Positions 1 through 64,000 of a DNA stretch of 64,000 nucleotides are shown here, piece after piece; within the stretch, counting starts at the first letter, position 1; each line of letters opens with the position of its first letter. The stretch is from Microbacterium faecale. Lineage in GTDB: Bacteria; Actinomycetota; Actinomycetes; Actinomycetales; Microbacteriaceae. The position numbers and the translations under genes were made by a program. The notes under the pieces are model-generated. The model did not search any database, had not been told where the DNA came from, and saw only the letters and a program-made list of their open reading frames with translations. Location: NCBI RefSeq assembly GCF_014640975.1, contig NZ_BMHO01000001.1, forward strand, positions 1,746,166-1,810,165, written 5' to 3'.

Positions 1-41
1 GGCGCATAGCTGGCTCAGGGGACGACCCGGTCGCGACGTGG

Positions 42-47
42 GACAAT
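42..47 (+). promoter_or_regulatory. Putative -10 box, leaderless type
   Basis: The hexamer GACAAT lies 6 nt before the ATG at 54. It departs from TANNNT at the first base but keeps the spacing seen at many other genes in this window, so the mRNA may begin at or near the start codon. Confidence 0.35.
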
Positions 48-53
48 CGGGGC

Positions 54-701
54 ATGAGCATGTTGAACGCCGCGATGCCGACCCCCGAGGTGGGCGAGAC
101 TGTCGCCACGTACACCAAGTATGAGGGTGCGCAGAAGGCGGTCTCGACGCTCATCGCGCAGGACGTCCCCGCCCGCGACATCGCAATCGTCGGCCAGGCG
201 CTCCGTACCGTCGAGAAGGTCACGGGCAAGCTCGGCTGGGCCCGGGCCGCGTGGCAGGGCGCGCTCAACGGCATCATGATCGGACTGCTGTTCGCCGCGT
301 TCGCCGTCATCTGGTCGCCCGACCTCGCGATGCCGATGATCGGCGGGATCCTGCTGATCGGTGTGGGCTTCGGGATGGCCTTCCGCCTCCTGAGCTACTC
401 GATCGTGCGTCGTCGCCGCGACTACGCGAGCATCATGGCAGTCTCCGCTGACCGGTACGAGGTGACCGTGATGAGCGCGCACGTGGCGGAGGCGCGTCGC
501 CTGCTCGGGACGACGCAGCCGCGCACGCAGGTGGTTCAGCCGCCGACGGACGAGCCGCCGAAGTATGGCATCCGCCTGTCGGACCAGCAGGCGGCGCGCC
601 CCGCGGAGACGACGGAGCCGGCGGCGCCCGAGACGTCCGCCGACCGCCCCGCGGACGGCCGCGCCTCCTCCGGCGACAGCGAGGCTCAGTCGCGAGACTG
701 A
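54..701 (+). CDS. General stress protein-like membrane protein
   Basis: A 215-residue protein of the type annotated in actinobacteria as general stress protein. Residues about 17-50 form a small alpha/beta segment starting VATYTKYEGAQKAV, the pattern of the heat-induced stress (GSP17M-like) domain. Two hydrophobic segments follow, about 72-88 and 93-111, and then a basic stretch (RRRRD). The last 60 residues are rich in Ala, Pro and Glu and look disordered. The start at 54 fits a leaderless promoter; the internal ATG at 60 is an alternative. The gene converges on the aminopeptidase and overlaps its end by 16 bp. The biochemical role is unknown; a stress function is only suggested by the family name. 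Confidence 0.75.
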   Translation: MSMLNAAMPTPEVGETVATYTKYEGAQKAVSTLIAQDVPARDIAIVGQALRTVEKVTGKLGWARAAWQGALNGIMIGLLFAAFAVIWSPDLAMPMIGGILLIGVGFGMAFRLLSYSIVRRRRDYASIMAVSADRYEVTVMSAHVAEARRLLGTTQPRTQVVQPPTDEPPKYGIRLSDQQAARPAETTEPAAPETSADRPADGRASSGDSEAQSRD

Positions 702-702
702 G
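685..702. terminator. Hairpin spanning two convergent stop codons
   Basis: CTCAGTC and GACTGAG form a perfect 7-bp stem around the loop GCGA. The stem contains the TGA of the upstream plus-strand gene and the TCA (TGA on the minus strand) of the aminopeptidase gene. There is no T-tract, so a bidirectional terminator role is only possible. Confidence 0.4.
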
Positions 703-2086
703 CGATCCACTCCTCGATCTCGTCCGCCGTCCGCGGCATGCCCGCCGACAGGTTGACCGGACCGTCCTCGGTCATCAGGATGTCGTCTTCGATACGGACG
801 CCGATGCCGCGATATTCCTCCGGAACGGTCTCGTCATCGATCTGGAAATACAGGCCCGGCTCGATCGTGAAGATCATGCCGGGTGCGATCTCGCCGTCGT
901 AATACATCTCGCGCCGTGCCTGGGCGCAGTCGTGCACGTCCATCCCGAGGTGATGGCTCGTTCCGTGGACCATGTACCGGCGCTGCTGGCCGCCGCGGTC
1001 GGCGTCGAGCGCCTCCTCAGCAGTGACGGGCAGGAGACCCCATTCGGCGGTGCGCGCGGCGATCACCTGCATCGCGGTGTCGTGCAGCTCGCGGAACTTC
1101 ATCCCGGGGCGCGCGGCCGCGAAAGCGGCGTCCGCGGCTTCGCGAACCGCCTCGTAGATGGTGCGCTGGATCGGGGTGAATCGCCCCGAAACGGGGATGG
1201 TCCGCGTGATGTCGGCGGTGTAGAGGCTGTCGAGCTCCACGCCCGCATCGACGAGCATGAGGTCGCCCGGCACCACCGCGCCGTCGTTGCGCGTCCAATG
1301 GAGATAGCAGGCGTGCGGGCCGGACGCGGCGATCGTGTCGTAGCCCTCCCAGTTGCCGTCGCTGCGGGCGCGGAGGTGGAAGACGCCCTCGACCACGCGC
1401 TCACCGCGCGGGTGCTCGATGATTCGGGGGAGCTCGCGGACGATGTCGTCGAACCCCTTCGCGGTGACGTCCACGGCGAGGCGCATCTGCTCGATCTCGT
1501 ACGCGTCCTTCACCAGGCGCAGTTCGCTGACGGCGCTGGTGAGACCGTCGTGATCGCCGACGACGAGGTCGTCGTCGCTCGCCGAGAAGCGCTCGATGTG
1601 GTCGGTGGCGACGCCGAGCTCGGCCGCGACCGCGGCAAGCGATGGCCTCGGGCCCACCCAGAATTCGCCGATCGACGCGTCACGGTAGAACTCCGGCGTC
1701 TCGCGCGTGGCGCGATCGCGCACGTACAGCGTGACCTCGTGCGCGTCGCCGTCGGGATCGAAGACGAGAACGGAATCCGGCACCGCGTCGGCTCCCCAGC
1801 CCGTGAGGTGGGCGAACGCCGAGTGGGCGCGGAAGGGGTAGTCGGTGTCGTTGGAACGCTGTTTGAAGGCGCCGGCCGGCACGACGAGTCGCCGGCCCGG
1901 GAAGAGCTGGCTCAGCGCCTCACGCCGGCGTGCGGCGTAGGGCGCGACGTCGCGCGGGGCGGGGATCGTGTCGGGACGCTCCGCCCAGCCGGTTCCGATC
2001 GTGTCGAGGAAGCCCTGGGGGAACGGCTGCCGGCGATTCGTGTTCGTCTCGCCCTCGGCCGTGGTGGTGTCGGTCGTGTCGCTCAT
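686..2086 (-). CDS. Xaa-Pro aminopeptidase (M24B)
   Basis: A 466-residue aminopeptidase P family enzyme, expected to remove an N-terminal residue that precedes proline, in the cytoplasm. The N-terminal creatinase-like domain covers about residues 45-190. The C-terminal pita-bread domain carries the five metal ligands of the family: Asp280 and Asp292 (DAGVELDSLYTADITRT), His379 (HGTSHHLGMD), Glu409 (TIEPGLYF) and Glu433 (GVRIEDD). Length is normal for the family. The ATG at 2086 is preceded at 6 nt by GAGACT, a weak match to the -10 pattern seen elsewhere here. It converges with the stress-protein gene. Confidence in the family is high; the natural substrates are not shown. Confidence 0.92.
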   Translation of the reverse strand: MSDTTDTTTAEGETNTNRRQPFPQGFLDTIGTGWAERPDTIPAPRDVAPYAARRREALSQLFPGRRLVVPAGAFKQRSNDTDYPFRAHSAFAHLTGWGADAVPDSVLVFDPDGDAHEVTLYVRDRATRETPEFYRDASIGEFWVGPRPSLAAVAAELGVATDHIERFSASDDDLVVGDHDGLTSAVSELRLVKDAYEIEQMRLAVDVTAKGFDDIVRELPRIIEHPRGERVVEGVFHLRARSDGNWEGYDTIAASGPHACYLHWTRNDGAVVPGDLMLVDAGVELDSLYTADITRTIPVSGRFTPIQRTIYEAVREAADAAFAAARPGMKFRELHDTAMQVIAARTAEWGLLPVTAEEALDADRGGQQRRYMVHGTSHHLGMDVHDCAQARREMYYDGEIAPGMIFTIEPGLYFQIDDETVPEEYRGIGVRIEDDILMTEDGPVNLSAGMPRTADEIEEWIAQSRD

Positions 2087-2135
2087 GTCCCCAGTCTCTC
2101 ACCGTCCTGTCGAGACGTGACCGGGAGGGGGTGCC

Positions 2136-3158
2136 CTAATCGGCTGGCTCGAGCTGAACGACGAGCGGGCGATGATCGCTGCCCGCGTCGTCGACGTTCG
2201 TCACGACGATGGATCCGCTGACCTCCCACGCGTCGGAGACGAGCACGTGGTCGATCGGCGTGCCGAGGGTGGACGGCAGCCAGGTCGGCCAGGTGCCCAC
2301 GGCCCCGTTACCCGACTCTGCGGCCGCATCGCGACACCAGCCGAGGTCGTTTCCGCCCTCGCCGAGGGCGGCCATGTGGTCGACCGTCGCGTTGAAATCT
2401 CCGACCATGATCACGTTGTCGTCCACGCACTGATCGGCGAGCCAGCGGAGGTCGCTGCGCCACTCCGCCATGTACCGGGCCTGCGGAGCGACCGCGTGCG
2501 CGGCGACGATGATGGGCCCGGATCCGTCGTTCAGCGGCATCGCGACGGCGCTCGGCAGCATCGTCGTGCCGTCCTGGGACGCGTCGATGACGGAGTAGTC
2601 GCCGAGGCCGGGGGAGACGAGCAACGTCGTCTGCCACGCCTGGGGTCCGCGTTCGACGTCCTCATTGTAGATCTCGCTGTGCACCCACATCGGGCTGCCG
2701 AGGTCGCGCATGAGGACCGCGACCTCCTCGCCGACGCCTTTCGCCGTCTCCGGCAACGCGACGATATCGGCCTCCATGGCGACGGCGGTGCGCGCGATCG
2801 TCTCGGCTCCTGTCGCATTGCCGAGGGTGTTCCACGTCATCACCCGCACGCTCGACTCCTCCTTGTCGGGCATCGTCGCGGCGCCGTAGCCGCGCAGTCC
2901 GAGCGTGACGCCGCCGGCGATCGCGGCCACCGCACTCACGACGGCCATCGAGACGGCGAATCCGCGGAGCCGGCGGCTCGCGGCGAAGCAGAGGAACAGG
3001 ACCGTGAGGATGGCGAAGACGACGACCGTCGCGCCGCGAACGGCGACGATCTGTGCGAACGGAACCTTGTCCTCGAGACGGAAGAAGCCCGGCCACGTGA
3101 CGACGGCCGCGGCGCACGCGAACAGCACGGTGACGAGGACACCCAGCGATCGCAACAC
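2136..3158 (-). CDS. Membrane-anchored endonuclease/exonuclease/phosphatase family protein
   Basis: A 340-residue protein with three N-terminal membrane segments (within about residues 1-95) followed by an EEP-fold hydrolase domain. Catalytic signatures are visible in order: RVMTWNTLGNA, IVALPE, MVGDFNATVDHM, DHVLVSD and the terminal SDHRPLVV. These match the metal-dependent phosphodiesterase fold shared by exonuclease III, DNase I and sphingomyelinases. The domain probably lies outside the membrane, so a nucleic-acid or phospholipid phosphodiester substrate is possible, but nothing here decides between them. The GTG start is 6 nt after a TAGGCT box. It is divergent from the PHP gene. Confidence 0.85.
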   Translation of the reverse strand: MLRSLGVLVTVLFACAAAVVTWPGFFRLEDKVPFAQIVAVRGATVVVFAILTVLFLCFAASRRLRGFAVSMAVVSAVAAIAGGVTLGLRGYGAATMPDKEESSVRVMTWNTLGNATGAETIARTAVAMEADIVALPETAKGVGEEVAVLMRDLGSPMWVHSEIYNEDVERGPQAWQTTLLVSPGLGDYSVIDASQDGTTMLPSAVAMPLNDGSGPIIVAAHAVAPQARYMAEWRSDLRWLADQCVDDNVIMVGDFNATVDHMAALGEGGNDLGWCRDAAAESGNGAVGTWPTWLPSTLGTPIDHVLVSDAWEVSGSIVVTNVDDAGSDHRPLVVQLEPAD

Positions 3159-3164
3159 GAGTGG

Positions 3165-3170
3165 AGCCTA
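3165..3170 (-). promoter_or_regulatory. -10 box, leaderless type
   Basis: TAGGCT on the minus strand, with 6 nt to the GTG of the EEP-family gene at 3158. Confidence 0.6.
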
Positions 3171-3226
3171 CGTTTGCGTCCTGGGAACTTCCGCCATCGC
3201 GGGCGAACGAAACCTGCGGATCGGCA

Positions 3227-3232
3227 TAGGAT
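3227..3232 (+). promoter_or_regulatory. -10 box, leaderless type
   Basis: TAGGAT, with 6 nt to the GTG of the PHP gene at 3239. It is divergent from the box at 3165-3170. Confidence 0.6.
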
Positions 3233-3238
3233 CCTCGT

Positions 3239-4093
3239 GTGCCGTCCCGTGCTCCCGGCCCTGCCGATCTCCACCTGCATTCTGTGCGTTCCGACGGCAC
3301 AGAACTGCCACGGGACGTCGTCTCCGCCGCAGCCGACGCCGGGATGGGGACGATCGCGTTGACCGACCACGACACGGTGGCCGGCTGGGACGAAGCAAAG
3401 CACGCCGCCCGCGAACGCGGCATCGCGCTGCTGCCCGGCGCCGAGTTCTCGACGAAGCACGCCTGGCGCAGCGTTCATGTGCTCGGATACCTCTTCGACC
3501 CCGATGAGCCGGGACTCGCCGCACTCATGTCCGGAGTCCGGCACGATCGCGTCGGTCGCGCACGGAGCATCGTCGATGCCATCGCGCGCGACTACGCGAT
3601 TACGTGGGAATCCGTCCTCGCTCAACGCGAGGGCGATGCGACGATCGGCCGGCCGCACATCGCCGACGCGCTCGTCGCGGCAGGGATCGTTCCGGGGCGC
3701 GATGAGGCGTTCGCGAGCATCCTCCATCACCGGGGTCCGTACTACGTCGGGCATGCCGCGCCCTCGCCGCACGAGGTCGTCACGCGGATCGTCGCAGCCG
3801 GCGGGGTCGCGATCATCGCGCATCCGGCTGGCCGCGACATGCTGCCGCGCCGCGCCATCGAGCGGCTTGTCGACGCGGGCCTTCACGGCTTCGAGCTCGG
3901 CCACCGCGAGAATCGCCCGGACGGCGTGGCGCTCCTGCGCGAGATCGCCGTGGCGCGCGATCTCATCGTGACCGGCTCAAGCGATTACCACGGAGCCGCG
4001 GGCAAGCCCAACGTCATCGGCGAGAACACCACGAGTCCCGAGATGGTCGAACGCATCCTCCGGGCCGCATCCGGGACCGACCCGGTGCTCTGA
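3239..4093 (+). CDS. PHP domain phosphoesterase
   Basis: A 284-residue stand-alone PHP domain. It has the metal-binding motifs in order: DLHLHSVRSDG near residue 9, ALTDHDTV near 41, IIAHPAGRD near 200 and GSSDYHG near 249. Proteins of this size and pattern (YciV/RNase AM type) hydrolyse 3',5'-nucleoside bisphosphates or short 5'-phosphorylated RNA, with release of mononucleotides; that activity is inferred from the family. The GTG start follows a leaderless -10 box and no Shine-Dalgarno sequence is visible. It converges with the RNA helicase gene, whose stop codon is directly adjacent. Confidence 0.88.
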   Translation: MPSRAPGPADLHLHSVRSDGTELPRDVVSAAADAGMGTIALTDHDTVAGWDEAKHAARERGIALLPGAEFSTKHAWRSVHVLGYLFDPDEPGLAALMSGVRHDRVGRARSIVDAIARDYAITWESVLAQREGDATIGRPHIADALVAAGIVPGRDEAFASILHHRGPYYVGHAAPSPHEVVTRIVAAGGVAIIAHPAGRDMLPRRAIERLVDAGLHGFELGHRENRPDGVALLREIAVARDLIVTGSSDYHGAAGKPNVIGENTTSPEMVERILRAASGTDPVL

Positions 4094-5509
4094 CTACGCG
4101 CCCTGCTGCGTCTGTCCGGAGGAGCGGCGACGGCGACGGCGACGGCGCGCTGCGGCGGGCTTGCCGTCGTGGTGCTCCTTGCCGGAGCCGTCGTGCGTGC
4201 CCTCGCCCTCCTGCTTGTGCGGCGTGCGCTGGCGGTCGTCGTTCGACGAACGGCGACGACGACGCGAGCGTCCCTCATCTGCGTTGCCGCGCTTGTTGTC
4301 CTCACCGCTCTTCTTCGTCGGCGCCTTGGCGATGCGCCCCTTGGTTCCCTCGGGGATGTCGAGATCGGAGTAGAGATGGGGGCTCGTCGAGTAGGTCTCC
4401 GTCGGCTCGGGCTGACCGAAGTCCAGCGCGCGGTTGATGAGCGCCCACTTGTGCAGGTCGTCCCAGTCGACGAACGTCACCGCGATCCCCTCGCGACCCG
4501 CGCGCCCCGTGCGGCCCACGCGGTGCAGGTAAGCCTTCTCGTCGTCGGGGATCGTGTGGTTGATCACGTGCGTGACGTCGGACACGTCGATGCCGCGCGC
4601 GGCGACGTCGGTCGCCACCATGACGTCGCGCTTGCCCGCCTTGAACGCCGCCATCGAGCGCTCGCGCTGCTCCTGACCCATGTCTCCGTGCACGCCACCG
4701 ACCGCGAAGCCGCGATCCGCCAACTCGTCGACGAGACGCTGCGCCTGACGCTTCGTGCGCGTGAAGATGACGGACTTGCCGCGGCCGTTCGCCTGCAGGA
4801 TGCGGCCGATGACCTCGTCCTTGTCGAGTTGGTGTGCGCGGTAGATCACGTGGCGGATGTTCGCCTGAGCCAGACCCTCATCCGGGTCGGAGGCGCGGAT
4901 GTGGATGGGGTTCGACATGAATCGGCGTGCGAGGGCCACGATCGGGCCAGGCATCGTCGCGCTGAACAGCTGTGTGTGCCGCTTCTGCGCGACGCGCTGG
5001 AAGATCTTCTCGATGTCGGCGAGGAAGCCGAGGTCGAGCATCTTGTCGGCCTCGTCGAGCACGACCTCGGTCGCGTTCGAGAGGTCGAGGAGTCCCTGAC
5101 CGGCCAGGTCGATGAGGCGCCCGGGCGTGCCGACCACGATCTGCGCGCCGGCTCGGAGCTGCTCGATCTGACCCTCGTAGGCCTTGCCGCCGTAGATCGC
5201 GACGACGCTCGTCGAGCGGCCGCGAGTGAGGAGGTCGATGTCTTCGTACACCTGCGTGGCGAGCTCGCGCGTCGGTACGACCACGAGCGCCTTGACGCCC
5301 GGCTCCGGGTCCTTGCCGAGACGCTGCACGATGGGGATGCCGAATCCGAACGTCTTTCCCGTGCCCGTCTTGGCCTGGCCGATGACGTCCTGCCCGGGCA
5401 GCGAGATCGGGATCGTCTGCTCCTGGATGGGGAACGCTTCTTCGATCCCCTTCTCGGTCAGCTGATCGACGATGTCCTGATCGATCGCGAGATCGGCGAA
5501 TGCGGTCAT
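4094..5509 (-). CDS. DEAD-box ATP-dependent RNA helicase
   Basis: A 471-residue RhlE/DeaD-type helicase that unwinds structured RNA. The Q motif (FPIQEQTI) is near residue 26, the Walker A AKTGTGKT at 46-53, DEAD at 152-155 (VLDEADKML), SAT at 183-185, and the C-terminal lobe ends with HRVGRTGRAGREG. Beyond residue about 390 there is a basic, low-complexity tail with runs of Arg, Lys and Ser, probably an RNA-binding extension. The ATG at 5509 is directly before the TAFADL motif start. The gap to the divergent ferritin-fold gene is about 160 bp, leaving room for a long 5' leader. In mycobacteria a RhlE helicase sits at the same place in the conserved block (from memory). Confidence 0.95.
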   Translation of the reverse strand: MTAFADLAIDQDIVDQLTEKGIEEAFPIQEQTIPISLPGQDVIGQAKTGTGKTFGFGIPIVQRLGKDPEPGVKALVVVPTRELATQVYEDIDLLTRGRSTSVVAIYGGKAYEGQIEQLRAGAQIVVGTPGRLIDLAGQGLLDLSNATEVVLDEADKMLDLGFLADIEKIFQRVAQKRHTQLFSATMPGPIVALARRFMSNPIHIRASDPDEGLAQANIRHVIYRAHQLDKDEVIGRILQANGRGKSVIFTRTKRQAQRLVDELADRGFAVGGVHGDMGQEQRERSMAAFKAGKRDVMVATDVAARGIDVSDVTHVINHTIPDDEKAYLHRVGRTGRAGREGIAVTFVDWDDLHKWALINRALDFGQPEPTETYSTSPHLYSDLDIPEGTKGRIAKAPTKKSGEDNKRGNADEGRSRRRRRSSNDDRQRTPHKQEGEGTHDGSGKEHHDGKPAAARRRRRRRRSSGQTQQGA

Positions 5510-5660
5510 GAAGAATGCTGCCTGTCTCGGCGGCGCGACGTGTCGACGCGGCTGCCGCCGGTTGTGACGTCCACGCCCTTCACATCACAGCCACAGGCGC
5601 GGGACTCCGATCCGGTGCCGGAGCTGAGGCCAGCTTACCTGCCGACTCCTGAAGCCCCGA

Positions 5661-5666
5661 TACGCT
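5661..5666 (+). promoter_or_regulatory. -10 box, leaderless type
   Basis: TACGCT, with 6 nt to the GTG at 5673. Confidence 0.55.
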
Positions 5667-5672
5667 GAGTTG

Positions 5673-6386
5673 GTGGTCAACTGGTTCTGGAAGCGTCGCC
5701 GCCCCGTCCGCAAGCTGCGGCTCCGCGCGCGTGGTGAAGCGGGGGACGCTGTCCGCGTCGACTTCGAGGAACTCGCGCCGGATGTCAACGTCTTCCTCGG
5801 CCAGGCCGCGTATCTGCAGCTCGGCTACTTCGAGACGCTCACGCGCTTAATCCGACACACGCCGGAACTTGCCGAGAAGGAAGCGCTGTCGCACGCCGCG
5901 GGGGCCGCCTTGGAGAAGCACCGCGGGATCGTCGAGATCATCCGCGACCGCGACGAGGACCCGACCGAGCTCATGCAGCCGTTCCGAGCATCTCTTGATC
6001 ACTTCCGACACAGCACACTCGGGGTGCGGCAGCGCGAGACGATGCTCACGGTGCACATCACCGCCGGCATCCTCGATGACTTCTATCTCGCATTGGCCTC
6101 GAGCTACGGCGACACGGGACGCCGCGTCGAGCGCGTCCTGCGCGTCGAGCACGACCGCGACCTGCTCGTCGATCTGCTGGTCACGACCATCCGCGATGAC
6201 GCGGAGATGCGCGGGCTGCTGTCGATGTGGGCGCGCCGCCTCGTTGGCGACACACTCCTCGTCGCGCGCGCCGGCCTCAGCCGAACCCGCCTCGACCTCG
6301 AAGAGGAGCAACGCGTCGAGCCCGTGTTCACCGCACTGGTGACCGCGCACTCACAACGCATGTCCCACTTAGGTCTCTCCGCCTGA
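5673..6386 (+). CDS. Ferritin-like fold protein (MiaE_2-like)
   Basis: A 237-residue protein matching the actinobacterial ferritin-like family related to the tRNA hydroxylase MiaE. Several long helices carry Glu/His residues placed as a possible di-iron site, for example YFETLTRLI, HAAGAALEKHRGI and RVERVLRVEHDRDLLVDLL. The N-terminus is basic (WFWKRRRPVRKLRLRARG). Function is not established; the position beside a DEAD-box helicase gene and DUF3107 is a conserved actinobacterial arrangement. I chose GTG 5673 because it lies 6 nt from a -10 box; a TTG one codon upstream is the alternative. A bound metal and a hydroxylase reaction are inference only. Confidence 0.75.
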   Translation: MVNWFWKRRRPVRKLRLRARGEAGDAVRVDFEELAPDVNVFLGQAAYLQLGYFETLTRLIRHTPELAEKEALSHAAGAALEKHRGIVEIIRDRDEDPTELMQPFRASLDHFRHSTLGVRQRETMLTVHITAGILDDFYLALASSYGDTGRRVERVLRVEHDRDLLVDLLVTTIRDDAEMRGLLSMWARRLVGDTLLVARAGLSRTRLDLEEEQRVEPVFTALVTAHSQRMSHLGLSA

Positions 6387-6388
6387 CG

Positions 6389-6413
6389 CGCCGCGGGAAC
6401 GCACATCGCGGCG
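6389..6413. terminator. Probable bidirectional terminator
   Basis: CGCCGCG and CGCGGCG form a 7-bp stem with an 11-nt loop, followed by TTGTCCT, in the gap between the convergent ferritin-fold and DUF3107 genes. Confidence 0.45.
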
Positions 6414-6438
6414 TTGTCCTCGGGCGGGACGTCTTCCC

Positions 6439-6663
6439 TCAGGCGACGAAGCCGACTCGGCGCGCCTCTTCGGTGCCGATCTCGACATACGCGAGGGCCG
6501 CGGTCGGCACGATATAGGTGGCGCCCTTGGAATCGGTGAGGCTCAGCGACGCGCCGTCACCGGAGAGGGCATTGTCGACCTTCTTCGCGATCGCGTCCGC
6601 GGTCTCGTCGGAGGAGAAGGTGAGCTCGCGGCCGGAGTTGATCATGCCGATGCGGATATCCAC
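6439..6663 (-). CDS. DUF3107 domain protein
   Basis: A 74-residue protein recognised as DUF3107, a small actinobacterial family. It opens MDIRIGMINSGRELTF, has an acidic helix (ETADAIAKKVDNAL) and ends in a beta-strand segment ATYIVPTAALAYVEIG, giving a compact alpha/beta fold. The start is GTG at 6663 with AAAGG about 8 nt upstream. No enzymatic motif is visible. Its place between the ferritin-fold gene and the adnAB pair is conserved in many actinobacteria; the function is unknown. Confidence 0.85.
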   Translation of the reverse strand: MDIRIGMINSGRELTFSSDETADAIAKKVDNALSGDGASLSLTDSKGATYIVPTAALAYVEIGTEEARRVGFVA

Positions 6664-6810
6664 GGATCGTGCCTTTCGTAGCGACTTCCGCCCCGAACGG
6701 GGCTCCGCACCAGCCTATTGCAGGCGCGGGCAACGCGACCCGACGCACGCTGACGGCGAACGCTTCCCCGCGACACCGGGCGGCGAGGGAAGAATGTCGC
6801 CGCTCGTCAG

Positions 6811-6816
6811 TAGCGT
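6811..6816 (+). promoter_or_regulatory. -10 box, leaderless type
   Basis: TAGCGT, with 7 nt to the ATG of adnA at 6824. Confidence 0.6.
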
Positions 6817-6823
6817 GTGAGAC

Positions 6824-9800
6824 ATGGCTCTGACGAGGTGGGATCCCGACCAGCAGGCCGTGCTGGCACTCGCGCCCGACGCGACGGGCACGATCATCGG
6901 CGCGCCTGGCAGCGGCAAGACGGCCGTCCTCGTGGAACGCGTCGCGCGGCTCATCGACGGCGACGACGCGCCGTTCGCCCCCGGCCAGGTCCTCGTGCTC
7001 ACGCCGTCCCGTGCCTCCGCGACACGCCTGCGCGATCGTCTCGGCCAGCGCGTGCGTGCCGCGACGCCGGGTCCGGTCGCGCGCTCGGTTGGCTCCTTCG
7101 CGTTCCACGTGATGCGCGCCGACGCCGCGGCACGAGGAGCCGCCGGACCGACGCTGTTGACCGGCGCGGAGCAGGACCGGATCCTCGCGCACCTCATCGA
7201 GGGCGACATCGAAGACGCGCGGATCGCCTGGCCCGACCACCTCGGTCCGACCGTGCGCCGGTCACGCGAGTTCCGCTCCGAGCTCCGCGCGTTCCTCGAT
7301 ACCGCCGTCGAGCTCGACGCATCTCGTGACGAGCTGCAGACCGTGCGCGGCGGCGCCTGGGGGCCCATCGTCGCGTTGCTCGACGAGTACGCCGGGGTCA
7401 TTCAGAACATGAACGACGAGGCGCGCGACGCCGCGGAGCTCCTGCAGGGGGCGACCGCGGCGCTCCGCGACGGCGCGCACGTGCCCGGCGTCGACGAACT
7501 GCGGGCCGTGATCGTCGACGACGCCCAAGAGCTGACGCGCGGCGGCACGGCCCTCGTCGAGGCGCTGCGCGCCCGCGGGGTGGCGGTGCTCGCGGCCGGC
7601 GACCCGGACATCGGCTCGGGAGCGTTCCGCGGCATCACTCCGGAGGTCTTCTCCGAGCTCGTCGCGTCGCTGGGGAAAGTGCTCGTGCTGCGTGAACAAC
7701 ATCGAGCGGGCGGCGAGCCGACGTGGCTCGTGCGGCACATGACCGCGGCGATCGGCGTCGGCGGACACGTCCAGCATCGCCGGGCGCCGGGGCCCGAACC
7801 GACCGAGTGGCACGCTGTGTCGGTCGTTCGCGCACCGTCGCCGCCAGAGGAGGTCGACCAGATCGCGCGACGCCTGCGCGACGCGTATCTGAACGACGGC
7901 GTCCGCTGGGGCGAGATGGCCGTCATCGCGCACGACACGCGCCAGCTCGTCGCTCTCGAATCCGAACTCGCCGCCCGCGACGTACCGACGCGCGCTGCCG
8001 GCGTCCCGAGGCCGCTCGGGAGCGAGCGCGCCGTGCGTCAGATCATGGAGATCCTCCGGCTGGGACTCACGGATCCCGCCGAGCGCGATCCGGACGCCCT
8101 CGTCGCCGCGCTCCGTTCTCCGTACGGTGGATTCGACGGCGTCGCCCTGCGGCGTCTGCGCGGGAGCCTCCGTCACGCCGAGCTCGAACAGGGCGGCAGC
8201 CGGCCGGCACGCGAACTCGTCCACGAAGGATTCGCCCACCCGGTCTCCTTCGGCACGCTCGGCACGCCGGAAGGACGCGCGGCCGAGCGGTTCGCGACGA
8301 CGATGAGAGACATCGCGGTCCTCCGTCGCGGCGGAGCCACCGTGCACGATCTGCTCTGGCATGTCTGGGACCGTGCGCGTGGCATCAGCGGTCGTCGGCT
8401 GCGCGACGAATGGCGCGATGCCGCGACATCGACGTCACGCTCCTCTGGCGATGCCGCGCGCGCCCTCGACGGTCTTGTCGCGCTCTTCGCCGCGGCCAAG
8501 CGGTCGATCGAACGCAGCCCGAACGACCGTCCCGAACGATTCATCCGTGAGATCCTCGACAGCGATGTCCCGGAGGACACCCTCTCCTCGCCCGATCTCG
8601 GAGAGACGGTCGCGCTGCTCACGCCCGCGAACGCGCTCTCAACCGAGTTCGAGATCGTCGTGATCGCTGGCCTGCAGGACGGCGTCTGGCCCAACACGCG
8701 ACTGCGTGGCGGAATGCTCGGAACCTGGCGCCTCGCCGACACCGTGCTCGCCCATCGGGCCGGTCACGCAGACGAGGCGGACCCGCCGGTCCTCGACCGC
8801 CGCCGCCAGGCGCTCCACGACGAGGTGCGATTGTTCGTCCGCGCGCTGTCACGGGCCCGCAGTCGCGTGATCGTGACGGCGGTCGATGACGACGACGCCA
8901 CCCCCAGCCCGCTCCTCGCCTCCCTCCCGGACCCGGAGCCCATTCACGACAACGGCCACCCGCTCACCCTGCGCGGGCTGGTCGCCCGTCACCGCCGCAC
9001 CCTGACCGCGACCACCGCGGAGGAAGCCGACCGCCAGCACGCCGCCGAGCAGCTGCGGCTGCTCGCGGCCGCGCGGGTCCCGGGAGCTGACCCTGACGAG
9101 TGGTACGGGCTCCGCGCGCCCACCTCGACGGCGCCGCTGCGCGACCTCGAGAGCGAGCATGTGCGCGTCTCACCGTCGAAGATCACCTCGTTCCTCGAAT
9201 GCGGCCTCGAGTGGGTCATCTCCGCGCTCGGCGGCGACACGATGACCTCTCCGAGCGCGGGCATCGGCACCCTCCTACACGCCGCGCTCGAGCGCGTTCC
9301 CGACGGCGGCATCGACGAGATGCGTGCGGTCGTCGACGAACGCTGGGGCGAGCTCGACTTCGAATCCCGGTGGGTCGCGACGGGGGAGCGGCGACGGCTC
9401 GACGAGTATCTCGTCCGCCTCGATGACTACCTTGCGAACGTCCGTGCGCAGCGTGGCCGCGTCATCGCGGCAGAGGCGGCGTTCGCCTTCGCCATCGATC
9501 TCGACACGGGCGAGATCATCACCGGCGACGACGTGCGCGGACCGGGCCGCGCCGTGCTGAGCGGCGTGATCGATCGGGTCGAGGCGTACCCGCGCGGCGA
9601 GGGAGAGCACGCGCCGGCGCGCTCGCCGAAGTCGTTCGAGGTGATGCGTTCGCGCGACGACGAGGCGGCCGAGCGCGTCGTCGTCACGGACCTCAAGAGC
9701 GGACGCTCCGAGGAGCGCGTCGCCGATGCGAAGGTCATCGACGACGCCCAGCTCGCCGCATACCAACTCGCGGTCGAGGAGGGGCTCGTCGACGCGGCCG

Positions 9801-10066
9801 AACCCGGCGCGCTCGCCGGCGCGCGCCTCGTGGTGGTCTCGAAGACGCTATCGCGGAGCACCTATCGCGTCGCTCACCAGCGCGTGCTCGACGGCGATGA
9901 GACCGGCGCGCCGCACCTCGCGCGCGACGAGTACCTCGAGCGCGTCATCGGCGCGGCGCGGGGAATGTCGGCGGCCAGCTTCTCCGCGTCGGTCGACGCC
10001 CACTGCGACGATTCCCGTCGATCGCCGATCTGCCGCATCCACACGATCGGAGCCGTGAGCGCATGA
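6824..10066 (+). CDS. adnA: AdnA-like helicase-nuclease subunit
   Basis: A 1080-residue protein with an N-terminal UvrD-like motor and a C-terminal RecB-like (PD-D/E-XK) nuclease domain. Walker A is GAPGSGKT at 26-33; motif II is DDAQ at 232-235 rather than the usual DEYQ/DEFQ; AAGDPDIGSGAFRG fits motif III. The nuclease core DLK is at 956-958 (VVVTDLKSGR) with the downstream Q..Y helix (DDAQLAAYQLAV). In mycobacteria AdnA and AdnB form a heterodimer that resects double-strand breaks in place of RecBCD. The stop overlaps the adnB start by 4 nt, so the two are translationally coupled. The degenerate motif II suggests a weaker motor, which remains to be tested. Confidence 0.88.
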   Translation: MALTRWDPDQQAVLALAPDATGTIIGAPGSGKTAVLVERVARLIDGDDAPFAPGQVLVLTPSRASATRLRDRLGQRVRAATPGPVARSVGSFAFHVMRADAAARGAAGPTLLTGAEQDRILAHLIEGDIEDARIAWPDHLGPTVRRSREFRSELRAFLDTAVELDASRDELQTVRGGAWGPIVALLDEYAGVIQNMNDEARDAAELLQGATAALRDGAHVPGVDELRAVIVDDAQELTRGGTALVEALRARGVAVLAAGDPDIGSGAFRGITPEVFSELVASLGKVLVLREQHRAGGEPTWLVRHMTAAIGVGGHVQHRRAPGPEPTEWHAVSVVRAPSPPEEVDQIARRLRDAYLNDGVRWGEMAVIAHDTRQLVALESELAARDVPTRAAGVPRPLGSERAVRQIMEILRLGLTDPAERDPDALVAALRSPYGGFDGVALRRLRGSLRHAELEQGGSRPARELVHEGFAHPVSFGTLGTPEGRAAERFATTMRDIAVLRRGGATVHDLLWHVWDRARGISGRRLRDEWRDAATSTSRSSGDAARALDGLVALFAAAKRSIERSPNDRPERFIREILDSDVPEDTLSSPDLGETVALLTPANALSTEFEIVVIAGLQDGVWPNTRLRGGMLGTWRLADTVLAHRAGHADEADPPVLDRRRQALHDEVRLFVRALSRARSRVIVTAVDDDDATPSPLLASLPDPEPIHDNGHPLTLRGLVARHRRTLTATTAEEADRQHAAEQLRLLAAARVPGADPDEWYGLRAPTSTAPLRDLESEHVRVSPSKITSFLECGLEWVISALGGDTMTSPSAGIGTLLHAALERVPDGGIDEMRAVVDERWGELDFESRWVATGERRRLDEYLVRLDDYLANVRAQRGRVIAAEAAFAFAIDLDTGEIITGDDVRGPGRAVLSGVIDRVEAYPRGEGEHAPARSPKSFEVMRSRDDEAAERVVVTDLKSGRSEERVADAKVIDDAQLAAYQLAVEEGLVDAAEPGALAGARLVVVSKTLSRSTYRVAHQRVLDGDETGAPHLARDEYLERVIGAARGMSAASFSASVDAHCDDSRRSPICRIHTIGAVSA

Positions 10067-13000
10067 CCGCCACCCCTCTGTCGCTTTCCGCTGATGTCAT
10101 CATGCGTGCAGTCGGCTCGTTCGCGCCGACGCCGCGACAGCGTGCCGTGATCGAAGCGCCGCTCGAGCCAGCTCTCGTCATCGCGGGCGCCGGCAGTGGC
10201 AAGACCGCGACGATGTCGGCACGCGTGCTGTGGCTCGTCGCGAACGGTCACGTCCGCGCCGACGAGATCCTCGGGCTGACCTTCACACGGAAAGCCGCCG
10301 GCGAACTCTCCGAGCGCATCTCCGCCCGACTCGCGGACCTCGACGAGTTCGGCAGGCGCGGGCTCCTGCCGCACCTGGACACGATCGTCGAGACCTCCGA
10401 ATTCACGCGGATCGAGCGCGCACCGGCGGGGCCCGCGCGCGATGCCGTGCGCCGAGACGTCCTCGATGCGTTCGCGCGCGACCTCGGCGCGGAACGCGAC
10501 GAGCGACCGCTGATCGACAGGCTGCTGGATCAGGTGCGCGTGTCGACCTACAACGCCTTCGCCGACGCGGTCGTCCGCGAGAACGCGTCCCGCATCGGAC
10601 GCGATCCCGACGCCGCCATGCTCAGTTCCTCCGCTGCCTGGATCATCGCGCGACACGTCGCCATCCACGCCGATGATCTCGGACTCGACGAACTCGACAA
10701 GGGGGTCGGCAGGATCGCCGATGCGATCCTGAGCCTGTCTGGCGACCTCCTCGAGAACCGGCCCACTTCGAATGCCGATGGGCGCACCCTGGCAGACCGG
10801 GTGCGCGGCTACGCGAGCGAACTGTCCGCGGCGCTGGAGCCATTTGCGGATCCGCTCTCTGCTCGGCCCGCGGCCTGGGACCGCGCGTACGGTTCGTTGA
10901 CGTCGCTGCCGCGTCTGCTCGAGCTCGTCGCCCGCTATGACCGCGAGAAGCAGCGGCGCGGCGTCCTCGACTTCGCGGATCAGGTCGCTGGCGCCCTCGA
11001 GGTCGTCGAGCGCGCGCCCGACGTCGCCGACGAGATCCGGAATCAGTACCGTGTCGTTCTTCTCGACGAGTACCAGGACACGTCGGTGCTGCAGACGCGG
11101 CTGCTCTCGACGTTGTTCCGTGACGAGTCGGTGATGGCCGTCGGCGATCCGAACCAGGCGATCTACACCTGGCGCGGGGCGAGCGCCGACGGCATCCATT
11201 CCTTCCCGCGCGCATTCGCACACGAGCGGGTGTGTCATCGGTTCAGCCTCATGACCAGTTGGCGCAACGAGCAGGTCGTGCTGAACGCCGCCAACCGGCT
11301 CGTGCGCCCACTCGCCGGCTCCAGCGACGGCGTCGAACCGCTCGGTGCACGGGACGGGGCAGGCGACGGGCTGCTCGACATCGAGTTCGCCCACACGGTG
11401 GACGACGAAGCCCGTCACGTGGCGGAGTGGTTCGGTGACCGGATCGCCGACCACGACGCGGCCGAGCACGCCGACCGCCATTCCGGTGCGATCCTGTTCC
11501 GCCAGAAGAAGCACATGCGCCGATTCGCGGACGCGTTGGCCGACCGCGGCATCCCGCACCGCATCCTCGGGCTGGGCGGCCTTCTGGACGTCCCCGAGGT
11601 GACCGACGTCGTGTGCGCGCTGCGGGTGATCGACGACCCGGGCGCCGGCTCGGCGCTCATCCGCCTGCTCGTCGGACCGCGGTTCGCCGTCGGCGTCGCC
11701 GATATGGCCGCGCTGTACGATCTCGCGTCGCGGCTCGCAGAACAGGACGCGTCGGGCGCGCGCCTCAGCGAGGAGGTGCGGCAGCGCGTCCGCGCATCGG
11801 CCGGAATCGACGAGCAGGTGTCGATCATCGACGGGCTCGATGCGATCCGTACCCGTCGGCACGGCAGCAGGCTGTTCGCAGACTTCAGCGAACAGGGGAT
11901 CGCCCGGCTGACGGAGGCGGCCGAACTGTTCGACCGGCTGCGCGCCGCCGCGACCGGTCCGATTCCCGACCTCATCCGCATGATCGAGCAGGAGCTGCGC
12001 CTGGACGTCGAACTCGCGGCGAACGAGACGAGAGGTGAAGCGCGGACGGCCGGGGCGCAGCTGCGCGCGTTCACGGAGGAGGTCCGTGCGTTCCTGTCCG
12101 TCGACGATCGGGCGACGATCGGAAGCGTCCTCGCATGGCTCGACTACGCCGAGCGGGCCGACGACCTCATGCCGCGGACGGAGCCCGCCGAACCTGGGGT
12201 CGTCCAGTTACTCACGATCCACGGGTCGAAGGGGCTGGAATGGGACTCGGTGGTCGTCGCGCGGGTCGTCGACGGCGAGCTCCCCGCGGGGTCGCGTGAC
12301 ATCAGCGGCGGATTCGCCTTCGGCCGGCTCCCGTACGTGTTTCGGGGCGACGCCGCAGCGCTCCCGCGCTTCTCCTGGCAGGCTCCGGAGATCCGCCCCG
12401 CTGACCCGGAGGCGCTCCGCGACGCGAAGCGCGACCTCAAAGACGCCTTCGATGCTTTCGCCGACGCCAACCGGGCCTACCACGCCGAGGAGGAACGACG
12501 ACTGGCGTACGTCGCGGTCACGCGCGCTCGGGCCAACTTGCTCCTGACCGGATCTCGGTGGTCCGGACAGAAGCGTCCGAAACAGCCGAGTCCGTTCCTC
12601 GCTGAGGTGCTCGAGGAGCTTGGACGCGAACCGCTCGCGCCGATCGACGACGACGAGAACCCGTATGACGGCGCGGGGGTGACGCTCGCGTGGCCCGTCG
12701 ATGCGCTCGGCGCGCGCCGTCAGCGCGTCGCGGCCGCCGCCGAACGGGTGACGAGCGCCGGCGTCGCCGAACCGACCGCCGAGCTGGCGAGGCTCCTCGC
12801 CGAACGCGAGGCGACCGCGCGGCGCGCGCGGACGGCGATCCCGACGCGCGTCCCGGCATCGAGATTCAAGGACTATGTCGTCGACTTCGACGCCACCCTC
12901 ACCGAGATCGAGCGCCCCATGCCGGAGCGTCCGTTCCGCCAGACGCGGCTCGGCACACTCTTTCACCAGTGGGTCGAGCAGCGCTCGGGGCTCATCGGTG

Positions 13001-13488
13001 CGACGCTGACCCCCGACGACGCCCTCTGGGAGATCGACGATGACGAGTACGGCGCGGCGGGCGGAGCATCCGCCGAGGACGAACGTGACCTCGCCCGACT
13101 GCGGAAGATCTTCGAGCGCAGCGAATGGGCTCCCCTTCAACCGATCGAGGTCGAGACCGAAGTCGACTTCGCCCTCGCGCTCGACGACGGTGCGCCGCCG
13201 CACATCATGATCTGCAAGCTCGATGCCGTCTATCGCCGCGAGGACCGCGGCGGACGCATCGAGATCGTCGACTGGAAGACGGGCAAGGCGCCGACCGACC
13301 GACGTCAGCGCGACGAACGCATGCTGCAGCTCGCCCTGTACCGGCTCGCCTACCACCGCCGCCACGGCGTTCCCCTCGACGAGATCGACGTCGCGCTCTA
13401 TTACGTGTCGGATGATCTCGTGATCCGAGACGAATCACCGCTGACGGAGCACGAACTCGTCGACAGGTGGCGCGCCGCCCGCCGCTGA
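10063..13488 (+). CDS. adnB: AdnB-like helicase-nuclease subunit
   Basis: A 1141-residue partner of AdnA with a complete set of UvrD-family motifs: GAGSGKT at 42-48, LTFTRKAAGEL, DEYQDT from 335, AVGDPNQAIYTWRGA, LLTIHGSKGLEWD and VAVTRARANLLL. The C-terminal RecB-like nuclease has Asp1070 and Lys1072 (IVDWKTGK) and the helix QLALYRLAY. It should be the leading 3'-5' translocase and one of two nucleases in the AdnAB end-resection machine. The ATG overlaps the adnA stop (ATGA). No iron-sulfur cysteine set is evident. Role in double-strand-break processing is from known mycobacterial AdnAB. Confidence 0.9.
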   Translation: MTATPLSLSADVIMRAVGSFAPTPRQRAVIEAPLEPALVIAGAGSGKTATMSARVLWLVANGHVRADEILGLTFTRKAAGELSERISARLADLDEFGRRGLLPHLDTIVETSEFTRIERAPAGPARDAVRRDVLDAFARDLGAERDERPLIDRLLDQVRVSTYNAFADAVVRENASRIGRDPDAAMLSSSAAWIIARHVAIHADDLGLDELDKGVGRIADAILSLSGDLLENRPTSNADGRTLADRVRGYASELSAALEPFADPLSARPAAWDRAYGSLTSLPRLLELVARYDREKQRRGVLDFADQVAGALEVVERAPDVADEIRNQYRVVLLDEYQDTSVLQTRLLSTLFRDESVMAVGDPNQAIYTWRGASADGIHSFPRAFAHERVCHRFSLMTSWRNEQVVLNAANRLVRPLAGSSDGVEPLGARDGAGDGLLDIEFAHTVDDEARHVAEWFGDRIADHDAAEHADRHSGAILFRQKKHMRRFADALADRGIPHRILGLGGLLDVPEVTDVVCALRVIDDPGAGSALIRLLVGPRFAVGVADMAALYDLASRLAEQDASGARLSEEVRQRVRASAGIDEQVSIIDGLDAIRTRRHGSRLFADFSEQGIARLTEAAELFDRLRAAATGPIPDLIRMIEQELRLDVELAANETRGEARTAGAQLRAFTEEVRAFLSVDDRATIGSVLAWLDYAERADDLMPRTEPAEPGVVQLLTIHGSKGLEWDSVVVARVVDGELPAGSRDISGGFAFGRLPYVFRGDAAALPRFSWQAPEIRPADPEALRDAKRDLKDAFDAFADANRAYHAEEERRLAYVAVTRARANLLLTGSRWSGQKRPKQPSPFLAEVLEELGREPLAPIDDDENPYDGAGVTLAWPVDALGARRQRVAAAAERVTSAGVAEPTAELARLLAEREATARRARTAIPTRVPASRFKDYVVDFDATLTEIERPMPERPFRQTRLGTLFHQWVEQRSGLIGATLTPDDALWEIDDDEYGAAGGASAEDERDLARLRKIFERSEWAPLQPIEVETEVDFALALDDGAPPHIMICKLDAVYRREDRGGRIEIVDWKTGKAPTDRRQRDERMLQLALYRLAYHRRHGVPLDEIDVALYYVSDDLVIRDESPLTEHELVDRWRAARR

Positions 13489-14679
13489 TCAGCGTTCGTC
13501 GTCGGTGAGGTCGACGGGCTGGGTCGCGTCCGGTTCCAGTTCGAGCGAGGGCTGGGTCGCGTCGGCGTCATCCGGAGCGCTCCGCGGGGGAGCGGCGTCC
13601 CAGTCCTCCTCTGCGTGGAGGCGGAGCTCGTCGGGATCGAAGGCATCGGTGTGCATTGAGGTATCCGACGTTTCACGTTCGGTGCGCGGCACACGATCGA
13701 GCAGCGCGACCGCCTCCGAGACGTCGGCGCGTTCGCGCGCCGGGAGGTCGGCGAGAAGCACGTCGTTGACGAGCCCGTCGGACAGCGACTCCAACAGGTC
13801 CGCCGCGTCGTCCACGACATCCGGGCGGTGCGCTTCGATGCCGTGAAGCAGCCAGCGGGCGAACTCCAGCTCGGCGTGCAGCCGTGTGCGGACGCGGAGC
13901 GCGCGATCGGGCGCGCGCACGGCTCCGCCCGCGTACGAGCGGAAGACGTCGTCGGCGGCGTCAGGCGCGCCCGCCGTCCAGTGCAGGTCGACGGCAGGGT
14001 CGCCGATCGCCAGGCCCTGCCAGTCGAGGACGCCCGTCACGACGGGCGCGCCCTCCGCATCGTCCCGCATCACGAACGAGGTCGACTGCGCTCCGCCCAG
14101 CACGACTGTCGATTCGTACCCCCACAGGCGGTCGTCCTCGGCGGCCTCCCGCCAGCGCACCATCAGTCGCACGGGGACCCGGCCGCTGCGGCCGATCGCG
14201 TCGAGCAGCTTCTCGAGGTCGGCACGCGCATCCGCCGCGCTGCGCTCGGGAAGGCCCGCCGATCGCACGATCGACGGCGGCAGGGTGTGCAGGCGCGCAG
14301 TGGCGGAGCCGATTGCCGTCGCGACGCCGCGACCCGCGGGGATGTGCGCGGCCTCGACGAGATAACCCGGCAGGAACGTCGTCGCGACGACGCGCGAATC
14401 CTCCAGCGGCGCCGTTCCTCGGATCTCCGGGGCCGCGAACCCCAGCAGTTCGCGTGCGCCCGCGGTGAGCGCGCGCAGCGCGACGAGTTCTGCCTCGACG
14501 TCCGTGAGCGCCGTCTCATCCGTGGGGATCCGCACGACGACGTCTTCGCCGGACGCCGTCACGAGCGCAGCATCGAAACGGCCGGCTCCCTGCGCCGTCA
14601 GTCGGCGCGTCGTCGTGATGACCTCGTCTCCCAGAGCCGCCGACGCAGCCGCCGCTAGAGTGAGAGTGGATCGTGCCAT
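13489..14679 (-). CDS. Aminoglycoside/macrolide phosphotransferase-family protein
   Basis: A 396-residue APH-fold kinase. The catalytic/metal region reads TGVLDWQGLAIGDPAVDLHW, the pattern shared by macrolide and aminoglycoside phosphotransferases, and the N-lobe has an FDAALVTASGEDVVVRIP segment. The final 80 residues are acidic and repeat-like (two ATQPS/ATQPV units) and are probably disordered. The true start is ATG 14679: a TAGTGT box lies 7 nt upstream, and the longer frame upstream has no support. The gene lies antiparallel between adnB and nudC, so it is not in their operon. Family assignment is good; antibiotic resistance should not be assumed, because many such proteins are of unknown substrate. 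Confidence 0.75.
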   Translation of the reverse strand: MARSTLTLAAAASAALGDEVITTTRRLTAQGAGRFDAALVTASGEDVVVRIPTDETALTDVEAELVALRALTAGARELLGFAAPEIRGTAPLEDSRVVATTFLPGYLVEAAHIPAGRGVATAIGSATARLHTLPPSIVRSAGLPERSAADARADLEKLLDAIGRSGRVPVRLMVRWREAAEDDRLWGYESTVVLGGAQSTSFVMRDDAEGAPVVTGVLDWQGLAIGDPAVDLHWTAGAPDAADDVFRSYAGGAVRAPDRALRVRTRLHAELEFARWLLHGIEAHRPDVVDDAADLLESLSDGLVNDVLLADLPARERADVSEAVALLDRVPRTERETSDTSMHTDAFDPDELRLHAEEDWDAAPPRSAPDDADATQPSLELEPDATQPVDLTDDER

Positions 14680-14686
14680 GCCGCCC

Positions 14687-14692
14687 ACACTA
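14687..14692 (-). promoter_or_regulatory. -10 box, leaderless type
   Basis: TAGTGT on the minus strand, with 7 nt to the ATG of the phosphotransferase gene at 14679. This supports that start over the longer frame. Confidence 0.6.
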
Positions 14693-14738
14693 TGTGGCCC
14701 CGCCACGCGCCGCACCACGCCACGCAGAGAGGGAGTCG

Positions 14739-15632
14739 ATGACCAGTTCCGACACCGCCGGCACATTCGATCCGAGCGCAGCAGAGCGTCTCACGCCTGA
14801 TCTCGTGGACACCCTGCGCCGTGATCGCGATACGCGAGTACTCCTCGTGGACGGCGATCGGATGCCCGTTGGCGACGCGGCCGCGCCCGCACTGCGGTTC
14901 GTGGATCCGGCGTCGATCCCCGCCGGCGCGGAGGTCGCGTTCCTCGGCAGGGACCAGGACGGATCCGCCGTTCTGCTCGCAGCCGCCGACAGGGATGCGC
15001 CGCAGCTCGACGGCGCGCGCTCGCTGCGCGAGTTCGGCGCCGCGTTGCCGGACGCCGAGGCGGAGATGGCCGTCGCCGCCGTCGCACTCGGGCGCTGGTT
15101 GCGGGACGCGCGGCATTGCCCCGCGTGCGGCGAAGCCACGCTCCTGGCGACGAGCGGGTGGTCACGGCATTGCGATGGCTGTCGCCGTGAGCACTTCCCG
15201 CGCACGGACCCGGCCGTGATCGTCGCCCCTCGGAGCGCCGATGGCACGCGCCTCCTCCTCGGCGCGAACGCGGCATGGCGCGGCGAGATGTACTCGTGCT
15301 TCGCCGGGTTCGTGGAGGCGGGCGAGTCGGCGGAGCGCACCGTGCATCGCGAGCTGCAGGAAGAGACGGGCGTGCGGTTGACCGACGTGCAGTATGTCGA
15401 ATCTCAGGCGTGGCCATATCCGCGCTCGCTCATGCTCGGGTTCCACGCCCGCGTCATCGACGATGCGGAGGTGCGCCCCGACGGGGAGGAGATCATCTCG
15501 TCGCGGTGGTTCACCCGGGAGGAGATCGGACGAGGGCTGCGCGGCGAACTCGATGTGCGCCTCCCGGGAGGTCTGTCGGTCGCGCATCGCCTCATCCGCG
15601 TCTGGTACGACGCCGCCGATGAGACGCCGTGA
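14739..15632 (+). CDS. nudC: NADH pyrophosphatase NudC
   Basis: A 297-residue Nudix hydrolase that cleaves NAD(H) to NMN(H) and AMP and may remove NAD caps from RNA. A four-cysteine zinc site is at Cys127, Cys130, Cys145 and Cys148. The Nudix box begins at Gly190 (GFVEAGES) and contains RELQEETGV. The NudC-specific motif is present as SQAWPYPRS (usually SQPWPFPxS), with Ala in place of the first Pro. The start is ATG 14739, with an AGAGAGGGA ribosome-binding site, and not the upstream in-frame GTG. The stop overlaps the GTG of uvrD2 by 4 nt, so the two are coupled. Confidence 0.93.
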   Translation: MTSSDTAGTFDPSAAERLTPDLVDTLRRDRDTRVLLVDGDRMPVGDAAAPALRFVDPASIPAGAEVAFLGRDQDGSAVLLAAADRDAPQLDGARSLREFGAALPDAEAEMAVAAVALGRWLRDARHCPACGEATLLATSGWSRHCDGCRREHFPRTDPAVIVAPRSADGTRLLLGANAAWRGEMYSCFAGFVEAGESAERTVHRELQEETGVRLTDVQYVESQAWPYPRSLMLGFHARVIDDAEVRPDGEEIISSRWFTREEIGRGLRGELDVRLPGGLSVAHRLIRVWYDAADETP

Positions 15633-17344
15633 ACCCCCTCGACGGACTCGACGAACAGCAGCGAGCCGCGGCGGAGGTCGTGCGCGGTCCCGTCGCGATC
15701 CTCGCTGGTGCGGGGACCGGCAAGACCCGTACGATCACCCACCGGATCGCGTTCGGCGTCGCGGACGGCACGTACACGCCGAACCGCGTGATGGCGCTGA
15801 CCTTCACGTCGAAGGCCGCCGGAGAGTTGCGCGGACGACTGCGTGCGATGGACGTGGTCGGCGTGCAGGCGAAGACATTCCACGCCGCGGCGCTGGCGCA
15901 GCTGAACTTCTTCTGGCCGACCGTCGCGGGTGACACGGCCCCCTCGATCGTCGACAACAAGGTGCGCCTGCTCGCGCACGCCGCGGACTCGCTGCGGCTG
16001 CGTCCGGACACGGGGACTCTCCGCGACGTTGCCGCGCAGATCGAATGGCGCAAGGTCACGATGCGGCCCATCGATGAGTACGCCATGCTCGGTCGGTCGG
16101 TCGGATCCATCGGAGCCGACGCGCTCGTCGAGCTGATGAGCGCGTACGAGCGGCTGAAGGACGAACGCCGTCAGCTCGACTTCGAGGACGTCCTGCTCGC
16201 GTGCGCGGGGATGATCGAATCGGAGCCGCGCGTCGCTGTGGCGGTCCGCGAGCAGTACCGTCACTTCACGGTCGACGAGTTTCAGGACGTCTCGCCGCTG
16301 CAGAACCGTCTGCTCGAGCTCTGGCTGGGCGAACGGCGTGACATCTGCGTTGTCGGCGACGCGAGCCAGACGATCTACTCCTTCGCGGGCGCGGAGGCGT
16401 CGTTCCTGCTCGAGTTCGGCACGCGCTATCCCGATGCCACCGTGGTGCGACTCGAACGCAACTACCGCTCGGCCGAGCCGGTGCTGCGTGTCGCCAACGC
16501 TCTGATGCGGGATCGCCCGGGGGCGTTGCGGCTGCAGCCCGCCGTATCCGCACGGGAGGCTCCTGCACCGGTCGTCCGCGCGTATGCGGATGACGCCGCG
16601 GAGGCGGACGGAATCGCGTCGCGGATCCGCGGTCTGCTCGACGGCGCGAACGGCGCCCCGGTCATTCCGCGCGACGTCGCCGTCCTGTATCGCTCACACG
16701 CGCAGTCCCAGCCGCTGCAGCACGCGCTCTCGCGGCACGGCATCGCGGCGAGCGTGCTCGGCGGCACGCGGTTCTTCGACATGCCCGAGGTCCGCCAGGC
16801 GATCATGGCGATCCGTGCCGCGGCGGTTGCTCCGACCGACATGAGCTTCGTCGCGGCGGTGCGCGATGTGCTGCGCGGTCTCGGGCACACGGACGAAGCG
16901 CCGGAGGCCGGCGGCGCATTGCGCACGGCGTGGGAGGCGCGTCAGGCGCTGCTGCGCCTCGCAGAGGAGGCCCCCGAGCACTCGTCGATGCGTCACTTCG
17001 CCGACGGCCTGCTCGCGCGCGCAAAGGATCAGCACGAGCCAGCGATGGCGACGATCACGCTCGCCACGCTGCACGCGGCGAAGGGGCTCGAATGGCCTCA
17101 TGTGTTCCTCATGGGGGCCTCGGAGGGACTGCTGCCGATTTCGTATGCGCGCACGCTCGAGGCGGTCGACGAGGAGCGGCGCTTGGCCTACGTCGGGATC
17201 ACCCGTGCTGCGACGTCGCTTGAGATCTCGTGGGCGGGCGGATCGGCACGGGGACGGCAGCCGTCGCGATTTCTTGCGGAGATCGGCACAGACACGCTTC
17301 GTGCGGTCGATGCGAACGCCACCGGTGGCGGCCGTCGGCGCTGA
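15629..17344 (+). CDS. uvrD2: UvrD2-like 3'-5' DNA helicase
   Basis: A 571-residue superfamily 1 helicase. Walker A is GAGTGKT at 27-33, LTFTSKAAGELRGR is motif Ia, DEFQDVSPLQ begins at Asp216, GDASQTIYSFAGA is motif III, ATLHAAKGLEWPHV is motif V and VGITRAATSLEIS is motif VI. It matches the short actinobacterial UvrD2 group next to nudC. Mycobacterial UvrD2 is longer (about 700 residues) and ends in a tetracysteine segment and an HRDC domain; neither is present here, and the protein stops about 35 residues after motif VI. The last 146 bp overlap the convergent cyclodehydratase-like gene. Confidence 0.9.
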   Translation: MNPLDGLDEQQRAAAEVVRGPVAILAGAGTGKTRTITHRIAFGVADGTYTPNRVMALTFTSKAAGELRGRLRAMDVVGVQAKTFHAAALAQLNFFWPTVAGDTAPSIVDNKVRLLAHAADSLRLRPDTGTLRDVAAQIEWRKVTMRPIDEYAMLGRSVGSIGADALVELMSAYERLKDERRQLDFEDVLLACAGMIESEPRVAVAVREQYRHFTVDEFQDVSPLQNRLLELWLGERRDICVVGDASQTIYSFAGAEASFLLEFGTRYPDATVVRLERNYRSAEPVLRVANALMRDRPGALRLQPAVSAREAPAPVVRAYADDAAEADGIASRIRGLLDGANGAPVIPRDVAVLYRSHAQSQPLQHALSRHGIAASVLGGTRFFDMPEVRQAIMAIRAAAVAPTDMSFVAAVRDVLRGLGHTDEAPEAGGALRTAWEARQALLRLAEEAPEHSSMRHFADGLLARAKDQHEPAMATITLATLHAAKGLEWPHVFLMGASEGLLPISYARTLEAVDEERRLAYVGITRAATSLEISWAGGSARGRQPSRFLAEIGTDTLRAVDANATGGGRRR

Positions 17345-18056
17345 TCGTCACCGAACGGGTGCGGCCGGAGCTGTCATCCACGGCGTCCCGGACGCGCGTG
17401 ACGAGCGCCGCGGCCATCGTCGCGAGCGCGCGTGAGGGTGGATCCGGCTGTCGCCGAGAGACGAGCTGCGTCGCGAGGACCGGCCAAGACGCGTCGCGCG
17501 CTCTCTCGTGCTCCCAGAGGCACGCGAGACACGCAGTGTGTCCGGGCACGACGAGTGGCCCCACGCTCGCGCGTCGTGATTCGAGCGACACCACCACGTG
17601 AGTCACGTCCGCGCGCATCAGCGCGCGGACCACGTGCGGGGGCGTGACAGCGCCTGCCAGGACCACGGCTTCGCTGCCGGCCGCGACCGCGTCGTGCATG
17701 GTGCGGTGGACCGGGGCAAGACCGGCGCTGCGCAACGCATCGTGCGCGCCGAGCACAGCGTCGTGCGGGACCCGGTCGGTCGTGACGAGTGACACCTCGC
17801 GCGGCACGTCGATCTCGCGCAGCACAGGGGAGAGGCGCGCGACGAAGTCTGCGGCCGCCGCGGGGTCGGCGCCCAACGCCGCGGCGACACCGGCGAGATG
17901 ACCGGCGGGGATCCCGCCAGCGAGCGCGTCGAGGAGATCGAGCTGCCACTGCTTCGGATCGGCGATCACCCGGAACGCCGGTCGCGAGCCGATCTGGATG
18001 GCGCGATCATCGCGCCACAGAACCGGATACGCGGGGTCGAGCTCGAGCAGGGGCAT
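17199..18056 (-). CDS. Cyclodehydratase/ThiF-related protein, orphan
   Basis: A 285-residue protein resembling the E1/ThiF-derived half of azoline-forming (TOMM) cyclodehydratases. The N-terminal about 80 residues have the small peptide-binding-like winged pattern (LELDPAYPVLWRDD, then an HLAGVAAALG helix). The rest is a degenerate Rossmann-like domain with a probable zinc site at Cys176, Cys179 (ACLACLWEH) and Cys255, Cys257 (HEACLCRSP). No YcaO partner or precursor peptide is found nearby. I chose ATG 18056 because CATGAT lies 6 nt upstream; an in-frame start at 18092 exists. The 3' end, including Cys255/257, is encoded antisense to uvrD2. Similar genes occur beside uvrD2 in other actinobacteria; the function is unknown. 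Confidence 0.7.
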   Translation of the reverse strand: MPLLELDPAYPVLWRDDRAIQIGSRPAFRVIADPKQWQLDLLDALAGGIPAGHLAGVAAALGADPAAAADFVARLSPVLREIDVPREVSLVTTDRVPHDAVLGAHDALRSAGLAPVHRTMHDAVAAGSEAVVLAGAVTPPHVVRALMRADVTHVVVSLESRRASVGPLVVPGHTACLACLWEHERARDASWPVLATQLVSRRQPDPPSRALATMAAALVTRVRDAVDDSSGRTRSVTISADGRHRWRSHRPHEACLCRSPQEIATAAVPVPIRPPTRSQATSQHG

Positions 18057-18129
18057 CTGTCGATCATGGCGCGTTCCGCGCGCCGACCGCACTTATCCAC
18101 AGGGCGAATGCGCGTGCGCGGCCTGTGGA

Positions 18130-19527
18130 TCAGACGGCGCGCGGTCCCTCGGGCCCCTCGTCGTCGCTGTCCTTGTCGCCCTCCTGCCCCGCAGTACCGT
18201 CGTCCTCGGCATCCGCGAGCAGCTGAGCGAGCGCATCGTCCATCTCATCGCGCGGGGCGTCGTCGCCGCGCTCGGCGGCTTCGAGACGCGCGATGAGCGC
18301 CGCCGGGTCGTCGATGTCGTCGCCACTCGGCACGAGGTCGGGGTAGTCCCACAGCGCATCGCGCGCCGCGGTGCCCACGGCGTCGCCAACCGCACGCCAC
18401 ATCGCGGCGGCTTCCCGCAGACGGCGCGGCCGCAGCTCGAGACCAACGAGGGCTCCGAGCGCGTCCTGCGCGGGACCGCCCACGGCGCGGCGGCGACGGG
18501 TGGCCTCCGCGATGCGGTCCAAGCTCGGAACGCGGCTCGTGGCGTCAGACGCCACGACGTCCACCCACCCCTCGATGAGGGCGAGCATGTTCTCGAGGCG
18601 TCCGAGCGCGAGCTCCTGCGCCTCGGTCTTCTGGGGGATGAGCGCGCCCGTCTGCAGCGCCTCCTGCAGTTCTTCGGTGTTCGTCGGGTCGAAGCGATCG
18701 GCGAGATCCTCAAGCACCTCGGTGTCGACATGGATCCCGCGCGCGTAATCGGTGACCTGACTCATCACATGAAGGCGCAGCCACTTGGCGTGCTTGAACA
18801 GGCGCGCGTGCGCGAGCTCCCGCGCCGCGAAGTACAGAGCGAGCTGGTCGTCGGGAATGCCGAGGCCCGCGCCGAGGTCTGCGAAGTTCTGCGGCAGGAT
18901 CGCCGCCGTTCCTGCGGGCATCACGGGGATCCCGACATCGCCGCCCGAGACGGCCTCCTTCGAGAGCTTGCCGACGACCTGTCCGAGCTGCGTCGCGAAG
19001 AGCGTCCCGCCCACCTGGTGGAGCATGCGAGACGCGGCTTCGATCGTGTCGCGCATGTCCTCGGGGGCCTGCGAGCGCAGTGCGCCCGTCAGGGCGTCCG
19101 CCATGCTCTCGGCGACCGGTTCGGCGAGCTCCTGCCACACCGGCAGGGTCTTCTCGACCCAGTCGCCGCGCGTGAGGACCTCCGGGCCCGCACCGATCGG
19201 CGCGATCACGGTCGCTTCGCCGAGCCACAGGTCGGCGAGCTGAAACGCTCGCGCGAGGTCGGTGCGCTGACCGGTTCCGATGCTCCTGGCGTCCTGGTTG
19301 GCCACGTGCAGGGCGCCGGTACGTGCGGCGTCCCACGAGATACCGTCGCCCGACTGGCTCGACATAGCCTGCTGGAACGCGAACATCATCTGTCGCATCT
19401 GCGCGGGGTCGATGCCGAGGCCCTTGAGCTGCTCGGGGTCGATGCCGCCTTCGCCCGTCGCGTCGCCGCCGAGCATGCGGCGCAGCATCTCCTGGAAGTC
19501 GTCCTCGGGGGAGTTCTCGTCGCTCAC
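18130..19527 (-). CDS. DUF2342 zinc-dependent metalloprotease-like protein
   Basis: A 465-residue member of the DUF2342 family, annotated in actinobacteria as zinc-dependent metalloprotease or F420-biosynthesis-associated protein. An acidic N-terminal region with Met- and Gln-rich helix (QMRQMMFAFQQAM) leads into the conserved domain. Recognisable pieces are ARELAHARLFKHAKWL near residue 215 and ENMLALIEGWVDVVASDA near 310. The C-terminus is a long acidic tail. I chose GTG 19527, which has GGAAAGG about 10 nt upstream, over the longer frame from 19599. Its neighbours, a cyclodehydratase-like protein and a Lon-like protease, are conserved partners in this block. Protease activity is not demonstrated by the sequence. 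Confidence 0.8.
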   Translation of the reverse strand: MSDENSPEDDFQEMLRRMLGGDATGEGGIDPEQLKGLGIDPAQMRQMMFAFQQAMSSQSGDGISWDAARTGALHVANQDARSIGTGQRTDLARAFQLADLWLGEATVIAPIGAGPEVLTRGDWVEKTLPVWQELAEPVAESMADALTGALRSQAPEDMRDTIEAASRMLHQVGGTLFATQLGQVVGKLSKEAVSGGDVGIPVMPAGTAAILPQNFADLGAGLGIPDDQLALYFAARELAHARLFKHAKWLRLHVMSQVTDYARGIHVDTEVLEDLADRFDPTNTEELQEALQTGALIPQKTEAQELALGRLENMLALIEGWVDVVASDATSRVPSLDRIAEATRRRRAVGGPAQDALGALVGLELRPRRLREAAAMWRAVGDAVGTAARDALWDYPDLVPSGDDIDDPAALIARLEAAERGDDAPRDEMDDALAQLLADAEDDGTAGQEGDKDSDDEGPEGPRAV

Positions 19528-19578
19528 GTCCGTCGCCTTTCCGCCGCGATCCTCAGCCGGTTCTTCGGGATCACGTCC

Positions 19579-19585
19579 TACGCTA
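19579..19585. promoter_or_regulatory. Overlapping divergent -10 boxes
   Basis: The heptamer TACGCTA reads TACGCT on the plus strand (toward the PDZ/S16 gene) and TAGCGT on the minus strand (toward the DUF2342 gene). Plus-strand transcription would place an ATG 6 nt downstream, opening a four-codon frame (19591-19605) before the real gene at 19695. Confidence 0.35.
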
Positions 19586-19694
19586 ATCGGATGCGTCACG
19601 TCTGAGGCGCTCTCGCGCCGGCCTGGTCGTACGCCCCCCGCGAACGCCGGGCCGATCGCACCGACCGAAGCGGGCGAAGCCCGAAGGGAGACTG

Positions 19695-20834
19695 ATGACG
19701 CTGTTCGACGACGACGCCGCTTCGCGCGGGGCGCGCCGACGCATCGATGAGGGGCGTCGAGCCCCGCGCCGTCTCGTCGTCGGATCCGTCGCCCTGCTCG
19801 TCGCTCTTGTCTCCCTGTTCACCATGAGCTTCCTTCCGAGCGACTTCGTTCTCGAGCGCCCCGGTCCCGTCTACAACACGCTCGGCGAGGTCGAGTCCGG
19901 TGAGGGCGAATTGGTCTCCCTGATCGCGGTCGACGGCGCCGAGACCTTCGACACGACGGGATCGCTGTCGTTGACCACCGTCGAGGTCGTGGGCAACCGC
20001 GAGCACCCCATCTCGTGGATCGAACTCGCCCTGGCGTGGATGGACCCGGCGCGCGCGATCGTGCCGATCGATGCGGTCTTCCCCGAAGGTCTGACGTCCG
20101 AGCAGCGCGATGAGCAGAATGCCGTGATGATGACCGACTCGCAGAGCCAGGCCTCGGCGGCGGCACTGCGCGCTCTTGATTACGACGTGCCCGCCGACAT
20201 GCGCGTCGTCTCGCTCACCGACGGGTCGCCGTCGCAGGGGGTCGTCGAGGAGGGCGATCGGATCCTCGCGGCAGACGGCACTCGGCTTGCGGACGTCGAC
20301 GAGCTGCGCGCCGTCATCGATGCCGCTGCGGGGGATCCGGTGGAACTCCGGCTCGAACGCGACGGCGAGCGGAGGACCGTCGAGGTGACACCGGAACGGC
20401 TCACGGTCGACGGATCCGACTCATGGGCGGTCGGCGTGAGCATCAGCACGAGTTATGAGCTTCCGATCGATGTGACGATCCAGCTGGACAACGTCGGCGG
20501 GCCGAGTGCAGGGACGATGTTCGCGCTCGGCATCATCGACGCGCTCACGCCGGGGGAGATGACCGGAGGCGAACATATCGCGGGCACGGGCACGATCACG
20601 ATCGATGGCGACGTCGGACGGATCGGCGGGATCCGGCAGAAGATGCACGGCGCGCGTGAGGCCGGCAACAGCTACTTCCTCGCACCGACCGGTAACTGCG
20701 ACGAGGTCGTCGGGCACGTACCGGACGGCCTCCAGGTGGTCAGTGTCGCAACGCTCGACGATGCGATCTCCGCAGTGGAGGCGATCGCCGAGGGCGAAGC
20801 CGCCAGTCTGCCCGCGTGTACGCCTGGAGGCTGA
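19695..20834 (+). CDS. PDZ-Lon-like membrane serine protease
   Basis: A 379-residue YlbL-type protease: one N-terminal membrane anchor (about residues 28-50), a PDZ domain (about 165-245, with VVEEGDRILAADGTRLADVDELR) and an S16 Lon-like proteolytic domain. The Ser-Lys dyad is Ser271 (VGGPSAGTMFALG) and Lys316 (IRQKMHGA), 45 residues apart as in Lon. There is no AAA+ domain, so it does not unfold proteins by ATP hydrolysis; it probably acts outside the membrane. The start has a good ribosome-binding site (GAAGGGAG). The UPF0182 membrane-protein gene follows after 20 nt with its own promoter box; the two are neighbours in many actinobacteria. Confidence 0.9.
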   Translation: MTLFDDDAASRGARRRIDEGRRAPRRLVVGSVALLVALVSLFTMSFLPSDFVLERPGPVYNTLGEVESGEGELVSLIAVDGAETFDTTGSLSLTTVEVVGNREHPISWIELALAWMDPARAIVPIDAVFPEGLTSEQRDEQNAVMMTDSQSQASAAALRALDYDVPADMRVVSLTDGSPSQGVVEEGDRILAADGTRLADVDELRAVIDAAAGDPVELRLERDGERRTVEVTPERLTVDGSDSWAVGVSISTSYELPIDVTIQLDNVGGPSAGTMFALGIIDALTPGEMTGGEHIAGTGTITIDGDVGRIGGIRQKMHGAREAGNSYFLAPTGNCDEVVGHVPDGLQVVSVATLDDAISAVEAIAEGEAASLPACTPGG

Positions 20835-20842
20835 CGCGCCCG

Positions 20843-20848
20843 TAGGAT
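20843..20848 (+). promoter_or_regulatory. -10 box, leaderless type
   Basis: TAGGAT, with 6 nt (AGGGGG) to the GTG of the UPF0182 gene at 20855. Confidence 0.5.
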
Positions 20849-20854
20849 AGGGGG

Positions 20855-23818
20855 GTGACCTCTAACTCGACGCAGAACTCGGCCACACCCGCCTCCCCGA
20901 CCAGACGCATCGCGATTGCCACGATCGCGATCGTCGCCGTGATCATCGCTGTGCTGTTCGGCATGGCGAGCCTGTACACGGAATTCCTCTGGTTCAGCCA
21001 GCTGGACTTCCGGTCGGTGCTGACCACTCAGTGGATCGCCCGGGTCGTGATGTTCGTCGTCGGGTTCGTCGCCATGGCCCTGCCCGTGTGGCTGTCGATC
21101 ACGCTCGCCTACCGGCTGCGCCCCGTCTACGCGCGCCTCAGCTCGCAGCTCGATCGCTACCAGGAGGTCGTCGAGCCGCTGCGCCGACTCGCCACCTGGG
21201 GCATCCCGGTGCTGTTCGGCTTCTTCGCTGGTTTCGCGACCGCGACGCAGTGGGAGACCACGTGGATGTGGCTGAACGGCGTCGCCTCCGGTGAGACGGA
21301 TGCGCAGTTCGGCCTCGACACCTCGTTCTACATGTTCGATCTGCCGTTCTGGCAGGGCGTCGTGGGGTTCGCCTCTGCAGTCGTGCTGCTGTCGCTGCTC
21401 GTGACCGCTCTCGTCTGCTACCTGTACGGGTCCGTGCGCGTGGGGCAGGGTGAACTGAGCATCTCCAAGTCGGCGCGCATCCAGATCGCGATCATCGCCG
21501 GCGTTTACCTGCTGCTGCAGGCCGTGAGCATCTGGCTCGACCGGTTCGCATCGCTCATCTCGCAGCGTGGTCGCATCACCGGACCTGACTACGTCGTCGC
21601 CAACGCGCTCATCCCGGGACAGACGATCCTTGCCGTCGTTGCGGCGCTCGTCGCGGTCCTCTTCCTCATCACGGCCTTCATCGGCAAATGGCGGTATCCA
21701 CTCGTTGCGACAGGTCTTCTCATCCTCACGTCGCTCGTGGTCACCGTGGCGCTGCCGTGGGGCGTGCAGACCTTCCAGGTCACGCCGAACGAGCGCGCTC
21801 TCCAGCTCGACTACTACCAGGAGAACGTCGACGCGACACGCACGGCATACGATCTCGACGAGATCGAGACGATCCCGTACGAGGCACAGACGACGGTCGA
21901 GCAGGGTCAGCTGCGCGACGACGCGGCGACGACGGCCTCGCTGCGCCTGATGGACCCGAGCCTCATCAGCCCCACCGTGCAGCAGCTGCAGCAGGTGCGC
22001 CCGTACTACCAGTTCGAGGACGTGCTCGACGTCGACCGCTACGAGATCGACGGCGAGGTGCAGGACACGGTCGTGTCGCTGCGCGAGCTCAACATCGACA
22101 ACCTCGGTGCCGAGGCGCAGCAGTGGGTCAACACGACGATGACCTACACGCACGGCTACGGCATGGTGGCGGCGCGCGGCAACGAGCGCACGAGCGAGGG
22201 CGAGCCGGTCTTCATCGAGGGCGACATCCCCTCCTCGGGCTTCCTCACCGACATGGAGTATGAGCCGAGAATCTACTTCGGCGAGCAGTCGCCGCAGTAT
22301 TCGATCGTCGGGGCGCCGGAGGGATCGGACCCGCTCGAGCTCGACTACGCGACGGGGTCCGCGGAGGACGACCAGAACTACACCACCTTCCGGGGTGACG
22401 GCGGACCGAGCATCGGCAGCTACTTCAACCGCATGCTGTACGCGCTGAAGTTCCAGGCGGCGGAGATCCTCTTCTCCGACCAGATCAATGCGGAGTCGCA
22501 GGTCCTCTACGACCGCGCCCCGCGCGAGCGCGTGCAGAAGGTCGCCCCATACCTCACGCTCGACAGCGACCCGTACCCGAGCGTCGTCGACGGGCGCATC
22601 GTCTGGATCGTCGACGGCTACACGACGTCGGCCTCGTATCCCTACGCGTCGCACATCGGTCTATCCGAGGCGATCAGCGACTCGTCCAACCCGCAGCCGA
22701 ACCTGCTCGTCGACGACGTCAACTACATCCGCAACTCGGTCAAGGCGACGGTCGACGCGTACGACGGATCCGTGACGCTCTACGCGTGGGACGAAGAGGA
22801 CCCGGTTCTCCAGACGTGGCAGAGTATCTACCCGTCGACGATCGAGTCGATCGACGAGATGTCGGGCGAGCTCATGAGTCACGTCCGCTACCCGACCGAC
22901 CTGTTCAAGGTGCAGCGTGCAATGCTCGGCACCTACCACGTCGACACGGCCAGCGAGTTCTACCAGCGCGACAACGCGTGGGAGACGCCGCAGGACCCGA
23001 CGAACGATCAGGAGCTCCAGCCGCCGTATTACCTGACCATGCAGATGCCGGGTCAGGAAGAGCCGCAGTTCTCGATGTTCACCTCGTTCATCCCCGAGGG
23101 CGGTGAGCGTCAGGTCTTGATGGGATACCTGTCGGTCGATTCGAACGCCGGGGGCGAACCCGGAGCGATCCGCGATGGCTACGGCGATCTCCGCCTTCTG
23201 GAGATCTCATCGGCGAGCACGGTTCCTGCACCCGGTCAGGTGCAGAACGCGTTCGACTCGAACCAGTCGATCGCTCAGGAACTGAACGTTCTGCAGATCG
23301 GTGACTCGAACGTGAGCCTCGGCAACCTGCTCACGCTTCCCGTCGGCGAGGGTCTGTTGTACATGCAGCCGGTGTACGTGCAGTCCTCGCGAGACACCTC
23401 CTACCCGCTGCTGCGCAAGGTGCTCGTCGCCTTCGGTGACGAACTCGCCTTCGAGGACACGCTCGCCGAGGCGCTCGACAGCCTCTTCCAGGGCGAGTCG
23501 GGAGCCGAGACGGGCGACGAGGACATCGACCCGGGCGAATCCGAGACGCCGGACGGCGCTGGAGATCAGGGCGATACGCCTGACGAGGGGGAGACCCCGG
23601 ACGGCGGAAGCACGCCGGACGAGGGCGACGAGCCTGACCAGGGCGGCACTGACCAGGGTGAAACACCCTCCGGTTCGCTCGACGCGGCCCTCGCGGACGC
23701 TCAGGAAGCGATGAACGCCAAGGCAGAGGCGCTCGAGAGCGGCGACATGGTTGCGTACGCCGAGGCGGATCAGCAGCTGACGCAGGCGATCGAGCGGCTG
23801 CTCGCGCTGTCGGAGTAA
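20855..23818 (+). CDS. UPF0182 family large membrane protein
   Basis: A 987-residue protein of the UPF0182 family. The first about 330 residues contain seven or so membrane helices; the first begins RIAIATIAIVAVIIAVLFGM. A large extracytoplasmic domain of about 550 residues follows, with conserved-looking runs such as GYGMVAARGN, SDPYPSVVDGRIVWIVDGY and YPTDLFKVQR. Residues about 880-940 are an acidic Gly/Asp/Glu/Pro linker with repeated TPD-E/G-G units, and the protein ends in an Ala/Glu helix. The family is widespread in actinobacteria and cyanobacteria and has no assigned function. A strong hairpin terminator lies just after the stop. Confidence 0.9.
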   Translation: MTSNSTQNSATPASPTRRIAIATIAIVAVIIAVLFGMASLYTEFLWFSQLDFRSVLTTQWIARVVMFVVGFVAMALPVWLSITLAYRLRPVYARLSSQLDRYQEVVEPLRRLATWGIPVLFGFFAGFATATQWETTWMWLNGVASGETDAQFGLDTSFYMFDLPFWQGVVGFASAVVLLSLLVTALVCYLYGSVRVGQGELSISKSARIQIAIIAGVYLLLQAVSIWLDRFASLISQRGRITGPDYVVANALIPGQTILAVVAALVAVLFLITAFIGKWRYPLVATGLLILTSLVVTVALPWGVQTFQVTPNERALQLDYYQENVDATRTAYDLDEIETIPYEAQTTVEQGQLRDDAATTASLRLMDPSLISPTVQQLQQVRPYYQFEDVLDVDRYEIDGEVQDTVVSLRELNIDNLGAEAQQWVNTTMTYTHGYGMVAARGNERTSEGEPVFIEGDIPSSGFLTDMEYEPRIYFGEQSPQYSIVGAPEGSDPLELDYATGSAEDDQNYTTFRGDGGPSIGSYFNRMLYALKFQAAEILFSDQINAESQVLYDRAPRERVQKVAPYLTLDSDPYPSVVDGRIVWIVDGYTTSASYPYASHIGLSEAISDSSNPQPNLLVDDVNYIRNSVKATVDAYDGSVTLYAWDEEDPVLQTWQSIYPSTIESIDEMSGELMSHVRYPTDLFKVQRAMLGTYHVDTASEFYQRDNAWETPQDPTNDQELQPPYYLTMQMPGQEEPQFSMFTSFIPEGGERQVLMGYLSVDSNAGGEPGAIRDGYGDLRLLEISSASTVPAPGQVQNAFDSNQSIAQELNVLQIGDSNVSLGNLLTLPVGEGLLYMQPVYVQSSRDTSYPLLRKVLVAFGDELAFEDTLAEALDSLFQGESGAETGDEDIDPGESETPDGAGDQGDTPDEGETPDGGSTPDEGDEPDQGGTDQGETPSGSLDAALADAQEAMNAKAEALESGDMVAYAEADQQLTQAIERLLALSE

Positions 23819-23830
23819 GCCGGTGATGGA

Positions 23831-23862
23831 AAGGCGCCTCGGGGATCTCCCCGGGGCGCCTT
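23831..23862. terminator. Strong hairpin terminator
   Basis: AAGGCGCCTCGGGG pairs with CCCCGGGGCGCCTT (one G-T pair) around a short loop, between the convergent UPF0182 and hydrolase genes. It is suitable for both directions. Confidence 0.75.
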
Positions 23863-23868
23863 CCCCTC

Positions 23869-24921
23869 TCAGCGCTCCGCGAGGAACTCGGCGATGTCTG
23901 CCGCGATCTCGTCCGGATACTCGCCGCTGATGGCGTGTGACGCATTCGGATAGACCTCGACCCGGGCGTCCGGAAGTTCGCGTTCGGCGGTTTCGGCGGC
24001 GCGTGTCGCGTCGAGCATCACCGATTCACCGGCAAGCAGCGCCAGCACGGGCACGGTGAGTTCTGCGAGCTGCGATTCGCGGATCCGCGTCGGCTGCGGC
24101 AGCTTCAGAGAGTAGTGCTGCATTCCCGCTTCGATCATGTCGGCGACCGGCACGTCCTCGACAGGGGCGCCGCCCGCTGTGTACGAGTTGAATCCGTCGC
24201 GCCACGACTTCGGCAGCCACGGCAACGACGCGGGCAGGGACCGGACGATCGTTTCCAGCGGCATGTCGTCGAAGACCGACACGGGGTCGAGGAGAGTCAG
24301 CGTGTTGATTCGGTCCGGAACGCGCAGGGCGAGGTTCGTGGCCGTCCAGCCGCCGATCGAGAGTCCGACGAGATGGAACTGTGACTCCGGCAGCGCGTCG
24401 AGGGTCTGGTCGAGCCATTCCGCCTGGTCGTGGTCGTCGGTGATCGGGCGTTCCTGGATGCTCCTTCCGGGTTCTCCCAACAGGTCGATCGTGTAGACGT
24501 CGCCCACGTCGAGCAATGAGGGGAGATTGTCTGCCCAGACGGGTGATGCCGACGCCCTCCCTGGCAGCAGAACCAGCGGGTCGGTGGCCGGACCGGATCC
24601 GTTGAATCGATAGACGCGGACGAGCCCGTACTCGGTGCGCACGTCGGACACGCGATCCGGGGCCGGGAGGTCAGCGAGTGCGTCGTCGTACGCGGCGAGG
24701 TAGCGGTCGTGCCCCGCAGAGCTCTCCCAGTGACCGACCGGAGACGGTGAACGCACCGCGATCACCGCCGCGAGGACCACGACGGCGATGAGCGACAACG
24801 CGATGACCAGACGTCGCCGTCGGCGCCGGCGCCGGACGGGTCTGTCTCCGCGCAGGTTCGTGCCAGAGGTGTCGTCGGTCGACGCCACCGATCCCGTCCG
24901 CGTCGTGCTCTCGTTGTTCAT
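23869..24921 (-). CDS. Membrane-anchored alpha/beta hydrolase
   Basis: A 350-residue protein with a basic segment and one signal-anchor helix (about residues 40-60) followed by an alpha/beta hydrolase domain. The nucleophile is Ser188 in GLSIGG; an acid candidate is in LTLLDPVSV and the His is in NASHAIS near the C-terminus. A lid region lies between. The start is ATG 24921, which has AGGAG at 8 nt; the ATG three codons upstream abuts that site and is not likely. It is divergent from a TetR gene, and two palindromes between them suggest TetR control. An ester or lipid substrate outside the membrane is likely but unproven. Confidence 0.85.
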   Translation of the reverse strand: MNNESTTRTGSVASTDDTSGTNLRGDRPVRRRRRRRRLVIALSLIAVVVLAAVIAVRSPSPVGHWESSAGHDRYLAAYDDALADLPAPDRVSDVRTEYGLVRVYRFNGSGPATDPLVLLPGRASASPVWADNLPSLLDVGDVYTIDLLGEPGRSIQERPITDDHDQAEWLDQTLDALPESQFHLVGLSIGGWTATNLALRVPDRINTLTLLDPVSVFDDMPLETIVRSLPASLPWLPKSWRDGFNSYTAGGAPVEDVPVADMIEAGMQHYSLKLPQPTRIRESQLAELTVPVLALLAGESVMLDATRAAETAERELPDARVEVYPNASHAISGEYPDEIAADIAEFLAER

Positions 24922-24936
24922 TCGCCGCATCTCCTA

Positions 24937-24946
24937 ACCGATCGGT
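24937..24946. promoter_or_regulatory. TetR operator half, palindrome 1
   Basis: ACCGATCGGT is a perfect 10-bp palindrome 20 bp centre-to-centre from a second one, in the gap between the divergent hydrolase and tetR genes. Confidence 0.65.
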
Positions 24947-24956
24947 AAGTATTTCC

Positions 24957-24966
24957 ACCGTACGGT
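24957..24966. promoter_or_regulatory. TetR operator half, palindrome 2
   Basis: ACCGTACGGT is a perfect 10-bp palindrome sharing the ACCGnnCGGT pattern with the first site. It touches the tetR -10 box at 24966. Confidence 0.65.
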
Positions 24967-24971
24967 AAGCT
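24966..24971 (+). promoter_or_regulatory. -10 box of tetR gene
   Basis: TAAGCT, with 7 nt to the ATG at 24979. It shares its first base with the operator palindrome, which fits autorepression. Confidence 0.55.
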
Positions 24972-24978
24972 TGAGGAC

Positions 24979-25575
24979 ATGACAACGGGTCGACGAGACG
25001 CAGGCGCTCACCGCGAGTCGACGCTGGCGACGCAGGCGCGGCGCGCACAGCTCTTGGACGTCACGATCGGGATCGTCGCCGAACACGGCTATGCGCAGAC
25101 GTCGCTCGCCCGCATCGCCGAGGGTGCGGGGGTGACGAAGGCCGCCGTGCTCTACCACTACCCGACGAAGGACGCGCTCGTCGAGACAGCGTACGAACAC
25201 GTGCTGACGGCGCTCATCGGCGAAGTGGCCGCCGCTGTCGAAGGGGCGGATCCGGCGGAAGGGCCCGCGGTCTACGTGCGCTCGATGGTCGGTCATCTGG
25301 CCGCGCACCCGCGTCACTCGCGGATGATCATCGAGGCGATGACCAATGCGGGGGCAGACCACGACCCCAGGACGCGATGGGAACCTCTCGCCCAGATCAT
25401 CGAGGCTGCGGCGCGGGCGCGCGGTGTGGAACCAGTCGACGCGCGAGCGACCGCGCTCATCGCGGGTGGAGGCATCGACGCCCTCGTGGCGGAGCACCTC
25501 CACGATCCTGGCTACGACGTCACGGTTGCCGCAGAGACGCTTGTACGGATGCTGGACACCGCGCTCTCGCGGTGA
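24979..25575 (+). CDS. TetR family transcriptional regulator
   Basis: A 198-residue regulator. The N-terminal HTH is typical: LLDVTIGIVAEHGYAQTSLA then RIAEGAGVTKAAVLYHYPTK at about residues 50-65. The remaining 130 residues are an all-helical ligand and dimerisation domain. It probably represses both itself and the divergent hydrolase gene by binding the two ACCGnnCGGT palindromes in the shared gap. The inducer cannot be read from the sequence. It ends 3 nt before the convergent response-regulator gene. Confidence 0.92.
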   Translation: MTTGRRDAGAHRESTLATQARRAQLLDVTIGIVAEHGYAQTSLARIAEGAGVTKAAVLYHYPTKDALVETAYEHVLTALIGEVAAAVEGADPAEGPAVYVRSMVGHLAAHPRHSRMIIEAMTNAGADHDPRTRWEPLAQIIEAAARARGVEPVDARATALIAGGGIDALVAEHLHDPGYDVTVAAETLVRMLDTALSR

Positions 25576-25578
25576 TGA

Positions 25579-26283
25579 TCAGGTCGACGTCCCCGTGTTC
25601 TTCCCGACGCCGACGACGCCGAGCTCGTACGCGAGGATCACGGCCTGCACCCGGCCGGCGAGGTCCAGCTTCATCAGCACGCGGCCGAAGTGAGCCTTCA
25701 CCGTTGACTCGCTCACGTGCATCGCCTGCGCGATCTCGGAATTGCTGAGTCCCTTCCCGACGCGCTCGAAGACCTCGCGTTCGCGAGCCGACAGCACGGA
25801 GAGCCGTCCGTCATCGCGGGGAGCGGTGCCGGTGAGATGCGGGACCGCGACGTCGATGAGCTTCGCCGTGATGCGGGGGGAGACGACCGCGTCGCCGGTG
25901 TGCACGGTGCGTACCGCGGAGACGAGTTCGTCCGGCCTCGTGTTCTTGAGCAGGAATCCCGCTGCGCCCGCCTGGAGTGCGCCGAATGCGAACTCGTCGC
26001 GGTCATAGGTCGTGAGGACGAGCACGCGCACGTCGGGGTGCTCGCTCGTGATTCGCTGGGTGGCCTCGAGCCCACCCATCCCCGGCATGCGCACATCCAT
26101 GAGAACGACATCCGGTGCCAAACGGGCCACGGCGCGCAGCGCCTCAGCGCCGTCGGACGCGTCGCCCACGACGGCGAGATCGGATTCCGCCTCCAGGACG
26201 AGGCGCATGCCGTATCTGACGAGCTCCTGGTCATCGACGAGGAGCACCCTGATGCGCGCGTCGTGCGATGCGCCTTCTGTCAT
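25579..26283 (-). CDS. NarL/LuxR-type response regulator
   Basis: A 234-residue response regulator: a receiver domain (residues about 11-130) with the acidic pair Asp17-Asp18, phosphoacceptor Asp63 (VLMDVRMPGM) and Lys near 113 (LLKN), then a LuxR-type HTH (about 170-230, LSAREREVFERVGKGLSNSEIA). The true start is ATG 26283, which overlaps the kinase stop (ATGA); the much longer open frame upstream is the shadow of the kinase gene. It is the last of four coupled genes with an ABC transporter and histidine kinase, and probably controls that transporter operon. Confidence 0.95.
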   Translation of the reverse strand: MTEGASHDARIRVLLVDDQELVRYGMRLVLEAESDLAVVGDASDGAEALRAVARLAPDVVLMDVRMPGMGGLEATQRITSEHPDVRVLVLTTYDRDEFAFGALQAGAAGFLLKNTRPDELVSAVRTVHTGDAVVSPRITAKLIDVAVPHLTGTAPRDDGRLSVLSAREREVFERVGKGLSNSEIAQAMHVSESTVKAHFGRVLMKLDLAGRVQAVILAYELGVVGVGKNTGTST

Positions 26284-27458
26284 GACCCCTCCGTTCGCAG
26301 CCGCACGAACACTCGCCAGCCACCGCCGTCGCGCGGGCCGGCTTCGACGTCCCCATCGTAGAGCGCGACGCGCTCGCGGATCCCGACCAGGCCGCGCCCC
26401 GGCGACTCCGAGGGGATGGCGGGCGCGGCGTCGTCCTCGACGAGGATCGTGGCCGCACTCTCGCTGAGCTCGAGCCGCACGAGCACGTTTCGCACGTCCT
26501 TCGCATGCCGCAGCGCGTTCGTCAGCGACTCCTGCACGATGCGGTAGATGGTCAGTCCGACGGCCGTGTCGGCGCCGAGCTCGCCGGAGCGCTCGAGCCG
26601 CACCGGCAGGCCCGCCTCGACGAACTCGTCGACGAGGCGGGGCAGCTCTGTGACGCCGAGCGGGCGCTCGGAAACGGTCTCGCCATGCGTTGCGGTCGAC
26701 AGCAGTCGCCGCACCTCGCCGAGCGTGCGGCGTCCCGTGTCCGCGATCTGACCAATGATCCGCTGCGCCTCGTCGCGCCGCTCCGGGACGGTCACGCGCG
26801 CTCCGTCCGCGAGCGCGATCATCACAGAGAGGCTGTGGGCGATCACGTCGTGCATCTCCCGCGAGATCCGCTCGCGCTCGAGCGCGCGGGCCATGTCCGC
26901 CTGCTGGTCGCGTTCGCGACGCATGCGCTCGGCACGGTCGACGAGTGCGGCGATGTGACGGCGCCGATGGCCGACGTTGACGCCAATCAGCGTCGCGATG
27001 AGCGCGATCGTCGCGAACAGGGATCCGAGGCTGAGCCAGTCGAGGTCCCACGCGTCGGCCTCGGCGCGCGGCGAGAGGCCGAGGAACGGCGGACCGGTGC
27101 GTACGCGCACGGCAAGAACGAGCGCGGCGGCCGTGCCTGCCGCGATCGTCACGCCGAAGAGCGCCCACGCACGTCGGGCGCTCTCCGCAACCCCCGTGCG
27201 CAGCAGTGCCGCGACCACGGGCAGCGCCTCCGCCATCGAGCCGGCCGCGGCGGACAGCAGCATCAGGGCAGGGGCGACGACAAGGGTCACGAGCGGGAGA
27301 CGCTGTCGCAGGAGGATCGTTGCGACACCACCGAGCCCGAGGAGGACGACGGCCCACGCCGGAGACCCAAGTTCCGATTCGAGGGAAAGGTAGCCGAGAA
27401 GTCCGGCGAGCAGGAGATACGCCGCGAGTTCAGCCGCGCCGGCTTTCGTGAGGCTCAT
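26280..27458 (-). CDS. Sensor histidine kinase (HPK7, NarL-type)
   Basis: A 392-residue kinase. The first about 165 residues contain four or five membrane helices with short loops and no large sensor domain, as in the LiaS/DesK group. The H-box is SREMHDVIAHS with the phosphoacceptor His203; the HATPase domain contains NALRHAKD and GRGLVGIRERV. The start is ATG 27458, overlapping the permease stop by 4 nt. It is coupled with the response regulator downstream. Kinases of this membrane type often sense envelope or antimicrobial-peptide stress, sometimes through their partner ABC transporter; that role is inferred. Confidence 0.93.
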   Translation of the reverse strand: MSLTKAGAAELAAYLLLAGLLGYLSLESELGSPAWAVVLLGLGGVATILLRQRLPLVTLVVAPALMLLSAAAGSMAEALPVVAALLRTGVAESARRAWALFGVTIAAGTAAALVLAVRVRTGPPFLGLSPRAEADAWDLDWLSLGSLFATIALIATLIGVNVGHRRRHIAALVDRAERMRRERDQQADMARALERERISREMHDVIAHSLSVMIALADGARVTVPERRDEAQRIIGQIADTGRRTLGEVRRLLSTATHGETVSERPLGVTELPRLVDEFVEAGLPVRLERSGELGADTAVGLTIYRIVQESLTNALRHAKDVRNVLVRLELSESAATILVEDDAAPAIPSESPGRGLVGIRERVALYDGDVEAGPRDGGGWRVFVRLRTEGS

Positions 27459-28300
27459 GCGTCGCGCTTCTTCAGAGCGACCGCTCCAAGCGTCAGAGCG
27501 AGGACGACCCACGCGGCCGCGATCATCCAGCCTGCGCCGGGGCTGATGTGGCCGCCCCAGATGTCGAGGAAGGGTCCCGGCATGTCGTGCACGCGCGCCA
27601 TGGCATCACCGGCGTTGCCGAGCAGCATTGCGCGGACCACCCGAGAGAACAGACCGTAAGGGAGGACCGACGCGAGGATCGGGCCGAGCAGCGTCACCAC
27701 GAACACGAGGACGGCTCCGGCCGTCGTCGAGCGCACGAGCATGCCGATGCCGACGCCGAACATGGCACAGCAGCCGAGGTAGACGCCGGATCCGATGATC
27801 GCGAGCAGCACGCCGGGCGCATCGAGGGGGGCTTCGAGCCCGTGCGGAGCATAGAAGGCGAACGAGACCGCCCACGACACGATCGCCGTGAGGAGGCTCG
27901 TCACCGTGACGGCGGCAAACACGACGATCACCTTCGCCCAGAGGATGCGGACGCGGCGCGGGCTCGCGAGCACCGTCGTCTGCATGGATCCGGATGCGTA
28001 CTCGGCTCCGCTCGACATGACCCCGAGGATCCCGGCGATGATCTGGCCGAGGATCACCATCGGTGAGAGCACGTCATTCATCGTTCGTTCGAGCGAGGGG
28101 ACCGAGGGCACACCGGACGACTCGAGTGTGGCGCCGAGGAATACGCTGCCGCCGAGTCCGACGGCGGCGATTCCTGCGATCGCGAGAAAGGAGGAGGGCA
28201 CACTCGTGAACTTGATCCATTCGGACCTCACGACGCCCCGGAACGGGACCCGTGTCGCGCGGTCGTCAGCGCGCCCGGGCTTCGTGGCCAGCGACGTCAT
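27455..28300 (-). CDS. ABC-2 type transporter permease
   Basis: A 281-residue membrane protein with about six helices, beginning with a cytoplasmic segment (RGVVRSEWIKFTSVPSSF) of the kind found in ABC-2 exporters of the lantibiotic-immunity type. The loop contains a SGAEYASGSMQTTVLASPRR segment common in this family. The start overlaps the ATPase stop (ATGA) and the stop overlaps the histidine kinase start. It forms an exporter with the preceding ATPase. The substrate is unknown; antimicrobial peptides are a common guess for this layout. Confidence 0.88.
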   Translation of the reverse strand: MTSLATKPGRADDRATRVPFRGVVRSEWIKFTSVPSSFLAIAGIAAVGLGGSVFLGATLESSGVPSVPSLERTMNDVLSPMVILGQIIAGILGVMSSGAEYASGSMQTTVLASPRRVRILWAKVIVVFAAVTVTSLLTAIVSWAVSFAFYAPHGLEAPLDAPGVLLAIIGSGVYLGCCAMFGVGIGMLVRSTTAGAVLVFVVTLLGPILASVLPYGLFSRVVRAMLLGNAGDAMARVHDMPGPFLDIWGGHISPGAGWMIAAAWVVLALTLGAVALKKRDA

Positions 28301-29232
28301 CGGCCTGCTCCTTTCGGCATCGGGTCGGCGGAGGCCGCCCGGTATTCGGTGTCGTGTGCGGTCAACGCGAGGTATGCGTCTTCGAGGGATCCTGCCACGG
28401 TCGTCAGCTCGTGGAGCACAACACCCGCGGCGGCTGCCTGCGTAGCGACGCGCTCGGCGGAGGCTCCGACGATCTCGATCGCTCCGTCCGGGAGCGACGT
28501 GACGGTGATCTCGGCGGTCGCGACCGCCGAGATCAGCTCCGCGACCTGCGGAGTCCGGGCGCGGACGGCGGAACGCGTTGCATTCGCGACCACCTCGTGC
28601 ATCGGACCGTCCGCGAGGATCCGGCCCTGCCCGATCACGATGAGGTGATCGGCGGTCTGCATCATCTCGCTCATCAGGTGCGACGAGAGCAGCACCGTTC
28701 GCCCCTCAGCGGCGAGTCGGCGCAGCAGGGCACGGATCCAGAGGATGCCGTCCGGGTCGAGGCCGTTGACCGGCTCGTCCAGGATGATCGTCGGCGGGTC
28801 TCCGAGGAGCGCCGTCGCGATGCCGAGGCGCTGGCCCATGCCGAGTGAGAAACCACCGACGCGCTGGTCCGCGACGGAGGTGAGCCCGGCGGTCTCGATG
28901 ACCTCGTGCACGCGAGTGGTGGCGATGCCATGGGTCGCGGCGATGGCGAGCAGGTGCTTGTACGCGGTGCGGCGACGGTGTGCGGCCCGGGCGTCGAGCA
29001 GCACACCCGCCTCGTGAAGCGGCGCGGGAAGATCGCGATACGCGCGGCCATTGACCTCCGCGACGCCGCCAGTCGGTCGGTCCAGGCCGACGATCATGCG
29101 CATCGTGGTCGATTTCCCAGCGCCGTTCGGCCCCAGAAATCCCGTGACCTTCCCTGGTTCGACGGTGAAGTCGATGCCGCCTACGGCAACTTTCTTGCCG
29201 TAGCGCTTCGTCAGGGATCTGACTCGGATCAT
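28297..29232 (-). CDS. ABC transporter ATP-binding protein
   Basis: A 311-residue ATPase. Walker A is GPNGAGKS at 34-41, the signature is SLGMGQ near 135, and Walker B is IILDEPVNGLDPDG near 155. After the ATPase core there is a C-terminal extension of about 80 residues (RTPQVAELISAVATAE onward) as in the BcrA/NatA type of exporters. It begins the four-gene operon ATPase-permease-kinase-regulator, in which every junction is a 4-nt overlap. AAAGGTGG upstream of the ATG at 29232 is a good ribosome-binding site. Confidence 0.93.
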   Translation of the reverse strand: MIRVRSLTKRYGKKVAVGGIDFTVEPGKVTGFLGPNGAGKSTTMRMIVGLDRPTGGVAEVNGRAYRDLPAPLHEAGVLLDARAAHRRRTAYKHLLAIAATHGIATTRVHEVIETAGLTSVADQRVGGFSLGMGQRLGIATALLGDPPTIILDEPVNGLDPDGILWIRALLRRLAAEGRTVLLSSHLMSEMMQTADHLIVIGQGRILADGPMHEVVANATRSAVRARTPQVAELISAVATAEITVTSLPDGAIEIVGASAERVATQAAAAGVVLHELTTVAGSLEDAYLALTAHDTEYRAASADPMPKGAGR

Positions 29233-29351
29233 GGGGCCACCTTTCGTTCACGAATGACGCTACGGAGGCGGCGCGGGACGCACATCGGCCGAGAGGGCAG
29301 GCCTCGGTGCGCGCCCAGTACCCAGGTCTATATCGGGTGTTGGTCCGGAGG

Positions 29352-31055
29352 TCAGCCGGGGGAGGCGCTCCCGCGCCCGACGTGGCTGCGCGCGTGCGCG
29401 ATGGCTGTCTCCATGTCCGCGAAGAGGTGCTCGTGGTGGCGCAGGGAGGCGAGCACTCCGACGGATCGGAAGAGGCGCTCGTGGCCTTCCTGGACGCCCT
29501 TGATCAGCACGGTGACCCCGCGGCGCTCCAGCGCCTGCACGATCTCGGTGAGCACGTGGGCGCCGCTGGCGTCGATGAGCTCCAACTGGGACATACGCAG
29601 AATGACGACGGTGACGCCGTCGATCTTCATCGTCGTGTCGAACACCCGCTCCGACGACGCGAAGATGAGCGGGCCGTCGAGGCGCAAGATGGCGATGCGC
29701 TCATCCCCAGCCTGCGGGAGTCCGTGAATCGGCTCACGCTCGACGTGGGTGGCGCTCGACAGGTTACGGATCGCGACGACGCCGAGGAGGACGACTCCCA
29801 CCAGCACGGCGATCACCAGATCGAAGGAGACCGTCACGACGGCCGTCACCACGAAGGTGATCGCATCGGCCCGCGTGGACCGCATGAGCGAGACGACGCG
29901 CGCGGGCTGCACCATGCGTGTCGCGGTGACCATCAGGACGCCAGCGAGCGCGGCGAGGGGAATCGTGCCGACTGGACCGGCGGCGATGAAGACGATGGCG
30001 AGCAGGACGAGCGCGTGCACGACAGACGAGAGTCGCGTGCGCCCGCCGGAGCGCACGTTGACGGCCGTGCGAGCGATCGCGCCGGTGGCGGGCATGCCGC
30101 CGAAGAGCCCGGACCCGATCGAGGCGAGGCCTTGGCCGAACAGTTCACGGTCGGCGTCATACGGTCCGGTGTCGTCGAGTGTTGCGGCGACGCGCGCTGA
30201 CAGCAGCGATTCGATCGCCGCTAGCGCAGCCACCGTGAGCGCGGGCAGGAGGAGTGCGGAGAAGGTCTCCGCGTCGACCGCGGGCAGTGACGGTGCCGGG
30301 AGCGTGTTCGGAAGCGTTCCGATGACACCGAGGGGATTCGCGATCGCGAGGCTCAGCAGCGTGACGACGATGATGCCGATCAGCGATCCGGGGATGCCCC
30401 GATGGAGACGCGGAAGGAGGGTCGTGCACGCCGCGACGATGGCGGCGGCGCCGAGTGACCACGGTAGATAGCTCCAGTCGGCGGCGGTGAGCGACTGGAC
30501 GGCGGCGACGACCGCGTTCGAGCTGTGCTCGCCGACCTCGACCTGCGTGGGGGTGGTGACGAGCGGCACCTGCTGCAGGAAGATGATCGCTGCGATGCCG
30601 ACAGTGAAGCCCTCGATGACGGGCCACGGAATGAACGAGACCGCGCGCCCCAGGCGCAGAGCGCCCGCGAGCACCACGATGAGGCCCGCCAGGACGCTGA
30701 CGGCGGCGATCGCGGTCACGCCGTGCGTCGCGACGATGGGCAGCAGGACGACAACCATCGCGCCAGTGGGGCCCGAGACCTGTACGTTTGATCCGCCGAA
30801 GACGGCCGCGATGAGGCCCGCGACGACCGCGGTGATGAGGCCGGCTTCCGCGCTGACCCCTGAGCTCACGCCGAATCCCAGCGCGAGCGGCAGCGCGACG
30901 ACGCCGACGGTGATCCCCGCCACGAGATCGGTCTTCCACGTGCGGCGCAGCCGGCGGTAGTCGGCGAGCGAGGGGAACAAAGCGCGCGCCTGTCGCGCGG
31001 CGCGGAGGATCGCGGGCGCGCGGCGTGCAGTGTCGTGATCAGGCTCGTGGGTCAC
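29352..31055 (-). CDS. SulP family anion transporter with STAS domain
   Basis: A 567-residue SLC26/SulP transporter. It has about 10-12 membrane segments from residue 40 to 430; the family region GAMVVVLLPIVATHG is present. A STAS domain covers the last about 110 residues, with LIDASGAHVL at the position of the regulatory Ser loop. Bacterial SulP proteins carry bicarbonate, sulfate or dicarboxylates; no carbonic anhydrase gene is adjacent, so the substrate is open. The start overlaps the stop of the arsR gene by 4 nt, so the pair is one operon under ArsR control. Confidence 0.92.
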   Translation of the reverse strand: MTHEPDHDTARRAPAILRAARQARALFPSLADYRRLRRTWKTDLVAGITVGVVALPLALGFGVSSGVSAEAGLITAVVAGLIAAVFGGSNVQVSGPTGAMVVVLLPIVATHGVTAIAAVSVLAGLIVVLAGALRLGRAVSFIPWPVIEGFTVGIAAIIFLQQVPLVTTPTQVEVGEHSSNAVVAAVQSLTAADWSYLPWSLGAAAIVAACTTLLPRLHRGIPGSLIGIIVVTLLSLAIANPLGVIGTLPNTLPAPSLPAVDAETFSALLLPALTVAALAAIESLLSARVAATLDDTGPYDADRELFGQGLASIGSGLFGGMPATGAIARTAVNVRSGGRTRLSSVVHALVLLAIVFIAAGPVGTIPLAALAGVLMVTATRMVQPARVVSLMRSTRADAITFVVTAVVTVSFDLVIAVLVGVVLLGVVAIRNLSSATHVEREPIHGLPQAGDERIAILRLDGPLIFASSERVFDTTMKIDGVTVVILRMSQLELIDASGAHVLTEIVQALERRGVTVLIKGVQEGHERLFRSVGVLASLRHHEHLFADMETAIAHARSHVGRGSASPG

Positions 31056-31408
31056 GGCAGCTCCGGAAGCGCTGCGACGTCGCCCGCCCGTGCGGCATCG
31101 GCGCTCACGAACTCGGTCAGCAGCGCGCGCGCCACGGCGAGCAGCTCGGCGACAGCGGGGGAGACGATGCGGTAGTAGACGTGGCTCGCTCGACGTTCGG
31201 AGACGACGAGGCGATGCCGGCGCAGGACGGCGAGGTGCTGCGACAGGTGCGAGGCTTCGAGCTCGGTCAGGTCCTGCAGCTCGGCGACGGAGTGCTCGTC
31301 ACCGTCGGCGAGCAGCTCGAGGATGCGGATCCGAAACGGATGCGACAGCCCGCGGAACAGGCCGGCCTTCACCTCGTACAGAGGACGAGCACTCCAAGAT
31401 TGCGACAT
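31052..31408 (-). CDS. ArsR family repressor
   Basis: A 118-residue winged-helix protein: HPFRIRILELLADGDEHSV, then the recognition helix in ASHLSQHLAVLRRHRLV and the wing ERRASHVYYRIV. It has no cysteine at all, so the usual ArsR/SmtB metal sites are absent and it probably senses a non-metal signal or uses His/Asp ligands. It is the first gene of an operon with the SulP transporter. The ATG itself lies inside a 16-bp palindrome, which fits tight autorepression. Confidence 0.9.
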   Translation of the reverse strand: MSQSWSARPLYEVKAGLFRGLSHPFRIRILELLADGDEHSVAELQDLTELEASHLSQHLAVLRRHRLVVSERRASHVYYRIVSPAVAELLAVARALLTEFVSADAARAGDVAALPELP

Positions 31409-31422
31409 GATGAATCCATCAT
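31407..31422. promoter_or_regulatory. ArsR operator over the start codon
   Basis: ATGATG-AATC-CATCAT is a palindrome with perfect 6-bp arms. It begins inside the arsR start codon and reaches into the -10 box (TATGAT on the minus strand, 31418-31423). Confidence 0.6.
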
Positions 31423-31423
31423 A
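31418..31423 (-). promoter_or_regulatory. -10 box of arsR-sulP operon
   Basis: TATGAT on the minus strand, 9 nt before the ATG at 31408. No ribosome-binding site fits in the space, so the mRNA should have a leader of only a few nt. Confidence 0.55.
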
Positions 31424-31604
31424 TCAACAGGCTGCGGGCGAGATGCTCAGTCCGTGACAGGACCGCGGCGCGGTAGCCGCTTGTCGCGAGGACGGATCCG
31501 ATACCGCCGCAGCGTCGTGTGCGCAACCCTCTGGAGGCGCGTCCACGAGATTCGTACGCTCGGCGACGACGGCTGAATCGGCCGTCAGTGAGCAAGGAGG
31601 ATCC

Positions 31605-32087
31605 ATGTCTCAGGAGACGCTCGAAACGCCGATCGACCTGTTGCGGTTCCAGCTGCGAACGACGATGTCCATGGAGGAGGACTCGCTGGCCGCCTTGGGC
31701 GACCTCGAGAAGGCCGCTCCGTCGACGGAGGTGCAAGAGCTGTTCCGCCACCACGCGGAGGAGACCCGAGAGCAGATCGACAATCTGCGTAAGGTGTTCG
31801 ACCTGTTCGAGTTCCCGGTATCGACAGCGGGCTCGCCCGCGACGAAGGGGATCTCGAGTCAGGCCCATTCGCTCATCGAGCGCACGTCGAAGCCGCTTCT
31901 CGACCAGGTCACGCTGACGTGTGCATTGGGCAACGAGCACTACGAGATCTCTGTGTACCAGTCGCTCATCGTGGCGGCGACGGCCCAGGCGGCGACGGAA
32001 GCCGTGGCGTTGCTCAACAGCAACCTTGACCAGGAGACGCACACCAGTGAAGAGCTCCACGCGACGCTGAAGCAGCTCGCGGGGTGA
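31605..32087 (+). CDS. DUF892 ferritin-like protein
   Basis: A 160-residue all-helical protein of the YciE/YciF (DUF892) family, a stress-associated ferritin-like fold. Glu and His residues sit in the helix pairs expected for a di-metal site, for example MEEDSLAAL, FRHHAEETREQIDNL and GNEHYEISVYQSL. The start has a strong Shine-Dalgarno (AAGGAGG). About 196 bp separate it from the divergent arsR gene, with no other gene in that gap. Enterobacterial relatives respond to osmotic or general stress; the function here is inferred. Confidence 0.85.
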   Translation: MSQETLETPIDLLRFQLRTTMSMEEDSLAALGDLEKAAPSTEVQELFRHHAEETREQIDNLRKVFDLFEFPVSTAGSPATKGISSQAHSLIERTSKPLLDQVTLTCALGNEHYEISVYQSLIVAATAQAATEAVALLNSNLDQETHTSEELHATLKQLAG

Positions 32088-32112
32088 CGCGCCGTCGGCG
32101 AGGCGGCGTCAC
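32084..32112. terminator. Hairpin across convergent stop codons
   Basis: GTGACG and CGTCAC pair across an inner CGCCG/CGGCG region with a small bulge. The stem contains the TGA of the DUF892 gene and the stop of the PTS IIC gene, the same design as at 685-702. No T-tract follows. Confidence 0.4.
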
Positions 32113-33569
32113 GCTTCGGCGGCCTCCTTCTCGGCGAGGAAGGCGTCGCGTTTGGCTCCGGGGATCCAGCCGCGGTTGACTACTCTCACCTGAAAGACGG
32201 ATGCCGCGATGACGAGCACGGTCGCGAGCAGGATGCTGAGGAGGACTCCGACGCCGGTCGGACCCATGACGCTCATGCCGACGAGAGTGCCGTACCAGCC
32301 GAAGTCAGCGTCGCCGAACGTGCTGTTCGAGAAGCCGAGCTCGCCGAGGACGAGCAGCAGCACCGCGGGCAGGATCGTGATGATCACGCCGTTCACGAAC
32401 CCGCCGACGGCCGCACCGATGCGACCACCCGTGGCGTTTCCGAACACGCCGGCGCCACCACCGGTGAAGAAGTGCGGCACCATGCCGGGGAGGATGAGCG
32501 CGAGCCCGAGTGCCGGATTCAGCCAGATCGCGATGACGCCCAGCGTAACGAGCCCGCCGGCGAACGACGTGAGGAATCCGATCAGGACGCCGTTGGGGGC
32601 GTACGGGAACACAATCGGGATGTCGAGGGCGGGCCGTGCGCCCGGCACGACCTTCTCCGCGATGCCCTGGAACGCCGGGACGAGCTCTCCGAGCACTGTG
32701 CGGACGCCGTAGAGGATGACGGCCACGCCGACGCCGAACTGCAGGGCCTGGGCGAACCCGGCCATGATCGTCGCGCCCGCGTCGTCACCGCCGAGAATCT
32801 CCATGGCCTGCTCGGGCTGGGCGATGAGGCCCCAGATCGCGAACACCATGTAGATCAGCACCATCGACAGGGCGGTGGCGACCATCGAGTCTCGCAGGAA
32901 GCTCAGTCCCTGCGGGAACTTGATCTCCTCGGTCGAGCGGCTGCGTCGTCCCGTGATCTGCCCGGCAGCACCGGCCGCGATGTACCCGGCGGTGCCGAAG
33001 TGCCCCATGGCGATCGTGTCGTCGCCAGTGATCTTCTTCATCCACGGCTGCGCGAACGCCGGCATCACGACCATGATCACGCCGAGCAACAGCGCGCCGA
33101 CGATGACGACGAGCCAGCTGAGCTCCTCGCCGAACCCGACCGTGAGCACGACGCTCAGCAGGAGAGCCATGAACACCATGTGGTGCCCGGTGAGGAAGAT
33201 GTACTTCAGCGGCGTGAAGCGCGCGAACACGAGCATCACCAGGAAGCCCAGAACCAGCACGTAGGCGCTCGTCGCCCCGTACTCCTCCGACGCGATCGCC
33301 GTGATCACCTCGTTGGTGGGGATGACACCCTGCGCTCCCGTCACGGAGAGGATGAGATCGCCGAGCGGTGTGAGAGACGCCGTCACGACGCCCGCGCCAG
33401 CGCCCAGGATCAGGAATCCCATCGCGGCCTTCAGGCCGCCGCCGATAACTTTGCCCGACGGCCTCTTCAGTGCCATCAAGCCGATGGCGGTGATGAGCCC
33501 AATCAAGTACGCAGGCACGTTGAGGATCTGCTGCCCGATGAACTCTAGGACGACGACTAACCACTCCAT
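32109..33569 (-). CDS. Ascorbate-type PTS IIC component (UlaA/SgaT)
   Basis: A 486-residue PTS membrane component with about 11-12 helices and the features of the UlaA family: the start EFIGQQILNVPAYLIGLI, the loop GKVIGGGLKAAMGFLILG, and GAQGVIPTNEVI. It carries the sugar across the membrane and passes phosphate from IIB to it. Separate IIB and IIA genes follow the usual SgaT-SgaB-SgaA set. Known members take up L-ascorbate, but related systems carry other acids or pentitols. It is the last gene of the IIA-IIB-IIC operon. Confidence 0.9.
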   Translation of the reverse strand: MEWLVVVLEFIGQQILNVPAYLIGLITAIGLMALKRPSGKVIGGGLKAAMGFLILGAGAGVVTASLTPLGDLILSVTGAQGVIPTNEVITAIASEEYGATSAYVLVLGFLVMLVFARFTPLKYIFLTGHHMVFMALLLSVVLTVGFGEELSWLVVIVGALLLGVIMVVMPAFAQPWMKKITGDDTIAMGHFGTAGYIAAGAAGQITGRRSRSTEEIKFPQGLSFLRDSMVATALSMVLIYMVFAIWGLIAQPEQAMEILGGDDAGATIMAGFAQALQFGVGVAVILYGVRTVLGELVPAFQGIAEKVVPGARPALDIPIVFPYAPNGVLIGFLTSFAGGLVTLGVIAIWLNPALGLALILPGMVPHFFTGGGAGVFGNATGGRIGAAVGGFVNGVIITILPAVLLLVLGELGFSNSTFGDADFGWYGTLVGMSVMGPTGVGVLLSILLATVLVIAASVFQVRVVNRGWIPGAKRDAFLAEKEAAEA

Positions 33570-33602
33570 TGGGGTCTCCTTCGAACGGATGAAACAGCGG
33601 TT

Positions 33603-33884
33603 CTAGTTCTCGATGACGGGGCGCAGCTTCTCGGTGATCTCGGCCACGTCTGTGAAGTTGTCGATCACGATGACCTGCGCGGGCACGGCGCCGATCTCAT
33701 CGACGAGTTCGGCCGACGTCAGCACGAGGTTCGCGGTGCGGGCTGCGCCGCGGGCCGTGCCGATATCGGCTGCCTCGACGTCCGCGTCGGCGTCCGCGCC
33801 CATCTGGCGCAACGCCTTCTCCGTGTTCATCTTGAGGAGCACGGAGGTTCCGATGCCCATTCCACATACGGCCACGATCTTCAT
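33603..33884 (-). CDS. PTS IIB component (UlaB/SgaB type)
   Basis: A 93-residue phosphocarrier of the PTS lactose/ascorbate IIB fold. The active cysteine is Cys7 in VAVCGMGIGTS, at the end of the first strand as in the family. It takes phosphate from the IIA component and hands it to the sugar bound on the IIC protein. The gene lies between IIA and IIC, with gaps of 48 and 33 nt. Confidence 0.92.
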   Translation of the reverse strand: MKIVAVCGMGIGTSVLLKMNTEKALRQMGADADADVEAADIGTARGAARTANLVLTSAELVDEIGAVPAQVIVIDNFTDVAEITEKLRPVIEN

Positions 33885-33932
33885 TGCTCTGCCTTTCGCT
33901 GTGAGGATGTTCGGGTCTGGTCGGTCGCCGCG

Positions 33933-34385
33933 TCAGGGGACACGGCCGAGAATGGCGTGCACCTCCGCCGCCGTCTCGGCGGCGATCAGCTCGCTGAGCA
34001 CCGCTTCGTCGGAGAGAATGCCGGCGAGTGCCGCCATGGTCTCGATGTGTGAGTCGTGGTCGAGCGCCGCCAGGCCGACCACCAGCCGGACGGGGTCGTT
34101 CGTTCCGCTGCCGAAGTCGACCGGTTCGGCCAGCGCCACCCAGCTCAGCCCGGTGTGCAGGACTGCGGGGGAGGGACGAGAATGTGCGAGCGCGAAGCCC
34201 GGCGCAATCACGATGTACGGGCCATGCTTCTCGACGGCAGCGATCATCTCGTCCGTGTACGCAGCGGTCGTCGCGCCGGAGGCCGTGAGGGCACCGCCCG
34301 CGAGCTGGATCGCCGCCCGCCAGTCCGACGCGTGCGCACGCGTGACGATGGCGGACTTGGGAAGGTCATCGGCCAGGCTCATCAT
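33933..34385 (-). CDS. PTS IIA component (UlaC/mannitol type)
   Basis: A 150-residue IIA-2 domain. The phosphorylated histidine is His68 in GFALAHSRPS, and the family helix SGATTAAYTDEMIAAVEKHGP lies before it. It accepts phosphate from HPr. Two adjacent ATG codons (34385 and 34382) could both serve as starts; GAGGAG lies just upstream. It is the first gene of the PTS operon and is oriented in the same direction as the ROK regulator gene, 94 bp away. Confidence 0.9.
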   Translation of the reverse strand: MMSLADDLPKSAIVTRAHASDWRAAIQLAGGALTASGATTAAYTDEMIAAVEKHGPYIVIAPGFALAHSRPSPAVLHTGLSWVALAEPVDFGSGTNDPVRLVVGLAALDHDSHIETMAALAGILSDEAVLSELIAAETAAEVHAILGRVP

Positions 34386-34479
34386 CGCTCCTCACGTCGG
34401 TGCGCATATCGTACGCACACTTTTGCACATACGTGGACCAAAGCGCTAGTGCGAATCTGCCGCGACCCGCCCCGTCGGA

Positions 34480-35643
34480 TCAGTCACGGGCGGCGGGTCG
34501 AGTGAGGATGCTGATGCGCTCTGCATCGAACAGCGCGTCCTGCGCGAGCAGGGATGCGCCGTGTACGCCCGCCTTCTCGCCGAGGCGGGCCCGCTCGACG
34601 GTGAGTCCCTGGCGGGCGAAGACGTGGGACGCGCCGAAGATCGAGCGCCGAATCGCGCCGATGAAGCGTTCACCGACCTCGGAGAGGTTGCCGCCGATGA
34701 TGACTGCCGAGGGGTTGAGGAGGCCGACCGCATCGGCAAGTGCGTATCCGATCGTCTCGCCGACCTCTTCGACGAGCGCGACCGTTTCCTCGTCGCCCGA
34801 CTCGGCGAGCGTGACGATGTCTGCACTCGTGCGCAGGTGATGTGCGCCGCGGTTCAGGGCATCGCGCACCGTCCCCCCGCTCGCCACCGTCTCGAGGCGG
34901 CGCAGCGGCTCGCTTAGGCGGTCACGCAGCGGCGCGCTCAGCTGGCCCGCTCCGCCCCGCGAGCCGCGGTAGATCCGCCCGTCGAGCACGAATGCGGATC
35001 CCACGCCGATCCCGGCTTTCACGACGATGAGATCGTCGAGGTCCGGTCGTCCGAGTCGCGCTTCGCCGACAGCGAGGATGTTCACGTCCCGATCGACGAC
35101 GATAACCGCGTCGTCGCGCATCGGCCACAGTCGGTCGCGGACTTCGACGCCGTCCCACCGGGGGTCGAGCTGCGGGCTTCCCAGCCGCCCGGTTGCCGAG
35201 TCGACGGGTCCGGGAACGCCGATGCCGATGCCGCGCACGTCGGCGTGCGTGCGCCCCACGCCGCGGAGGAGGAAGTCGAACACCTGCCGCGCCCAGGAGA
35301 AGATTTCGTCCGGGCCGTCGTACAACCCGATGTCTGCCTCGTCCTCGCACAATACGTCGCTGACGAGGTCGGTGATGCCGACGCGGGTGTGGGAGCTGCC
35401 GATGTCCATCGCGAGGAGAACGCCGGCGTCGCCGTTCACTGCGAAGGACTCGCGCGGCCGTCCGCCGCCGCTCGCGCGGGAGCCGGCCGGTGCGATGATG
35501 TCGTGACCCAGCAGCTCATCGAGGCGTCGGCCGAGCGTGACGCGCGACCACCCCAGCCTGTCGAGCAGCTCGGTGCGCGTCGTGATCCCGTCGCGGATGA
35601 GGTCGAGGACCACCCCGGATCCGGTTGGCGCACCTCGCGGCAT
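34480..35643 (-). CDS. ROK family transcriptional regulator
   Basis: A 387-residue NagC/XylR-like regulator. An N-terminal winged helix (residues about 10-65; TTRTELLDRLGWSRVTLGRR) precedes a ROK sugar-kinase-like domain with LLAMDIGSSHTRVGITDL near 78 and a GIGIGVPGPVD segment near 140. The start is ATG 35643, with GGAAGGG upstream; the longer frame is not supported. It is divergent from the transketolase gene and upstream of the PTS genes on the same strand, so it probably senses the imported sugar or its phosphate. The zinc-binding Cys cluster typical of ROK kinases is not evident. Confidence 0.9.
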   Translation of the reverse strand: MPRGAPTGSGVVLDLIRDGITTRTELLDRLGWSRVTLGRRLDELLGHDIIAPAGSRASGGGRPRESFAVNGDAGVLLAMDIGSSHTRVGITDLVSDVLCEDEADIGLYDGPDEIFSWARQVFDFLLRGVGRTHADVRGIGIGVPGPVDSATGRLGSPQLDPRWDGVEVRDRLWPMRDDAVIVVDRDVNILAVGEARLGRPDLDDLIVVKAGIGVGSAFVLDGRIYRGSRGGAGQLSAPLRDRLSEPLRRLETVASGGTVRDALNRGAHHLRTSADIVTLAESGDEETVALVEEVGETIGYALADAVGLLNPSAVIIGGNLSEVGERFIGAIRRSIFGASHVFARQGLTVERARLGEKAGVHGASLLAQDALFDAERISILTRPAARD

Positions 35644-35672
35644 GGTGTCCCTTCCTGTTGCAGTGGCCCGCA

Positions 35673-35701
35673 TTGACTTACGGATAGTTGTATACCAAAG
35701 T
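35673..35701 (+). promoter_or_regulatory. Promoter of the transketolase gene
   Basis: A -35 element TTGACT (35673-35678) and a -10-like CAAAGT (35696-35701) are separated by exactly 17 bp, and the ATG at 35709 follows after 7 nt. The spacer holds the palindrome GTATAC, a possible part of a ROK operator. Confidence 0.5.
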
Positions 35702-35708
35702 GGGCGCC

Positions 35709-37763
35709 ATGTCATCCCGTGCGACGAACCCAGCGTCCCGTCCCGATCCGTCACCCATCGTCGGTGCTCGCGATCGCGCCGAGGAGCGCGCCGTCGCCGC
35801 GGCGATCGCGATCCCGGCCGTCGCGGTGCAGGCGAAGGGTCACGGTCACGCAGGCACGGCGATGGCTCTCGCTCCGTTGGCTCACGTGCTGTTCCAGCGT
35901 ATTCTGCGCCACGACCCGTCCGAGCCCACATGGGAGGGTCGCGACAGATTCGTCCTGTCCGCGGGTCACGCGAGCATGCTGCTTTACACGCAGCTGTTCC
36001 TCAGCGGCTACGGCCTCGAGATCGACGACCTCGCCGCGAGTCGCACGCTCGGCGCGCGCACCCCTGGGCACCCTGAGCTCGGCGTGACCCCTGGCGTCGA
36101 GATGTCCACGGGGCCCCTCGGCCAGGGCGTCGCCAGTGCGGTCGGCATCGCCCTCGCAGCGCGACGGGACGCCGCGATGCACGGCGGCGACGACGTGTGG
36201 GACCCGACGGTCTACGTCCTCGCCGGCGACGGCTGCCTCCAGGAGGGGGTCTCGGGCGAGGCTTCGAGTCACGCGGCGACCGTTGGGCTCGACAATCTCG
36301 TGATGATCTGGGACGACAACCGCATCACCATCGACGGGGGGACGCACCTCGCCTTCGATGAGGATGTCCGTGCGCGCTACCGCGCGTACGGCTGGCGAGT
36401 GCTGGAGATCGATGACTTCCGCGACCTCGCGCAGATCGAGAGGGTGCTCACGGCGGCGCGGACGCGAGACGGCCGGCCGACGTTCGTCGCCGTCCAGAGC
36501 GTGATCGGTGCGCCCGCGCCGAACCGTGCAGGTACGAGCGCCGCGCACGCCGGCGGATTCGGCGCAGATGAAGTGGGCCGCGTCCTCGAAGCGCTGGGGT
36601 ACGCCACCGATGCCGCGCTCCACGAGCTCGCCGGCGACGAGGTGCTCGCGGTCACGCGTGCGGCCCGCGAGCGCGGCATCGAGCTGCGCCGCGCATGGGA
36701 GGACCGCCGCGCGCGGTGGCGGGAGCAGCACCCGGATGCGGCGCGTCGCCGTGACGCGCTCGCTGCCTCGGGCGCCGAGGCGTTGTCGCTCCTCGATGGC
36801 ATCGCCACGCCAGCCGAAGGGGAGCGAATCGCCACGCGCAAGACGAACGGCGCTGTGATGCGCGGACTGCAGACGTGGGGCGGGCTCTGGGGTGGATCCG
36901 CTGACCTGTCGGAGTCGACCGCGGTCGCCGTGCCGGGATCGCCGGTTTCGAGGGAGAACCCGGCGGGAGACGTCATCGCATTCGGCGTGCGCGAACACGC
37001 CATGGCCGGGATCCTCTCCGGCATCGCGTTGCACGGGCTCTGGCGCCCCTACGGCTCGACGTACCTCGCGTTCAGCGACTATCAGCGCCCGGCGATCCGG
37101 TTGGCGGCGCTCATGAATCTGCCGGTGGTGTTGATCTACACCCACGACTCGGTGGCTGTGGGGGAGGACGGGCCGACCCACCAGCCGGTCGAGCAGATCG
37201 CGTCGCTGCGGACCGTCCCTGGGCTCACTGTGGTGCGCCCGGCCGACGCCGTCGAGGTCGTCGCGGCGTGGCGGGCGATCCTCGCGGATCCGGATGGGCC
37301 CGTCGCGCTCGTGCTCTCACGGCAGGATCTTCCCGTGCTGCCGGATCGCATCGATGCGGCGGCTGGTGTGCGGCAGGGCGGATACGTGGTCTGGCAGCAC
37401 GGTGATGGACGGGACGTCGCTCTGCTGGCGACCGGCAGCGAGGTCGCGCTCGCGGTGGAGGCGGCGCGCGTGCTCGCCGCCGACGATGTCGACGTGCGAG
37501 TCGTGTCGATGCCGAGCGTGGAATGGTTCGCACGTGCCGGAGCGGACGTGCAGGAACGGGTGCTGCCGCCGCAGGTGCGCGCACGGGTCGCCGTCGAGGC
37601 AGGGCGTGGCGACGCCTGGTACCGATGGGTGGGTGCGTCCGGCCGGGTCGTGGGCGTTGAAGAGTTCGGCGAGTCCGGGCCTGGTCCCGAGGTGTTGACG
37701 CGCGCGGGCATCAGCGTCGACGCGGTCATCGCCGCCGCGCGAGAGCAGCTCGCCGCCGACTGA
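35709..37763 (+). CDS. Transketolase
   Basis: A 684-residue complete transketolase, a thiamin diphosphate enzyme that moves two-carbon units between sugar phosphates. The N-terminal domain has KGHGHAGTAMALAPLAHVLF, FVLSAGHASMLLY, and the ThDP/Mg motif from GDGCLQEGVSGEA to WDDNRIT. The middle domain has FGVREHAMAGILSGIALHG with the catalytic Glu, and the C-terminal domain ends with VVGVEEFGESGPG. Length is normal. ATG 35709 fits the promoter; the TTG 7 codons upstream is less likely. It is divergent from a ROK regulator and near a PTS operon, so it is probably a sugar-specific second copy. Confidence 0.92.
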   Translation: MSSRATNPASRPDPSPIVGARDRAEERAVAAAIAIPAVAVQAKGHGHAGTAMALAPLAHVLFQRILRHDPSEPTWEGRDRFVLSAGHASMLLYTQLFLSGYGLEIDDLAASRTLGARTPGHPELGVTPGVEMSTGPLGQGVASAVGIALAARRDAAMHGGDDVWDPTVYVLAGDGCLQEGVSGEASSHAATVGLDNLVMIWDDNRITIDGGTHLAFDEDVRARYRAYGWRVLEIDDFRDLAQIERVLTAARTRDGRPTFVAVQSVIGAPAPNRAGTSAAHAGGFGADEVGRVLEALGYATDAALHELAGDEVLAVTRAARERGIELRRAWEDRRARWREQHPDAARRRDALAASGAEALSLLDGIATPAEGERIATRKTNGAVMRGLQTWGGLWGGSADLSESTAVAVPGSPVSRENPAGDVIAFGVREHAMAGILSGIALHGLWRPYGSTYLAFSDYQRPAIRLAALMNLPVVLIYTHDSVAVGEDGPTHQPVEQIASLRTVPGLTVVRPADAVEVVAAWRAILADPDGPVALVLSRQDLPVLPDRIDAAAGVRQGGYVVWQHGDGRDVALLATGSEVALAVEAARVLAADDVDVRVVSMPSVEWFARAGADVQERVLPPQVRARVAVEAGRGDAWYRWVGASGRVVGVEEFGESGPGPEVLTRAGISVDAVIAAAREQLAAD

Positions 37764-37965
37764 GCCACGCTGGCGCCGCGGAACGAGGCGGGAGATGCCG
37801 GCGACGACGCGACCGTGTTTCAGGGCCGCGACCTCTCGCGCGAGGTGTTCAACCTGCATGCCCAGGCACAGGGCCCCGAGGACCCGAAGAGGCGGCGCGC
37901 GGCGCGGAGTCACCGATGGGGAGATGTCCCCACTGTTCCGCCTGCCCGAACGGCGGCTGAGAGCG
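37764..37965. other. Intergenic region, no gene found
   Basis: About 200 bp between the transketolase and the DUF4352-like gene. No good ribosome-binding site plus open frame is seen. A short minus-strand frame contains a helix-like MQVEHLAREVAALKHGRVV segment, but it has no start signal and no recognisable family. Confidence 0.4.
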
Positions 37966-37971
37966 TAGCGT
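37966..37971 (+). promoter_or_regulatory. -10 box, leaderless type
   Basis: TAGCGT, with 7 nt to the ATG at 37979. Confidence 0.6.
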
Positions 37972-37978
37972 GGATCAG

Positions 37979-38782
37979 ATGAGCGAGCCGCAAGGACCAT
38001 ACGGCCACGTGCCCGATTCCGGTAGCGGGGACGCAGGGTCTCACCCGTCCGGGCACGGAGCACCGCAGCAGGCACCGTACGCGCAGCAGGGCCAGCAGTT
38101 GGACTACGGTCCCGGTGGTGGACCGGGAACGCGCCCGCCGACCAGTCCCGGACGCGGGACCCCGTGGTATGCGCGCTGGTATCTGTGGGTCGCGGTCGCG
38201 ACCGTCATCGTCGCGGGGGCGGCCATCGCCGCGGTCGTCATTTTCGGACCGTCGATGTTCGGTGCGACCGGCGGCGAGGAACGTCCGCCCGCGACGCAGT
38301 CGCCCTCGCCTGAGGAAGATCCGGGCGACGGAACGGGAGAGCCTCCGAGCGACGACACCGGCGAGCCGGGACAGGAACTGGCTCTGGGTGAGTCGGTGGC
38401 CATCGGCGAGGACTGGGAAGTCGTTGTGGATGATCCGAACATGGACGCGACCAGCGACTTGCTCGACCGCGGCAACCCCGAGCCACCCGAGGGCACCGTT
38501 TACGTGACCATCAACCTCACCGCCACGAACACGGGCGATGAAGCGGCGCAAATCTATGACAACATCGCCATGGCGTACGTCGATGAGAGCGGTGAGCAGT
38601 TCCTCACGTCGACGGCGGTCGCTCCCGATGACGCGTACCTGCTCTCGGAGACGCCCGTCGGGCAGAGCGACAGCGGGAACTATGTGTTCGAAGTCCCCGA
38701 GGGCAGCGAGGGCGGCTACTGGTTGGTTCGCGTGCGCACTCCCCACTTCACCGGGCCGACCTTCACCTATGCGAACGAATAG
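37979..38782 (+). CDS. DUF4352-like single-pass membrane protein
   Basis: A 267-residue protein with a Pro/Gln/Gly-rich cytoplasmic N-terminus (about 60 residues), one membrane helix near residues 68-90 (LWVAVATVIVAGAAIAAVVIF), an acidic Pro/Asp/Glu linker and an extracytoplasmic beta-sandwich resembling DUF4352 (DWEVVVDDPNMD, TVYVTINLTATNTGDEAAQI, then VRVRTPHF). Such domains are common in secreted or membrane-bound proteins of Gram-positive bacteria and have no enzyme motif. The ATG at 37979 fits a leaderless promoter; a GTG three codons upstream lies within the -10 box. It stands alone, with a transcription unit of one gene. Function unknown. Confidence 0.75.
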   Translation: MSEPQGPYGHVPDSGSGDAGSHPSGHGAPQQAPYAQQGQQLDYGPGGGPGTRPPTSPGRGTPWYARWYLWVAVATVIVAGAAIAAVVIFGPSMFGATGGEERPPATQSPSPEEDPGDGTGEPPSDDTGEPGQELALGESVAIGEDWEVVVDDPNMDATSDLLDRGNPEPPEGTVYVTINLTATNTGDEAAQIYDNIAMAYVDESGEQFLTSTAVAPDDAYLLSETPVGQSDSGNYVFEVPEGSEGGYWLVRVRTPHFTGPTFTYANE

Positions 38783-38840
38783 GGGCGCGTGGTCGGCCGG
38801 AGCGCACCGATCGGGAACGCGCAGGAGTGCAACTCAGTTG

Positions 38841-39530
38841 TCACGTCGCTGACTCCACGAACGGAGTGAAGATCGCGGCGACCGCTGCGGTGGCTTGGTC
38901 GGCGTCGCCGTCGGCGATCGCCTCGATCAGGTCATGGTGGTGGCGGTGCGCGACCTCCGGATCGTCGCTCTCCTCGTCACGCATGTGCTCCGCGAAGACA
39001 TCGAGCATGTTCGAGTAGAGCGTGACGTAGAGCGGATTGTGCGTCGCGGCCACGATGCCGTGGTGGAGAGCGAGATCCGCGCTCGCGCGCCGCTTGGGAT
39101 CCTCTGTCGACCAGCTCGCTCGTCGACGGTCGCGCAGCTCGCGCAGCTGATCGACATCGGCGTCGGAACGGTTGCGGGCGGCGAGCGAGGCCGCCGCTGA
39201 GTCGAGAGCGAGGCGCAGTTCGAGATAGTGGCGACGCGTGCCGCCGCCGAGCTGACGTTCGAGCGTGCCGGTGAGTTCGGATGCCGAGATGACGAATGTG
39301 CCGCGCCCCTGCTCACGGCGTAACAGGCCGGCGTGCACGAGAGACTGCAGCGCCTCGCGAACTGTGTTGCGGCCGATGCCGAACATCGAGACGAGAGTGG
39401 GTTCGGTCGGGATCCGCTCGCCAATCGGCCAACGTCCGGAGACCACCTCCTCGCGGAAGCGCTCAGCCGCCTGATCGATGAGCCCGACTCGACGCATCGG
39501 TTGAGCTGTGGCAGACTCGTCGCGATTCAT
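38841..39530 (-). CDS. GntR/FadR-type regulator with FCD domain
   Basis: A 229-residue regulator. The winged helix is at about residues 15-80 (WPIGERIPTEPTLVSMFGIG, then RNTVREALQSLVHAGLLRR) and the FCD ligand domain follows, with helices carrying Asp/His pairs of the metal-binding FadR type (DLALHHGIVAATHN, RHHHDLIEAIADGD). It is divergent from an MFS transporter. Two overlapping palindromes over its own start codon suggest it represses itself and perhaps the transporter. The effector is probably a small organic acid. Confidence 0.92.
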   Translation of the reverse strand: MNRDESATAQPMRRVGLIDQAAERFREEVVSGRWPIGERIPTEPTLVSMFGIGRNTVREALQSLVHAGLLRREQGRGTFVISASELTGTLERQLGGGTRRHYLELRLALDSAAASLAARNRSDADVDQLRELRDRRRASWSTEDPKRRASADLALHHGIVAATHNPLYVTLYSNMLDVFAEHMRDEESDDPEVAHRHHHDLIEAIADGDADQATAAVAAIFTPFVESAT

Positions 39531-39545
39531 CCCATGATCCCATCA
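39527..39545. promoter_or_regulatory. Overlapping FCD-regulator operator sites
   Basis: TCAT-CCC-ATGA (39527-39537) and TGAT-CCC-ATCA (39535-39545) are two palindromes with the same CCC centre, sharing three bases. The first covers the regulator's start codon. Confidence 0.5.
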
Positions 39546-39571
39546 CTCGTCGTCGTCTCTTGGAGCTTACC

Positions 39572-40801
39572 GTGACCGCGCCCTCCCGTCCTTTTGCCGC
39601 GGTGCGCCGCCGGCACCAGCTCTTGTGGGCGGGGTTCGCCATCGTGGTGACCGCGTTCAACCTTCGCACGGCGGTCACCGGGTTCACTCCTCTGCTGGAG
39701 ATCATCGGATCCGATCTCGCGTTCGGTGTCATGCTGGCCGGCCTGCTCGGGACCATTCCCGCGGCCGCATTCGGTGTCTTCGGATTCCTGGCTCCGGCGG
39801 TGACGAAGAGGTTCGGACTCGAGCGTACGGCTGCGGTGGCACTCGCGATGACCGCCCTGTCTCTGGTGCTGCGCGCCTTCGCGCCGAATTCCGCCGTTCT
39901 CATCCTCTCGACCGTGTTGGCGCTCGCCGGCATCGGGGCGGCGAACGTCGTGGTGGTGCCGCTGGTGAAGGCGTGGTTCGCCGACCGACTGGCGCTTTGG
40001 ACCTCCCTCTACCTGATCCTCATGCAGACGGGGCAGTTCCTTGCTCCTCTCATCGCGGTTCCGTTAGCAGTCGGGGCGACGTGGCGCGTCTCCGTGGGAA
40101 TGTGGGCCGCACCCGCCGCGGTGGCCGCGGTGGCATGGTTCGTCCTCGCGATCACGCTCCCCGCAGACGGTCACCACGTGGTTGCCGCAGCGGCGACGAC
40201 GGAGCGGGCGCCGACGATCGCGCGATCGTCGACGGTCTGGGGCCTGATGGTGCTCTTCGCGATGCTGTCGCTGTCGAACTACGCGATCATCACGTGGCTG
40301 CCGTCGGTGCTCACCGACGCAGGTGGCAGCGCGGAGCTGGGCGGAACCATGGTCGCACTGTACTCGGCGTGGGGCATGGTCGCGGCGCTGGTCGTTCCGC
40401 AGTTGGCGACCCGCATGGCGAACCCGTTCATCGTCGTCGTGATCTGCGCGATCGCACTGATCGTCGGGTACGTCGGGCTCCTGCTGTCGCCCGTCGCTGG
40501 GACTCTCGCCTGGGTGTGTGCGCTGGGTATCGGAGTGAGCACGTTTCCGCTGTGCATGACCCTCATCAACCGCCGAACGCGCACCTCGCAGACCGCTTCA
40601 GCTGTCTCGGGCTTCGTCCAGGGCATCGGCTACGCGATCGCCTGCGTCGGCCCGATCGGGTTGGGGCTGCTTCATGAGGCGACCGGGTCGTGGACGATCC
40701 CACTCCTCGTCCTCGCGGCGACGACGGTGCCCGGTCTGGTTGCGGGCTGGTTCGCGTGCCGTCCCCGCTTCGTCGAAGACGCTGCTCCGAGGACCCGCTG
40801 A
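39572..40801 (+). CDS. MFS transporter (CynX/NimT type)
   Basis: A 409-residue carrier of the major facilitator superfamily with 12 predicted helices. Its N-terminus (LLWAGFAIVVTAFNLRTAV, then GFTPLLEIIG) is typical of the cyanate/nitroimidazole permease branch (CynX/NimT). The start is GTG 39572, with TTGGAG 6 nt upstream; the TTG at 39560 is part of that site. It is divergent from a GntR/FCD regulator gene, its likely controller. Substrates known for the branch are diverse, including cyanate and 2-nitroimidazole, so no substrate is assigned. A hairpin shared with the tRNA gene lies downstream. Confidence 0.85.
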   Translation: MTAPSRPFAAVRRRHQLLWAGFAIVVTAFNLRTAVTGFTPLLEIIGSDLAFGVMLAGLLGTIPAAAFGVFGFLAPAVTKRFGLERTAAVALAMTALSLVLRAFAPNSAVLILSTVLALAGIGAANVVVVPLVKAWFADRLALWTSLYLILMQTGQFLAPLIAVPLAVGATWRVSVGMWAAPAAVAAVAWFVLAITLPADGHHVVAAAATTERAPTIARSSTVWGLMVLFAMLSLSNYAIITWLPSVLTDAGGSAELGGTMVALYSAWGMVAALVVPQLATRMANPFIVVVICAIALIVGYVGLLLSPVAGTLAWVCALGIGVSTFPLCMTLINRRTRTSQTASAVSGFVQGIGYAIACVGPIGLGLLHEATGSWTIPLLVLAATTVPGLVAGWFACRPRFVEDAAPRTR

Positions 40802-40876
40802 GGGTCTCGCCGGGTCACTGTCGGGGCCGCTGCGCCGAGCTCTGGGACCACATCCTGGAGCGACCCGGCACACGGC

Positions 40877-40912
40877 GAAGGCCCGGCCCTCGTGAGGAGG
40901 GACCGGGCCTTC
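40877..40912. terminator. Hairpin terminator
   Basis: GAAGGCCCGGCCCTC pairs with GAGGGACCGGGCCTTC (one bulged A) around a GTGAG loop. It lies 5 nt past the 3' end of the minus-strand tRNA and can also stop plus-strand reading from the MFS gene. Confidence 0.7.
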
Positions 40913-40917
40913 GGATT

Positions 40918-40994
40918 TGGTTGCGGGGGCAGGATTTGAACCTACGACCTCTGGGTTATGAGCCCAGCGAGCTACCGAACTGCTCCACCCCGCG
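40918..40994 (-). tRNA. Initiator tRNA-fMet(CAU)
   Basis: A full cloverleaf on the minus strand including an encoded CCA end. The anticodon loop is CTCATAA with three consecutive G-C pairs (GGG/CCC) in the anticodon stem, and position 1 (C) opposes position 72 (A) as a mismatch. These are the hallmarks of initiator tRNA. The T arm has the usual GGTTCAAATCC. Confidence 0.95.
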
Positions 40995-41102
40995 GCGCAA
41001 GGTCTACTTTACCAGCGGTTCAGGATCCGGCAAATCGTGGGTCGCGAGGTGTCCACCGGGCGTGTCTGTGGGAACGCTGGAAAAGATGGCAGGATGAGCC
41101 GC

Positions 41103-41915
41103 ATGACGATCGAGCACGACGCTGTCGGGATCGCCGTGGCACAGTTCGCCCCCGGGGCCGACGCGAACGAGAACCTCACGACGCTGGCGGAGCTCGCGTC
41201 GACGGCAGCAGAGCGCGGAGCACACGTCGTCGTGGCGCCCGAGTATGCGAGCTATTTCGTCGATCCGTTCGACGCGACCCTCGCCGCGAACGCGCAGCCG
41301 CTCGACGGGCCGTTCACGCGGGCGCTCGCGACGATCGCCGCGCAGAACGATCTGACGATCGTCGCCGGTCTCGTCGAGCAGGGCACACGCGATCGCGTCC
41401 GCAACACCGCTGTCGCCGTCGACGGCACGGGTGTGGTCGCCGCCTCCCGGAAGCAACATCTGTACGACGCGTTCGGGCAGACCGAGAGCGCGTGGGTCGA
41501 GCCGGGCGAGACCGGATCCGTGGAGACGTTCGTTGTCGACGGCCTGCGTTTCGGCCTGATGACCTGCTACGACCTGAGATTCCCTGAGGTCGCTCGGACA
41601 CTCGTCGACGCAGGAGCGGACGTGGTGCTGGTACCGGCGGAGTGGGTGCGGGGTCCGTTGAAGGAGTTTCACTGGGAGACGCTCGTGGCGGCACGCGCGA
41701 TCGAGAACACGATCTACATCGCGGCGGCTGACCACACCGCGCCCATCGGCGTCGGACGGTCGATGGTGGTTGACCCGCGGGGCGTGCAGTCGGCGGGAAT
41801 CGGTCCCGAGCGCGGCGTCGCCGTCGGGTGGGCCTCCCGCAGTGCGATCGACGAGGTCCGTCGCGCGAATCCGGCGCTCGACCTGCGCCGGTACCGGGTC
41901 GAACCGACCGGCTGA
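41103..41915 (+). CDS. Nitrilase-superfamily amidase (Nit1/Nit2 type)
   Basis: A 270-residue carbon-nitrogen hydrolase with the catalytic triad Glu47 (APEYAS), Lys117 (ASRKQHLYDAF) and Cys155 (LMTCYDLRFPE). The best match is the Nit branch that hydrolyses deaminated glutathione or omega-amides of 2-oxoacids. I chose ATG 41103, which has AGGAT upstream and also a CAGGAT box at 7 nt; ATG 41094 is the alternative. It converges with an aminotransferase of the glutamine transaminase K-like type; that pair would form a repair or salvage route for glutamine 2-oxoacids, which is inference. Confidence 0.85.
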   Translation: MTIEHDAVGIAVAQFAPGADANENLTTLAELASTAAERGAHVVVAPEYASYFVDPFDATLAANAQPLDGPFTRALATIAAQNDLTIVAGLVEQGTRDRVRNTAVAVDGTGVVAASRKQHLYDAFGQTESAWVEPGETGSVETFVVDGLRFGLMTCYDLRFPEVARTLVDAGADVVLVPAEWVRGPLKEFHWETLVAARAIENTIYIAAADHTAPIGVGRSMVVDPRGVQSAGIGPERGVAVGWASRSAIDEVRRANPALDLRRYRVEPTG

Positions 41916-41918
41916 CCC

Positions 41919-43118
41919 TCAGGCGCGCAGCTTCGCAAGCCGCGACGTCGCCTGTTCGAGCACATCGACCTTCTTGCAGGCGGCGAATCGGACGAGCGAG
42001 CGGTACTCTTCGTCGTGCTCGGGCGTGACGAACGCCGACACGGGAACGCCGATCACGCCGACCTTCTCGGGCAGCGCGCGGCAGAACGCGGCCGCGTCCT
42101 CGTGTCCCAGAGGCGATACGTCGGCGACGGTGAAGTAGGTGCCGGCGGGGCGTGAGATCGACAGGCCGGCGGCCTCGAGACCGTCGCCCAGCACCGTGCT
42201 GCGCGCGTGCATGTCTCGGCCGAGCTCGGAGAAGAATTCGTCCGGCAGGCGCAGGCCCCGCGCGATGGCGGGCTGCAACGGGGATCCGTTCGCGTAGGTC
42301 AGATACTGCTTCACCGTGAGCACGGCAGTGACGAGGTCTTCCGGCGCGGTGAGCCATCCGATCTTCCATCCGGTCGCGCTGAAGGTCTTGCCGCCCGACG
42401 AGATCGATACCGTGCGCTCCGCCGCGCCCGGCAGCGTCGCGATCGGCCTGTGCGGTGCGCCCCACACGAGGTGCTCGTACACCTCGTCGGTGATGATGAC
42501 GGCGTCGTTGCGAGCGGCGAGGTCGACAATGCTGCGCCGGACCGCGTCGGAGAACACGGCTCCTGTCGGATTGTGGGGATCGTTCACGAGGATCGCGCGC
42601 GTACGGTTCGTCACGGCGCGCTCGAGCTCCGCGGTGTCCGGCTGAAAGTCCGGCCACGCCAGACGCACGGGCACGAGACGCGCGCCCGCTAGCGCGATCG
42701 CGGCCGCGTACGAGTCGTAGAACGGCTCGAAGACGACGACCTCGTCGCCGGGGGAGAGGAGCGCGAGCAGGGCGGCCGTGAGGGCCTCGGTCGCGCCGGC
42801 CGTGGCGATGATCTCGGTGCGCGGATCGAGATGGATCCCGTAGAACCGCTCCTGGTGCTCGGCGACAGCCTCGAGCAGCTCGGGGACGCCACGCCCGGGC
42901 GGATACTGATTCCTCCCGCTGGCGATCGCGGAGCGCGCCGCCTCGAGCACCTCCGTCGGCCCGTCCTCGTCAGGGAACCCCTGTCCGAGGTTGATCGCGC
43001 CCGTCTCAGCTGCGCGCGCTGACAGCTCGGCGAAGATCGTCGGCGCGACCGCGCCGGCAGAGTCGAGCAGTCGAGCACCGCGCGCGGCGAGGCGCCAGGA
43101 TCCGCGTACCTCCGTCAT
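41919..43118 (-). CDS. Class I/II aminotransferase
   Basis: A 399-residue PLP enzyme of fold type I. Lys244 is the Schiff-base lysine (SGGKTFSATGWKIGW), the NDPHNPTGA motif is at about 179-187, and ITDEVYEHLVW follows. It resembles kynurenine-oxoglutarate / glutamine transaminase K and the mycobacterial DapC-like N-succinyl-diaminopimelate aminotransferase. The start ATG 43118 lies 6 nt from a TAGCCT box. Its convergent neighbour is a nitrilase-type amidase, which favours the glutamine transaminase-amidase pairing. Substrate assignment is tentative. Confidence 0.85.
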   Translation of the reverse strand: MTEVRGSWRLAARGARLLDSAGAVAPTIFAELSARAAETGAINLGQGFPDEDGPTEVLEAARSAIASGRNQYPPGRGVPELLEAVAEHQERFYGIHLDPRTEIIATAGATEALTAALLALLSPGDEVVVFEPFYDSYAAAIALAGARLVPVRLAWPDFQPDTAELERAVTNRTRAILVNDPHNPTGAVFSDAVRRSIVDLAARNDAVIITDEVYEHLVWGAPHRPIATLPGAAERTVSISSGGKTFSATGWKIGWLTAPEDLVTAVLTVKQYLTYANGSPLQPAIARGLRLPDEFFSELGRDMHARSTVLGDGLEAAGLSISRPAGTYFTVADVSPLGHEDAAAFCRALPEKVGVIGVPVSAFVTPEHDEEYRSLVRFAACKKVDVLEQATSRLAKLRA

Positions 43119-43124
43119 TCCTGC

Positions 43125-43130
43125 AGGCTA
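43125..43130 (-). promoter_or_regulatory. -10 box, leaderless type
   Basis: TAGCCT on the minus strand, with 6 nt to the ATG of the aminotransferase gene at 43118. Confidence 0.6.
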
Positions 43131-43230
43131 CCGGCACACGCGTCCGACCTCACAAGATCGCCGTACCCTGGACATAGGGCCGTCATAGGTTCCGGATGCA
43201 CGCTGAGGGAACCAGGCAGAAGGAGAGGCC

Positions 43231-44646
43231 ATGAGCAACGACAACGGAACACCCATTCCGCCGCTCCCCGAGCGTTCGGCTGCCGACGCCGCGACCCACG
43301 GGTCGTACGCGGCACCGCCATACGCACCCCCGAGTCACAGTGCTCCGCCCGTGCACGGGGCGCCGCCCGCGCCGGAGACGGTCCCGGTCCCGGAGGGGCA
43401 CGGTCCCGCATACCAGTGGGCGCCACAGGAGCAGCGGCGCACGAAGGAGAAGTCCGGTGGCGGGGCGAAGCTCGCCGGCCTTGTGGTCGTCGCCGCCCTC
43501 GTCGGCGGAGGCGCCGGCCTCGGCGGAGCGTGGCTCGGCATGTCGCTCATGGGCGATGACACGACATCGACGGCCCAGCCCACGGGCGGCTCGGACAACA
43601 TCACGATCAACAACCCCGACGAGGTCAACCAGACCGCCGCGATCGCCGCCGCTGCGTTGCCGAGCGTCGTCACGATCGAGGCCGCGAGCCAGTCCGGCGG
43701 GGGCAGCGGATCCGGAGTGGTGCTGAGCGAAGACGGCTACGTGCTGACCAATACGCACGTTGTGACCCTCGGCGGTGCGTCCGGCGATGCTCAGCTGCGC
43801 GTGACGGGGTCGGATGGCACGCTCTACGACGCGACGATCGTCGGCACGGATCCGATCTACGACCTCGCCGTCATCAAGCTTGAAGGGGCCTCCGGCCTCA
43901 CACCGATCGACATCGCCGACTCGTCGGAGCTCAACGTCGGCGACACGACCGTCGCGATCGGCGCACCGATGGGGCTGTCGAACACGGTGACGACCGGCGT
44001 CATCAGCAACCTCAACCGTTCGATCGAGATCGCCTCGGCCGCCGCGCCGAAGGGGGACGACACCGAATCTCCCGACGACGGCGACTCCGACACACCGTGG
44101 TTCTTCGACTTGCCTGGCCAGGACGAGCCGCGCCAGTCGAATGAATCGATCAAGATCGCCGTGCTGCAGACCGACGCCGCGATCAATCCCGGCAACTCCG
44201 GCGGTGCGCTCGTCGATGACGAGGGCAAGCTCGTCGGCATCAACGTCGCGATCGCGACGGCGGCCTCCTCGAGCGAGGAGGGCGGATCCATCGGTCTCGG
44301 ATTCGCGATCCCGTCGAACATCGCCGAACGCATCGCGACCGAGATCATCGATAACGGGGCGGCGACCCACGGCCTCCTCGGCGCGACCGTCGCCCCCGCG
44401 TCGATGATGGAGGGGACGACCACGACGGGCGCCTACATCGACGAGGTCGTGCCCGACGGCGCCGCCGAGGCCGGCGGACTCGAGTCGGGCGACGTCGTCA
44501 CGACGTTCAACGGCGTGCGCGTCAATGACGCGATCGATCTCACGGCCCAGGTGCGCGCCGCGCCCGCTGAGTCGACCGCCACGATCACGTACGTCCGCGA
44601 CGGTGAAGAGCATGAGGCCGAGGTCACGCTCGGCACGCTCGAGTAG
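43231..44646 (+). CDS. HtrA/DegP-like serine protease with PDZ domain
   Basis: A 471-residue S1C protease: a Pro-rich cytoplasmic segment (residues 1-75), one membrane anchor (about 80-105), a trypsin-like domain with the triad His176 (LTNTHVV), Asp211 (PIYDLAVIKL) and Ser323 (NPGNSGGALV), and a C-terminal PDZ domain from about 380 (GLLGATVAPASMMEG, then YIDEVVPDGAAEAGGL). An acidic insertion near 280-300 (PDDGDSDTP) lies between His and Ser parts. It should degrade or refold damaged proteins outside the membrane. AAGGAGAGG precedes the ATG. It is divergent from the aminotransferase. Confidence 0.93.
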   Translation: MSNDNGTPIPPLPERSAADAATHGSYAAPPYAPPSHSAPPVHGAPPAPETVPVPEGHGPAYQWAPQEQRRTKEKSGGGAKLAGLVVVAALVGGGAGLGGAWLGMSLMGDDTTSTAQPTGGSDNITINNPDEVNQTAAIAAAALPSVVTIEAASQSGGGSGSGVVLSEDGYVLTNTHVVTLGGASGDAQLRVTGSDGTLYDATIVGTDPIYDLAVIKLEGASGLTPIDIADSSELNVGDTTVAIGAPMGLSNTVTTGVISNLNRSIEIASAAAPKGDDTESPDDGDSDTPWFFDLPGQDEPRQSNESIKIAVLQTDAAINPGNSGGALVDDEGKLVGINVAIATAASSSEEGGSIGLGFAIPSNIAERIATEIIDNGAATHGLLGATVAPASMMEGTTTTGAYIDEVVPDGAAEAGGLESGDVVTTFNGVRVNDAIDLTAQVRAAPAESTATITYVRDGEEHEAEVTLGTLE

Positions 44647-44681
44647 GCGAAGATCAGACGAAGGACGTCGCCCGCGGCCAC

Positions 44682-44687
44682 TAGGCT
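44682..44687 (+). promoter_or_regulatory. -10 box, leaderless type
   Basis: TAGGCT, with 6 nt to the GTG at 44694. Confidence 0.6.
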
Positions 44688-44693
44688 CGTCGG

Positions 44694-45938
44694 GTGGCGT
44701 CCTTCTCCTTCGACACGGGAAACGCGCGCAAGCTCGCGCGGATCCCGTTGTACGCGCTCGGACGCCTCGTCACCGCCGTGACACCGCGCAGTGACCGGTG
44801 GGTGTTCGGCTGCGGTGCGGGCATCGCCGACGGCCCTCTCGCCCTCTGGCAGGCGGCGCGGTCGCAGAACATCGATGCGGTGTGGCTGACGACGACGCGC
44901 GACGAAGATCACGATGCGCGGCAGCGGGGGATCCCCACGCTTCCGAAGTCATCTTGGCGCGGTTTCTGGGCGACCGCGAGAGCGCGCGTCGCCGTCGTAT
45001 CGCACGGTTTCGGCGACGTGAATCCGTATGCGGTGACCGGCGCTTTCGTGGCGCAGCTCTGGCACGGGATCCCGCTCAAGCGGCTCGGTCTCGACGCCCC
45101 CGTGATGGTCACAAGCTCCTTCCTGCCGGGCTCACGCCTCGTCCGCCGCCTGCTTGCGTGGCTGTACCGCCGTTCGGCGCAGCGCATCGGGGTCCTGCCC
45201 GCTGCGAGCCACCTCGTCCGCGGCCGCCTCGAGTCGGCGTTCGGCATCTCCGATGCGCGCATCGCGGTCACTGGCGAGCCCCGCGTCGACGTGCTGTCCC
45301 GCGGATCAGCGTCAGCGCGGGCCGCGCAGGCCCGCGAGGTGTTGCGGCAGGCGGTGCCCGCGCTCGACACCGACAGGCGGATCCTGCTCTACGCACCCAC
45401 CTGGCGCGACGGCACGGCCGATCCCGGTATCCCCTCCGCCGCGGAATGGACGCGGATCGTCGTGCTGCTCGAGAAGCACGACGCCGTGCTCGCGGTGCGC
45501 TCTCATCGACTCGGGGAAGGCGAGTATCGTCCGCCGGTGGCGACTGACCGCGTCGTGTCACTCGGGTCCGACGTGCTGATCGACGTGACCCCCGCGCTGC
45601 CCGGCTTCGAGGCGCTCATCACCGACTACTCGTCCCTCGCCTACGACGCGGCGCTCGTGCCGCTGCCTGCGCTGTTCCTCGCTCCCGACGTCGCCGAGTA
45701 TGCGCGCACGCGCGGTTTCTACGGTGCGTACGCCGCCGTGGCGGGAGATGATGTTCCCACGACATGGCGTGAACTCCTCCCGGCGATCGACCGCTTGCTC
45801 GGGCAGGATGAGGAGCGCGAGCGACTCGTGGGCCGGGCACGCGCCCTGAGCCGGTCGGTGCACGACTTTCACGACGGACGAAACACCTTCCGCGTGCTCG
45901 AGGAGATCCGAAGGCGGATCGGGAAGGCCAGCCCATGA
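44694..45938 (+). CDS. CDP-glycerol glycerophosphotransferase-family protein (TagB-like)
   Basis: A 414-residue GT-B type enzyme. It shows the CDP-glycerol transferase landmarks: AQLWHGIPLKRLGLD near residue 122, LLYAPTWRDG near 240 and ITDYSSLAYD near 310. This family adds glycerol phosphate (or another polyol phosphate) from a CDP-activated donor to a growing surface polymer. The GTG start follows a TAGGCT box at 6 nt. The following gene overlaps by 4 nt, so they are coupled. This one resembles the primase/TagB side by its size; whether it primes or elongates is not resolved. Confidence 0.85.
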   Translation: MASFSFDTGNARKLARIPLYALGRLVTAVTPRSDRWVFGCGAGIADGPLALWQAARSQNIDAVWLTTTRDEDHDARQRGIPTLPKSSWRGFWATARARVAVVSHGFGDVNPYAVTGAFVAQLWHGIPLKRLGLDAPVMVTSSFLPGSRLVRRLLAWLYRRSAQRIGVLPAASHLVRGRLESAFGISDARIAVTGEPRVDVLSRGSASARAAQAREVLRQAVPALDTDRRILLYAPTWRDGTADPGIPSAAEWTRIVVLLEKHDAVLAVRSHRLGEGEYRPPVATDRVVSLGSDVLIDVTPALPGFEALITDYSSLAYDAALVPLPALFLAPDVAEYARTRGFYGAYAAVAGDDVPTTWRELLPAIDRLLGQDEERERLVGRARALSRSVHDFHDGRNTFRVLEEIRRRIGKASP

Positions 45939-47371
45939 GGACCGGGACCGTTGTGGAGATCGTCGATGAGACGCGCGTGCTCGTCGTCGCGGGAGAGGGC
46001 GATCGCCCCGAGACCGCGGTGCTCACCGGATCGCGCGCGGCTGTGAACGGCCGGATCACGGGCCGCGGCAAGAGCTGGAAGGTGCGCTTCCCACTCCGCG
46101 CCTCACGGTGGGGCGGGCCCGAGTTGCCGCTGCCGTCGGGGGTGTACCGGATCGAGATTCCGGACATGGAGATCGCGGGCTCCCTGCCGCTGTCGATCGA
46201 CGACGAGGCACGGGTCTCCGTTGACGGCGACACCGTGCGCGTCGGTCCGCCCATCGATCCGTCGATCGAGACGCCTGAGGCCGTCGCCGCGCTCGAACAT
46301 CGCTACTCCGTCCACGCGTCTGCGCTCGAGGACGCCGTCTTCTTCGAGAGCTACTACGGGCGCGTCGCCGGCGACAATCCGCTCGCGCTCGATCGGGAGA
46401 TCGCACGTGTGCGACCTGACATCACGCGGTTCTGGAGCGTCATCGACCTCTCGGTGGAGGTACCTCCTGGCGCGGTGCCCGTCATCGAGGGATCCGCGGA
46501 TTGGTGGCGCGCACGCAGCGTCTCGCGTCTGCTCGTCATCAACGACTGGCTGCGTCGCCGCTACGTCCCGCGTCCCGGGCAGCACGTGCTGCAGACGTGG
46601 CACGGCACGCCGCTCAAGCGCCTGGCTCTCCACCGCCGGGGGTTCGCTCCGCGCCGGTGGGGAGCGGTGCTGAAGGAATCTCGCCGCTGGGACGTGCTGC
46701 TCGCGCAGAATCCGTACGGTGCGCGGATCCTGTCGAAGGCTTACGCATTCCTCGGGCGCCCCGTGTGGGTCGAGGGCTATCCGCGCAACGACCACCTCGC
46801 GACCGGAGACGACGGTGCGACCCGTCGCGCGCTCGGCATCGGCGAGCGCGAGCGCGTGCTGCTGTACGCACCGACGTGGCGCGACGATCGCAGCGAGATG
46901 GTCGACTACGTGGATCCCATCTCACTCGCCGAACAGGCCGATGCGGTCGTGCTCGTGCGCGGGCACAGTCGCACGCTCGTGCCCGGCCGCAGCGCCTCAG
47001 GGCCCCGGGTGATCGACGTGACCGGCTATGCTGACGTCTCGCGCCTCATGCTCGCCGCGGACGCGCTCATCACCGACTACTCGTCCGTGATGTTCGACTT
47101 CAGCATCACGGGGAAGCCGATGTACTTCCTTGTGCCGGACCTCGAGGACTATCGCGGCCGCCTGCGCGGGTTCTACTTCGACCTCGTCGCGCGCGCGCCG
47201 GGAGCGGTCGTCCGGTCTCAGGACGAGCTCGTCACCGCGCTCGACGAGGACGCGTCGCAGTTCGCGGAGAAGTACGCCGCGTGGCGCGCGGTGTTCAACG
47301 CGCGCGACGATGGACGGGCCGCGGAGCGCGTCGTCGCACGGCTGATCGACCAGGGCCTGTTGCCGCGCTGA
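45935..47371 (+). CDS. CDP-glycerol glycerophosphotransferase-family protein (TagF-like)
   Basis: A 478-residue relative with an extra N-terminal beta-rich segment (about residues 1-110, starting with a TGTVVEIVDETRVLVVAGEG-type strand set) before the transferase domain. The landmarks are LQTWHGTPLKRLALHRRG near 222, VLLYAPTWRDDR near 305, and ITDYSSVMFDFSITGKPMYF near 380. Membrane association is probably peripheral. It overlaps the preceding family member by 4 nt (ATGA). A polymerase role is likely but the number of units cannot be read. It ends 6 bp from the convergent glycosyltransferase gene. Confidence 0.87.
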   Translation: MRTGTVVEIVDETRVLVVAGEGDRPETAVLTGSRAAVNGRITGRGKSWKVRFPLRASRWGGPELPLPSGVYRIEIPDMEIAGSLPLSIDDEARVSVDGDTVRVGPPIDPSIETPEAVAALEHRYSVHASALEDAVFFESYYGRVAGDNPLALDREIARVRPDITRFWSVIDLSVEVPPGAVPVIEGSADWWRARSVSRLLVINDWLRRRYVPRPGQHVLQTWHGTPLKRLALHRRGFAPRRWGAVLKESRRWDVLLAQNPYGARILSKAYAFLGRPVWVEGYPRNDHLATGDDGATRRALGIGERERVLLYAPTWRDDRSEMVDYVDPISLAEQADAVVLVRGHSRTLVPGRSASGPRVIDVTGYADVSRLMLAADALITDYSSVMFDFSITGKPMYFLVPDLEDYRGRLRGFYFDLVARAPGAVVRSQDELVTALDEDASQFAEKYAAWRAVFNARDDGRAAERVVARLIDQGLLPR

Positions 47372-47377
47372 CGTGCG

Positions 47378-48487
47378 CTACGGCAACGGGGTGTTGCGCC
47401 CATCGAGCCGCGAGGTGTCGACCGTATCGCTCGCGCCGCGTGCGAGCCCCGCGAGAAAGCCCGCGCCCCACGCGAGGTGCATCGTCGGGACGACCGCGAG
47501 GATCCAGGCCCGCTCGCCGCACCCGGCGCCACGCCGTGCGGCCGCGAATGCCGCCACGACGGTCGCGTAGGCGGCCACGGGGACGAACACGAGCCCCGCG
47601 ATGGCCGCGGCGGCTCCGGTGAGCGCGCGCGTGCCGCGGAGCACCGCGACGACGAGCGCGGCCGCGAACGTCCCCACGAGCGCGGGCGGTGCGAAGAAGC
47701 GCAGCGAATTGCGGGATCCGTACCGACGCACGAGCTCGCCGCGCCAGCGCCCCGTCGCGAGGAACTGTCGCGCGAGCCGCGGCCAGTTCTCGCGCGGACG
47801 GTAGGTGACCGCGAGCTCCGGGTCGAACATGACGCGATAGCCCGCGCGTCGGATCCGCAGGTTCAGCTCCCAGTCCTCGCCGCGTCGGATGGTCTCGTCG
47901 AAGAGACCGACCTCCTCGAGGACCGTCCGCCGCATGACGCCGAGGTAGGCCGACTCGGCCTCGGCCTCTTGTCGGCCGCCGTGATAGGCGCCGCCGCCGA
48001 GGCCGATGCGGGAGTTGTAGGCGGCTGCCGCAGCTCGTTGGAAGGGACTGTGCCCTTCGGCGTGCATGATGCCGCCGACGTTCGCCGCGCGCGTGCGGTC
48101 GAGGGTGTCGAGCGCCTGCATCGTGTATCCGGGACTGAGTTCGGAGTGGGCGTCGACGCGCACGATCGTCGGGTAGCGCGACGCGCGGATCGCGAGATTG
48201 AGCCCTACCGGGATGTCCGCCGCCGGGTTGTCGACGAGCGTGATGCGCGGATCCGCCCCCGCCATGCGGTGCGCGAGCTCGGTCGTGCCGTCCGTCGAGG
48301 GGGCGAGCGCAAGGATCAGCTCGATCGGCCCGTCGACCTCCTGAGCGAGTGTCGACTCCACGGCCCGAGGCAGGTAGTCGCGCTCGTTGAGGACCGGCAT
48401 GATGAAGGACACTCCGGAGCCGGCCGGCACCGCCGGCGCGTCGCGCCGGATCGTTCGCGGCCGCATCGAGCCCGGATCGTTACGCAT
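47378..48487 (-). CDS. Family 2 glycosyltransferase (ExoA-like)
   Basis: A 369-residue membrane GT2 enzyme. The GT-A core starts with SFIMPVLNERDYLPRAVEST and contains IVRVDAHSELSPG with the metal-binding Asp, then AYLGVMRRTVLEE. The acceptor region has GEDWELNLRIRRAG. Two to three membrane helices fill the last 90 residues. It is most similar in type to the ExoA glucosyltransferases that extend surface polysaccharides. The ATG at 48487 overlaps no other gene; the paralogous transferase gene begins on the other strand about 50 nt further on. Its sugar donor is unknown. Confidence 0.87.
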   Translation of the reverse strand: MRNDPGSMRPRTIRRDAPAVPAGSGVSFIMPVLNERDYLPRAVESTLAQEVDGPIELILALAPSTDGTTELAHRMAGADPRITLVDNPAADIPVGLNLAIRASRYPTIVRVDAHSELSPGYTMQALDTLDRTRAANVGGIMHAEGHSPFQRAAAAAYNSRIGLGGGAYHGGRQEAEAESAYLGVMRRTVLEEVGLFDETIRRGEDWELNLRIRRAGYRVMFDPELAVTYRPRENWPRLARQFLATGRWRGELVRRYGSRNSLRFFAPPALVGTFAAALVVAVLRGTRALTGAAAAIAGLVFVPVAAYATVVAAFAAARRGAGCGERAWILAVVPTMHLAWGAGFLAGLARGASDTVDTSRLDGRNTPLP

Positions 48488-48526
48488 TTCTCGATCATCG
48501 CACGGGGACGGGGCAGGGCGCCTGGA

Positions 48527-48532
48527 TACCGT
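48527..48532 (+). promoter_or_regulatory. -10 box, leaderless type
   Basis: TACCGT, with 7 nt to the GTG at 48540, the same design as at 49840-49845 upstream of the paralogue. Confidence 0.5.
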
Positions 48533-48539
48533 GGAGGGT

Positions 48540-49766
48540 GTGGGTGTGTTGAACGATGCGAAGAATGCCGTTGCCGTCGTCCGGAAGGCGGCGCGCGGTC
48601 GCTCCGCCTACCGCGAAGTCACGTCGGCGATGCGAGAACAGGGTCCGCTGGAGCGTGACCGCTTTCAGATCGCGGTCTACTTCGCCGACAGCGACGTCAA
48701 CATGTACCAGATGCGGCAGTGGTACCGGCCGCTGCAGGAGCTCGCGAAGACGTGGCCCGTCGTCGTGATGGCGCGCCACGCGATGGGCGCGAAGGCGCTT
48801 CTCGACGACGGTGCGCTGCCTGTCGCGTTCGTCCCCGAGGTGCGCGGCGTCGAGCGCTTCATCGAGCGGCAGGACATTCGCATCGTCCTGTACGTCAACC
48901 AGAACATGCGGAACTTCCAGATGTTCCGTTACGGCCGCCGCTGGCACGTATTCATCAACCACGGCGAGTCCGACAAGATGTACATGACGACGAACCAGTA
49001 CAAGGCGTACGACTACGCCTTCATCGCGGGGCAGGCGGCACGCGATCGTCTCGAGCGCACGCTGTGGGACGCGGACCTCGACCGCAAGGTGATCGAGATC
49101 GGTCGCCCCCAGGCAGACCACTACTCCGGCACGACCCCGTTCACCCCGGATGAGCGCACGATCGTCCTCTATGCGCCCACGTGGGAGGGCGACCGGCCGA
49201 GCGCGTCCTACGGTTCCATCGTCAGCCACGGCGAGACGCTCGTCGAACGGCTGCTCTCGGATCCCCGCTACCGAGTCATCTATCGCCCCCACCCGCGCAG
49301 CGGTGTCGTCGACCCCGCGTACGGGGCAGCGAATCGACGGATCATCGGCGCGATCCGGGCCGCGAATAACGCTGATCCCGCGGCTCAGCACGTCTTCGAC
49401 GACGGCCCCGACATCGGGTGGCAGCTCGCCGCGGCGGACGTCGCGATCTCCGACATCTCGGCGATGGTCTACGACCGCCTCGCCACGGGCAAGCCGCTGC
49501 TCGTGACCCGGCCCGTGGAGCCGGCCGCCGAGATCGACGAGAGCGGCTACCTCGGCGCGTGTGAGTGGCTGACGGCGGAGGCCGCGGTGAACGTGATCCC
49601 GGAGATCACGCGCGTGCTCGAGGATCCGCACACCGCCGGCCGACTCGAGGAATGGGTGCGCCGATACTTCGGCGACACCACCCCCGGGGCGCCGACCGCG
49701 CGCTTCCATGACGCGATCGCACGTCTCATGCGCGAGTGGGACACACACGGATCCGTGTCGGCGTAA
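48540..49766 (+). CDS. CDP-glycerol glycerophosphotransferase-like paralogue A
   Basis: A 408-residue GT-B enzyme in a tandem pair with the next gene. The N-terminal half has IAVYFADSDVNMYQMRQWY and a WHVFINHGESDK motif in place of the WHG-P-LK motif of the two transferases upstream. The C-terminal half has VLYAPTWEGDR, IYRPHPRSG and ISDISAMVYDRLATGKPLL. The start is GTG 48540: the N-termini of the two paralogues then align (M-x-x-L-x-D-A-K-x-A-V) and both lie 7 nt from a -10 box. GTG 48546 with GGAGG is an alternative. The different motif set suggests another acceptor or a different step in the polymer. Confidence 0.82.
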   Translation: MGVLNDAKNAVAVVRKAARGRSAYREVTSAMREQGPLERDRFQIAVYFADSDVNMYQMRQWYRPLQELAKTWPVVVMARHAMGAKALLDDGALPVAFVPEVRGVERFIERQDIRIVLYVNQNMRNFQMFRYGRRWHVFINHGESDKMYMTTNQYKAYDYAFIAGQAARDRLERTLWDADLDRKVIEIGRPQADHYSGTTPFTPDERTIVLYAPTWEGDRPSASYGSIVSHGETLVERLLSDPRYRVIYRPHPRSGVVDPAYGAANRRIIGAIRAANNADPAAQHVFDDGPDIGWQLAAADVAISDISAMVYDRLATGKPLLVTRPVEPAAEIDESGYLGACEWLTAEAAVNVIPEITRVLEDPHTAGRLEEWVRRYFGDTTPGAPTARFHDAIARLMREWDTHGSVSA

Positions 49767-49839
49767 GCCGCATCTGAGAGCGAGACGAACGGTTGCAGGG
49801 CATTGGATCAGCACGCGCCGCGGATTCCGGCGCGGCGGT

Positions 49840-49845
49840 TAGCGT
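49840..49845 (+). promoter_or_regulatory. -10 box, leaderless type
   Basis: TAGCGT, with 7 nt to the ATG at 49853. Confidence 0.55.
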
Positions 49846-49852
49846 GGCAAAG

Positions 49853-51103
49853 ATGACGCTCCTGACGGACGCGAAGAAGGCCGTTCGGCTCGTCCGGCGC
49901 GCGGCCAGGAAACGCCGCGTGATTGAGTCAGTCGAACGGGAATTTCGCGCGCTCCCACCGCTCGAACGCGGCCGATACCGCATCGCCGTCTACTTCGCCG
50001 ACCGCGCCGTCAACGCCTATCAGATCCGCCAGTGGTACGCGCCGCTCATCGAGCTCGGCGAGCGCCACCCGATCCTCGTCCTCGCGCGCAGCGCATCGGG
50101 TGCCAGGATGCTCCTGGAGGATGGCGCGCTCCCGGTCACGTACGTGCCGACGATCACGAGTGTCGAGGAGACCCTCGACGAGCAGGATGTGCGCATCGTG
50201 CTGTACGTCAACCAGAACCGGCGCAACTTCCAGATGTTCCGCTACGGTCACCGGTGGCACGTGTTCATCAACCACGGCGAATCCGACAAGGCGTACATGG
50301 TCAGCAGCCAGCACAAGGCCTACGACTACGCCTTCGTCGCAGGGCGAGCGGCCCGGGACCGCCTCGCGAGCACGCTGTGGGACTACGACGTCGACCGGCG
50401 CACGTTCGAGATCGGACGGCCGCAGACCGACCACATGACGGGGAACCCGCCGTACGAGCGCGATCACCGCACCGTCGTGCTGTACGCGCCGACGTGGGAG
50501 GGCGATCGTCGTTCGATGAGCTACGGGTCCGTCGTCACGCACGGGGAGGCGCTCGTGAAGAGACTCCTCGCGGACCCGCGATATCGCCTCGTTTATCGCG
50601 CACACCCGCGCACCGGCGTGCTGGATCCGGACTACCTCGCCGCGCACGAGCGCATCGTAGATGCCATCGCGGAGGCGAATCGCGCGGATCCCACGGCCCA
50701 CCACGTGCACGACGTCGATCCGGAGATGGGGTGGCAGCTCACGTCCGCGGACGTTGCGATCAGCGACGTCTCGGCGATGGTCTACGACCGCCTCGCGACC
50801 GGCAAACCGTTGCTCGTCACGCGTCCCGCCGATCCGGACGCCGTGATCGACGAGCGAGGATACCTCTCCGCCTGCGAGTGGCTGACCGTGGAGGCCGCGC
50901 AGCAGGTCGAACGCGAGATCTCCCGCGTCCAGGAGGATCCGGACACGACCGCGCGCCTGCAGTGGTGGGTCGAACACCACTTCGGCGATGCGCGGCCCGG
51001 GGAACCGACCGCGCGCTTCCACGCCGCGATCGAGGAGCTCATGAGCGAGTGGGAGGAGCGACAGACGATGCTGGCGCGCGGCTCCCTCCATGGGGTGGCA
51101 TAA
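49853..51103 (+). CDS. CDP-glycerol glycerophosphotransferase-like paralogue B
   Basis: A 416-residue close paralogue of the preceding gene product, matching it along the whole length: IAVYFADRAVNAYQIRQWY, WHVFINHGESDKAYM, VLYAPTWEGDRR, VYRAHPRTG and ISDVSAMVYDRLATGKPLL. The high identity by eye shows a tandem duplication. The start ATG 49853 fits a leaderless promoter and lines up with that of paralogue A. An upstream in-frame GTG (49844) lies inside the -10 box. Substrate specificity of the two copies may differ, for example in chain length or polyol. The gene is followed by an AT-rich stretch. Confidence 0.82.
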   Translation: MTLLTDAKKAVRLVRRAARKRRVIESVEREFRALPPLERGRYRIAVYFADRAVNAYQIRQWYAPLIELGERHPILVLARSASGARMLLEDGALPVTYVPTITSVEETLDEQDVRIVLYVNQNRRNFQMFRYGHRWHVFINHGESDKAYMVSSQHKAYDYAFVAGRAARDRLASTLWDYDVDRRTFEIGRPQTDHMTGNPPYERDHRTVVLYAPTWEGDRRSMSYGSVVTHGEALVKRLLADPRYRLVYRAHPRTGVLDPDYLAAHERIVDAIAEANRADPTAHHVHDVDPEMGWQLTSADVAISDVSAMVYDRLATGKPLLVTRPADPDAVIDERGYLSACEWLTVEAAQQVEREISRVQEDPDTTARLQWWVEHHFGDARPGEPTARFHAAIEELMSEWEERQTMLARGSLHGVA

Positions 51104-51158
51104 AAGCTAGCTCATATATGCGTAGGCGTCTGCGCCGTGGTCTCGACACGATCGATGA
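51104..51158. other. AT-rich spacer with palindromes
   Basis: The first about 20 bases are much more AT-rich than the surroundings and hold the palindromes GCTAGC (51106-51111) and CATATATG (51113-51120). It may be a promoter region for the XRE gene; no matching -10/-35 pair is convincing. Confidence 0.35.
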
Positions 51159-51467
51159 ATGGCAGTCACGCATTCACCGGCTTCGGAGAAGATCGGCCGG
51201 CGCATTGCGAAAGCGCGCACGGACGCGGGCGTGAGCGCTCGCGCCCTCGCGGAGTGTGCGGACATGGATCTGACGAACTTCCAGCGCATCGAACGAGGGC
51301 GTGGCAACCCGACGATCTCGACGCTCGTACAGATCGCCGTCGCGCTCGAGGTCGACGTGTCGGAGCTCGTCGCCGGGATCGGCGCGGACGACCTGCAGAA
51401 TGGTCGCTACCCGTACGGCTACACCGAGATCCCACATCGACGACGCGGCATGCGCTCGACCTACTGA
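51159..51467 (+). CDS. XRE family (Cro/C1-type HTH) regulator
   Basis: A 102-residue protein made mainly of one helix-turn-helix domain (residues about 10-70): GRRIAKARTDAGVSARALAE, then DLTNFQRIERGRGNPTISTL and LEVDVSELV. The short C-terminus (DDLQNGRYPYGYTEIPHRR) has no known domain. It may regulate neighbouring surface-polymer genes, though no operator is recognised. The ATG at 51159 is weakly preceded by CACGAT at 6 nt. It is convergent with the small hypothetical gene. Confidence 0.88.
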   Translation: MAVTHSPASEKIGRRIAKARTDAGVSARALAECADMDLTNFQRIERGRGNPTISTLVQIAVALEVDVSELVAGIGADDLQNGRYPYGYTEIPHRRRGMRSTY

Positions 51468-51479
51468 ACCGCGCCGTCG

Positions 51480-51761
51480 CTACAGCACGAACTGCCAGAG
51501 GAGCTCCTCGTCGGTGCCGGCGGGGCGCCAGGACACCGTGACGCAGACGTCGGCCGGATCAAGCCCGCACAGACAGATCTCGCCCTCATCGCCGGGGAGC
51601 ACTGTGCCCCAGCGTTCGGTGATCACGTCGTCGCCGACTCTGATCAGCGCGCGGGCGTAGGAGAGCGGTTCGGCTGAGGCGTTGCGGATCACCGGGTGCG
51701 GTGCGGAGCGGTGCACGAGCCACGGGCTCGCACGAGCTGGGCGGGTGACGTGTGCTTCCAT
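51480..51761 (-). CDS. Small hypothetical protein
   Basis: A 93-residue protein with no recognised domain. The central part reads as beta-strands (YARALIRVGDDVITERWGTV) and the C-terminus is CLCGLDPADVCVTVSWRPAG ending in ELLWQFVL. It has three cysteines (CLC and VCV). Codon use fits its neighbours and similar short proteins occur in Microbacteriaceae, as I recall, so I think it is real. It is convergent with the XRE gene, and the next gene on its strand lies upstream. No function can be given. Confidence 0.55.
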   Translation of the reverse strand: MEAHVTRPARASPWLVHRSAPHPVIRNASAEPLSYARALIRVGDDVITERWGTVLPGDEGEICLCGLDPADVCVTVSWRPAGTDEELLWQFVL

Positions 51762-51837
51762 GCGCAGACAATAAAGCGGACCCCCGACACGCGAGCCGAA
51801 GTTCGGTGTGCGGGGGCCGCTGACGGTGTGCGAGGCG

Positions 51838-52533
51838 TCAGGCGAGGACCTCGTTCGCTCGCTCGAGGTCCTCGGCGAAGTCGACCTCGACCGCGTAGAG
51901 GTCGCTGATGTCCATCGCGCTCACGCGGACGCCGTTCTCGGCGATCGCGAGCTCGAGGCCGCGCTCGAAGTAGTCCTGGTCGTCGACGCGCTGCAGCTGT
52001 GCCTGCAGGGCACGCTTGTCCTGGCGCGCGATGTAGTTGATTCCGACGGCCTCGCCAGCGGCGCCTTCGACGGTCTTGGACAGCTCGGTGATGAAGCCGC
52101 GCTCATCGAGCGTGTACTTCACCTCCTCGTCGCTGACACTGGACGTGTTGACGGTGACGAACGACTGCTCGCGCTCGATGAGCTCGACGGCGCGGCCGAG
52201 CACGCGCGGGTCGAAGACGACGTCGCCGTTCATCCACAGCACGCCGCCGCGACCCGTCGCCGTGAGCGCGCGCAGGAGGCTCTTGGACGTGTTCGTCTCG
52301 TCGTAACTCTCGTTGTGCACGTAGTCGGCATCGGGGAACGCATCGATGATCGTCTCAGCGCGGTAGCCGACGACGGTCGTGATGCGGGCATCGGAACCGA
52401 AAGCGGCGCGAATGTTCTCGTGCTGCTGCTGCATGATCGTGCGGCCGTCGGAAAGCGTCGTGAGCGACTTCGGCAACGCACGGCCGAGGCGCGTGCCCAT
52501 GCCAGCGGCAAGAATGACGGTCTGGAGGGTCAT
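51838..52533 (-). CDS. Sugar/choline-type nucleotidyltransferase (LicC-like)
   Basis: A 231-residue NTP-transferase. The start VILAAGMGTRLGRALPKSL is the nucleotide-binding motif (GxGTR...PK), and LWMNGDVVFDP carries the metal-binding Asp. It resembles phosphocholine cytidylyltransferase LicC and MobA-like enzymes more than the long RmlA type. The start ATG 52533 has AAAGGAG at a good distance; the long frame upstream is not supported. It sits near four CDP-glycerol-type transferases and could make a CDP-activated donor for them, but the actual nucleotide and substrate are not visible. Confidence 0.82.
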   Translation of the reverse strand: MTLQTVILAAGMGTRLGRALPKSLTTLSDGRTIMQQQHENIRAAFGSDARITTVVGYRAETIIDAFPDADYVHNESYDETNTSKSLLRALTATGRGGVLWMNGDVVFDPRVLGRAVELIEREQSFVTVNTSSVSDEEVKYTLDERGFITELSKTVEGAAGEAVGINYIARQDKRALQAQLQRVDDQDYFERGLELAIAENGVRVSAMDISDLYAVEVDFAEDLERANEVLA

Positions 52534-52734
52534 GCGAATACTCCTTTGCGGGACGGGCCACGCCCGGGAACCCCGCCATCGCGGACCGCGCGACGTGTTT
52601 ACTCGGAGTTCATCCCTTGTCTCACGCCAGGATACCAACGCGTCCTGATTTTCCTGGGAGTTCCGAGGGGATGTGGAGGTTACCGGCCATGTCGGAACGG
52701 GGCGAGCGCGCGCGGATACGCGTGCCCGGATTGA

Positions 52735-52740
52735 TAGGTT
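52735..52740 (+). promoter_or_regulatory. -10 box, leaderless type
   Basis: TAGGTT, with 6 nt to the GTG at 52747. Confidence 0.55.
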
Positions 52741-52746
52741 GTACGG

Positions 52747-53559
52747 GTGACAGTCACGTCGGGGGAGGACAGATCCGAGGTGCGCGAGGAGGAAACGCCC
52801 GCGCACGCGGCGCTCGAGTTGCGCGGTGTCGTCAAGACGTATCGCGGCGAGCCGGCCGTCGCCGGAATCGACCTCAGCGTGCCTGTCGGCACCTTCTACG
52901 GTCTCGTGGGGCCGAATGGCGCCGGGAAGACGACGACGCTGTCTATGATCTCCGGGTTGCTCCGTCCGGATCGGGGTGACATTCGCGTGTTCGACGTGGA
53001 TGCGATCGCACGTCCGCGCGACGCGAAGACGGCGATGGGTGTGCTGCCCGACCGGATGCGCACCTTCGACCGCCTCACGGGACGTCAGCTGCTGCACTAC
53101 GTCGGGTCGCTGCGTGGCCTGTCCGGTCCCGTTGTCCGGGAGCGCGCCGACGAACTCGCTCAGGCCTTCGGGCTCATCCCCGCGATGGGCCGCGCCGTAT
53201 CGGATTACTCGACGGGCATGACGAAGAAGCTGCTGCTGGCCTGCGCCATGATCCATGCCCCGCGCCTGCTCGTGCTCGATGAGCCATTCGAATCGGTCGA
53301 CCCCGTCTCGTCGCAGACACTCCTCGACGTGTTGCGCACGTACGTTGACGGCGGCGGCACGGTGATCCTGTCGGGGCACAGCATGAGCCTCATCGAGAGC
53401 ATCTGCTCGCGCATCTCGGTTCTCGTCACGGGACAGGTGCTCGCCGAGGGCACGGTCAACGAAGTGCGCGGCGAGATGACGCTCGAACAGCGGTTCGTGG
53501 ATCTGAGTGGAAGCGTCGAGGGGGGCGGCCTGGAGTGGTTGCACACGTCCTCCGGCTGA
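52747..53559 (+). CDS. ABC transporter ATP-binding protein
   Basis: A 270-residue ATPase. Walker A is GPNGAGKTTT near 56-65, the signature STGMTKK near 157 departs from the usual LSGGQ, and Walker B is LVLDEPFESVDP near 175. The H-loop is in ILSGHSMSL. It pairs with the membrane protein whose start overlaps its 3' end by 25 bp, forming an exporter. The position after the surface-polymer genes hints at a polymer or lipid export role, but the system does not look like TagGH, since the ATPase has no extra C-terminal domain. Confidence 0.9.
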   Translation: MTVTSGEDRSEVREEETPAHAALELRGVVKTYRGEPAVAGIDLSVPVGTFYGLVGPNGAGKTTTLSMISGLLRPDRGDIRVFDVDAIARPRDAKTAMGVLPDRMRTFDRLTGRQLLHYVGSLRGLSGPVVRERADELAQAFGLIPAMGRAVSDYSTGMTKKLLLACAMIHAPRLLVLDEPFESVDPVSSQTLLDVLRTYVDGGGTVILSGHSMSLIESICSRISVLVTGQVLAEGTVNEVRGEMTLEQRFVDLSGSVEGGGLEWLHTSSG

Positions 53560-55076
53560 GGATCGCCCAGCAGCTCGCCCCGCTGCGCACCCGACGCCGC
53601 GGCTCCGCGATCGTCGCGGACCTCCTCATCGTGCTCGCCGCGGCGGCCGCGGCCACAGGGGCGGTGGCGCTCCAGTCGACGTCGGCAGAGACGCTCGAGG
53701 TCGCCGTCGTGCTCGGCGGGTCGCTGATCACGCTGGCGTTCTTCCTCGCGCCGTTCGGATCGCCGCGGCCGGATCCGCTCGACCCCGCCGCGTTCGCGCT
53801 CTTGCCGTTGTCTCCGATCGCGTTGACAGGTGCGACAATGCTCGCCGCCCTCACCAGTCTTCCCCTGATGGCCGTGATCGCCGTCGACATCGCCGCCGCA
53901 AGCTCCGCGGTCGCCCTGGGCCGCCCCGTCGTCGAGGCGGCCGCCGGTGTCGCCGCGCATGCGCTCACGTGCGCGCTGGTCGCGCGACTTGGCTACGCGC
54001 TCGCCGTGCGCGTGCGCGTCGGAGGCCGGACCCGCGAGGGTGCGACCATCGTGGCGATCCTCGGCGTCGCCGTCGTCATTCCCGCCGCGGCATATGCGGT
54101 GTCGGCATCCTGGGAGCTCGGCGCACCCGCACTGATCGTCACCGTCGCGCAGGTCGCCGCGCTCATGCCGATCGGTGCGGCCCCCGCGCTCCTGGCAACT
54201 GGCGGGTCCGCGGTGATCGCCGTCACGACCGCGACGCTGGTGGTCGCGATCACCTGCTGGGCGCTGATCGTGCGGCACGCCCTCGCCTCGCCGCCGCGAT
54301 CGGCCGAGCAGCAGGAGGCGGGCCTCGGCTGGCTCGGCATCCTCCCGACGACCGCGACGGGCGTGATCGCCGCGCGCAGCATGATCTATTGGTCGCGCGA
54401 CGTGCGCTACCTCGCGAACGTCGCGATCATCCCGATCGCTGGCCTCGTCCCCGTCCTCCCGCTGCTGATCGCCGGTGTCCCGGTCGACGTCGTCGCGCTG
54501 ATCCCGCTGCCGATCATCGCCGCATTCCTCGGCTGGACGATCCACAACGATCTCGCGTACGACTCCGAGGCGATCTGGCTGCACGTCGTCACAAGCGTGC
54601 GCGGCGTCGCAGATCGCATCGGGCGCCTGCTGCCGATCGTCGTCATCGCGATCCCGATGCTCTCGATCACGATCGCCGTCACGGCGGCTGTCGCCGGCGC
54701 GTGGGAGCATCTCGGCGCCCTCGTTGGCGTCGCGCTCGCCCTCACGCTGTCGGGGATCGGCTTGTCGAGCGTCTCCTCGGCGGCGGCCGCCTACCCGGTC
54801 GCGCGTCCCGGCGACAGCCCGTTCCGCCAGCCGCAGCGGGCCGGCGGGCGCGGCGTTCTCGCCCCAGCGGTCGTCCTGATCGGCACCTTCTGTGTGTCGG
54901 TTCCCACGCTCATCGCGGCGTTCGGGGCGGTCGTGTCGCGCACGCGAGAAGACGTCGATGCGCTGTGGATCGGGGCGGGAACCGGGGTCGGCGTCCTTGT
55001 CTTCGGGGTCCTGATCGGGGCCCTCATCTTCCAGCGGCGCGGGCACCGCCTCATCGAAATCGGGCAGACGAGATGA
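53535..55076 (+). CDS. ABC transporter membrane subunit, large
   Basis: A 513-residue integral membrane protein with about 12 predicted helices and very few charged residues between them. It has no recognisable substrate-binding domain. It starts VAHVLRLRIAQQLAPLRTRR at GTG 53535 and overlaps the ATPase gene by 25 bp, a strong coupling. Its arginine-rich loops (AVRVRVGGRTREG) fit the inside-positive rule. It is probably an exporter permease of unknown substrate. The last loop is followed by one terminal helix and a short basic tail. Confidence 0.82.
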   Translation: MVAHVLRLRIAQQLAPLRTRRRGSAIVADLLIVLAAAAAATGAVALQSTSAETLEVAVVLGGSLITLAFFLAPFGSPRPDPLDPAAFALLPLSPIALTGATMLAALTSLPLMAVIAVDIAAASSAVALGRPVVEAAAGVAAHALTCALVARLGYALAVRVRVGGRTREGATIVAILGVAVVIPAAAYAVSASWELGAPALIVTVAQVAALMPIGAAPALLATGGSAVIAVTTATLVVAITCWALIVRHALASPPRSAEQQEAGLGWLGILPTTATGVIAARSMIYWSRDVRYLANVAIIPIAGLVPVLPLLIAGVPVDVVALIPLPIIAAFLGWTIHNDLAYDSEAIWLHVVTSVRGVADRIGRLLPIVVIAIPMLSITIAVTAAVAGAWEHLGALVGVALALTLSGIGLSSVSSAAAAYPVARPGDSPFRQPQRAGGRGVLAPAVVLIGTFCVSVPTLIAAFGAVVSRTREDVDALWIGAGTGVGVLVFGVLIGALIFQRRGHRLIEIGQTR

Positions 55077-55107
55077 CTCGCGGCGGCCACCGCGGTCAGA
55101 ACCCCAC

Positions 55108-55113
55108 TAAAAT
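55108..55113 (+). promoter_or_regulatory. -10 box, leaderless type
   Basis: TAAAAT, with 7 nt to the ATG at 55121. Confidence 0.6.
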
Positions 55114-55120
55114 CGATCGT

Positions 55121-55387
55121 ATGAGCACGCCACTCGACAGCCCGGACCAGGGCGGTACCGCGCTTCTCGACCGTGAACTGCAGGAGCTCATTGAAGAGCA
55201 GACGCAGGATCCCGGCGATCATGAGCGATTCAGTCATTACGTCAAGAAGGACAAGATCTTGGAGTCTGCGATCACGGGGAAGCCCGTGCGCGCACTCTGC
55301 GGCAAGAAGTGGACGCCGGGGCGCGACCCCGAGAAGTTCCCTGTCTGCCCGACGTGCAAGGAGATCTACGAGTCACTCAAGAAGTGA
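55121..55387 (+). CDS. DUF3039 domain protein
   Basis: An 88-residue protein of DUF3039, a small actinobacterial family. The conserved core is HERFSHYVKKDKILESAITG, VRALCGKKWTPGRDP and FPVCPTCKEIYESL, with three cysteines (C..CxxC) that may bind zinc. Its start at 55121 follows a perfect leaderless promoter; the larger open frame that includes it is a shadow of the upstream permease gene. It is convergent with pncB. No function is known for the family. Confidence 0.88.
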   Translation: MSTPLDSPDQGGTALLDRELQELIEEQTQDPGDHERFSHYVKKDKILESAITGKPVRALCGKKWTPGRDPEKFPVCPTCKEIYESLKK

Positions 55388-55414
55388 CAGACCGCGGCGT
55401 GAGCCGTTGCGACA

Positions 55415-56710
55415 TCACGCCGACACGGTCGGCAGCGCCGGATCGGACTTGCTGAGCGCGAGGGCGCGCACGGGCAGCTCGTTCCGCACGCGGAGGTGGT
55501 GCTCCCGCGCGGCGCGGACACCGGCCGCTCCCTCCGCCGCGGCGTCGATGTCGCCACCGTCGACGAGTGTCCTCACGAGCGTCCGTGCGTCGGTCGGTGC
55601 GGCGGCGTCGGCCGGGCAGACGATCTCCTCGGTCGCGCGATCGACCTCGAGGCGCCGGAAGGCGCTCTTGCGGCCTCCCGTCGACGACTTGTCCTGCGCC
55701 TTCTTCGCGACGGGGATCCACGTACCCGACGCGTCTTCGCGCGCGACGAGCTTGTAGACGAGCCCCGCCGTGGGGTAGCCGGATCCCGTCACAAGCGAGG
55801 TTCCCACGCCGTAGGAGTCGACGGGCGAGGCCGCGAGTGCAGCGATCGCGTACTCATCGAGGTCGCTGGTGACCGTGATGCGCGTGTCGTGATTGCCGAG
55901 GCGATCGAGCTGTTCCCGCACCTCGGCGGCCACGAGCGGCAGGTCGCCGGAGTCGATGCGCACGCCGCCGAGGCGCGGTCCGCCGATCTCGACCGCTCGG
56001 CGCACTCCCTCGGCGATGTCGTAGGTGTCGACGAGCAGCGTCGTGTCCTCGCCGAGCGAGGCAACCTGCGACCGAAACGCGTCTTCCTCGGAGTCGTGCA
56101 GGAGGGTCCACGAGTGGGCGGCCGTGCCCATCGTCGGCACCCCCCAGCGTCGCCCCGCCTCGAGGTTGCTGGTGGCGGTGAAACCCGCGATGTAGGCGGC
56201 GCGCGCGGCGGCGACGGCACCGTGCTCGTGCGCGCGACGGGAGCCCATCTCGGCGAGCGGACGATCGCCGGCCGCGATCGACATCCGGGCGGCCGCGGTG
56301 GCGATCGCGGAGTCGTGATTGAGAACGCTGAGCGCGAGCGTCTCGAGAATGACCGCGTCGGCGAACGTCGCCTCGACGGTCAGGAGCGGCGAACCCGGGA
56401 AATAGAGCTCGCCTTCGCGGTAGCCCGCAATGGATCCCGAGAAGCGGTAGTTCTCGAGGTAGCGCACCGTCTCATCGCTGACGACTCTCTCATCGCGGAG
56501 GAACGCGAGCTCCTCCTCGCCGAAGCGGAAATCGCGCAGCAGACCGAGCAGTCGTCCCTGGCCCGCAGCCACGCCGAAGCGTCGGCCGCCGGACAGGCGC
56601 CGACCGAACAGCTCGAACACGCACCGGCGATGCGCGGATCCGTCGCGCAGCGACGCATCGAGCATGGTCAGTTCGTACCGATCCGTCATGAGCGCGGTCG
56701 AGGGTGCCAT
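55415..56710 (-). CDS. pncB: Nicotinate phosphoribosyltransferase
   Basis: A 431-residue enzyme that makes nicotinate mononucleotide from nicotinate and PRPP, in the NAD salvage pathway. Family motifs are TDRYELTML at residues 9-17, the EAGRRWGVPTMGTAAHSW segment with the active His, VRIDSGDLP, and ITVTSDLDEYAI. The C-terminus lies beyond GGRKSAFRRLEVDR. The start is ATG 56710 because TAGAGT lies 7 nt upstream; the longer frame is not needed. It is divergent from murL, and only 56 bp separate the two starts. Confidence 0.93.
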   Translation of the reverse strand: MAPSTALMTDRYELTMLDASLRDGSAHRRCVFELFGRRLSGGRRFGVAAGQGRLLGLLRDFRFGEEELAFLRDERVVSDETVRYLENYRFSGSIAGYREGELYFPGSPLLTVEATFADAVILETLALSVLNHDSAIATAAARMSIAAGDRPLAEMGSRRAHEHGAVAAARAAYIAGFTATSNLEAGRRWGVPTMGTAAHSWTLLHDSEEDAFRSQVASLGEDTTLLVDTYDIAEGVRRAVEIGGPRLGGVRIDSGDLPLVAAEVREQLDRLGNHDTRITVTSDLDEYAIAALAASPVDSYGVGTSLVTGSGYPTAGLVYKLVAREDASGTWIPVAKKAQDKSSTGGRKSAFRRLEVDRATEEIVCPADAAAPTDARTLVRTLVDGGDIDAAAEGAAGVRAAREHHLRVRNELPVRALALSKSDPALPTVSA

Positions 56711-56717
56711 GACGGCT

Positions 56718-56723
56718 ACTCTA
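56718..56723 (-). promoter_or_regulatory. -10 box, leaderless type
   Basis: TAGAGT on the minus strand, with 7 nt to the ATG of pncB at 56710. Confidence 0.6.
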
Positions 56724-56752
56724 CTGGCGGGTCCACGCCCAGATCGCGCGTG

Positions 56753-56758
56753 TAGATT
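56753..56758 (+). promoter_or_regulatory. -10 box of murL-murD2
   Basis: TAGATT, with 8 nt to the ATG of murL at 56767. Confidence 0.5.
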
Positions 56759-56766
56759 TGACCGCG

Positions 56767-58101
56767 ATGGATACGGCATTCACGAAGATGCGTCCCCGCA
56801 TCACGCGATTCGAATGCGGCGAACCGGAGCTCGTCGGGGCCACGGTCCGGCTGCCCTATGCCGCGACCGGCGCTGACGGCGCCGGGTACAGCTTCACCGA
56901 GGAGATCGTCTTCCCCGGCGACGTCGCGGATGGCCCTGTCGCGAAGGGCCTGATTCGCCTGCTCTCGCTCTCGGCATCGCTGAGCTATTACAAGGCGTTC
57001 GCACCCGTTCCGTTTTCCGTGCCATCGGGACTCACTCCCGCCGAGCGACAGTTCGTGACCGAGCTGATTCGCAACGGGCTCGGAGAGTTCGCCGTCATCA
57101 ACGACATGCCGGAGGCGCTGGAGCCCACTGTGACGGGCCCGGAACGCGTCGCCGAGCCTGTCGGGAAGCCGGTCCTCGCCGAGCAGCGGGCTCTGATCGC
57201 GGTCGGTGGCGGGAAAGATTCCGTCGTCTCGATCGAGACGCTCCGGCGCGCCGACGCCGAGCTCGGCCTCGTCGCTGTCAATCCCCGGCTGCCGATCGAG
57301 CGCACGGCCGAGACCGCTGGGCTGCCGCTCCACAGCGCCACGCGCGCCATCGATGCCGAGCTGCTGCGGCTGAATGACGAGGGCGCGCCGAACGGGCACG
57401 TGCCGGTCACGGCGATCAACTCCCTCATCGCGCTCATCTCCGCCGTCGCCACGGGGTTCGATACGGTCGTCTTCAGCAACGAGGCGAGTGCGTCGTTCGG
57501 TAACCAGCGCTGGGCCGGACGCGACATCAATCACCAGTGGTCGAAGAGCGCCGACTTCGAACGGCTGCTCCGCGAGAGCCTGCCCGACGGATCTCCGCAG
57601 TACCTGTCGTTGCTGCGGCCGCTGACCGAGATCCGCATCGCCCGCGCGTTCGCGGGCATGACGGCGTACCACGGCGTGTTCACGAGCTGCAATCGCGCGT
57701 TCCGCCTCAGCGCTGCGGCGAACGCCACGTGGTGCGGTGACTGTCCGAAGTGCCGGTTCGTGTTCCTCGTCCTCGCTCCGTTCCTCACGCGCGAGGCGCT
57801 GCTGGAGATCTTCGGCGGCCGCGACCTGTTTTCAGACGCGTCGCAGCTGACGGGCTTCCTCGAGCTGCTCGGCGCCGACGGACTCCTGAAGCCGTTCGAA
57901 TGCGTCGGCGAACCCGACGAGTGTCGCGTCGCCCTCACCCTCCTGCGCGAGCACGACGACTGGGCCGGGCACCCGTTCTTCGAACGGGATGAGATCGCGG
58001 CGCTGGCGGCGACGGACGCGGAACGCGAGTCGGTGTTCGCCTGGCACGACGACGAGCACTTCCTGCCGCCGGCACTCGAGGCGGTTCTTCGTGAGGTTTG
58101 A
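56767..58101 (+). CDS. murL: UDP-MurNAc-L-Ala-L-Glu epimerase MurL
   Basis: A 444-residue MurL-type epimerase. In the family this ATP-dependent enzyme changes the terminal L-Glu of UDP-MurNAc-L-Ala-L-Glu to D-Glu, so peptidoglycan receives D-Glu without a free D-Glu pool. A PP-loop-like GGGKDS lies at residues 147-152 (ALIAVGGGKDSVVSIETL), and a cysteine cluster WCGDCPKC has Cys323, Cys326 and Cys329. Other family blocks visible are FSNEASASFGNQ and SLLRPLTEIRIARAFAG. ATG 56767 fits the -10 box; internal ATG 56788 is an alternative. The stop overlaps the start of the MurD-like ligase by 11 nt, so the two enzymes of the route are coupled. Confidence 0.85.
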   Translation: MDTAFTKMRPRITRFECGEPELVGATVRLPYAATGADGAGYSFTEEIVFPGDVADGPVAKGLIRLLSLSASLSYYKAFAPVPFSVPSGLTPAERQFVTELIRNGLGEFAVINDMPEALEPTVTGPERVAEPVGKPVLAEQRALIAVGGGKDSVVSIETLRRADAELGLVAVNPRLPIERTAETAGLPLHSATRAIDAELLRLNDEGAPNGHVPVTAINSLIALISAVATGFDTVVFSNEASASFGNQRWAGRDINHQWSKSADFERLLRESLPDGSPQYLSLLRPLTEIRIARAFAGMTAYHGVFTSCNRAFRLSAAANATWCGDCPKCRFVFLVLAPFLTREALLEIFGGRDLFSDASQLTGFLELLGADGLLKPFECVGEPDECRVALTLLREHDDWAGHPFFERDEIAALAATDAERESVFAWHDDEHFLPPALEAVLREV

Positions 58102-59389
58102 CGAGCTCAGCGGCCGCGACGTCGTCATCTGGGGTGCGGGCCGCGAGGGCATGGCGGCGCGCGACGAGCTCGCCCGGCGTGGCGTGGCGGCCACCGTCGT
58201 GGTGACCGGATCCGCGACCGCACCTGACGGCGTCGTCACCGGCGAGGAGGCACTCGCGCTGCTGGCGGACGCCGACGCGATCGTGAAGTCACCCGGGATC
58301 CCGCACACGTCACCCGAGTACGCGCGCCTGCGCGAGGACGGCGCACGATTCACGTCGTTGATGGACCTCTGGCTCGCCGAGAACGGTGACCGCGTGATCG
58401 CCGTCACGGGAACCAAGGGCAAGAGCACCACCTCGGCGCTGGTGCACCACATGCTGACGGCAACCGGTGCGACCTCGCGCCTCGCGGGCAACATCGGCAT
58501 CCCCGTCGGCGAGCCGGTCGACGTCGACTGCGCCGTCACGGAGGTCTCCAGCTACCAGGCGGCGGAACTGACGGCGTCCCCGCGGGTCGCCGTCGTGACA
58601 TCGCTCTACCCCGAGCATCTGCCGTGGCATGGCGGCTTCGACCAGTACGTCGCCGACAAGCTGCGCCTGGTCGCCCACGGCCCCGAGACCATCGTCGTGC
58701 CGGACGCCGACGGCGACCTCGCACGCCGGGTACGGGAGGTCGCGAGGGAGCAGTCGCGCCTCGTGTCTCCCTCCTCGCTCGGGATCACCGTCACGGACGA
58801 CGCACTCGTCTGGGCTGGCGTCGGCCAGATCCGCCTCGGCGAGATCGCGATGAACGGCACCCACAATCTCCACAACGCGGCGCTCGCGCTGGCCGCCGTC
58901 CACGAATACCGCGGCACACTCGATCGTGCGGCGGCACTCGGGTCCCTTGCGGGGTTCACGCCGCTCGCTCACCGGCTTGAGACGATTGCTTCGTCTGACG
59001 ATCGCACCTGGATTGACGACGGCCTCGCCACCGCGCCGCAGGCCGTCGCGGCGGCCCTCGTCAGCCTGCCCGCCCAGCGCATCGTGTTGATTGCCGGGGG
59101 AGCGGAGCGCGACGTCCCGTTCGCGCCGCTCATCGAGGCGCTTGCGCGCCGTGACGATGTCGACGTGGTCGCGATCGGTCCGGCGGGAGCGCGGCTCGCA
59201 GCTGAAGCGGAAGGGCGCTTCGACAGGATCCGCATCGCCCGTGACTTCGCCGACGCGTTGCGGCGTGCACGCTTCGTGACGGAGCCCGGCGACGTGATCC
59301 TGCTCTCGCCCGGCGCGCCGAGTTTCGACGAGTTCACCGACTACGAGGAGCGCTCGGCCGTGTTCCGGGCGGCGGCGCAGTCCGTCTGA
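58091..59389 (+). CDS. murD2: UDP-MurNAc-L-alanine--L-glutamate ligase MurD2
   Basis: A 432-residue Mur ligase that would add L-Glu to UDP-MurNAc-L-Ala for the MurL epimerase. The Rossmann-like N-terminal domain starts DVVIWGAGREGMAARDEL, the ATPase loop is GTKGKST at residues 107-113, and the central domain has MNGTHNLHNAALALAAV. The C-terminal domain carries PLAHRLETI. The canonical MurD signature NDSKATN is replaced by a DDGLATAP-type segment, which separates it from classical D-Glu-adding MurD. The GTG at 58091 overlaps the murL stop by 11 nt. Specificity for L-Glu is inferred from the pairing with MurL. Confidence 0.85.
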   Translation: MRFDELSGRDVVIWGAGREGMAARDELARRGVAATVVVTGSATAPDGVVTGEEALALLADADAIVKSPGIPHTSPEYARLREDGARFTSLMDLWLAENGDRVIAVTGTKGKSTTSALVHHMLTATGATSRLAGNIGIPVGEPVDVDCAVTEVSSYQAAELTASPRVAVVTSLYPEHLPWHGGFDQYVADKLRLVAHGPETIVVPDADGDLARRVREVAREQSRLVSPSSLGITVTDDALVWAGVGQIRLGEIAMNGTHNLHNAALALAAVHEYRGTLDRAAALGSLAGFTPLAHRLETIASSDDRTWIDDGLATAPQAVAAALVSLPAQRIVLIAGGAERDVPFAPLIEALARRDDVDVVAIGPAGARLAAEAEGRFDRIRIARDFADALRRARFVTEPGDVILLSPGAPSFDEFTDYEERSAVFRAAAQSV

Positions 59390-59430
59390 ACGCGCTGATC
59401 GGGAGCCGCCCGGTAGGGTCGAAGCCTGTC

Positions 59431-59451
59431 CGCGGAATCGTGTGTTCCGCG
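59431..59451 (+). terminator. Short hairpin upstream of rph
   Basis: CGCGGAA and TTCCGCG form a perfect 7-bp stem around TCGTGTG in the 87-bp gap between murD2 and rph, followed by ATTTCTC. It is a possible terminator of murD2 or a leader structure of rph. Confidence 0.4.
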
Positions 59452-59476
59452 ATTTCTCAACACGAAAAGGACGCCC

Positions 59477-60205
59477 ATGACAACTCGCGCCGACGGTCGA
59501 TCCCTCGATGAACTCCGCCCCGTCACGATCGAGCGGGGGTGGAGCAGCCAGGCCGAGGGAAGCGCGCTCATCAGCTTCGGCGGCACGCGTGTGCTCTGCA
59601 CGGCGAGCTTCACGAACGGCGTGCCCCGCTGGCTCACGGGCCAGGGCAAGGGGTGGGTGACGGCCGAGTACGCGATGCTGCCGCGCGCGACGAACGACCG
59701 ATCGCCGCGCGAGAGCGTCAAGGGCAAAATCGGCGGGCGCACCCACGAGATCTCGCGCCTCATCGGGCGCGCGCTGCGCGCGGTCGTCGATACCTCGGCG
59801 CTCGGCGAGAACACGATCGTCATCGACTGCGACGTGCTGCAGGCCGACGGCGGCACCCGCACGGCGTCGATCACGGGGGCCTTCGTGGCGCTCAGCGACG
59901 CGATCGAGTGGGGGCGTGAGCGCGGCTACGTCGCGAAGAAGGCGACGCCGCTGGCCGACAGCGTCGCGGCGATCTCGGTGGGCATCATCGACGGGACGCC
60001 GATGCTCGACCTTCCCTACGAGGAGGACGTGCGTGCCGGGACGGACATGAACATCGTCATGACGGGATCCGGTGCCTTCATCGAGGTACAGGGGACCGCC
60101 GAGCAGGCGCCGTTCGACAAGGCGGAGCTCGATCGACTCCTCGACCTCGGCGCGAAGGGGTGCGCCGACCTCACCGCGCTTCAGAAGGAGGCGCTCGGCC
60201 GATGA
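59477..60205 (+). CDS. rph: Ribonuclease PH
   Basis: A 242-residue 3'-to-5' phosphorolytic exoribonuclease that trims tRNA precursors. Characteristic blocks are [20 protein letters not shown] at the N-terminus, [35 protein letters not shown] and [19 protein letters not shown]. Length and ends are normal. The start has an AAAAGGA ribosome-binding site about 5 nt upstream. The stop overlaps rdgB by 4 nt, a common pairing in actinobacteria. Confidence 0.96.
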
Positions 60206-60789
60206 CGCGGATCGTCCTCGCGACGCACAATGCGCACAAGGTCGCGGAACTGCAGGCCATCGTCTCTGCCGTCCGCCCCGACATCGAGGTCACCGGCTAT
60301 GACGGACCCGAGCCGGTCGAAGACGGCACGACCTTCGCCGCCAACGCACTGACGAAGGCGCGGACCGCCGCGCAGCACACGGGGCTTGTCGCGCTCGCCG
60401 ACGACTCCGGGCTCTGCGTCGACGTGCTCGGCGGTTCGCCGGGCGTGTTCTCGGCCTACTGGGCGGGGCACGCGAAGGATGACGCCGCGAACGTCGCGCT
60501 GCTGCTGGACCAGATCTCCGATCTCGCCCGCGACGAGGACCGTACAGCGCACTTCACCTCGGTCATCGCGCTCGTCGAACCCGGGGGAGCGGAGCGCACC
60601 GTGGAAGGCATCTGGCCAGGCCGCATCGCGCACGCCGCACGCGGCGAAAACGGCTTCGGCTACGACCCGATCTTCGTGCCCGAGGGGGACGACCGCACGT
60701 CGGCCGAGCTGACGCCGGCCGAGAAGAACGAGTCCTCGCACCGCTCGCGCGCGCTGCGTGCTCTCGTGCCGTTCCTCGCGGACCTGTAA
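60202..60789 (+). CDS. rdgB: Non-canonical purine NTP pyrophosphatase RdgB/HAM1
   Basis: A 195-residue enzyme that removes dITP, XTP and similar NTPs by hydrolysis to NMP and pyrophosphate. The start [15 protein letters not shown] has the family SGNxxK-like motif as THNAHK, followed by [42 protein letters not shown] and [10 protein letters not shown]. The ATG overlaps the rph stop (ATGA). After the stop comes a palindromic repeat region and then the tRNA-Leu gene. Confidence 0.95.
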
Positions 60790-60833
60790 CCGCGGATCCG
60801 GGCGCGTCGCAGCGCTTCGCTCGCGCCACGAAA

Positions 60834-60898
60834 CTCGGAGATCTCACGAAACGCGGGCCGATTCGCCAGATTCGTCCGAAATACGTGAGATCTCCGAG
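60834..60898. repeat. Long inverted repeat, REP-like element
   Basis: CTCGGAGATCTCACG (60834-60848) and CGTGAGATCTCCGAG (60884-60898) are perfect 15-bp inverted arms around a 35-bp spacer, in the gap between rdgB and tRNA-Leu. Each arm holds the palindrome GAGATCTC. The region may be a mobile REP-like sequence or a two-way terminator. Confidence 0.65.
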
Positions 60899-60928
60899 AT
60901 ACGTGACGCTCTGTGAAGCAGTCACGCG

Positions 60929-61010
60929 TGCGGATGGCGGGACTCGAACCCGCACAGCCGAAGCCACAGGAACCTAAATCCTGCGTGTCTACCAGTTTCA
61001 CCACATCCGC
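60929..61010 (-). tRNA. tRNA-Leu(UAG)
   Basis: An 82-nt cloverleaf on the minus strand with a long variable arm. The acceptor stem is GCGGATG/CATCCGC with discriminator A, the anticodon stem is CAGGA/TCCTG with anticodon TAG, and the T arm is GCGGGTTCGAGTCCCGC. The CCA end is not encoded. Confidence 0.94.
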
Positions 61011-61040
61011 GCGACCGTCAGTCTATCCGGCACCCGACCA

Positions 61041-61046
61041 TAGGCT
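61041..61046 (+). promoter_or_regulatory. -10 box, leaderless type
   Basis: TAGGCT, with 6 nt to the ATG at 61053. Confidence 0.6.
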
Positions 61047-61052
61047 GGAGCC

Positions 61053-61523
61053 ATGAGCATCTCGAGGATCGTCGTGGTCTGCACCGGAAACATCTGTCGG
61101 TCCCCGATGGGCGAGGTCGTGCTGCGCGACCGCCTCGCCGCCGCCGGTCTCGAGGTCCAGGTCGCCTCGTCCGGAGTGAGTGACGAGGAGAGCGGCAACC
61201 CGATCGATCCGCGCGCGGCCGATGCCCTGGCGCAGCGCGGCTACGAGATCCCGACGCGCACCGCGCGCTGGGCGTTCGACGGTGACGATCTCGGCGCGGA
61301 TCTGATTCTCGCCATGACCCGGCGTCACCGCGACGCCCTCATTCGGCGCGGCGCCGACCCCGATCGCACGCGCCTCTGGATGGAGTTCGTCTCGGGCGAT
61401 GATCGCGACGATGTAATCGACCCGTGGTACGGCGATCGCGACGGCTTCGAGGAGACGCTGGATCTCATCGAAGCGGGTGCCGACCGGATCATCGACGAGG
61501 TTCGCGGCGAGAATAATCCCTGA
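61053..61523 (+). CDS. Low molecular weight protein-tyrosine phosphatase
   Basis: A 156-residue LMW-PTP. The signature CTGNICRS begins at Cys10, with Arg16 closing the CX5R loop, and the acid/base Asp is in VIDPWYGDRDGF near residue 127. The reaction is dephosphorylation of tyrosine phosphate or small phosphates in the cytoplasm. Such enzymes are often tied to capsule or surface-polymer control, but no tyrosine kinase gene is seen next to it. A leaderless promoter lies 6 nt upstream. It precedes the Tad pilus genes by 70 bp. Confidence 0.93.
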   Translation: MSISRIVVVCTGNICRSPMGEVVLRDRLAAAGLEVQVASSGVSDEESGNPIDPRAADALAQRGYEIPTRTARWAFDGDDLGADLILAMTRRHRDALIRRGADPDRTRLWMEFVSGDDRDDVIDPWYGDRDGFEETLDLIEAGADRIIDEVRGENNP

Positions 61524-61593
61524 TCAAATCCAACTTATTCGCTCCTGTGGATAACTTTCGAGGCGGGTGGGCGATCTCTGCCACGCTGACCGG

Positions 61594-62781
61594 GTGAGTT
61601 CCGAGCAGCAGCAGATCGTCGAGCGTGTGCGCGAGCGGATCCGCGGCGACCATGCCGTGGGCGGCTCCGGTGATGTGTCGCCGGACGCGGTCCGGCGCAT
61701 CGCGATCGCGGAGGTGCGGCGCCATAACGACTATGCGCTCGCGCGCGGCAGTCGCACGCTCGACGACGCCTCGATCGAGCGCGTCGTCGCGGCTGTCGCG
61801 GGGTACGGGCCCCTGCAGCAACTGCTGGATGACCCGGAGATCGAAGAGATCTGGATCAACGCGCCCGATCGCATCTTCGTCGCGCGCGACGGGATCTCCG
61901 AGCGCCTCGACCTGACCCTCACCCCCGAGCAGATTCGCGACGTCGTGGAGCGCATGCTGCATCAGGCCGGGCGGCGTATCGACGTCAGTCAGCCCTTCGT
62001 CGACGCCTCCCTGCCCGATGGATCCCGCCTGCACGTCGTGCTGTCGGGTATCGCTCGGCGGCACTGGGCCGTGAATATCCGCAAGTTCCTGCGTGGCGTT
62101 CGCACGCTCGATCGCCTCGTCGACCTGGGATCCCTGCCGGCCGAGACAGCGCGGATGCTCGCGCACGCGATGCGAGGCGGCCAGTCGATCATCGTGTCGG
62201 GCGCGACGCACGCCGGCAAGACGACCCTGCTCGGCGCGCTCGTGTCGGCGTGCCGACCCGATCAGCGGATCGTGACGGTGGAGGAGACCTTCGAGCTGTC
62301 CATCGATGCTCCGGACCTCGTCGCGTTGCAGGGGCGGCAGCCGAGTCTGGAGGGCACCGGAGAGATCACGCTGCGCCGCCTCGTGAAGGAATCCCTGCGC
62401 ATGCGTCCCGACCGGCTCGTCGTCGGCGAGGTCCGAGACGCAGAGGCCCTCGACCTCGTCCTCGCGCTCAACACCGGCCTCCCAGGTGCCGCGACGATCC
62501 ATGCGAACTCGGCTGCCGACGCGCTCGTGAAGCTCTCGTCCCTCCCGCTGCTGGCCGGGCGCAACATCGATCGCGATTTCGTCCTGCCGGCGGTCGCCTC
62601 CTCCGTCGATCTCGTCGTGCACTGCGCACGGTCCGCGGACGGTTCGCGGCACGTTGCGGAAGTCGCGGCGCCGACGGGCCAGATCGACGGCGGTGTGCCG
62701 GTGACGCGCACGCTGTACCGCGCCACCCCGACCGATCCGGTGCCGAGCAGGCCACTGCGACGCTCGGAGCGCGCGGCATGA
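61594..62781 (+). CDS. tadA: TadA-family pilus assembly ATPase
   Basis: A 395-residue secretion ATPase of the Flp pilus (Tad) system. Walker A is GATHAGKT at 203-210, where His206 replaces the more usual Gly or Ser; ERIRLVV-type region is LRMRPDRLVVGEVRDAE, and the His-box is GAATIHANSA. The N-terminal domain has GYGPLQQLLDDPEIEEIWIN. It provides energy for pilus assembly at the membrane. The GTG at 61594 has a CACGCT box at 6 nt. The stop overlaps tadB by 4 nt. A TadZ/CpaE gene is not seen just upstream, where a phosphatase gene lies. Confidence 0.88.
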   Translation: MSSEQQQIVERVRERIRGDHAVGGSGDVSPDAVRRIAIAEVRRHNDYALARGSRTLDDASIERVVAAVAGYGPLQQLLDDPEIEEIWINAPDRIFVARDGISERLDLTLTPEQIRDVVERMLHQAGRRIDVSQPFVDASLPDGSRLHVVLSGIARRHWAVNIRKFLRGVRTLDRLVDLGSLPAETARMLAHAMRGGQSIIVSGATHAGKTTLLGALVSACRPDQRIVTVEETFELSIDAPDLVALQGRQPSLEGTGEITLRRLVKESLRMRPDRLVVGEVRDAEALDLVLALNTGLPGAATIHANSAADALVKLSSLPLLAGRNIDRDFVLPAVASSVDLVVHCARSADGSRHVAEVAAPTGQIDGGVPVTRTLYRATPTDPVPSRPLRRSERAA

Positions 62782-63647
62782 CCGTCCTGCTGGGCGCGAT
62801 GCTCGCGGCCGGGCTGCTGCTTGCTGCGGCGCCGTGGCTGTGGCCGCGGGCGACTCCGACGCCGCGCGGCACCGGACCGGGTGCCCTCGCGCGTCGCGCG
62901 GCCGTGTTGCTCGAATCAGCCGGTTACGCGACGCTCGCCCCGCGCGTCCTCGCGGTCGCCATCGCCGCGTGCGCTCTCGTCGCGAGCGCGGTCGTATGGC
63001 TCGTCACCGCGACCGTCGCGCTCACGGTCCTGGCGGCCGTCGCCGCGGCGTGCGCCCCCGTCGTCTGGCTGCGGGCACGCGCTTCGAAGCTCGTACGCGA
63101 ACGCCGTGGGATGTGGCCGGACGTGTGCGACCTCCTCGTGGGATCCGTGCGCGCTGGCCTCTCGCTTCCCGACGCGGTGTCGGCCCTCGCCGGATCCGCG
63201 CCACCCGCCGTGCGAGGTGGCTTCGCGCGGTTCGAACGCGACATGCGACAGTCGGGTCACTTCCCCTCGAGCCTCGACCGTCTCAAGCAGGCACTGGCGG
63301 ATCCGATGGCCGATCGCATCATCGAAACGCTGCGGATGGCGCGAGAGGTCGGCGGCACCGAACTCGTTCCCGTGCTCCGAGCGCTCTCGGCGTCGATCCG
63401 GTCCGATGCCGCACTGCGAGGCGAGGTGGAATCCAAGCAGTCCTGGACGAAGGGGGCGGCGATCCTCGGCGTCGTCGCCCCCTGGGCCGTTCTCGTCCTC
63501 CTCTCGCTCCGGCCCGCCGCGGCGTCGGCTTACGGTTCCCCGGGCGGGATCGCGCTCATCCTCGTCGGAGCGGGCGTGTCGGTCGTGGCGTACCGTGTCA
63601 TGCTGCGCGTCGGCCGCCTCCCCGAGCCCAGGCGGTGGTTCGCGTGA
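62778..63647 (+). CDS. tadB: TadB-like type II/IV secretion F-domain protein
   Basis: A 289-residue inner-membrane platform protein. Two N-terminal helices lie at about residues 3-20 and 50-90, the T2SSF domain is at about 105-230 (VCDLLVGSVRAGLSLPDAVS, then LRALSASIRSDAALRGEVES), and two helices end the protein. It forms the membrane core of the Tad pilus machine with TadC. The start is ATG 62778, overlapping tadA by 4 nt; the longer frame reading from 62250 is a shadow of tadA. The stop overlaps tadC by 4 nt. Confidence 0.88.
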   Translation: MTVLLGAMLAAGLLLAAAPWLWPRATPTPRGTGPGALARRAAVLLESAGYATLAPRVLAVAIAACALVASAVVWLVTATVALTVLAAVAAACAPVVWLRARASKLVRERRGMWPDVCDLLVGSVRAGLSLPDAVSALAGSAPPAVRGGFARFERDMRQSGHFPSSLDRLKQALADPMADRIIETLRMAREVGGTELVPVLRALSASIRSDAALRGEVESKQSWTKGAAILGVVAPWAVLVLLSLRPAAASAYGSPGGIALILVGAGVSVVAYRVMLRVGRLPEPRRWFA

Positions 63648-64000
63648 TCCACCCGGCCGACGCCGCGATCGCCGTGCTCCTCGGGGGTGCGCTCGGGGCG
63701 GGCCTGTGGTGCATCGCCGCCGCGGCTCCCGGATGGCGGGCGCCGACGCTCGTCGTGCGCATCGCCCCATACATCCGCGACGTGACGGATCCGTCGGGCA
63801 GGACGCTGCCTCAGACCATCGCGGATCCGACCCTCGTGCTCGCGGGCGGCATGAGCACGGCGTGGCGACGCGCACAGCGCCGGTTCGCGACGATCGCAGG
63901 CCGGTCGGAGGCGATCGAACTCCGACTCGCGCAGGCGGGACGCGGGCACGACGTCGCGGCGTTCCGCGGCAACCAGCTCGCATGGGCGCTCGTCGGGGGA
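63644..64000 (+). CDS. tadC: TadC-like protein, cut by window end
   Basis: The start of a second T2SSF-type membrane protein; 119 codons are inside the window and the reading frame is still open at the end. The GTG overlaps the tadB stop (GTGA). It begins IHPADAAIAVLLGGALGAGL, has one hydrophobic helix at about residues 8-28, and then a hydrophilic part with IELRLAQAGRGHDVAAFRGN, typical of TadC between its first helix and its F domain. It probably pairs with TadB. It is a partial gene only because of the window edge. Confidence 0.8.
   Translation, partial: MIHPADAAIAVLLGGALGAGLWCIAAAAPGWRAPTLVVRIAPYIRDVTDPSGRTLPQTIADPTLVLAGGMSTAWRRAQRRFATIAGRSEAIELRLAQAGRGHDVAAFRGNQLAWALVGG

Follow-up and report, generated by a model that had tools for sequence, protein, structure and literature searches.

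The MurD2-MurL pathway is already known from Xanthomonas oryzae, where it corresponds to XOO_1320/XOO_1319 (PMC8788868), and the function of the orthologues from Micromonospora and Salinispora was confirmed in vitro by Feng et al. 2017 (as cited in PMC8788868). In the X. oryzae MurD2, Glu197, Arg358, Pro433 and Phe435 replace Asp182, Lys348, Ala414 and Leu416 of Escherichia coli MurD, E197 and R358 being the pair that switches the specificity of MurD2 (PMC8788868). Microbacterium is absent from the list of taxa given in that review. Here we describe such a gene pair in a stretch of 64,000 nucleotides from Microbacterium faecale (contig NZ_BMHO01000001.1), referred to as the window, along with what has become of the genes for the conventional route in the same genome and in related actinobacteria.

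The murL-murD2 pair and the site it occupies

The genes of the locus are the following:

55415..56779, reverse strand: pncB, nicotinate phosphoribosyltransferase, flanks the former murI site on the left
56767..58101, forward strand: murL, with a GGGKDS motif and a C-x14-C-x2-C-x2-C cluster (C311, C326, C329, C332)
58091..59389, forward strand: murD2, 432 aa, overlapping murL by 11 nt
59477..60205, forward strand: rph, RNase PH, flanks the former murI site on the right
60205..60789, forward strand: rdgB, non-canonical purine NTPase, last gene of the conserved block

The murL frame opens with an ATG at 56767 (an in-frame TTG lies at 56758) and ends with the stop codon at 58099-58101, and murD2 runs from a GTG at 58091 to its stop at 59389. 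The coordinates 58091-58101 bear out the 11-nt overlap described in the first-pass annotation, the shared stretch being GTGAGGTTTGA. The same annotation had recognised a MurL-type epimerase by its GGGKDS and CGDCPKC motifs. This assignment was upheld by the NCBIfam model NF041275 (MurL), which matched the product (P0001) over positions 35-444 of 447 with E 9e-97 and 324 bits, a score below the curated cut-off of 700 bits of a model named for Xanthomonadales. GGGKDS spans residues 150-155 and CGDCPKC ends at C332; G150-S155 and the four cysteines C311, C326, C329 and C332 are invariant in a 36-row alignment. A tree that took in 31 of the 80 named MurLs placed the protein with four other Microbacterium MurLs (clade support 99/94), and no Pfam model matched it.

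The product of murD2 reached 292 bits with the TIGR01087 MurD model (cut-off 212). It carries E, R, P and F at the positions of E. coli D182, K348, A414 and L416, the complete L-Glu signature (4/4), and an L at that of K319; across 39 MurD2 rows the signature residues R, E, P and F were found in 39, 36, 38 and 26, respectively. All 39 rows keep K115, E157, H183 and K198, which we take to be the P-loop Lys, the carbamylated Lys and the Mg-binding His and Glu. The earlier description of a Mur ligase devoid of the classical MurD signature is thus correct for the residues recognising D-Glu, which differ, but not for the family match or the general Mur-ligase residues tested, which are retained. 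On the basis of this signature and of homology to the published enzymes, MurD2 is predicted to be an L-Glu-adding ligase with little use for D-Glu.

The order of genes is pncB-murI-rph-rdgB in MurL-negative relatives versus pncB-murL-murD2-rph-rdgB in the window. The names pncB, rph and rdgB are putative, that of pncB being given from the sequence and not through a family search. The pncB gene adjoins murI in 9 of the 10 MurL-negative murI loci compared and murL in 10 of 13 MurL-positive loci of the family. Next to murI, rph followed by rdgB was present in 10/10 MurL-negative loci, and both genes lie downstream of murD2 in the window and in L134-L137, and also, at the edge of the compared stretch, in L008 and L052. 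The murL-murD2 pair occupies the site that murI has in relatives.

Sources of D-Glu

Whether the pair would be the sole route to D-Glu or a second one had been left undecided in the first-pass annotation, and a search of the whole genome points to the former. Neither the PF01177 racemase model nor TIGR00067 (MurI) matched in this genome, the best score with the D-amino-acid transaminase model was 30.8 bits (cut-off 277), and the TIGR01087 search found no second complete MurD, the remaining matches being short or located at mur genes. The absence of these three alternatives leaves MurL-MurD2 as the sole recognisable D-Glu route in this Microbacterium and, along with the L-Glu signature, supports the earlier reading of the pair as a module that provides D-Glu by epimerisation.

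The same trend was observed in other genomes. TIGR00067 was above its cut-off in 0/39 MurL-positive genomes versus 11/14 MurL-negative relatives, the latter chosen by hand; in Parafrankia (G315) a match came near the cut-off (141 vs 147 bits). PF01177 was absent from 11 of 13 MurL-positive versus 3 of 186 MurL-negative family members (p 7.5e-14), but it is too broad to stand for MurI, since it matches other racemases in MurL-positive genomes, and TIGR00067 was therefore used instead.

A shortened MurD in the division cluster

The division cluster (dcw) of the same genome harbours what is left of a conventional MurD:

G000:C1:2548233-2549240, reverse strand: dcw MurD relic, 335 aa, without C-terminal ligase domain

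This copy has neither the C-terminal ligase domain nor the P-loop of a functional MurD, GSDGTDE standing where GTNGKT would be, and its score with TIGR01087 is 60 bits (cut-off 212). The gap between mraY and ftsW measures 1,090 bp here; the seven MurL-negative controls have 1,571-1,704 bp at this place. A MurD in two pieces, the C-terminal domain being encoded at another locus, was ruled out by this gap and by the other TIGR01087 matches, all short or at mur genes.

MurD-derived sequence is found between mraY and ftsW in 33/33 MurL-positive Microbacteriaceae, Nocardioidaceae and Propionibacteriaceae, 29 copies being truncated and four full length; the dcw region was compared in 29 of the 31 named MurL-positive genomes, all but G305 (a MAG) and G318, and L140 and L156 do not figure in the comparisons. 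The truncated relics span the N-terminal plus central domain (about 313-376 aa) and lack the C-terminal domain in every case (29/29), with an intact P-loop in 6/29, and the carbamylated Lys and the Mg-binding His in 1/29 each. Between the intact copies of G300 and G301 and the truncated ones stand those of G184 and G042, full length but altered, so that the whole makes a graded series. A single origin of the truncated form was rejected by the AU test (p-AU 1.6e-7), so the truncation arose several times. The frame is open in 27/29 relics and broken in G195 and G314, two copies that the trees and the 27-row counts do not include; either decay or an error in the assembly would be expected to give such breaks.

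Elsewhere, nine of the ten MurL-positive genomes of other families that were checked (seven Micromonosporaceae and two Mycolicibacterium) have no dcw MurD, apart from a faint trace in Longispora, and just 171-501 bp separate mraY from the aligned start of ftsW in them. The relic is thus not universally needed. The tenth, Parafrankia, has kept a full MurD.

Four sister pairs of relics have a common truncated end, the truncation being older than the split of each pair as judged by eye from the sequence ends. Their dN/dS, estimated by simple counting from GC-rich sequences that have diverged, was 0.25-0.29, and neutral change simulated on the same pairs gave means of 0.92-0.96, with 0.58-0.64 as the lowest of 300 runs per pair; in four more diverged relic pairs dN/dS was 0.21-0.58. 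Purifying selection seems still to act on the relic in the four sister pairs. Constraint is uneven along the protein: dN/dS in the former catalytic centre was 0.28 in relics vs 0.16 in intact MurD, while in the 60 residues of block 241-300 it was 0.12 vs 0.13, and 12 residues of this block are identical in 27/27 relics. MurD2 is the reverse of the relic, with the catalytic centre kept and the block lost: its identity to intact MurD is 0.36 in the former and 0.12 in the latter, and 12 of the 13 block residues invariant in relics occur in merely 0-4 of the 39 MurD2 rows.

From these patterns, the relic is probably a pseudo-MurD kept for a non-catalytic role, most likely docking, that MurD2 cannot supply. 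A docking role is made plausible by the binding of MurG to MurD, MurE and MurF, mentioned in PMC6420597 with reference to other work. The alternative with most in its favour is that of a plain pseudogene in the course of being lost, which would owe its open frame to chance, the DNA being rich in GC, and its low dN/dS to the time before inactivation. The two broken frames, the genomes of other families that lack the gene, the relaxed catalytic centre and the graded series would all fit such decay, as would G295, G304 and G310, where the family match continues beyond a TGA, as after a recent stop. This reading is nevertheless unlikely, given dN/dS values below the lowest neutral runs in pairs truncated at a common end, 27 open frames out of 29, and the block at 0.12 with 12 residues identical in every relic. 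Retention solely for the working of the operon, whether to couple translation of mraY to that of ftsW or as an internal promoter or RNA element, seems improbable: the first in-frame start codon does lie 7-21 nt ahead of the mraY stop in 26/27 open relics, and similarly in MurL-negative relatives, but amino acid sites are more constrained than synonymous ones (pN 0.06-0.17, pS 0.39-0.43) and MurL-positive Micromonosporaceae have no such frame. We give no better chances to a regulatory or substrate-binding subunit partnering MurD2, for instance by holding UDP-MurNAc peptides. The fold residues G25, D35 and G41 of the N-terminal domain (G106 numbering) are kept in 27/27 relics, but the UDP-MurNAc contacts, which we assume to be T16 and N138 in E. 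coli MurD, are mostly lost, N138 remaining in 2/29. Lastly, mixed states such as those of Nocardioides G300 and G301, with MurL plus an intact-looking dcw MurD, or of Parafrankia G315, with MurD and the near-cut-off MurI, could suggest that the pair is a second route beside MurI-MurD, which is highly improbable and can be dismissed for this genome, where MurI, the D-transaminase and a complete dcw MurD were not found.

Proposed replacement and comparison with known systems

Taken together, we consider it likely that MurD2-MurL, as the sole recognisable source of D-Glu, was acquired horizontally and replaced murI in place, and that the dcw MurD lost catalysis and was kept as a pseudo-MurD, most likely for docking or as a scaffold. 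By homology to the published enzymes, MurD2 would add L-Glu to the UDP-MurNAc-amino acid delivered by MurC; MurL would then adenylate the alpha-carboxylate of this L-Glu with ATP, releasing AMP, and invert it one way to D-Glu, the product going on to MurE. Once the pair had taken the place of murI, the D-Glu-specific dcw MurD would have been deprived of its substrate and catalytic job. It lost the C-terminal ligase domain and the catalytic residues, while selection would have kept the N-terminal domain together with the outer portion of the central one, in all likelihood for docking or as a scaffold close to MraY, MurG and FtsW, a function for which MurD2 is no substitute. The broader proposition, that the takeover in Microbacteriaceae, Nocardioidaceae and Propionibacteriaceae repeatedly turned the old MurD into a pseudoenzyme (about 313-376 aa) instead of discarding it, and so reveals that MurD does something besides catalysis in building the actinobacterial cell wall, through the 60-residue central-domain block absent from MurD2 and probably by docking within the MraY/MurG/FtsW complex, is one on which we are evenly divided.

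These genomes show how an essential step of cell-wall synthesis can be exchanged in nature, close relatives representing the states before, during and after the exchange, and they separate the catalytic part of MurD, present in MurD2, from the non-catalytic part, present in the relic. Should the pseudo-MurD prove necessary, Mur ligases would have a structural role that is accessible to study apart from their essential catalysis. The list of bacteria depending on MurL-MurD2, a pair proposed as a narrow-spectrum target, is also widened.

With regard to known systems, the order of the motifs in MurL agrees with that in QueC and other PP-loop ATP pyrophosphatases, which gives an idea of what its fold may be, GGGKDS (similar to SGGxDS) being followed by a VP-containing segment and then by SC...CG-C-C. 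The score of 24.5 for profile similarity does not stand out from column-permuted controls, 1/40 being higher and another within 0.2; in PDB the motif region alone matched the PP-loop protein TtuA (E 0.002 over 39 positions). With respect to the canonical MurI plus MurD of MurL-negative Microbacterium and relatives, the chromosomal site of murI and the mraY-ftsW site of murD are the same, while here MurI is gone and the dcw MurD has neither ligase domain nor catalytic residues. The locus shares with X. oryzae both enzymes, the four residues for L-Glu specificity and the lack of both MurI and a transaminase that forms D-Glu, and differs from it in the 11-nt overlap, in having the murI locus as its site and in the retention of a truncated, dead dcw MurD.

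The murL-murD2 pair and the supply of D-Glu

Two overlapping genes in the window correspond to MurL-MurD2, the alternative to MurI plus MurD for D-Glu:

56767-58101, + strand: murL, match to the MurL model NF041275, with an in-frame TTG at 56758
58091-59389, + strand: murD2, match to the MurD model TIGR01087

The first-pass annotation had proposed this pair, with its 11-nt overlap (GTGAGGTTTGA), and it proved to be real. NF041275, a model named for Xanthomonadales, matched the window MurL over nearly the whole profile (E 9e-97) at 324 bits, below its 700-bit cut-off; MurD2 scored 292 bits with TIGR01087 (cut-off 212). GGGKDS and the cysteines C311, C326, C329 and C332 were invariant across 36 aligned MurLs. 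Whether the pair was the only route to D-Glu in this organism had been left undecided. In its genome (3.12 Mb, 99.2% complete) neither a racemase of the broader family PF01177 (matched in 10 of 14 genomes as a control) nor a MurI (TIGR00067) was found, the best match to a D-amino acid transaminase model reached 30.8 bits against a cut-off of 277, and MurD2 was the sole complete MurD-family ligase found, so that MurL-MurD2 is the sole recognisable route here.

Among 199 Microbacteriaceae genomes, MurL was present in 13 and PF01177 in 185, the latter being missing in 11 of the 13 genomes with MurL versus 3 of the 186 without it (p 7.5e-14). MurI exceeded the TIGR00067 cut-off in 0 of 39 MurL-positive genomes versus 11 of 14 hand-chosen MurL-negative ones; MurL-positive Parafrankia nearly reached it (141 vs 147 bits). 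Three MurL-negative Microbacteriaceae (G015, G062 and G176; one genome of 0.9 Mb, one 86% complete) had no MurI either, yet carried a full-length MurD; they may depend on a transaminase or on scavenging, or be incomplete. MurL was found in 2 of 99 genomes of the genus sample. A scan of named genomes gave at least 583 relatives, the best 80 of which were kept; the matches listed included Microbacterium, Leucobacter, Canibacter, Nocardioides, Pimelobacter, Arachnia, Mycolicibacterium, Micromonosporaceae and others.

murL-murD2 at the murI site and probable acquisitions of MurL

The murI loci of MurL-negative relatives have rph and rdgB adjoining murI in 10 of 10 cases compared, and pncB on the other side in nine, divergently in seven of these (gene names are those we presume from sequence). 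The window and four further loci (L134-L137) have the order pncB - murL - murD2 - rph - rdgB. Of 13 loci of MurL-positive Microbacteriaceae, fetched with a flank of only 1.5 kb, 10 had pncB adjoining murL, and two (L008 and L052) extended just into the start of rph. The murL-murD2 pair lies at the murI site, where it probably replaced murI in situ.

In a 45-row MurL tree, the window protein clustered with four other Microbacterium MurLs (99/94), nested in a 22-row clade (100/99) with Leucobacter, Nocardioidaceae, Arachnia, Canibacter and a few others. Eleven other Microbacteriaceae MurLs fell in a separate 12-row clade (100/99) beside Micromonosporaceae (17 rows jointly, 100/99), and that of genome G184 joined Mycolicibacterium (98/93). 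The preferred reading of these three separate places is that MurL entered Microbacteriaceae three or more times. Two MurL types occupy the same murI site, both flanks of the second type being visible only in L008. In Micromonospora (L200) and Salinispora (L208), murD2 lies upstream of murL on the opposite strand, with no overlap, unlike in Microbacterium; a MurD2-like gene is also upstream of murL in a MAG contig labelled Candidatus Saccharibacteria (L159), which could be mis-binned.

A truncated MurD retained in the division cluster

The place that murD takes in relatives, between mraY and ftsW of the division-cell-wall (dcw) cluster, is filled in the window's genome by a shortened frame:

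G000:C1:2548233-2549240, - strand: pseudo-MurD, 335 aa

It starts like MurD, has GSDGTDE in place of GTNGKT and stops ahead of the ligase domain. The dcw cluster was fetched for 33 MurL-positive genomes from Microbacteriaceae, Nocardioidaceae and Propionibacteriaceae (14 by handle, 19 named), and all of them had MurD-derived sequence at this site. This sequence was truncated, without the C-terminal domain, in 29 (27 single open frames of 313-376 aa; G195 and G314 were frame-broken), and in G295, G304 and G310 the family match continued beyond a TGA. All 14 MurL-negative relatives searched matched the MurD model from position 1-3 to 439-440. Among the 29 truncated rows the P-loop was intact in six, N138 in two, and the carbamylated Lys and the Mg-binding His in one each; five relics scanned with the MurD model scored 32-155 bits (cut-off 212).

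The other four were full length. Nocardioides G300 and G301 (L261, L262) carry MurL-MurD2 beside an apparently intact dcw MurD, and MurI was not over the cut-off. G184 (L015/L096) combines MurL-MurD2 of the Mycolicibacterium-like clade with a dcw MurD altered in the D-Glu site (C for R302, A for K348) and with A for N138, apparently an early stage of decay. G042 (L089:3741-5297) has lost the catalytic Lys and His; the protein still scores 260 bits, over the curated cut-off, so automatic annotation would probably name it a working MurD.

In a 45-row tree of the shared MurD part (27 truncated, 18 full; two rows long-branched), truncated forms grouped beside intact MurDs of their own lineage: five Microbacterium relics adjoined intact G164 (100/98), and the G052 relic fell among intact relatives. 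The label required six changes, at least four forced by well-supported branches. A single origin, with all truncated rows together, was rejected (p-AU 1.6e-7); truncation arose several times. In nine MurL-positive genomes, seven of Micromonosporaceae and two of Mycolicibacterium, only 171-501 bp separate mraY from the aligned ftsW start, with no MurD in this gap (a faint trace in Longispora); MurL-positive Parafrankia has a full MurD. The pseudo-MurD is therefore not universally needed, and characterises certain lineages rather than the pathway itself.

Four relic sister pairs share their end point, as judged by eye, so their differences should postdate truncation. Their dN/dS was 0.25, 0.25, 0.27 and 0.29, compared with 0.17-0.28 in four intact MurD pairs and 0.21-0.58 in four more diverged relic pairs. 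Neutral simulation gave means of 0.92-0.96 (minimum of 300 runs per pair 0.58-0.64) and an average of 2.3-3.4 stop codons, with 3-8% of runs stop-free. With the four pairs pooled, dN/dS was 0.28 in the former catalytic centre (residues 121-240 in G106 numbering) versus 0.16 in intact pairs, and 0.12 versus 0.13 in the block 241-300. Pairwise identity in this block was 0.51-0.59 among 27 relics versus 0.61-0.70 in intact MurDs; within 121-240, four of six 20-residue windows were down at 0.27-0.37 (intact 0.54-0.68) and the other two at 0.41-0.44 (intact 0.64-0.65). Y245, A259, V261, G264, R266, A267, P275, G281, V283, R290, R296 and A300, together with E302 directly after the block, were identical in 27/27 relics. 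MurD2 has the opposite pattern, with identity to intact MurD of 0.36 in 121-240 and 0.12 in 241-300; P275 is common (24/39 rows) and the remaining 12 residues occur in 0-4 of 39. MurD2 thus has the part that the relic lost, without the part that the relic kept.

Comparison with known systems

In Microbacterium with B-type peptidoglycan, the substrate may carry Gly instead of L-Ala as its first amino acid. MurD2 would add L-Glu, which MurL would then invert with ATP, giving AMP, as described in the accessible parts of PMC8788868 and PMC5808125, where adenylation is a hypothesis. PP-loop-type adenylation at GGGKDS would be in keeping with AMP as the product. A search with the MurL profile matched the PP-loop protein TtuA over 39 positions (E 0.002), and QueC could be aligned motif by motif, with GGGKDS, NGHVPVT and SCN...CGDCPKC in the same order (150-155, 212-221 and 311-332 of the window MurL). 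The QueC score was no higher than in permuted controls, so that a PP-loop-type fold of MurL is no more than a lead.

According to the accessible text of PMC8788868, Glu197, Arg358, Pro433 and Phe435 of X. oryzae MurD2 correspond to Asp182, Lys348, Ala414 and Leu416 of E. coli MurD, swapping the first two turned MurD2 to D-Glu, and K319T makes E. coli MurD accept L-Glu. The window MurD2 has E, R, P and F at the four positions and L at that of Lys319. All 39 MurD2 rows, the window's included, have Arg, 36 have Glu (the other three Asp) and 38 have Pro, versus D, K and A in 9/9 canonical intact MurDs; the general Mur-ligase residues K115, E157, H183 and K198 were retained in 39/39.

Microbacterium is not among the MurL taxa in the accessible part of the review PMC8788868, and no publication joining MurD2 with this genus was found in the open literature. 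Searches in which subscription journals were mostly outside coverage gave no publication on MurD as a pseudoenzyme; for MurD as a pseudogene or in truncated, degenerate or inactive form they gave one, on a MurD partner in Acinetobacter. Binding of MurG to MurD/E/F is cited in the accessible part of PMC6420597 and makes a docking role of the pseudo-MurD plausible. The MurL-MurD2 pathway is already known and the window pair is a new member of it; what is new, with a testable consequence, is the retained pseudo-MurD together with the in situ swap.
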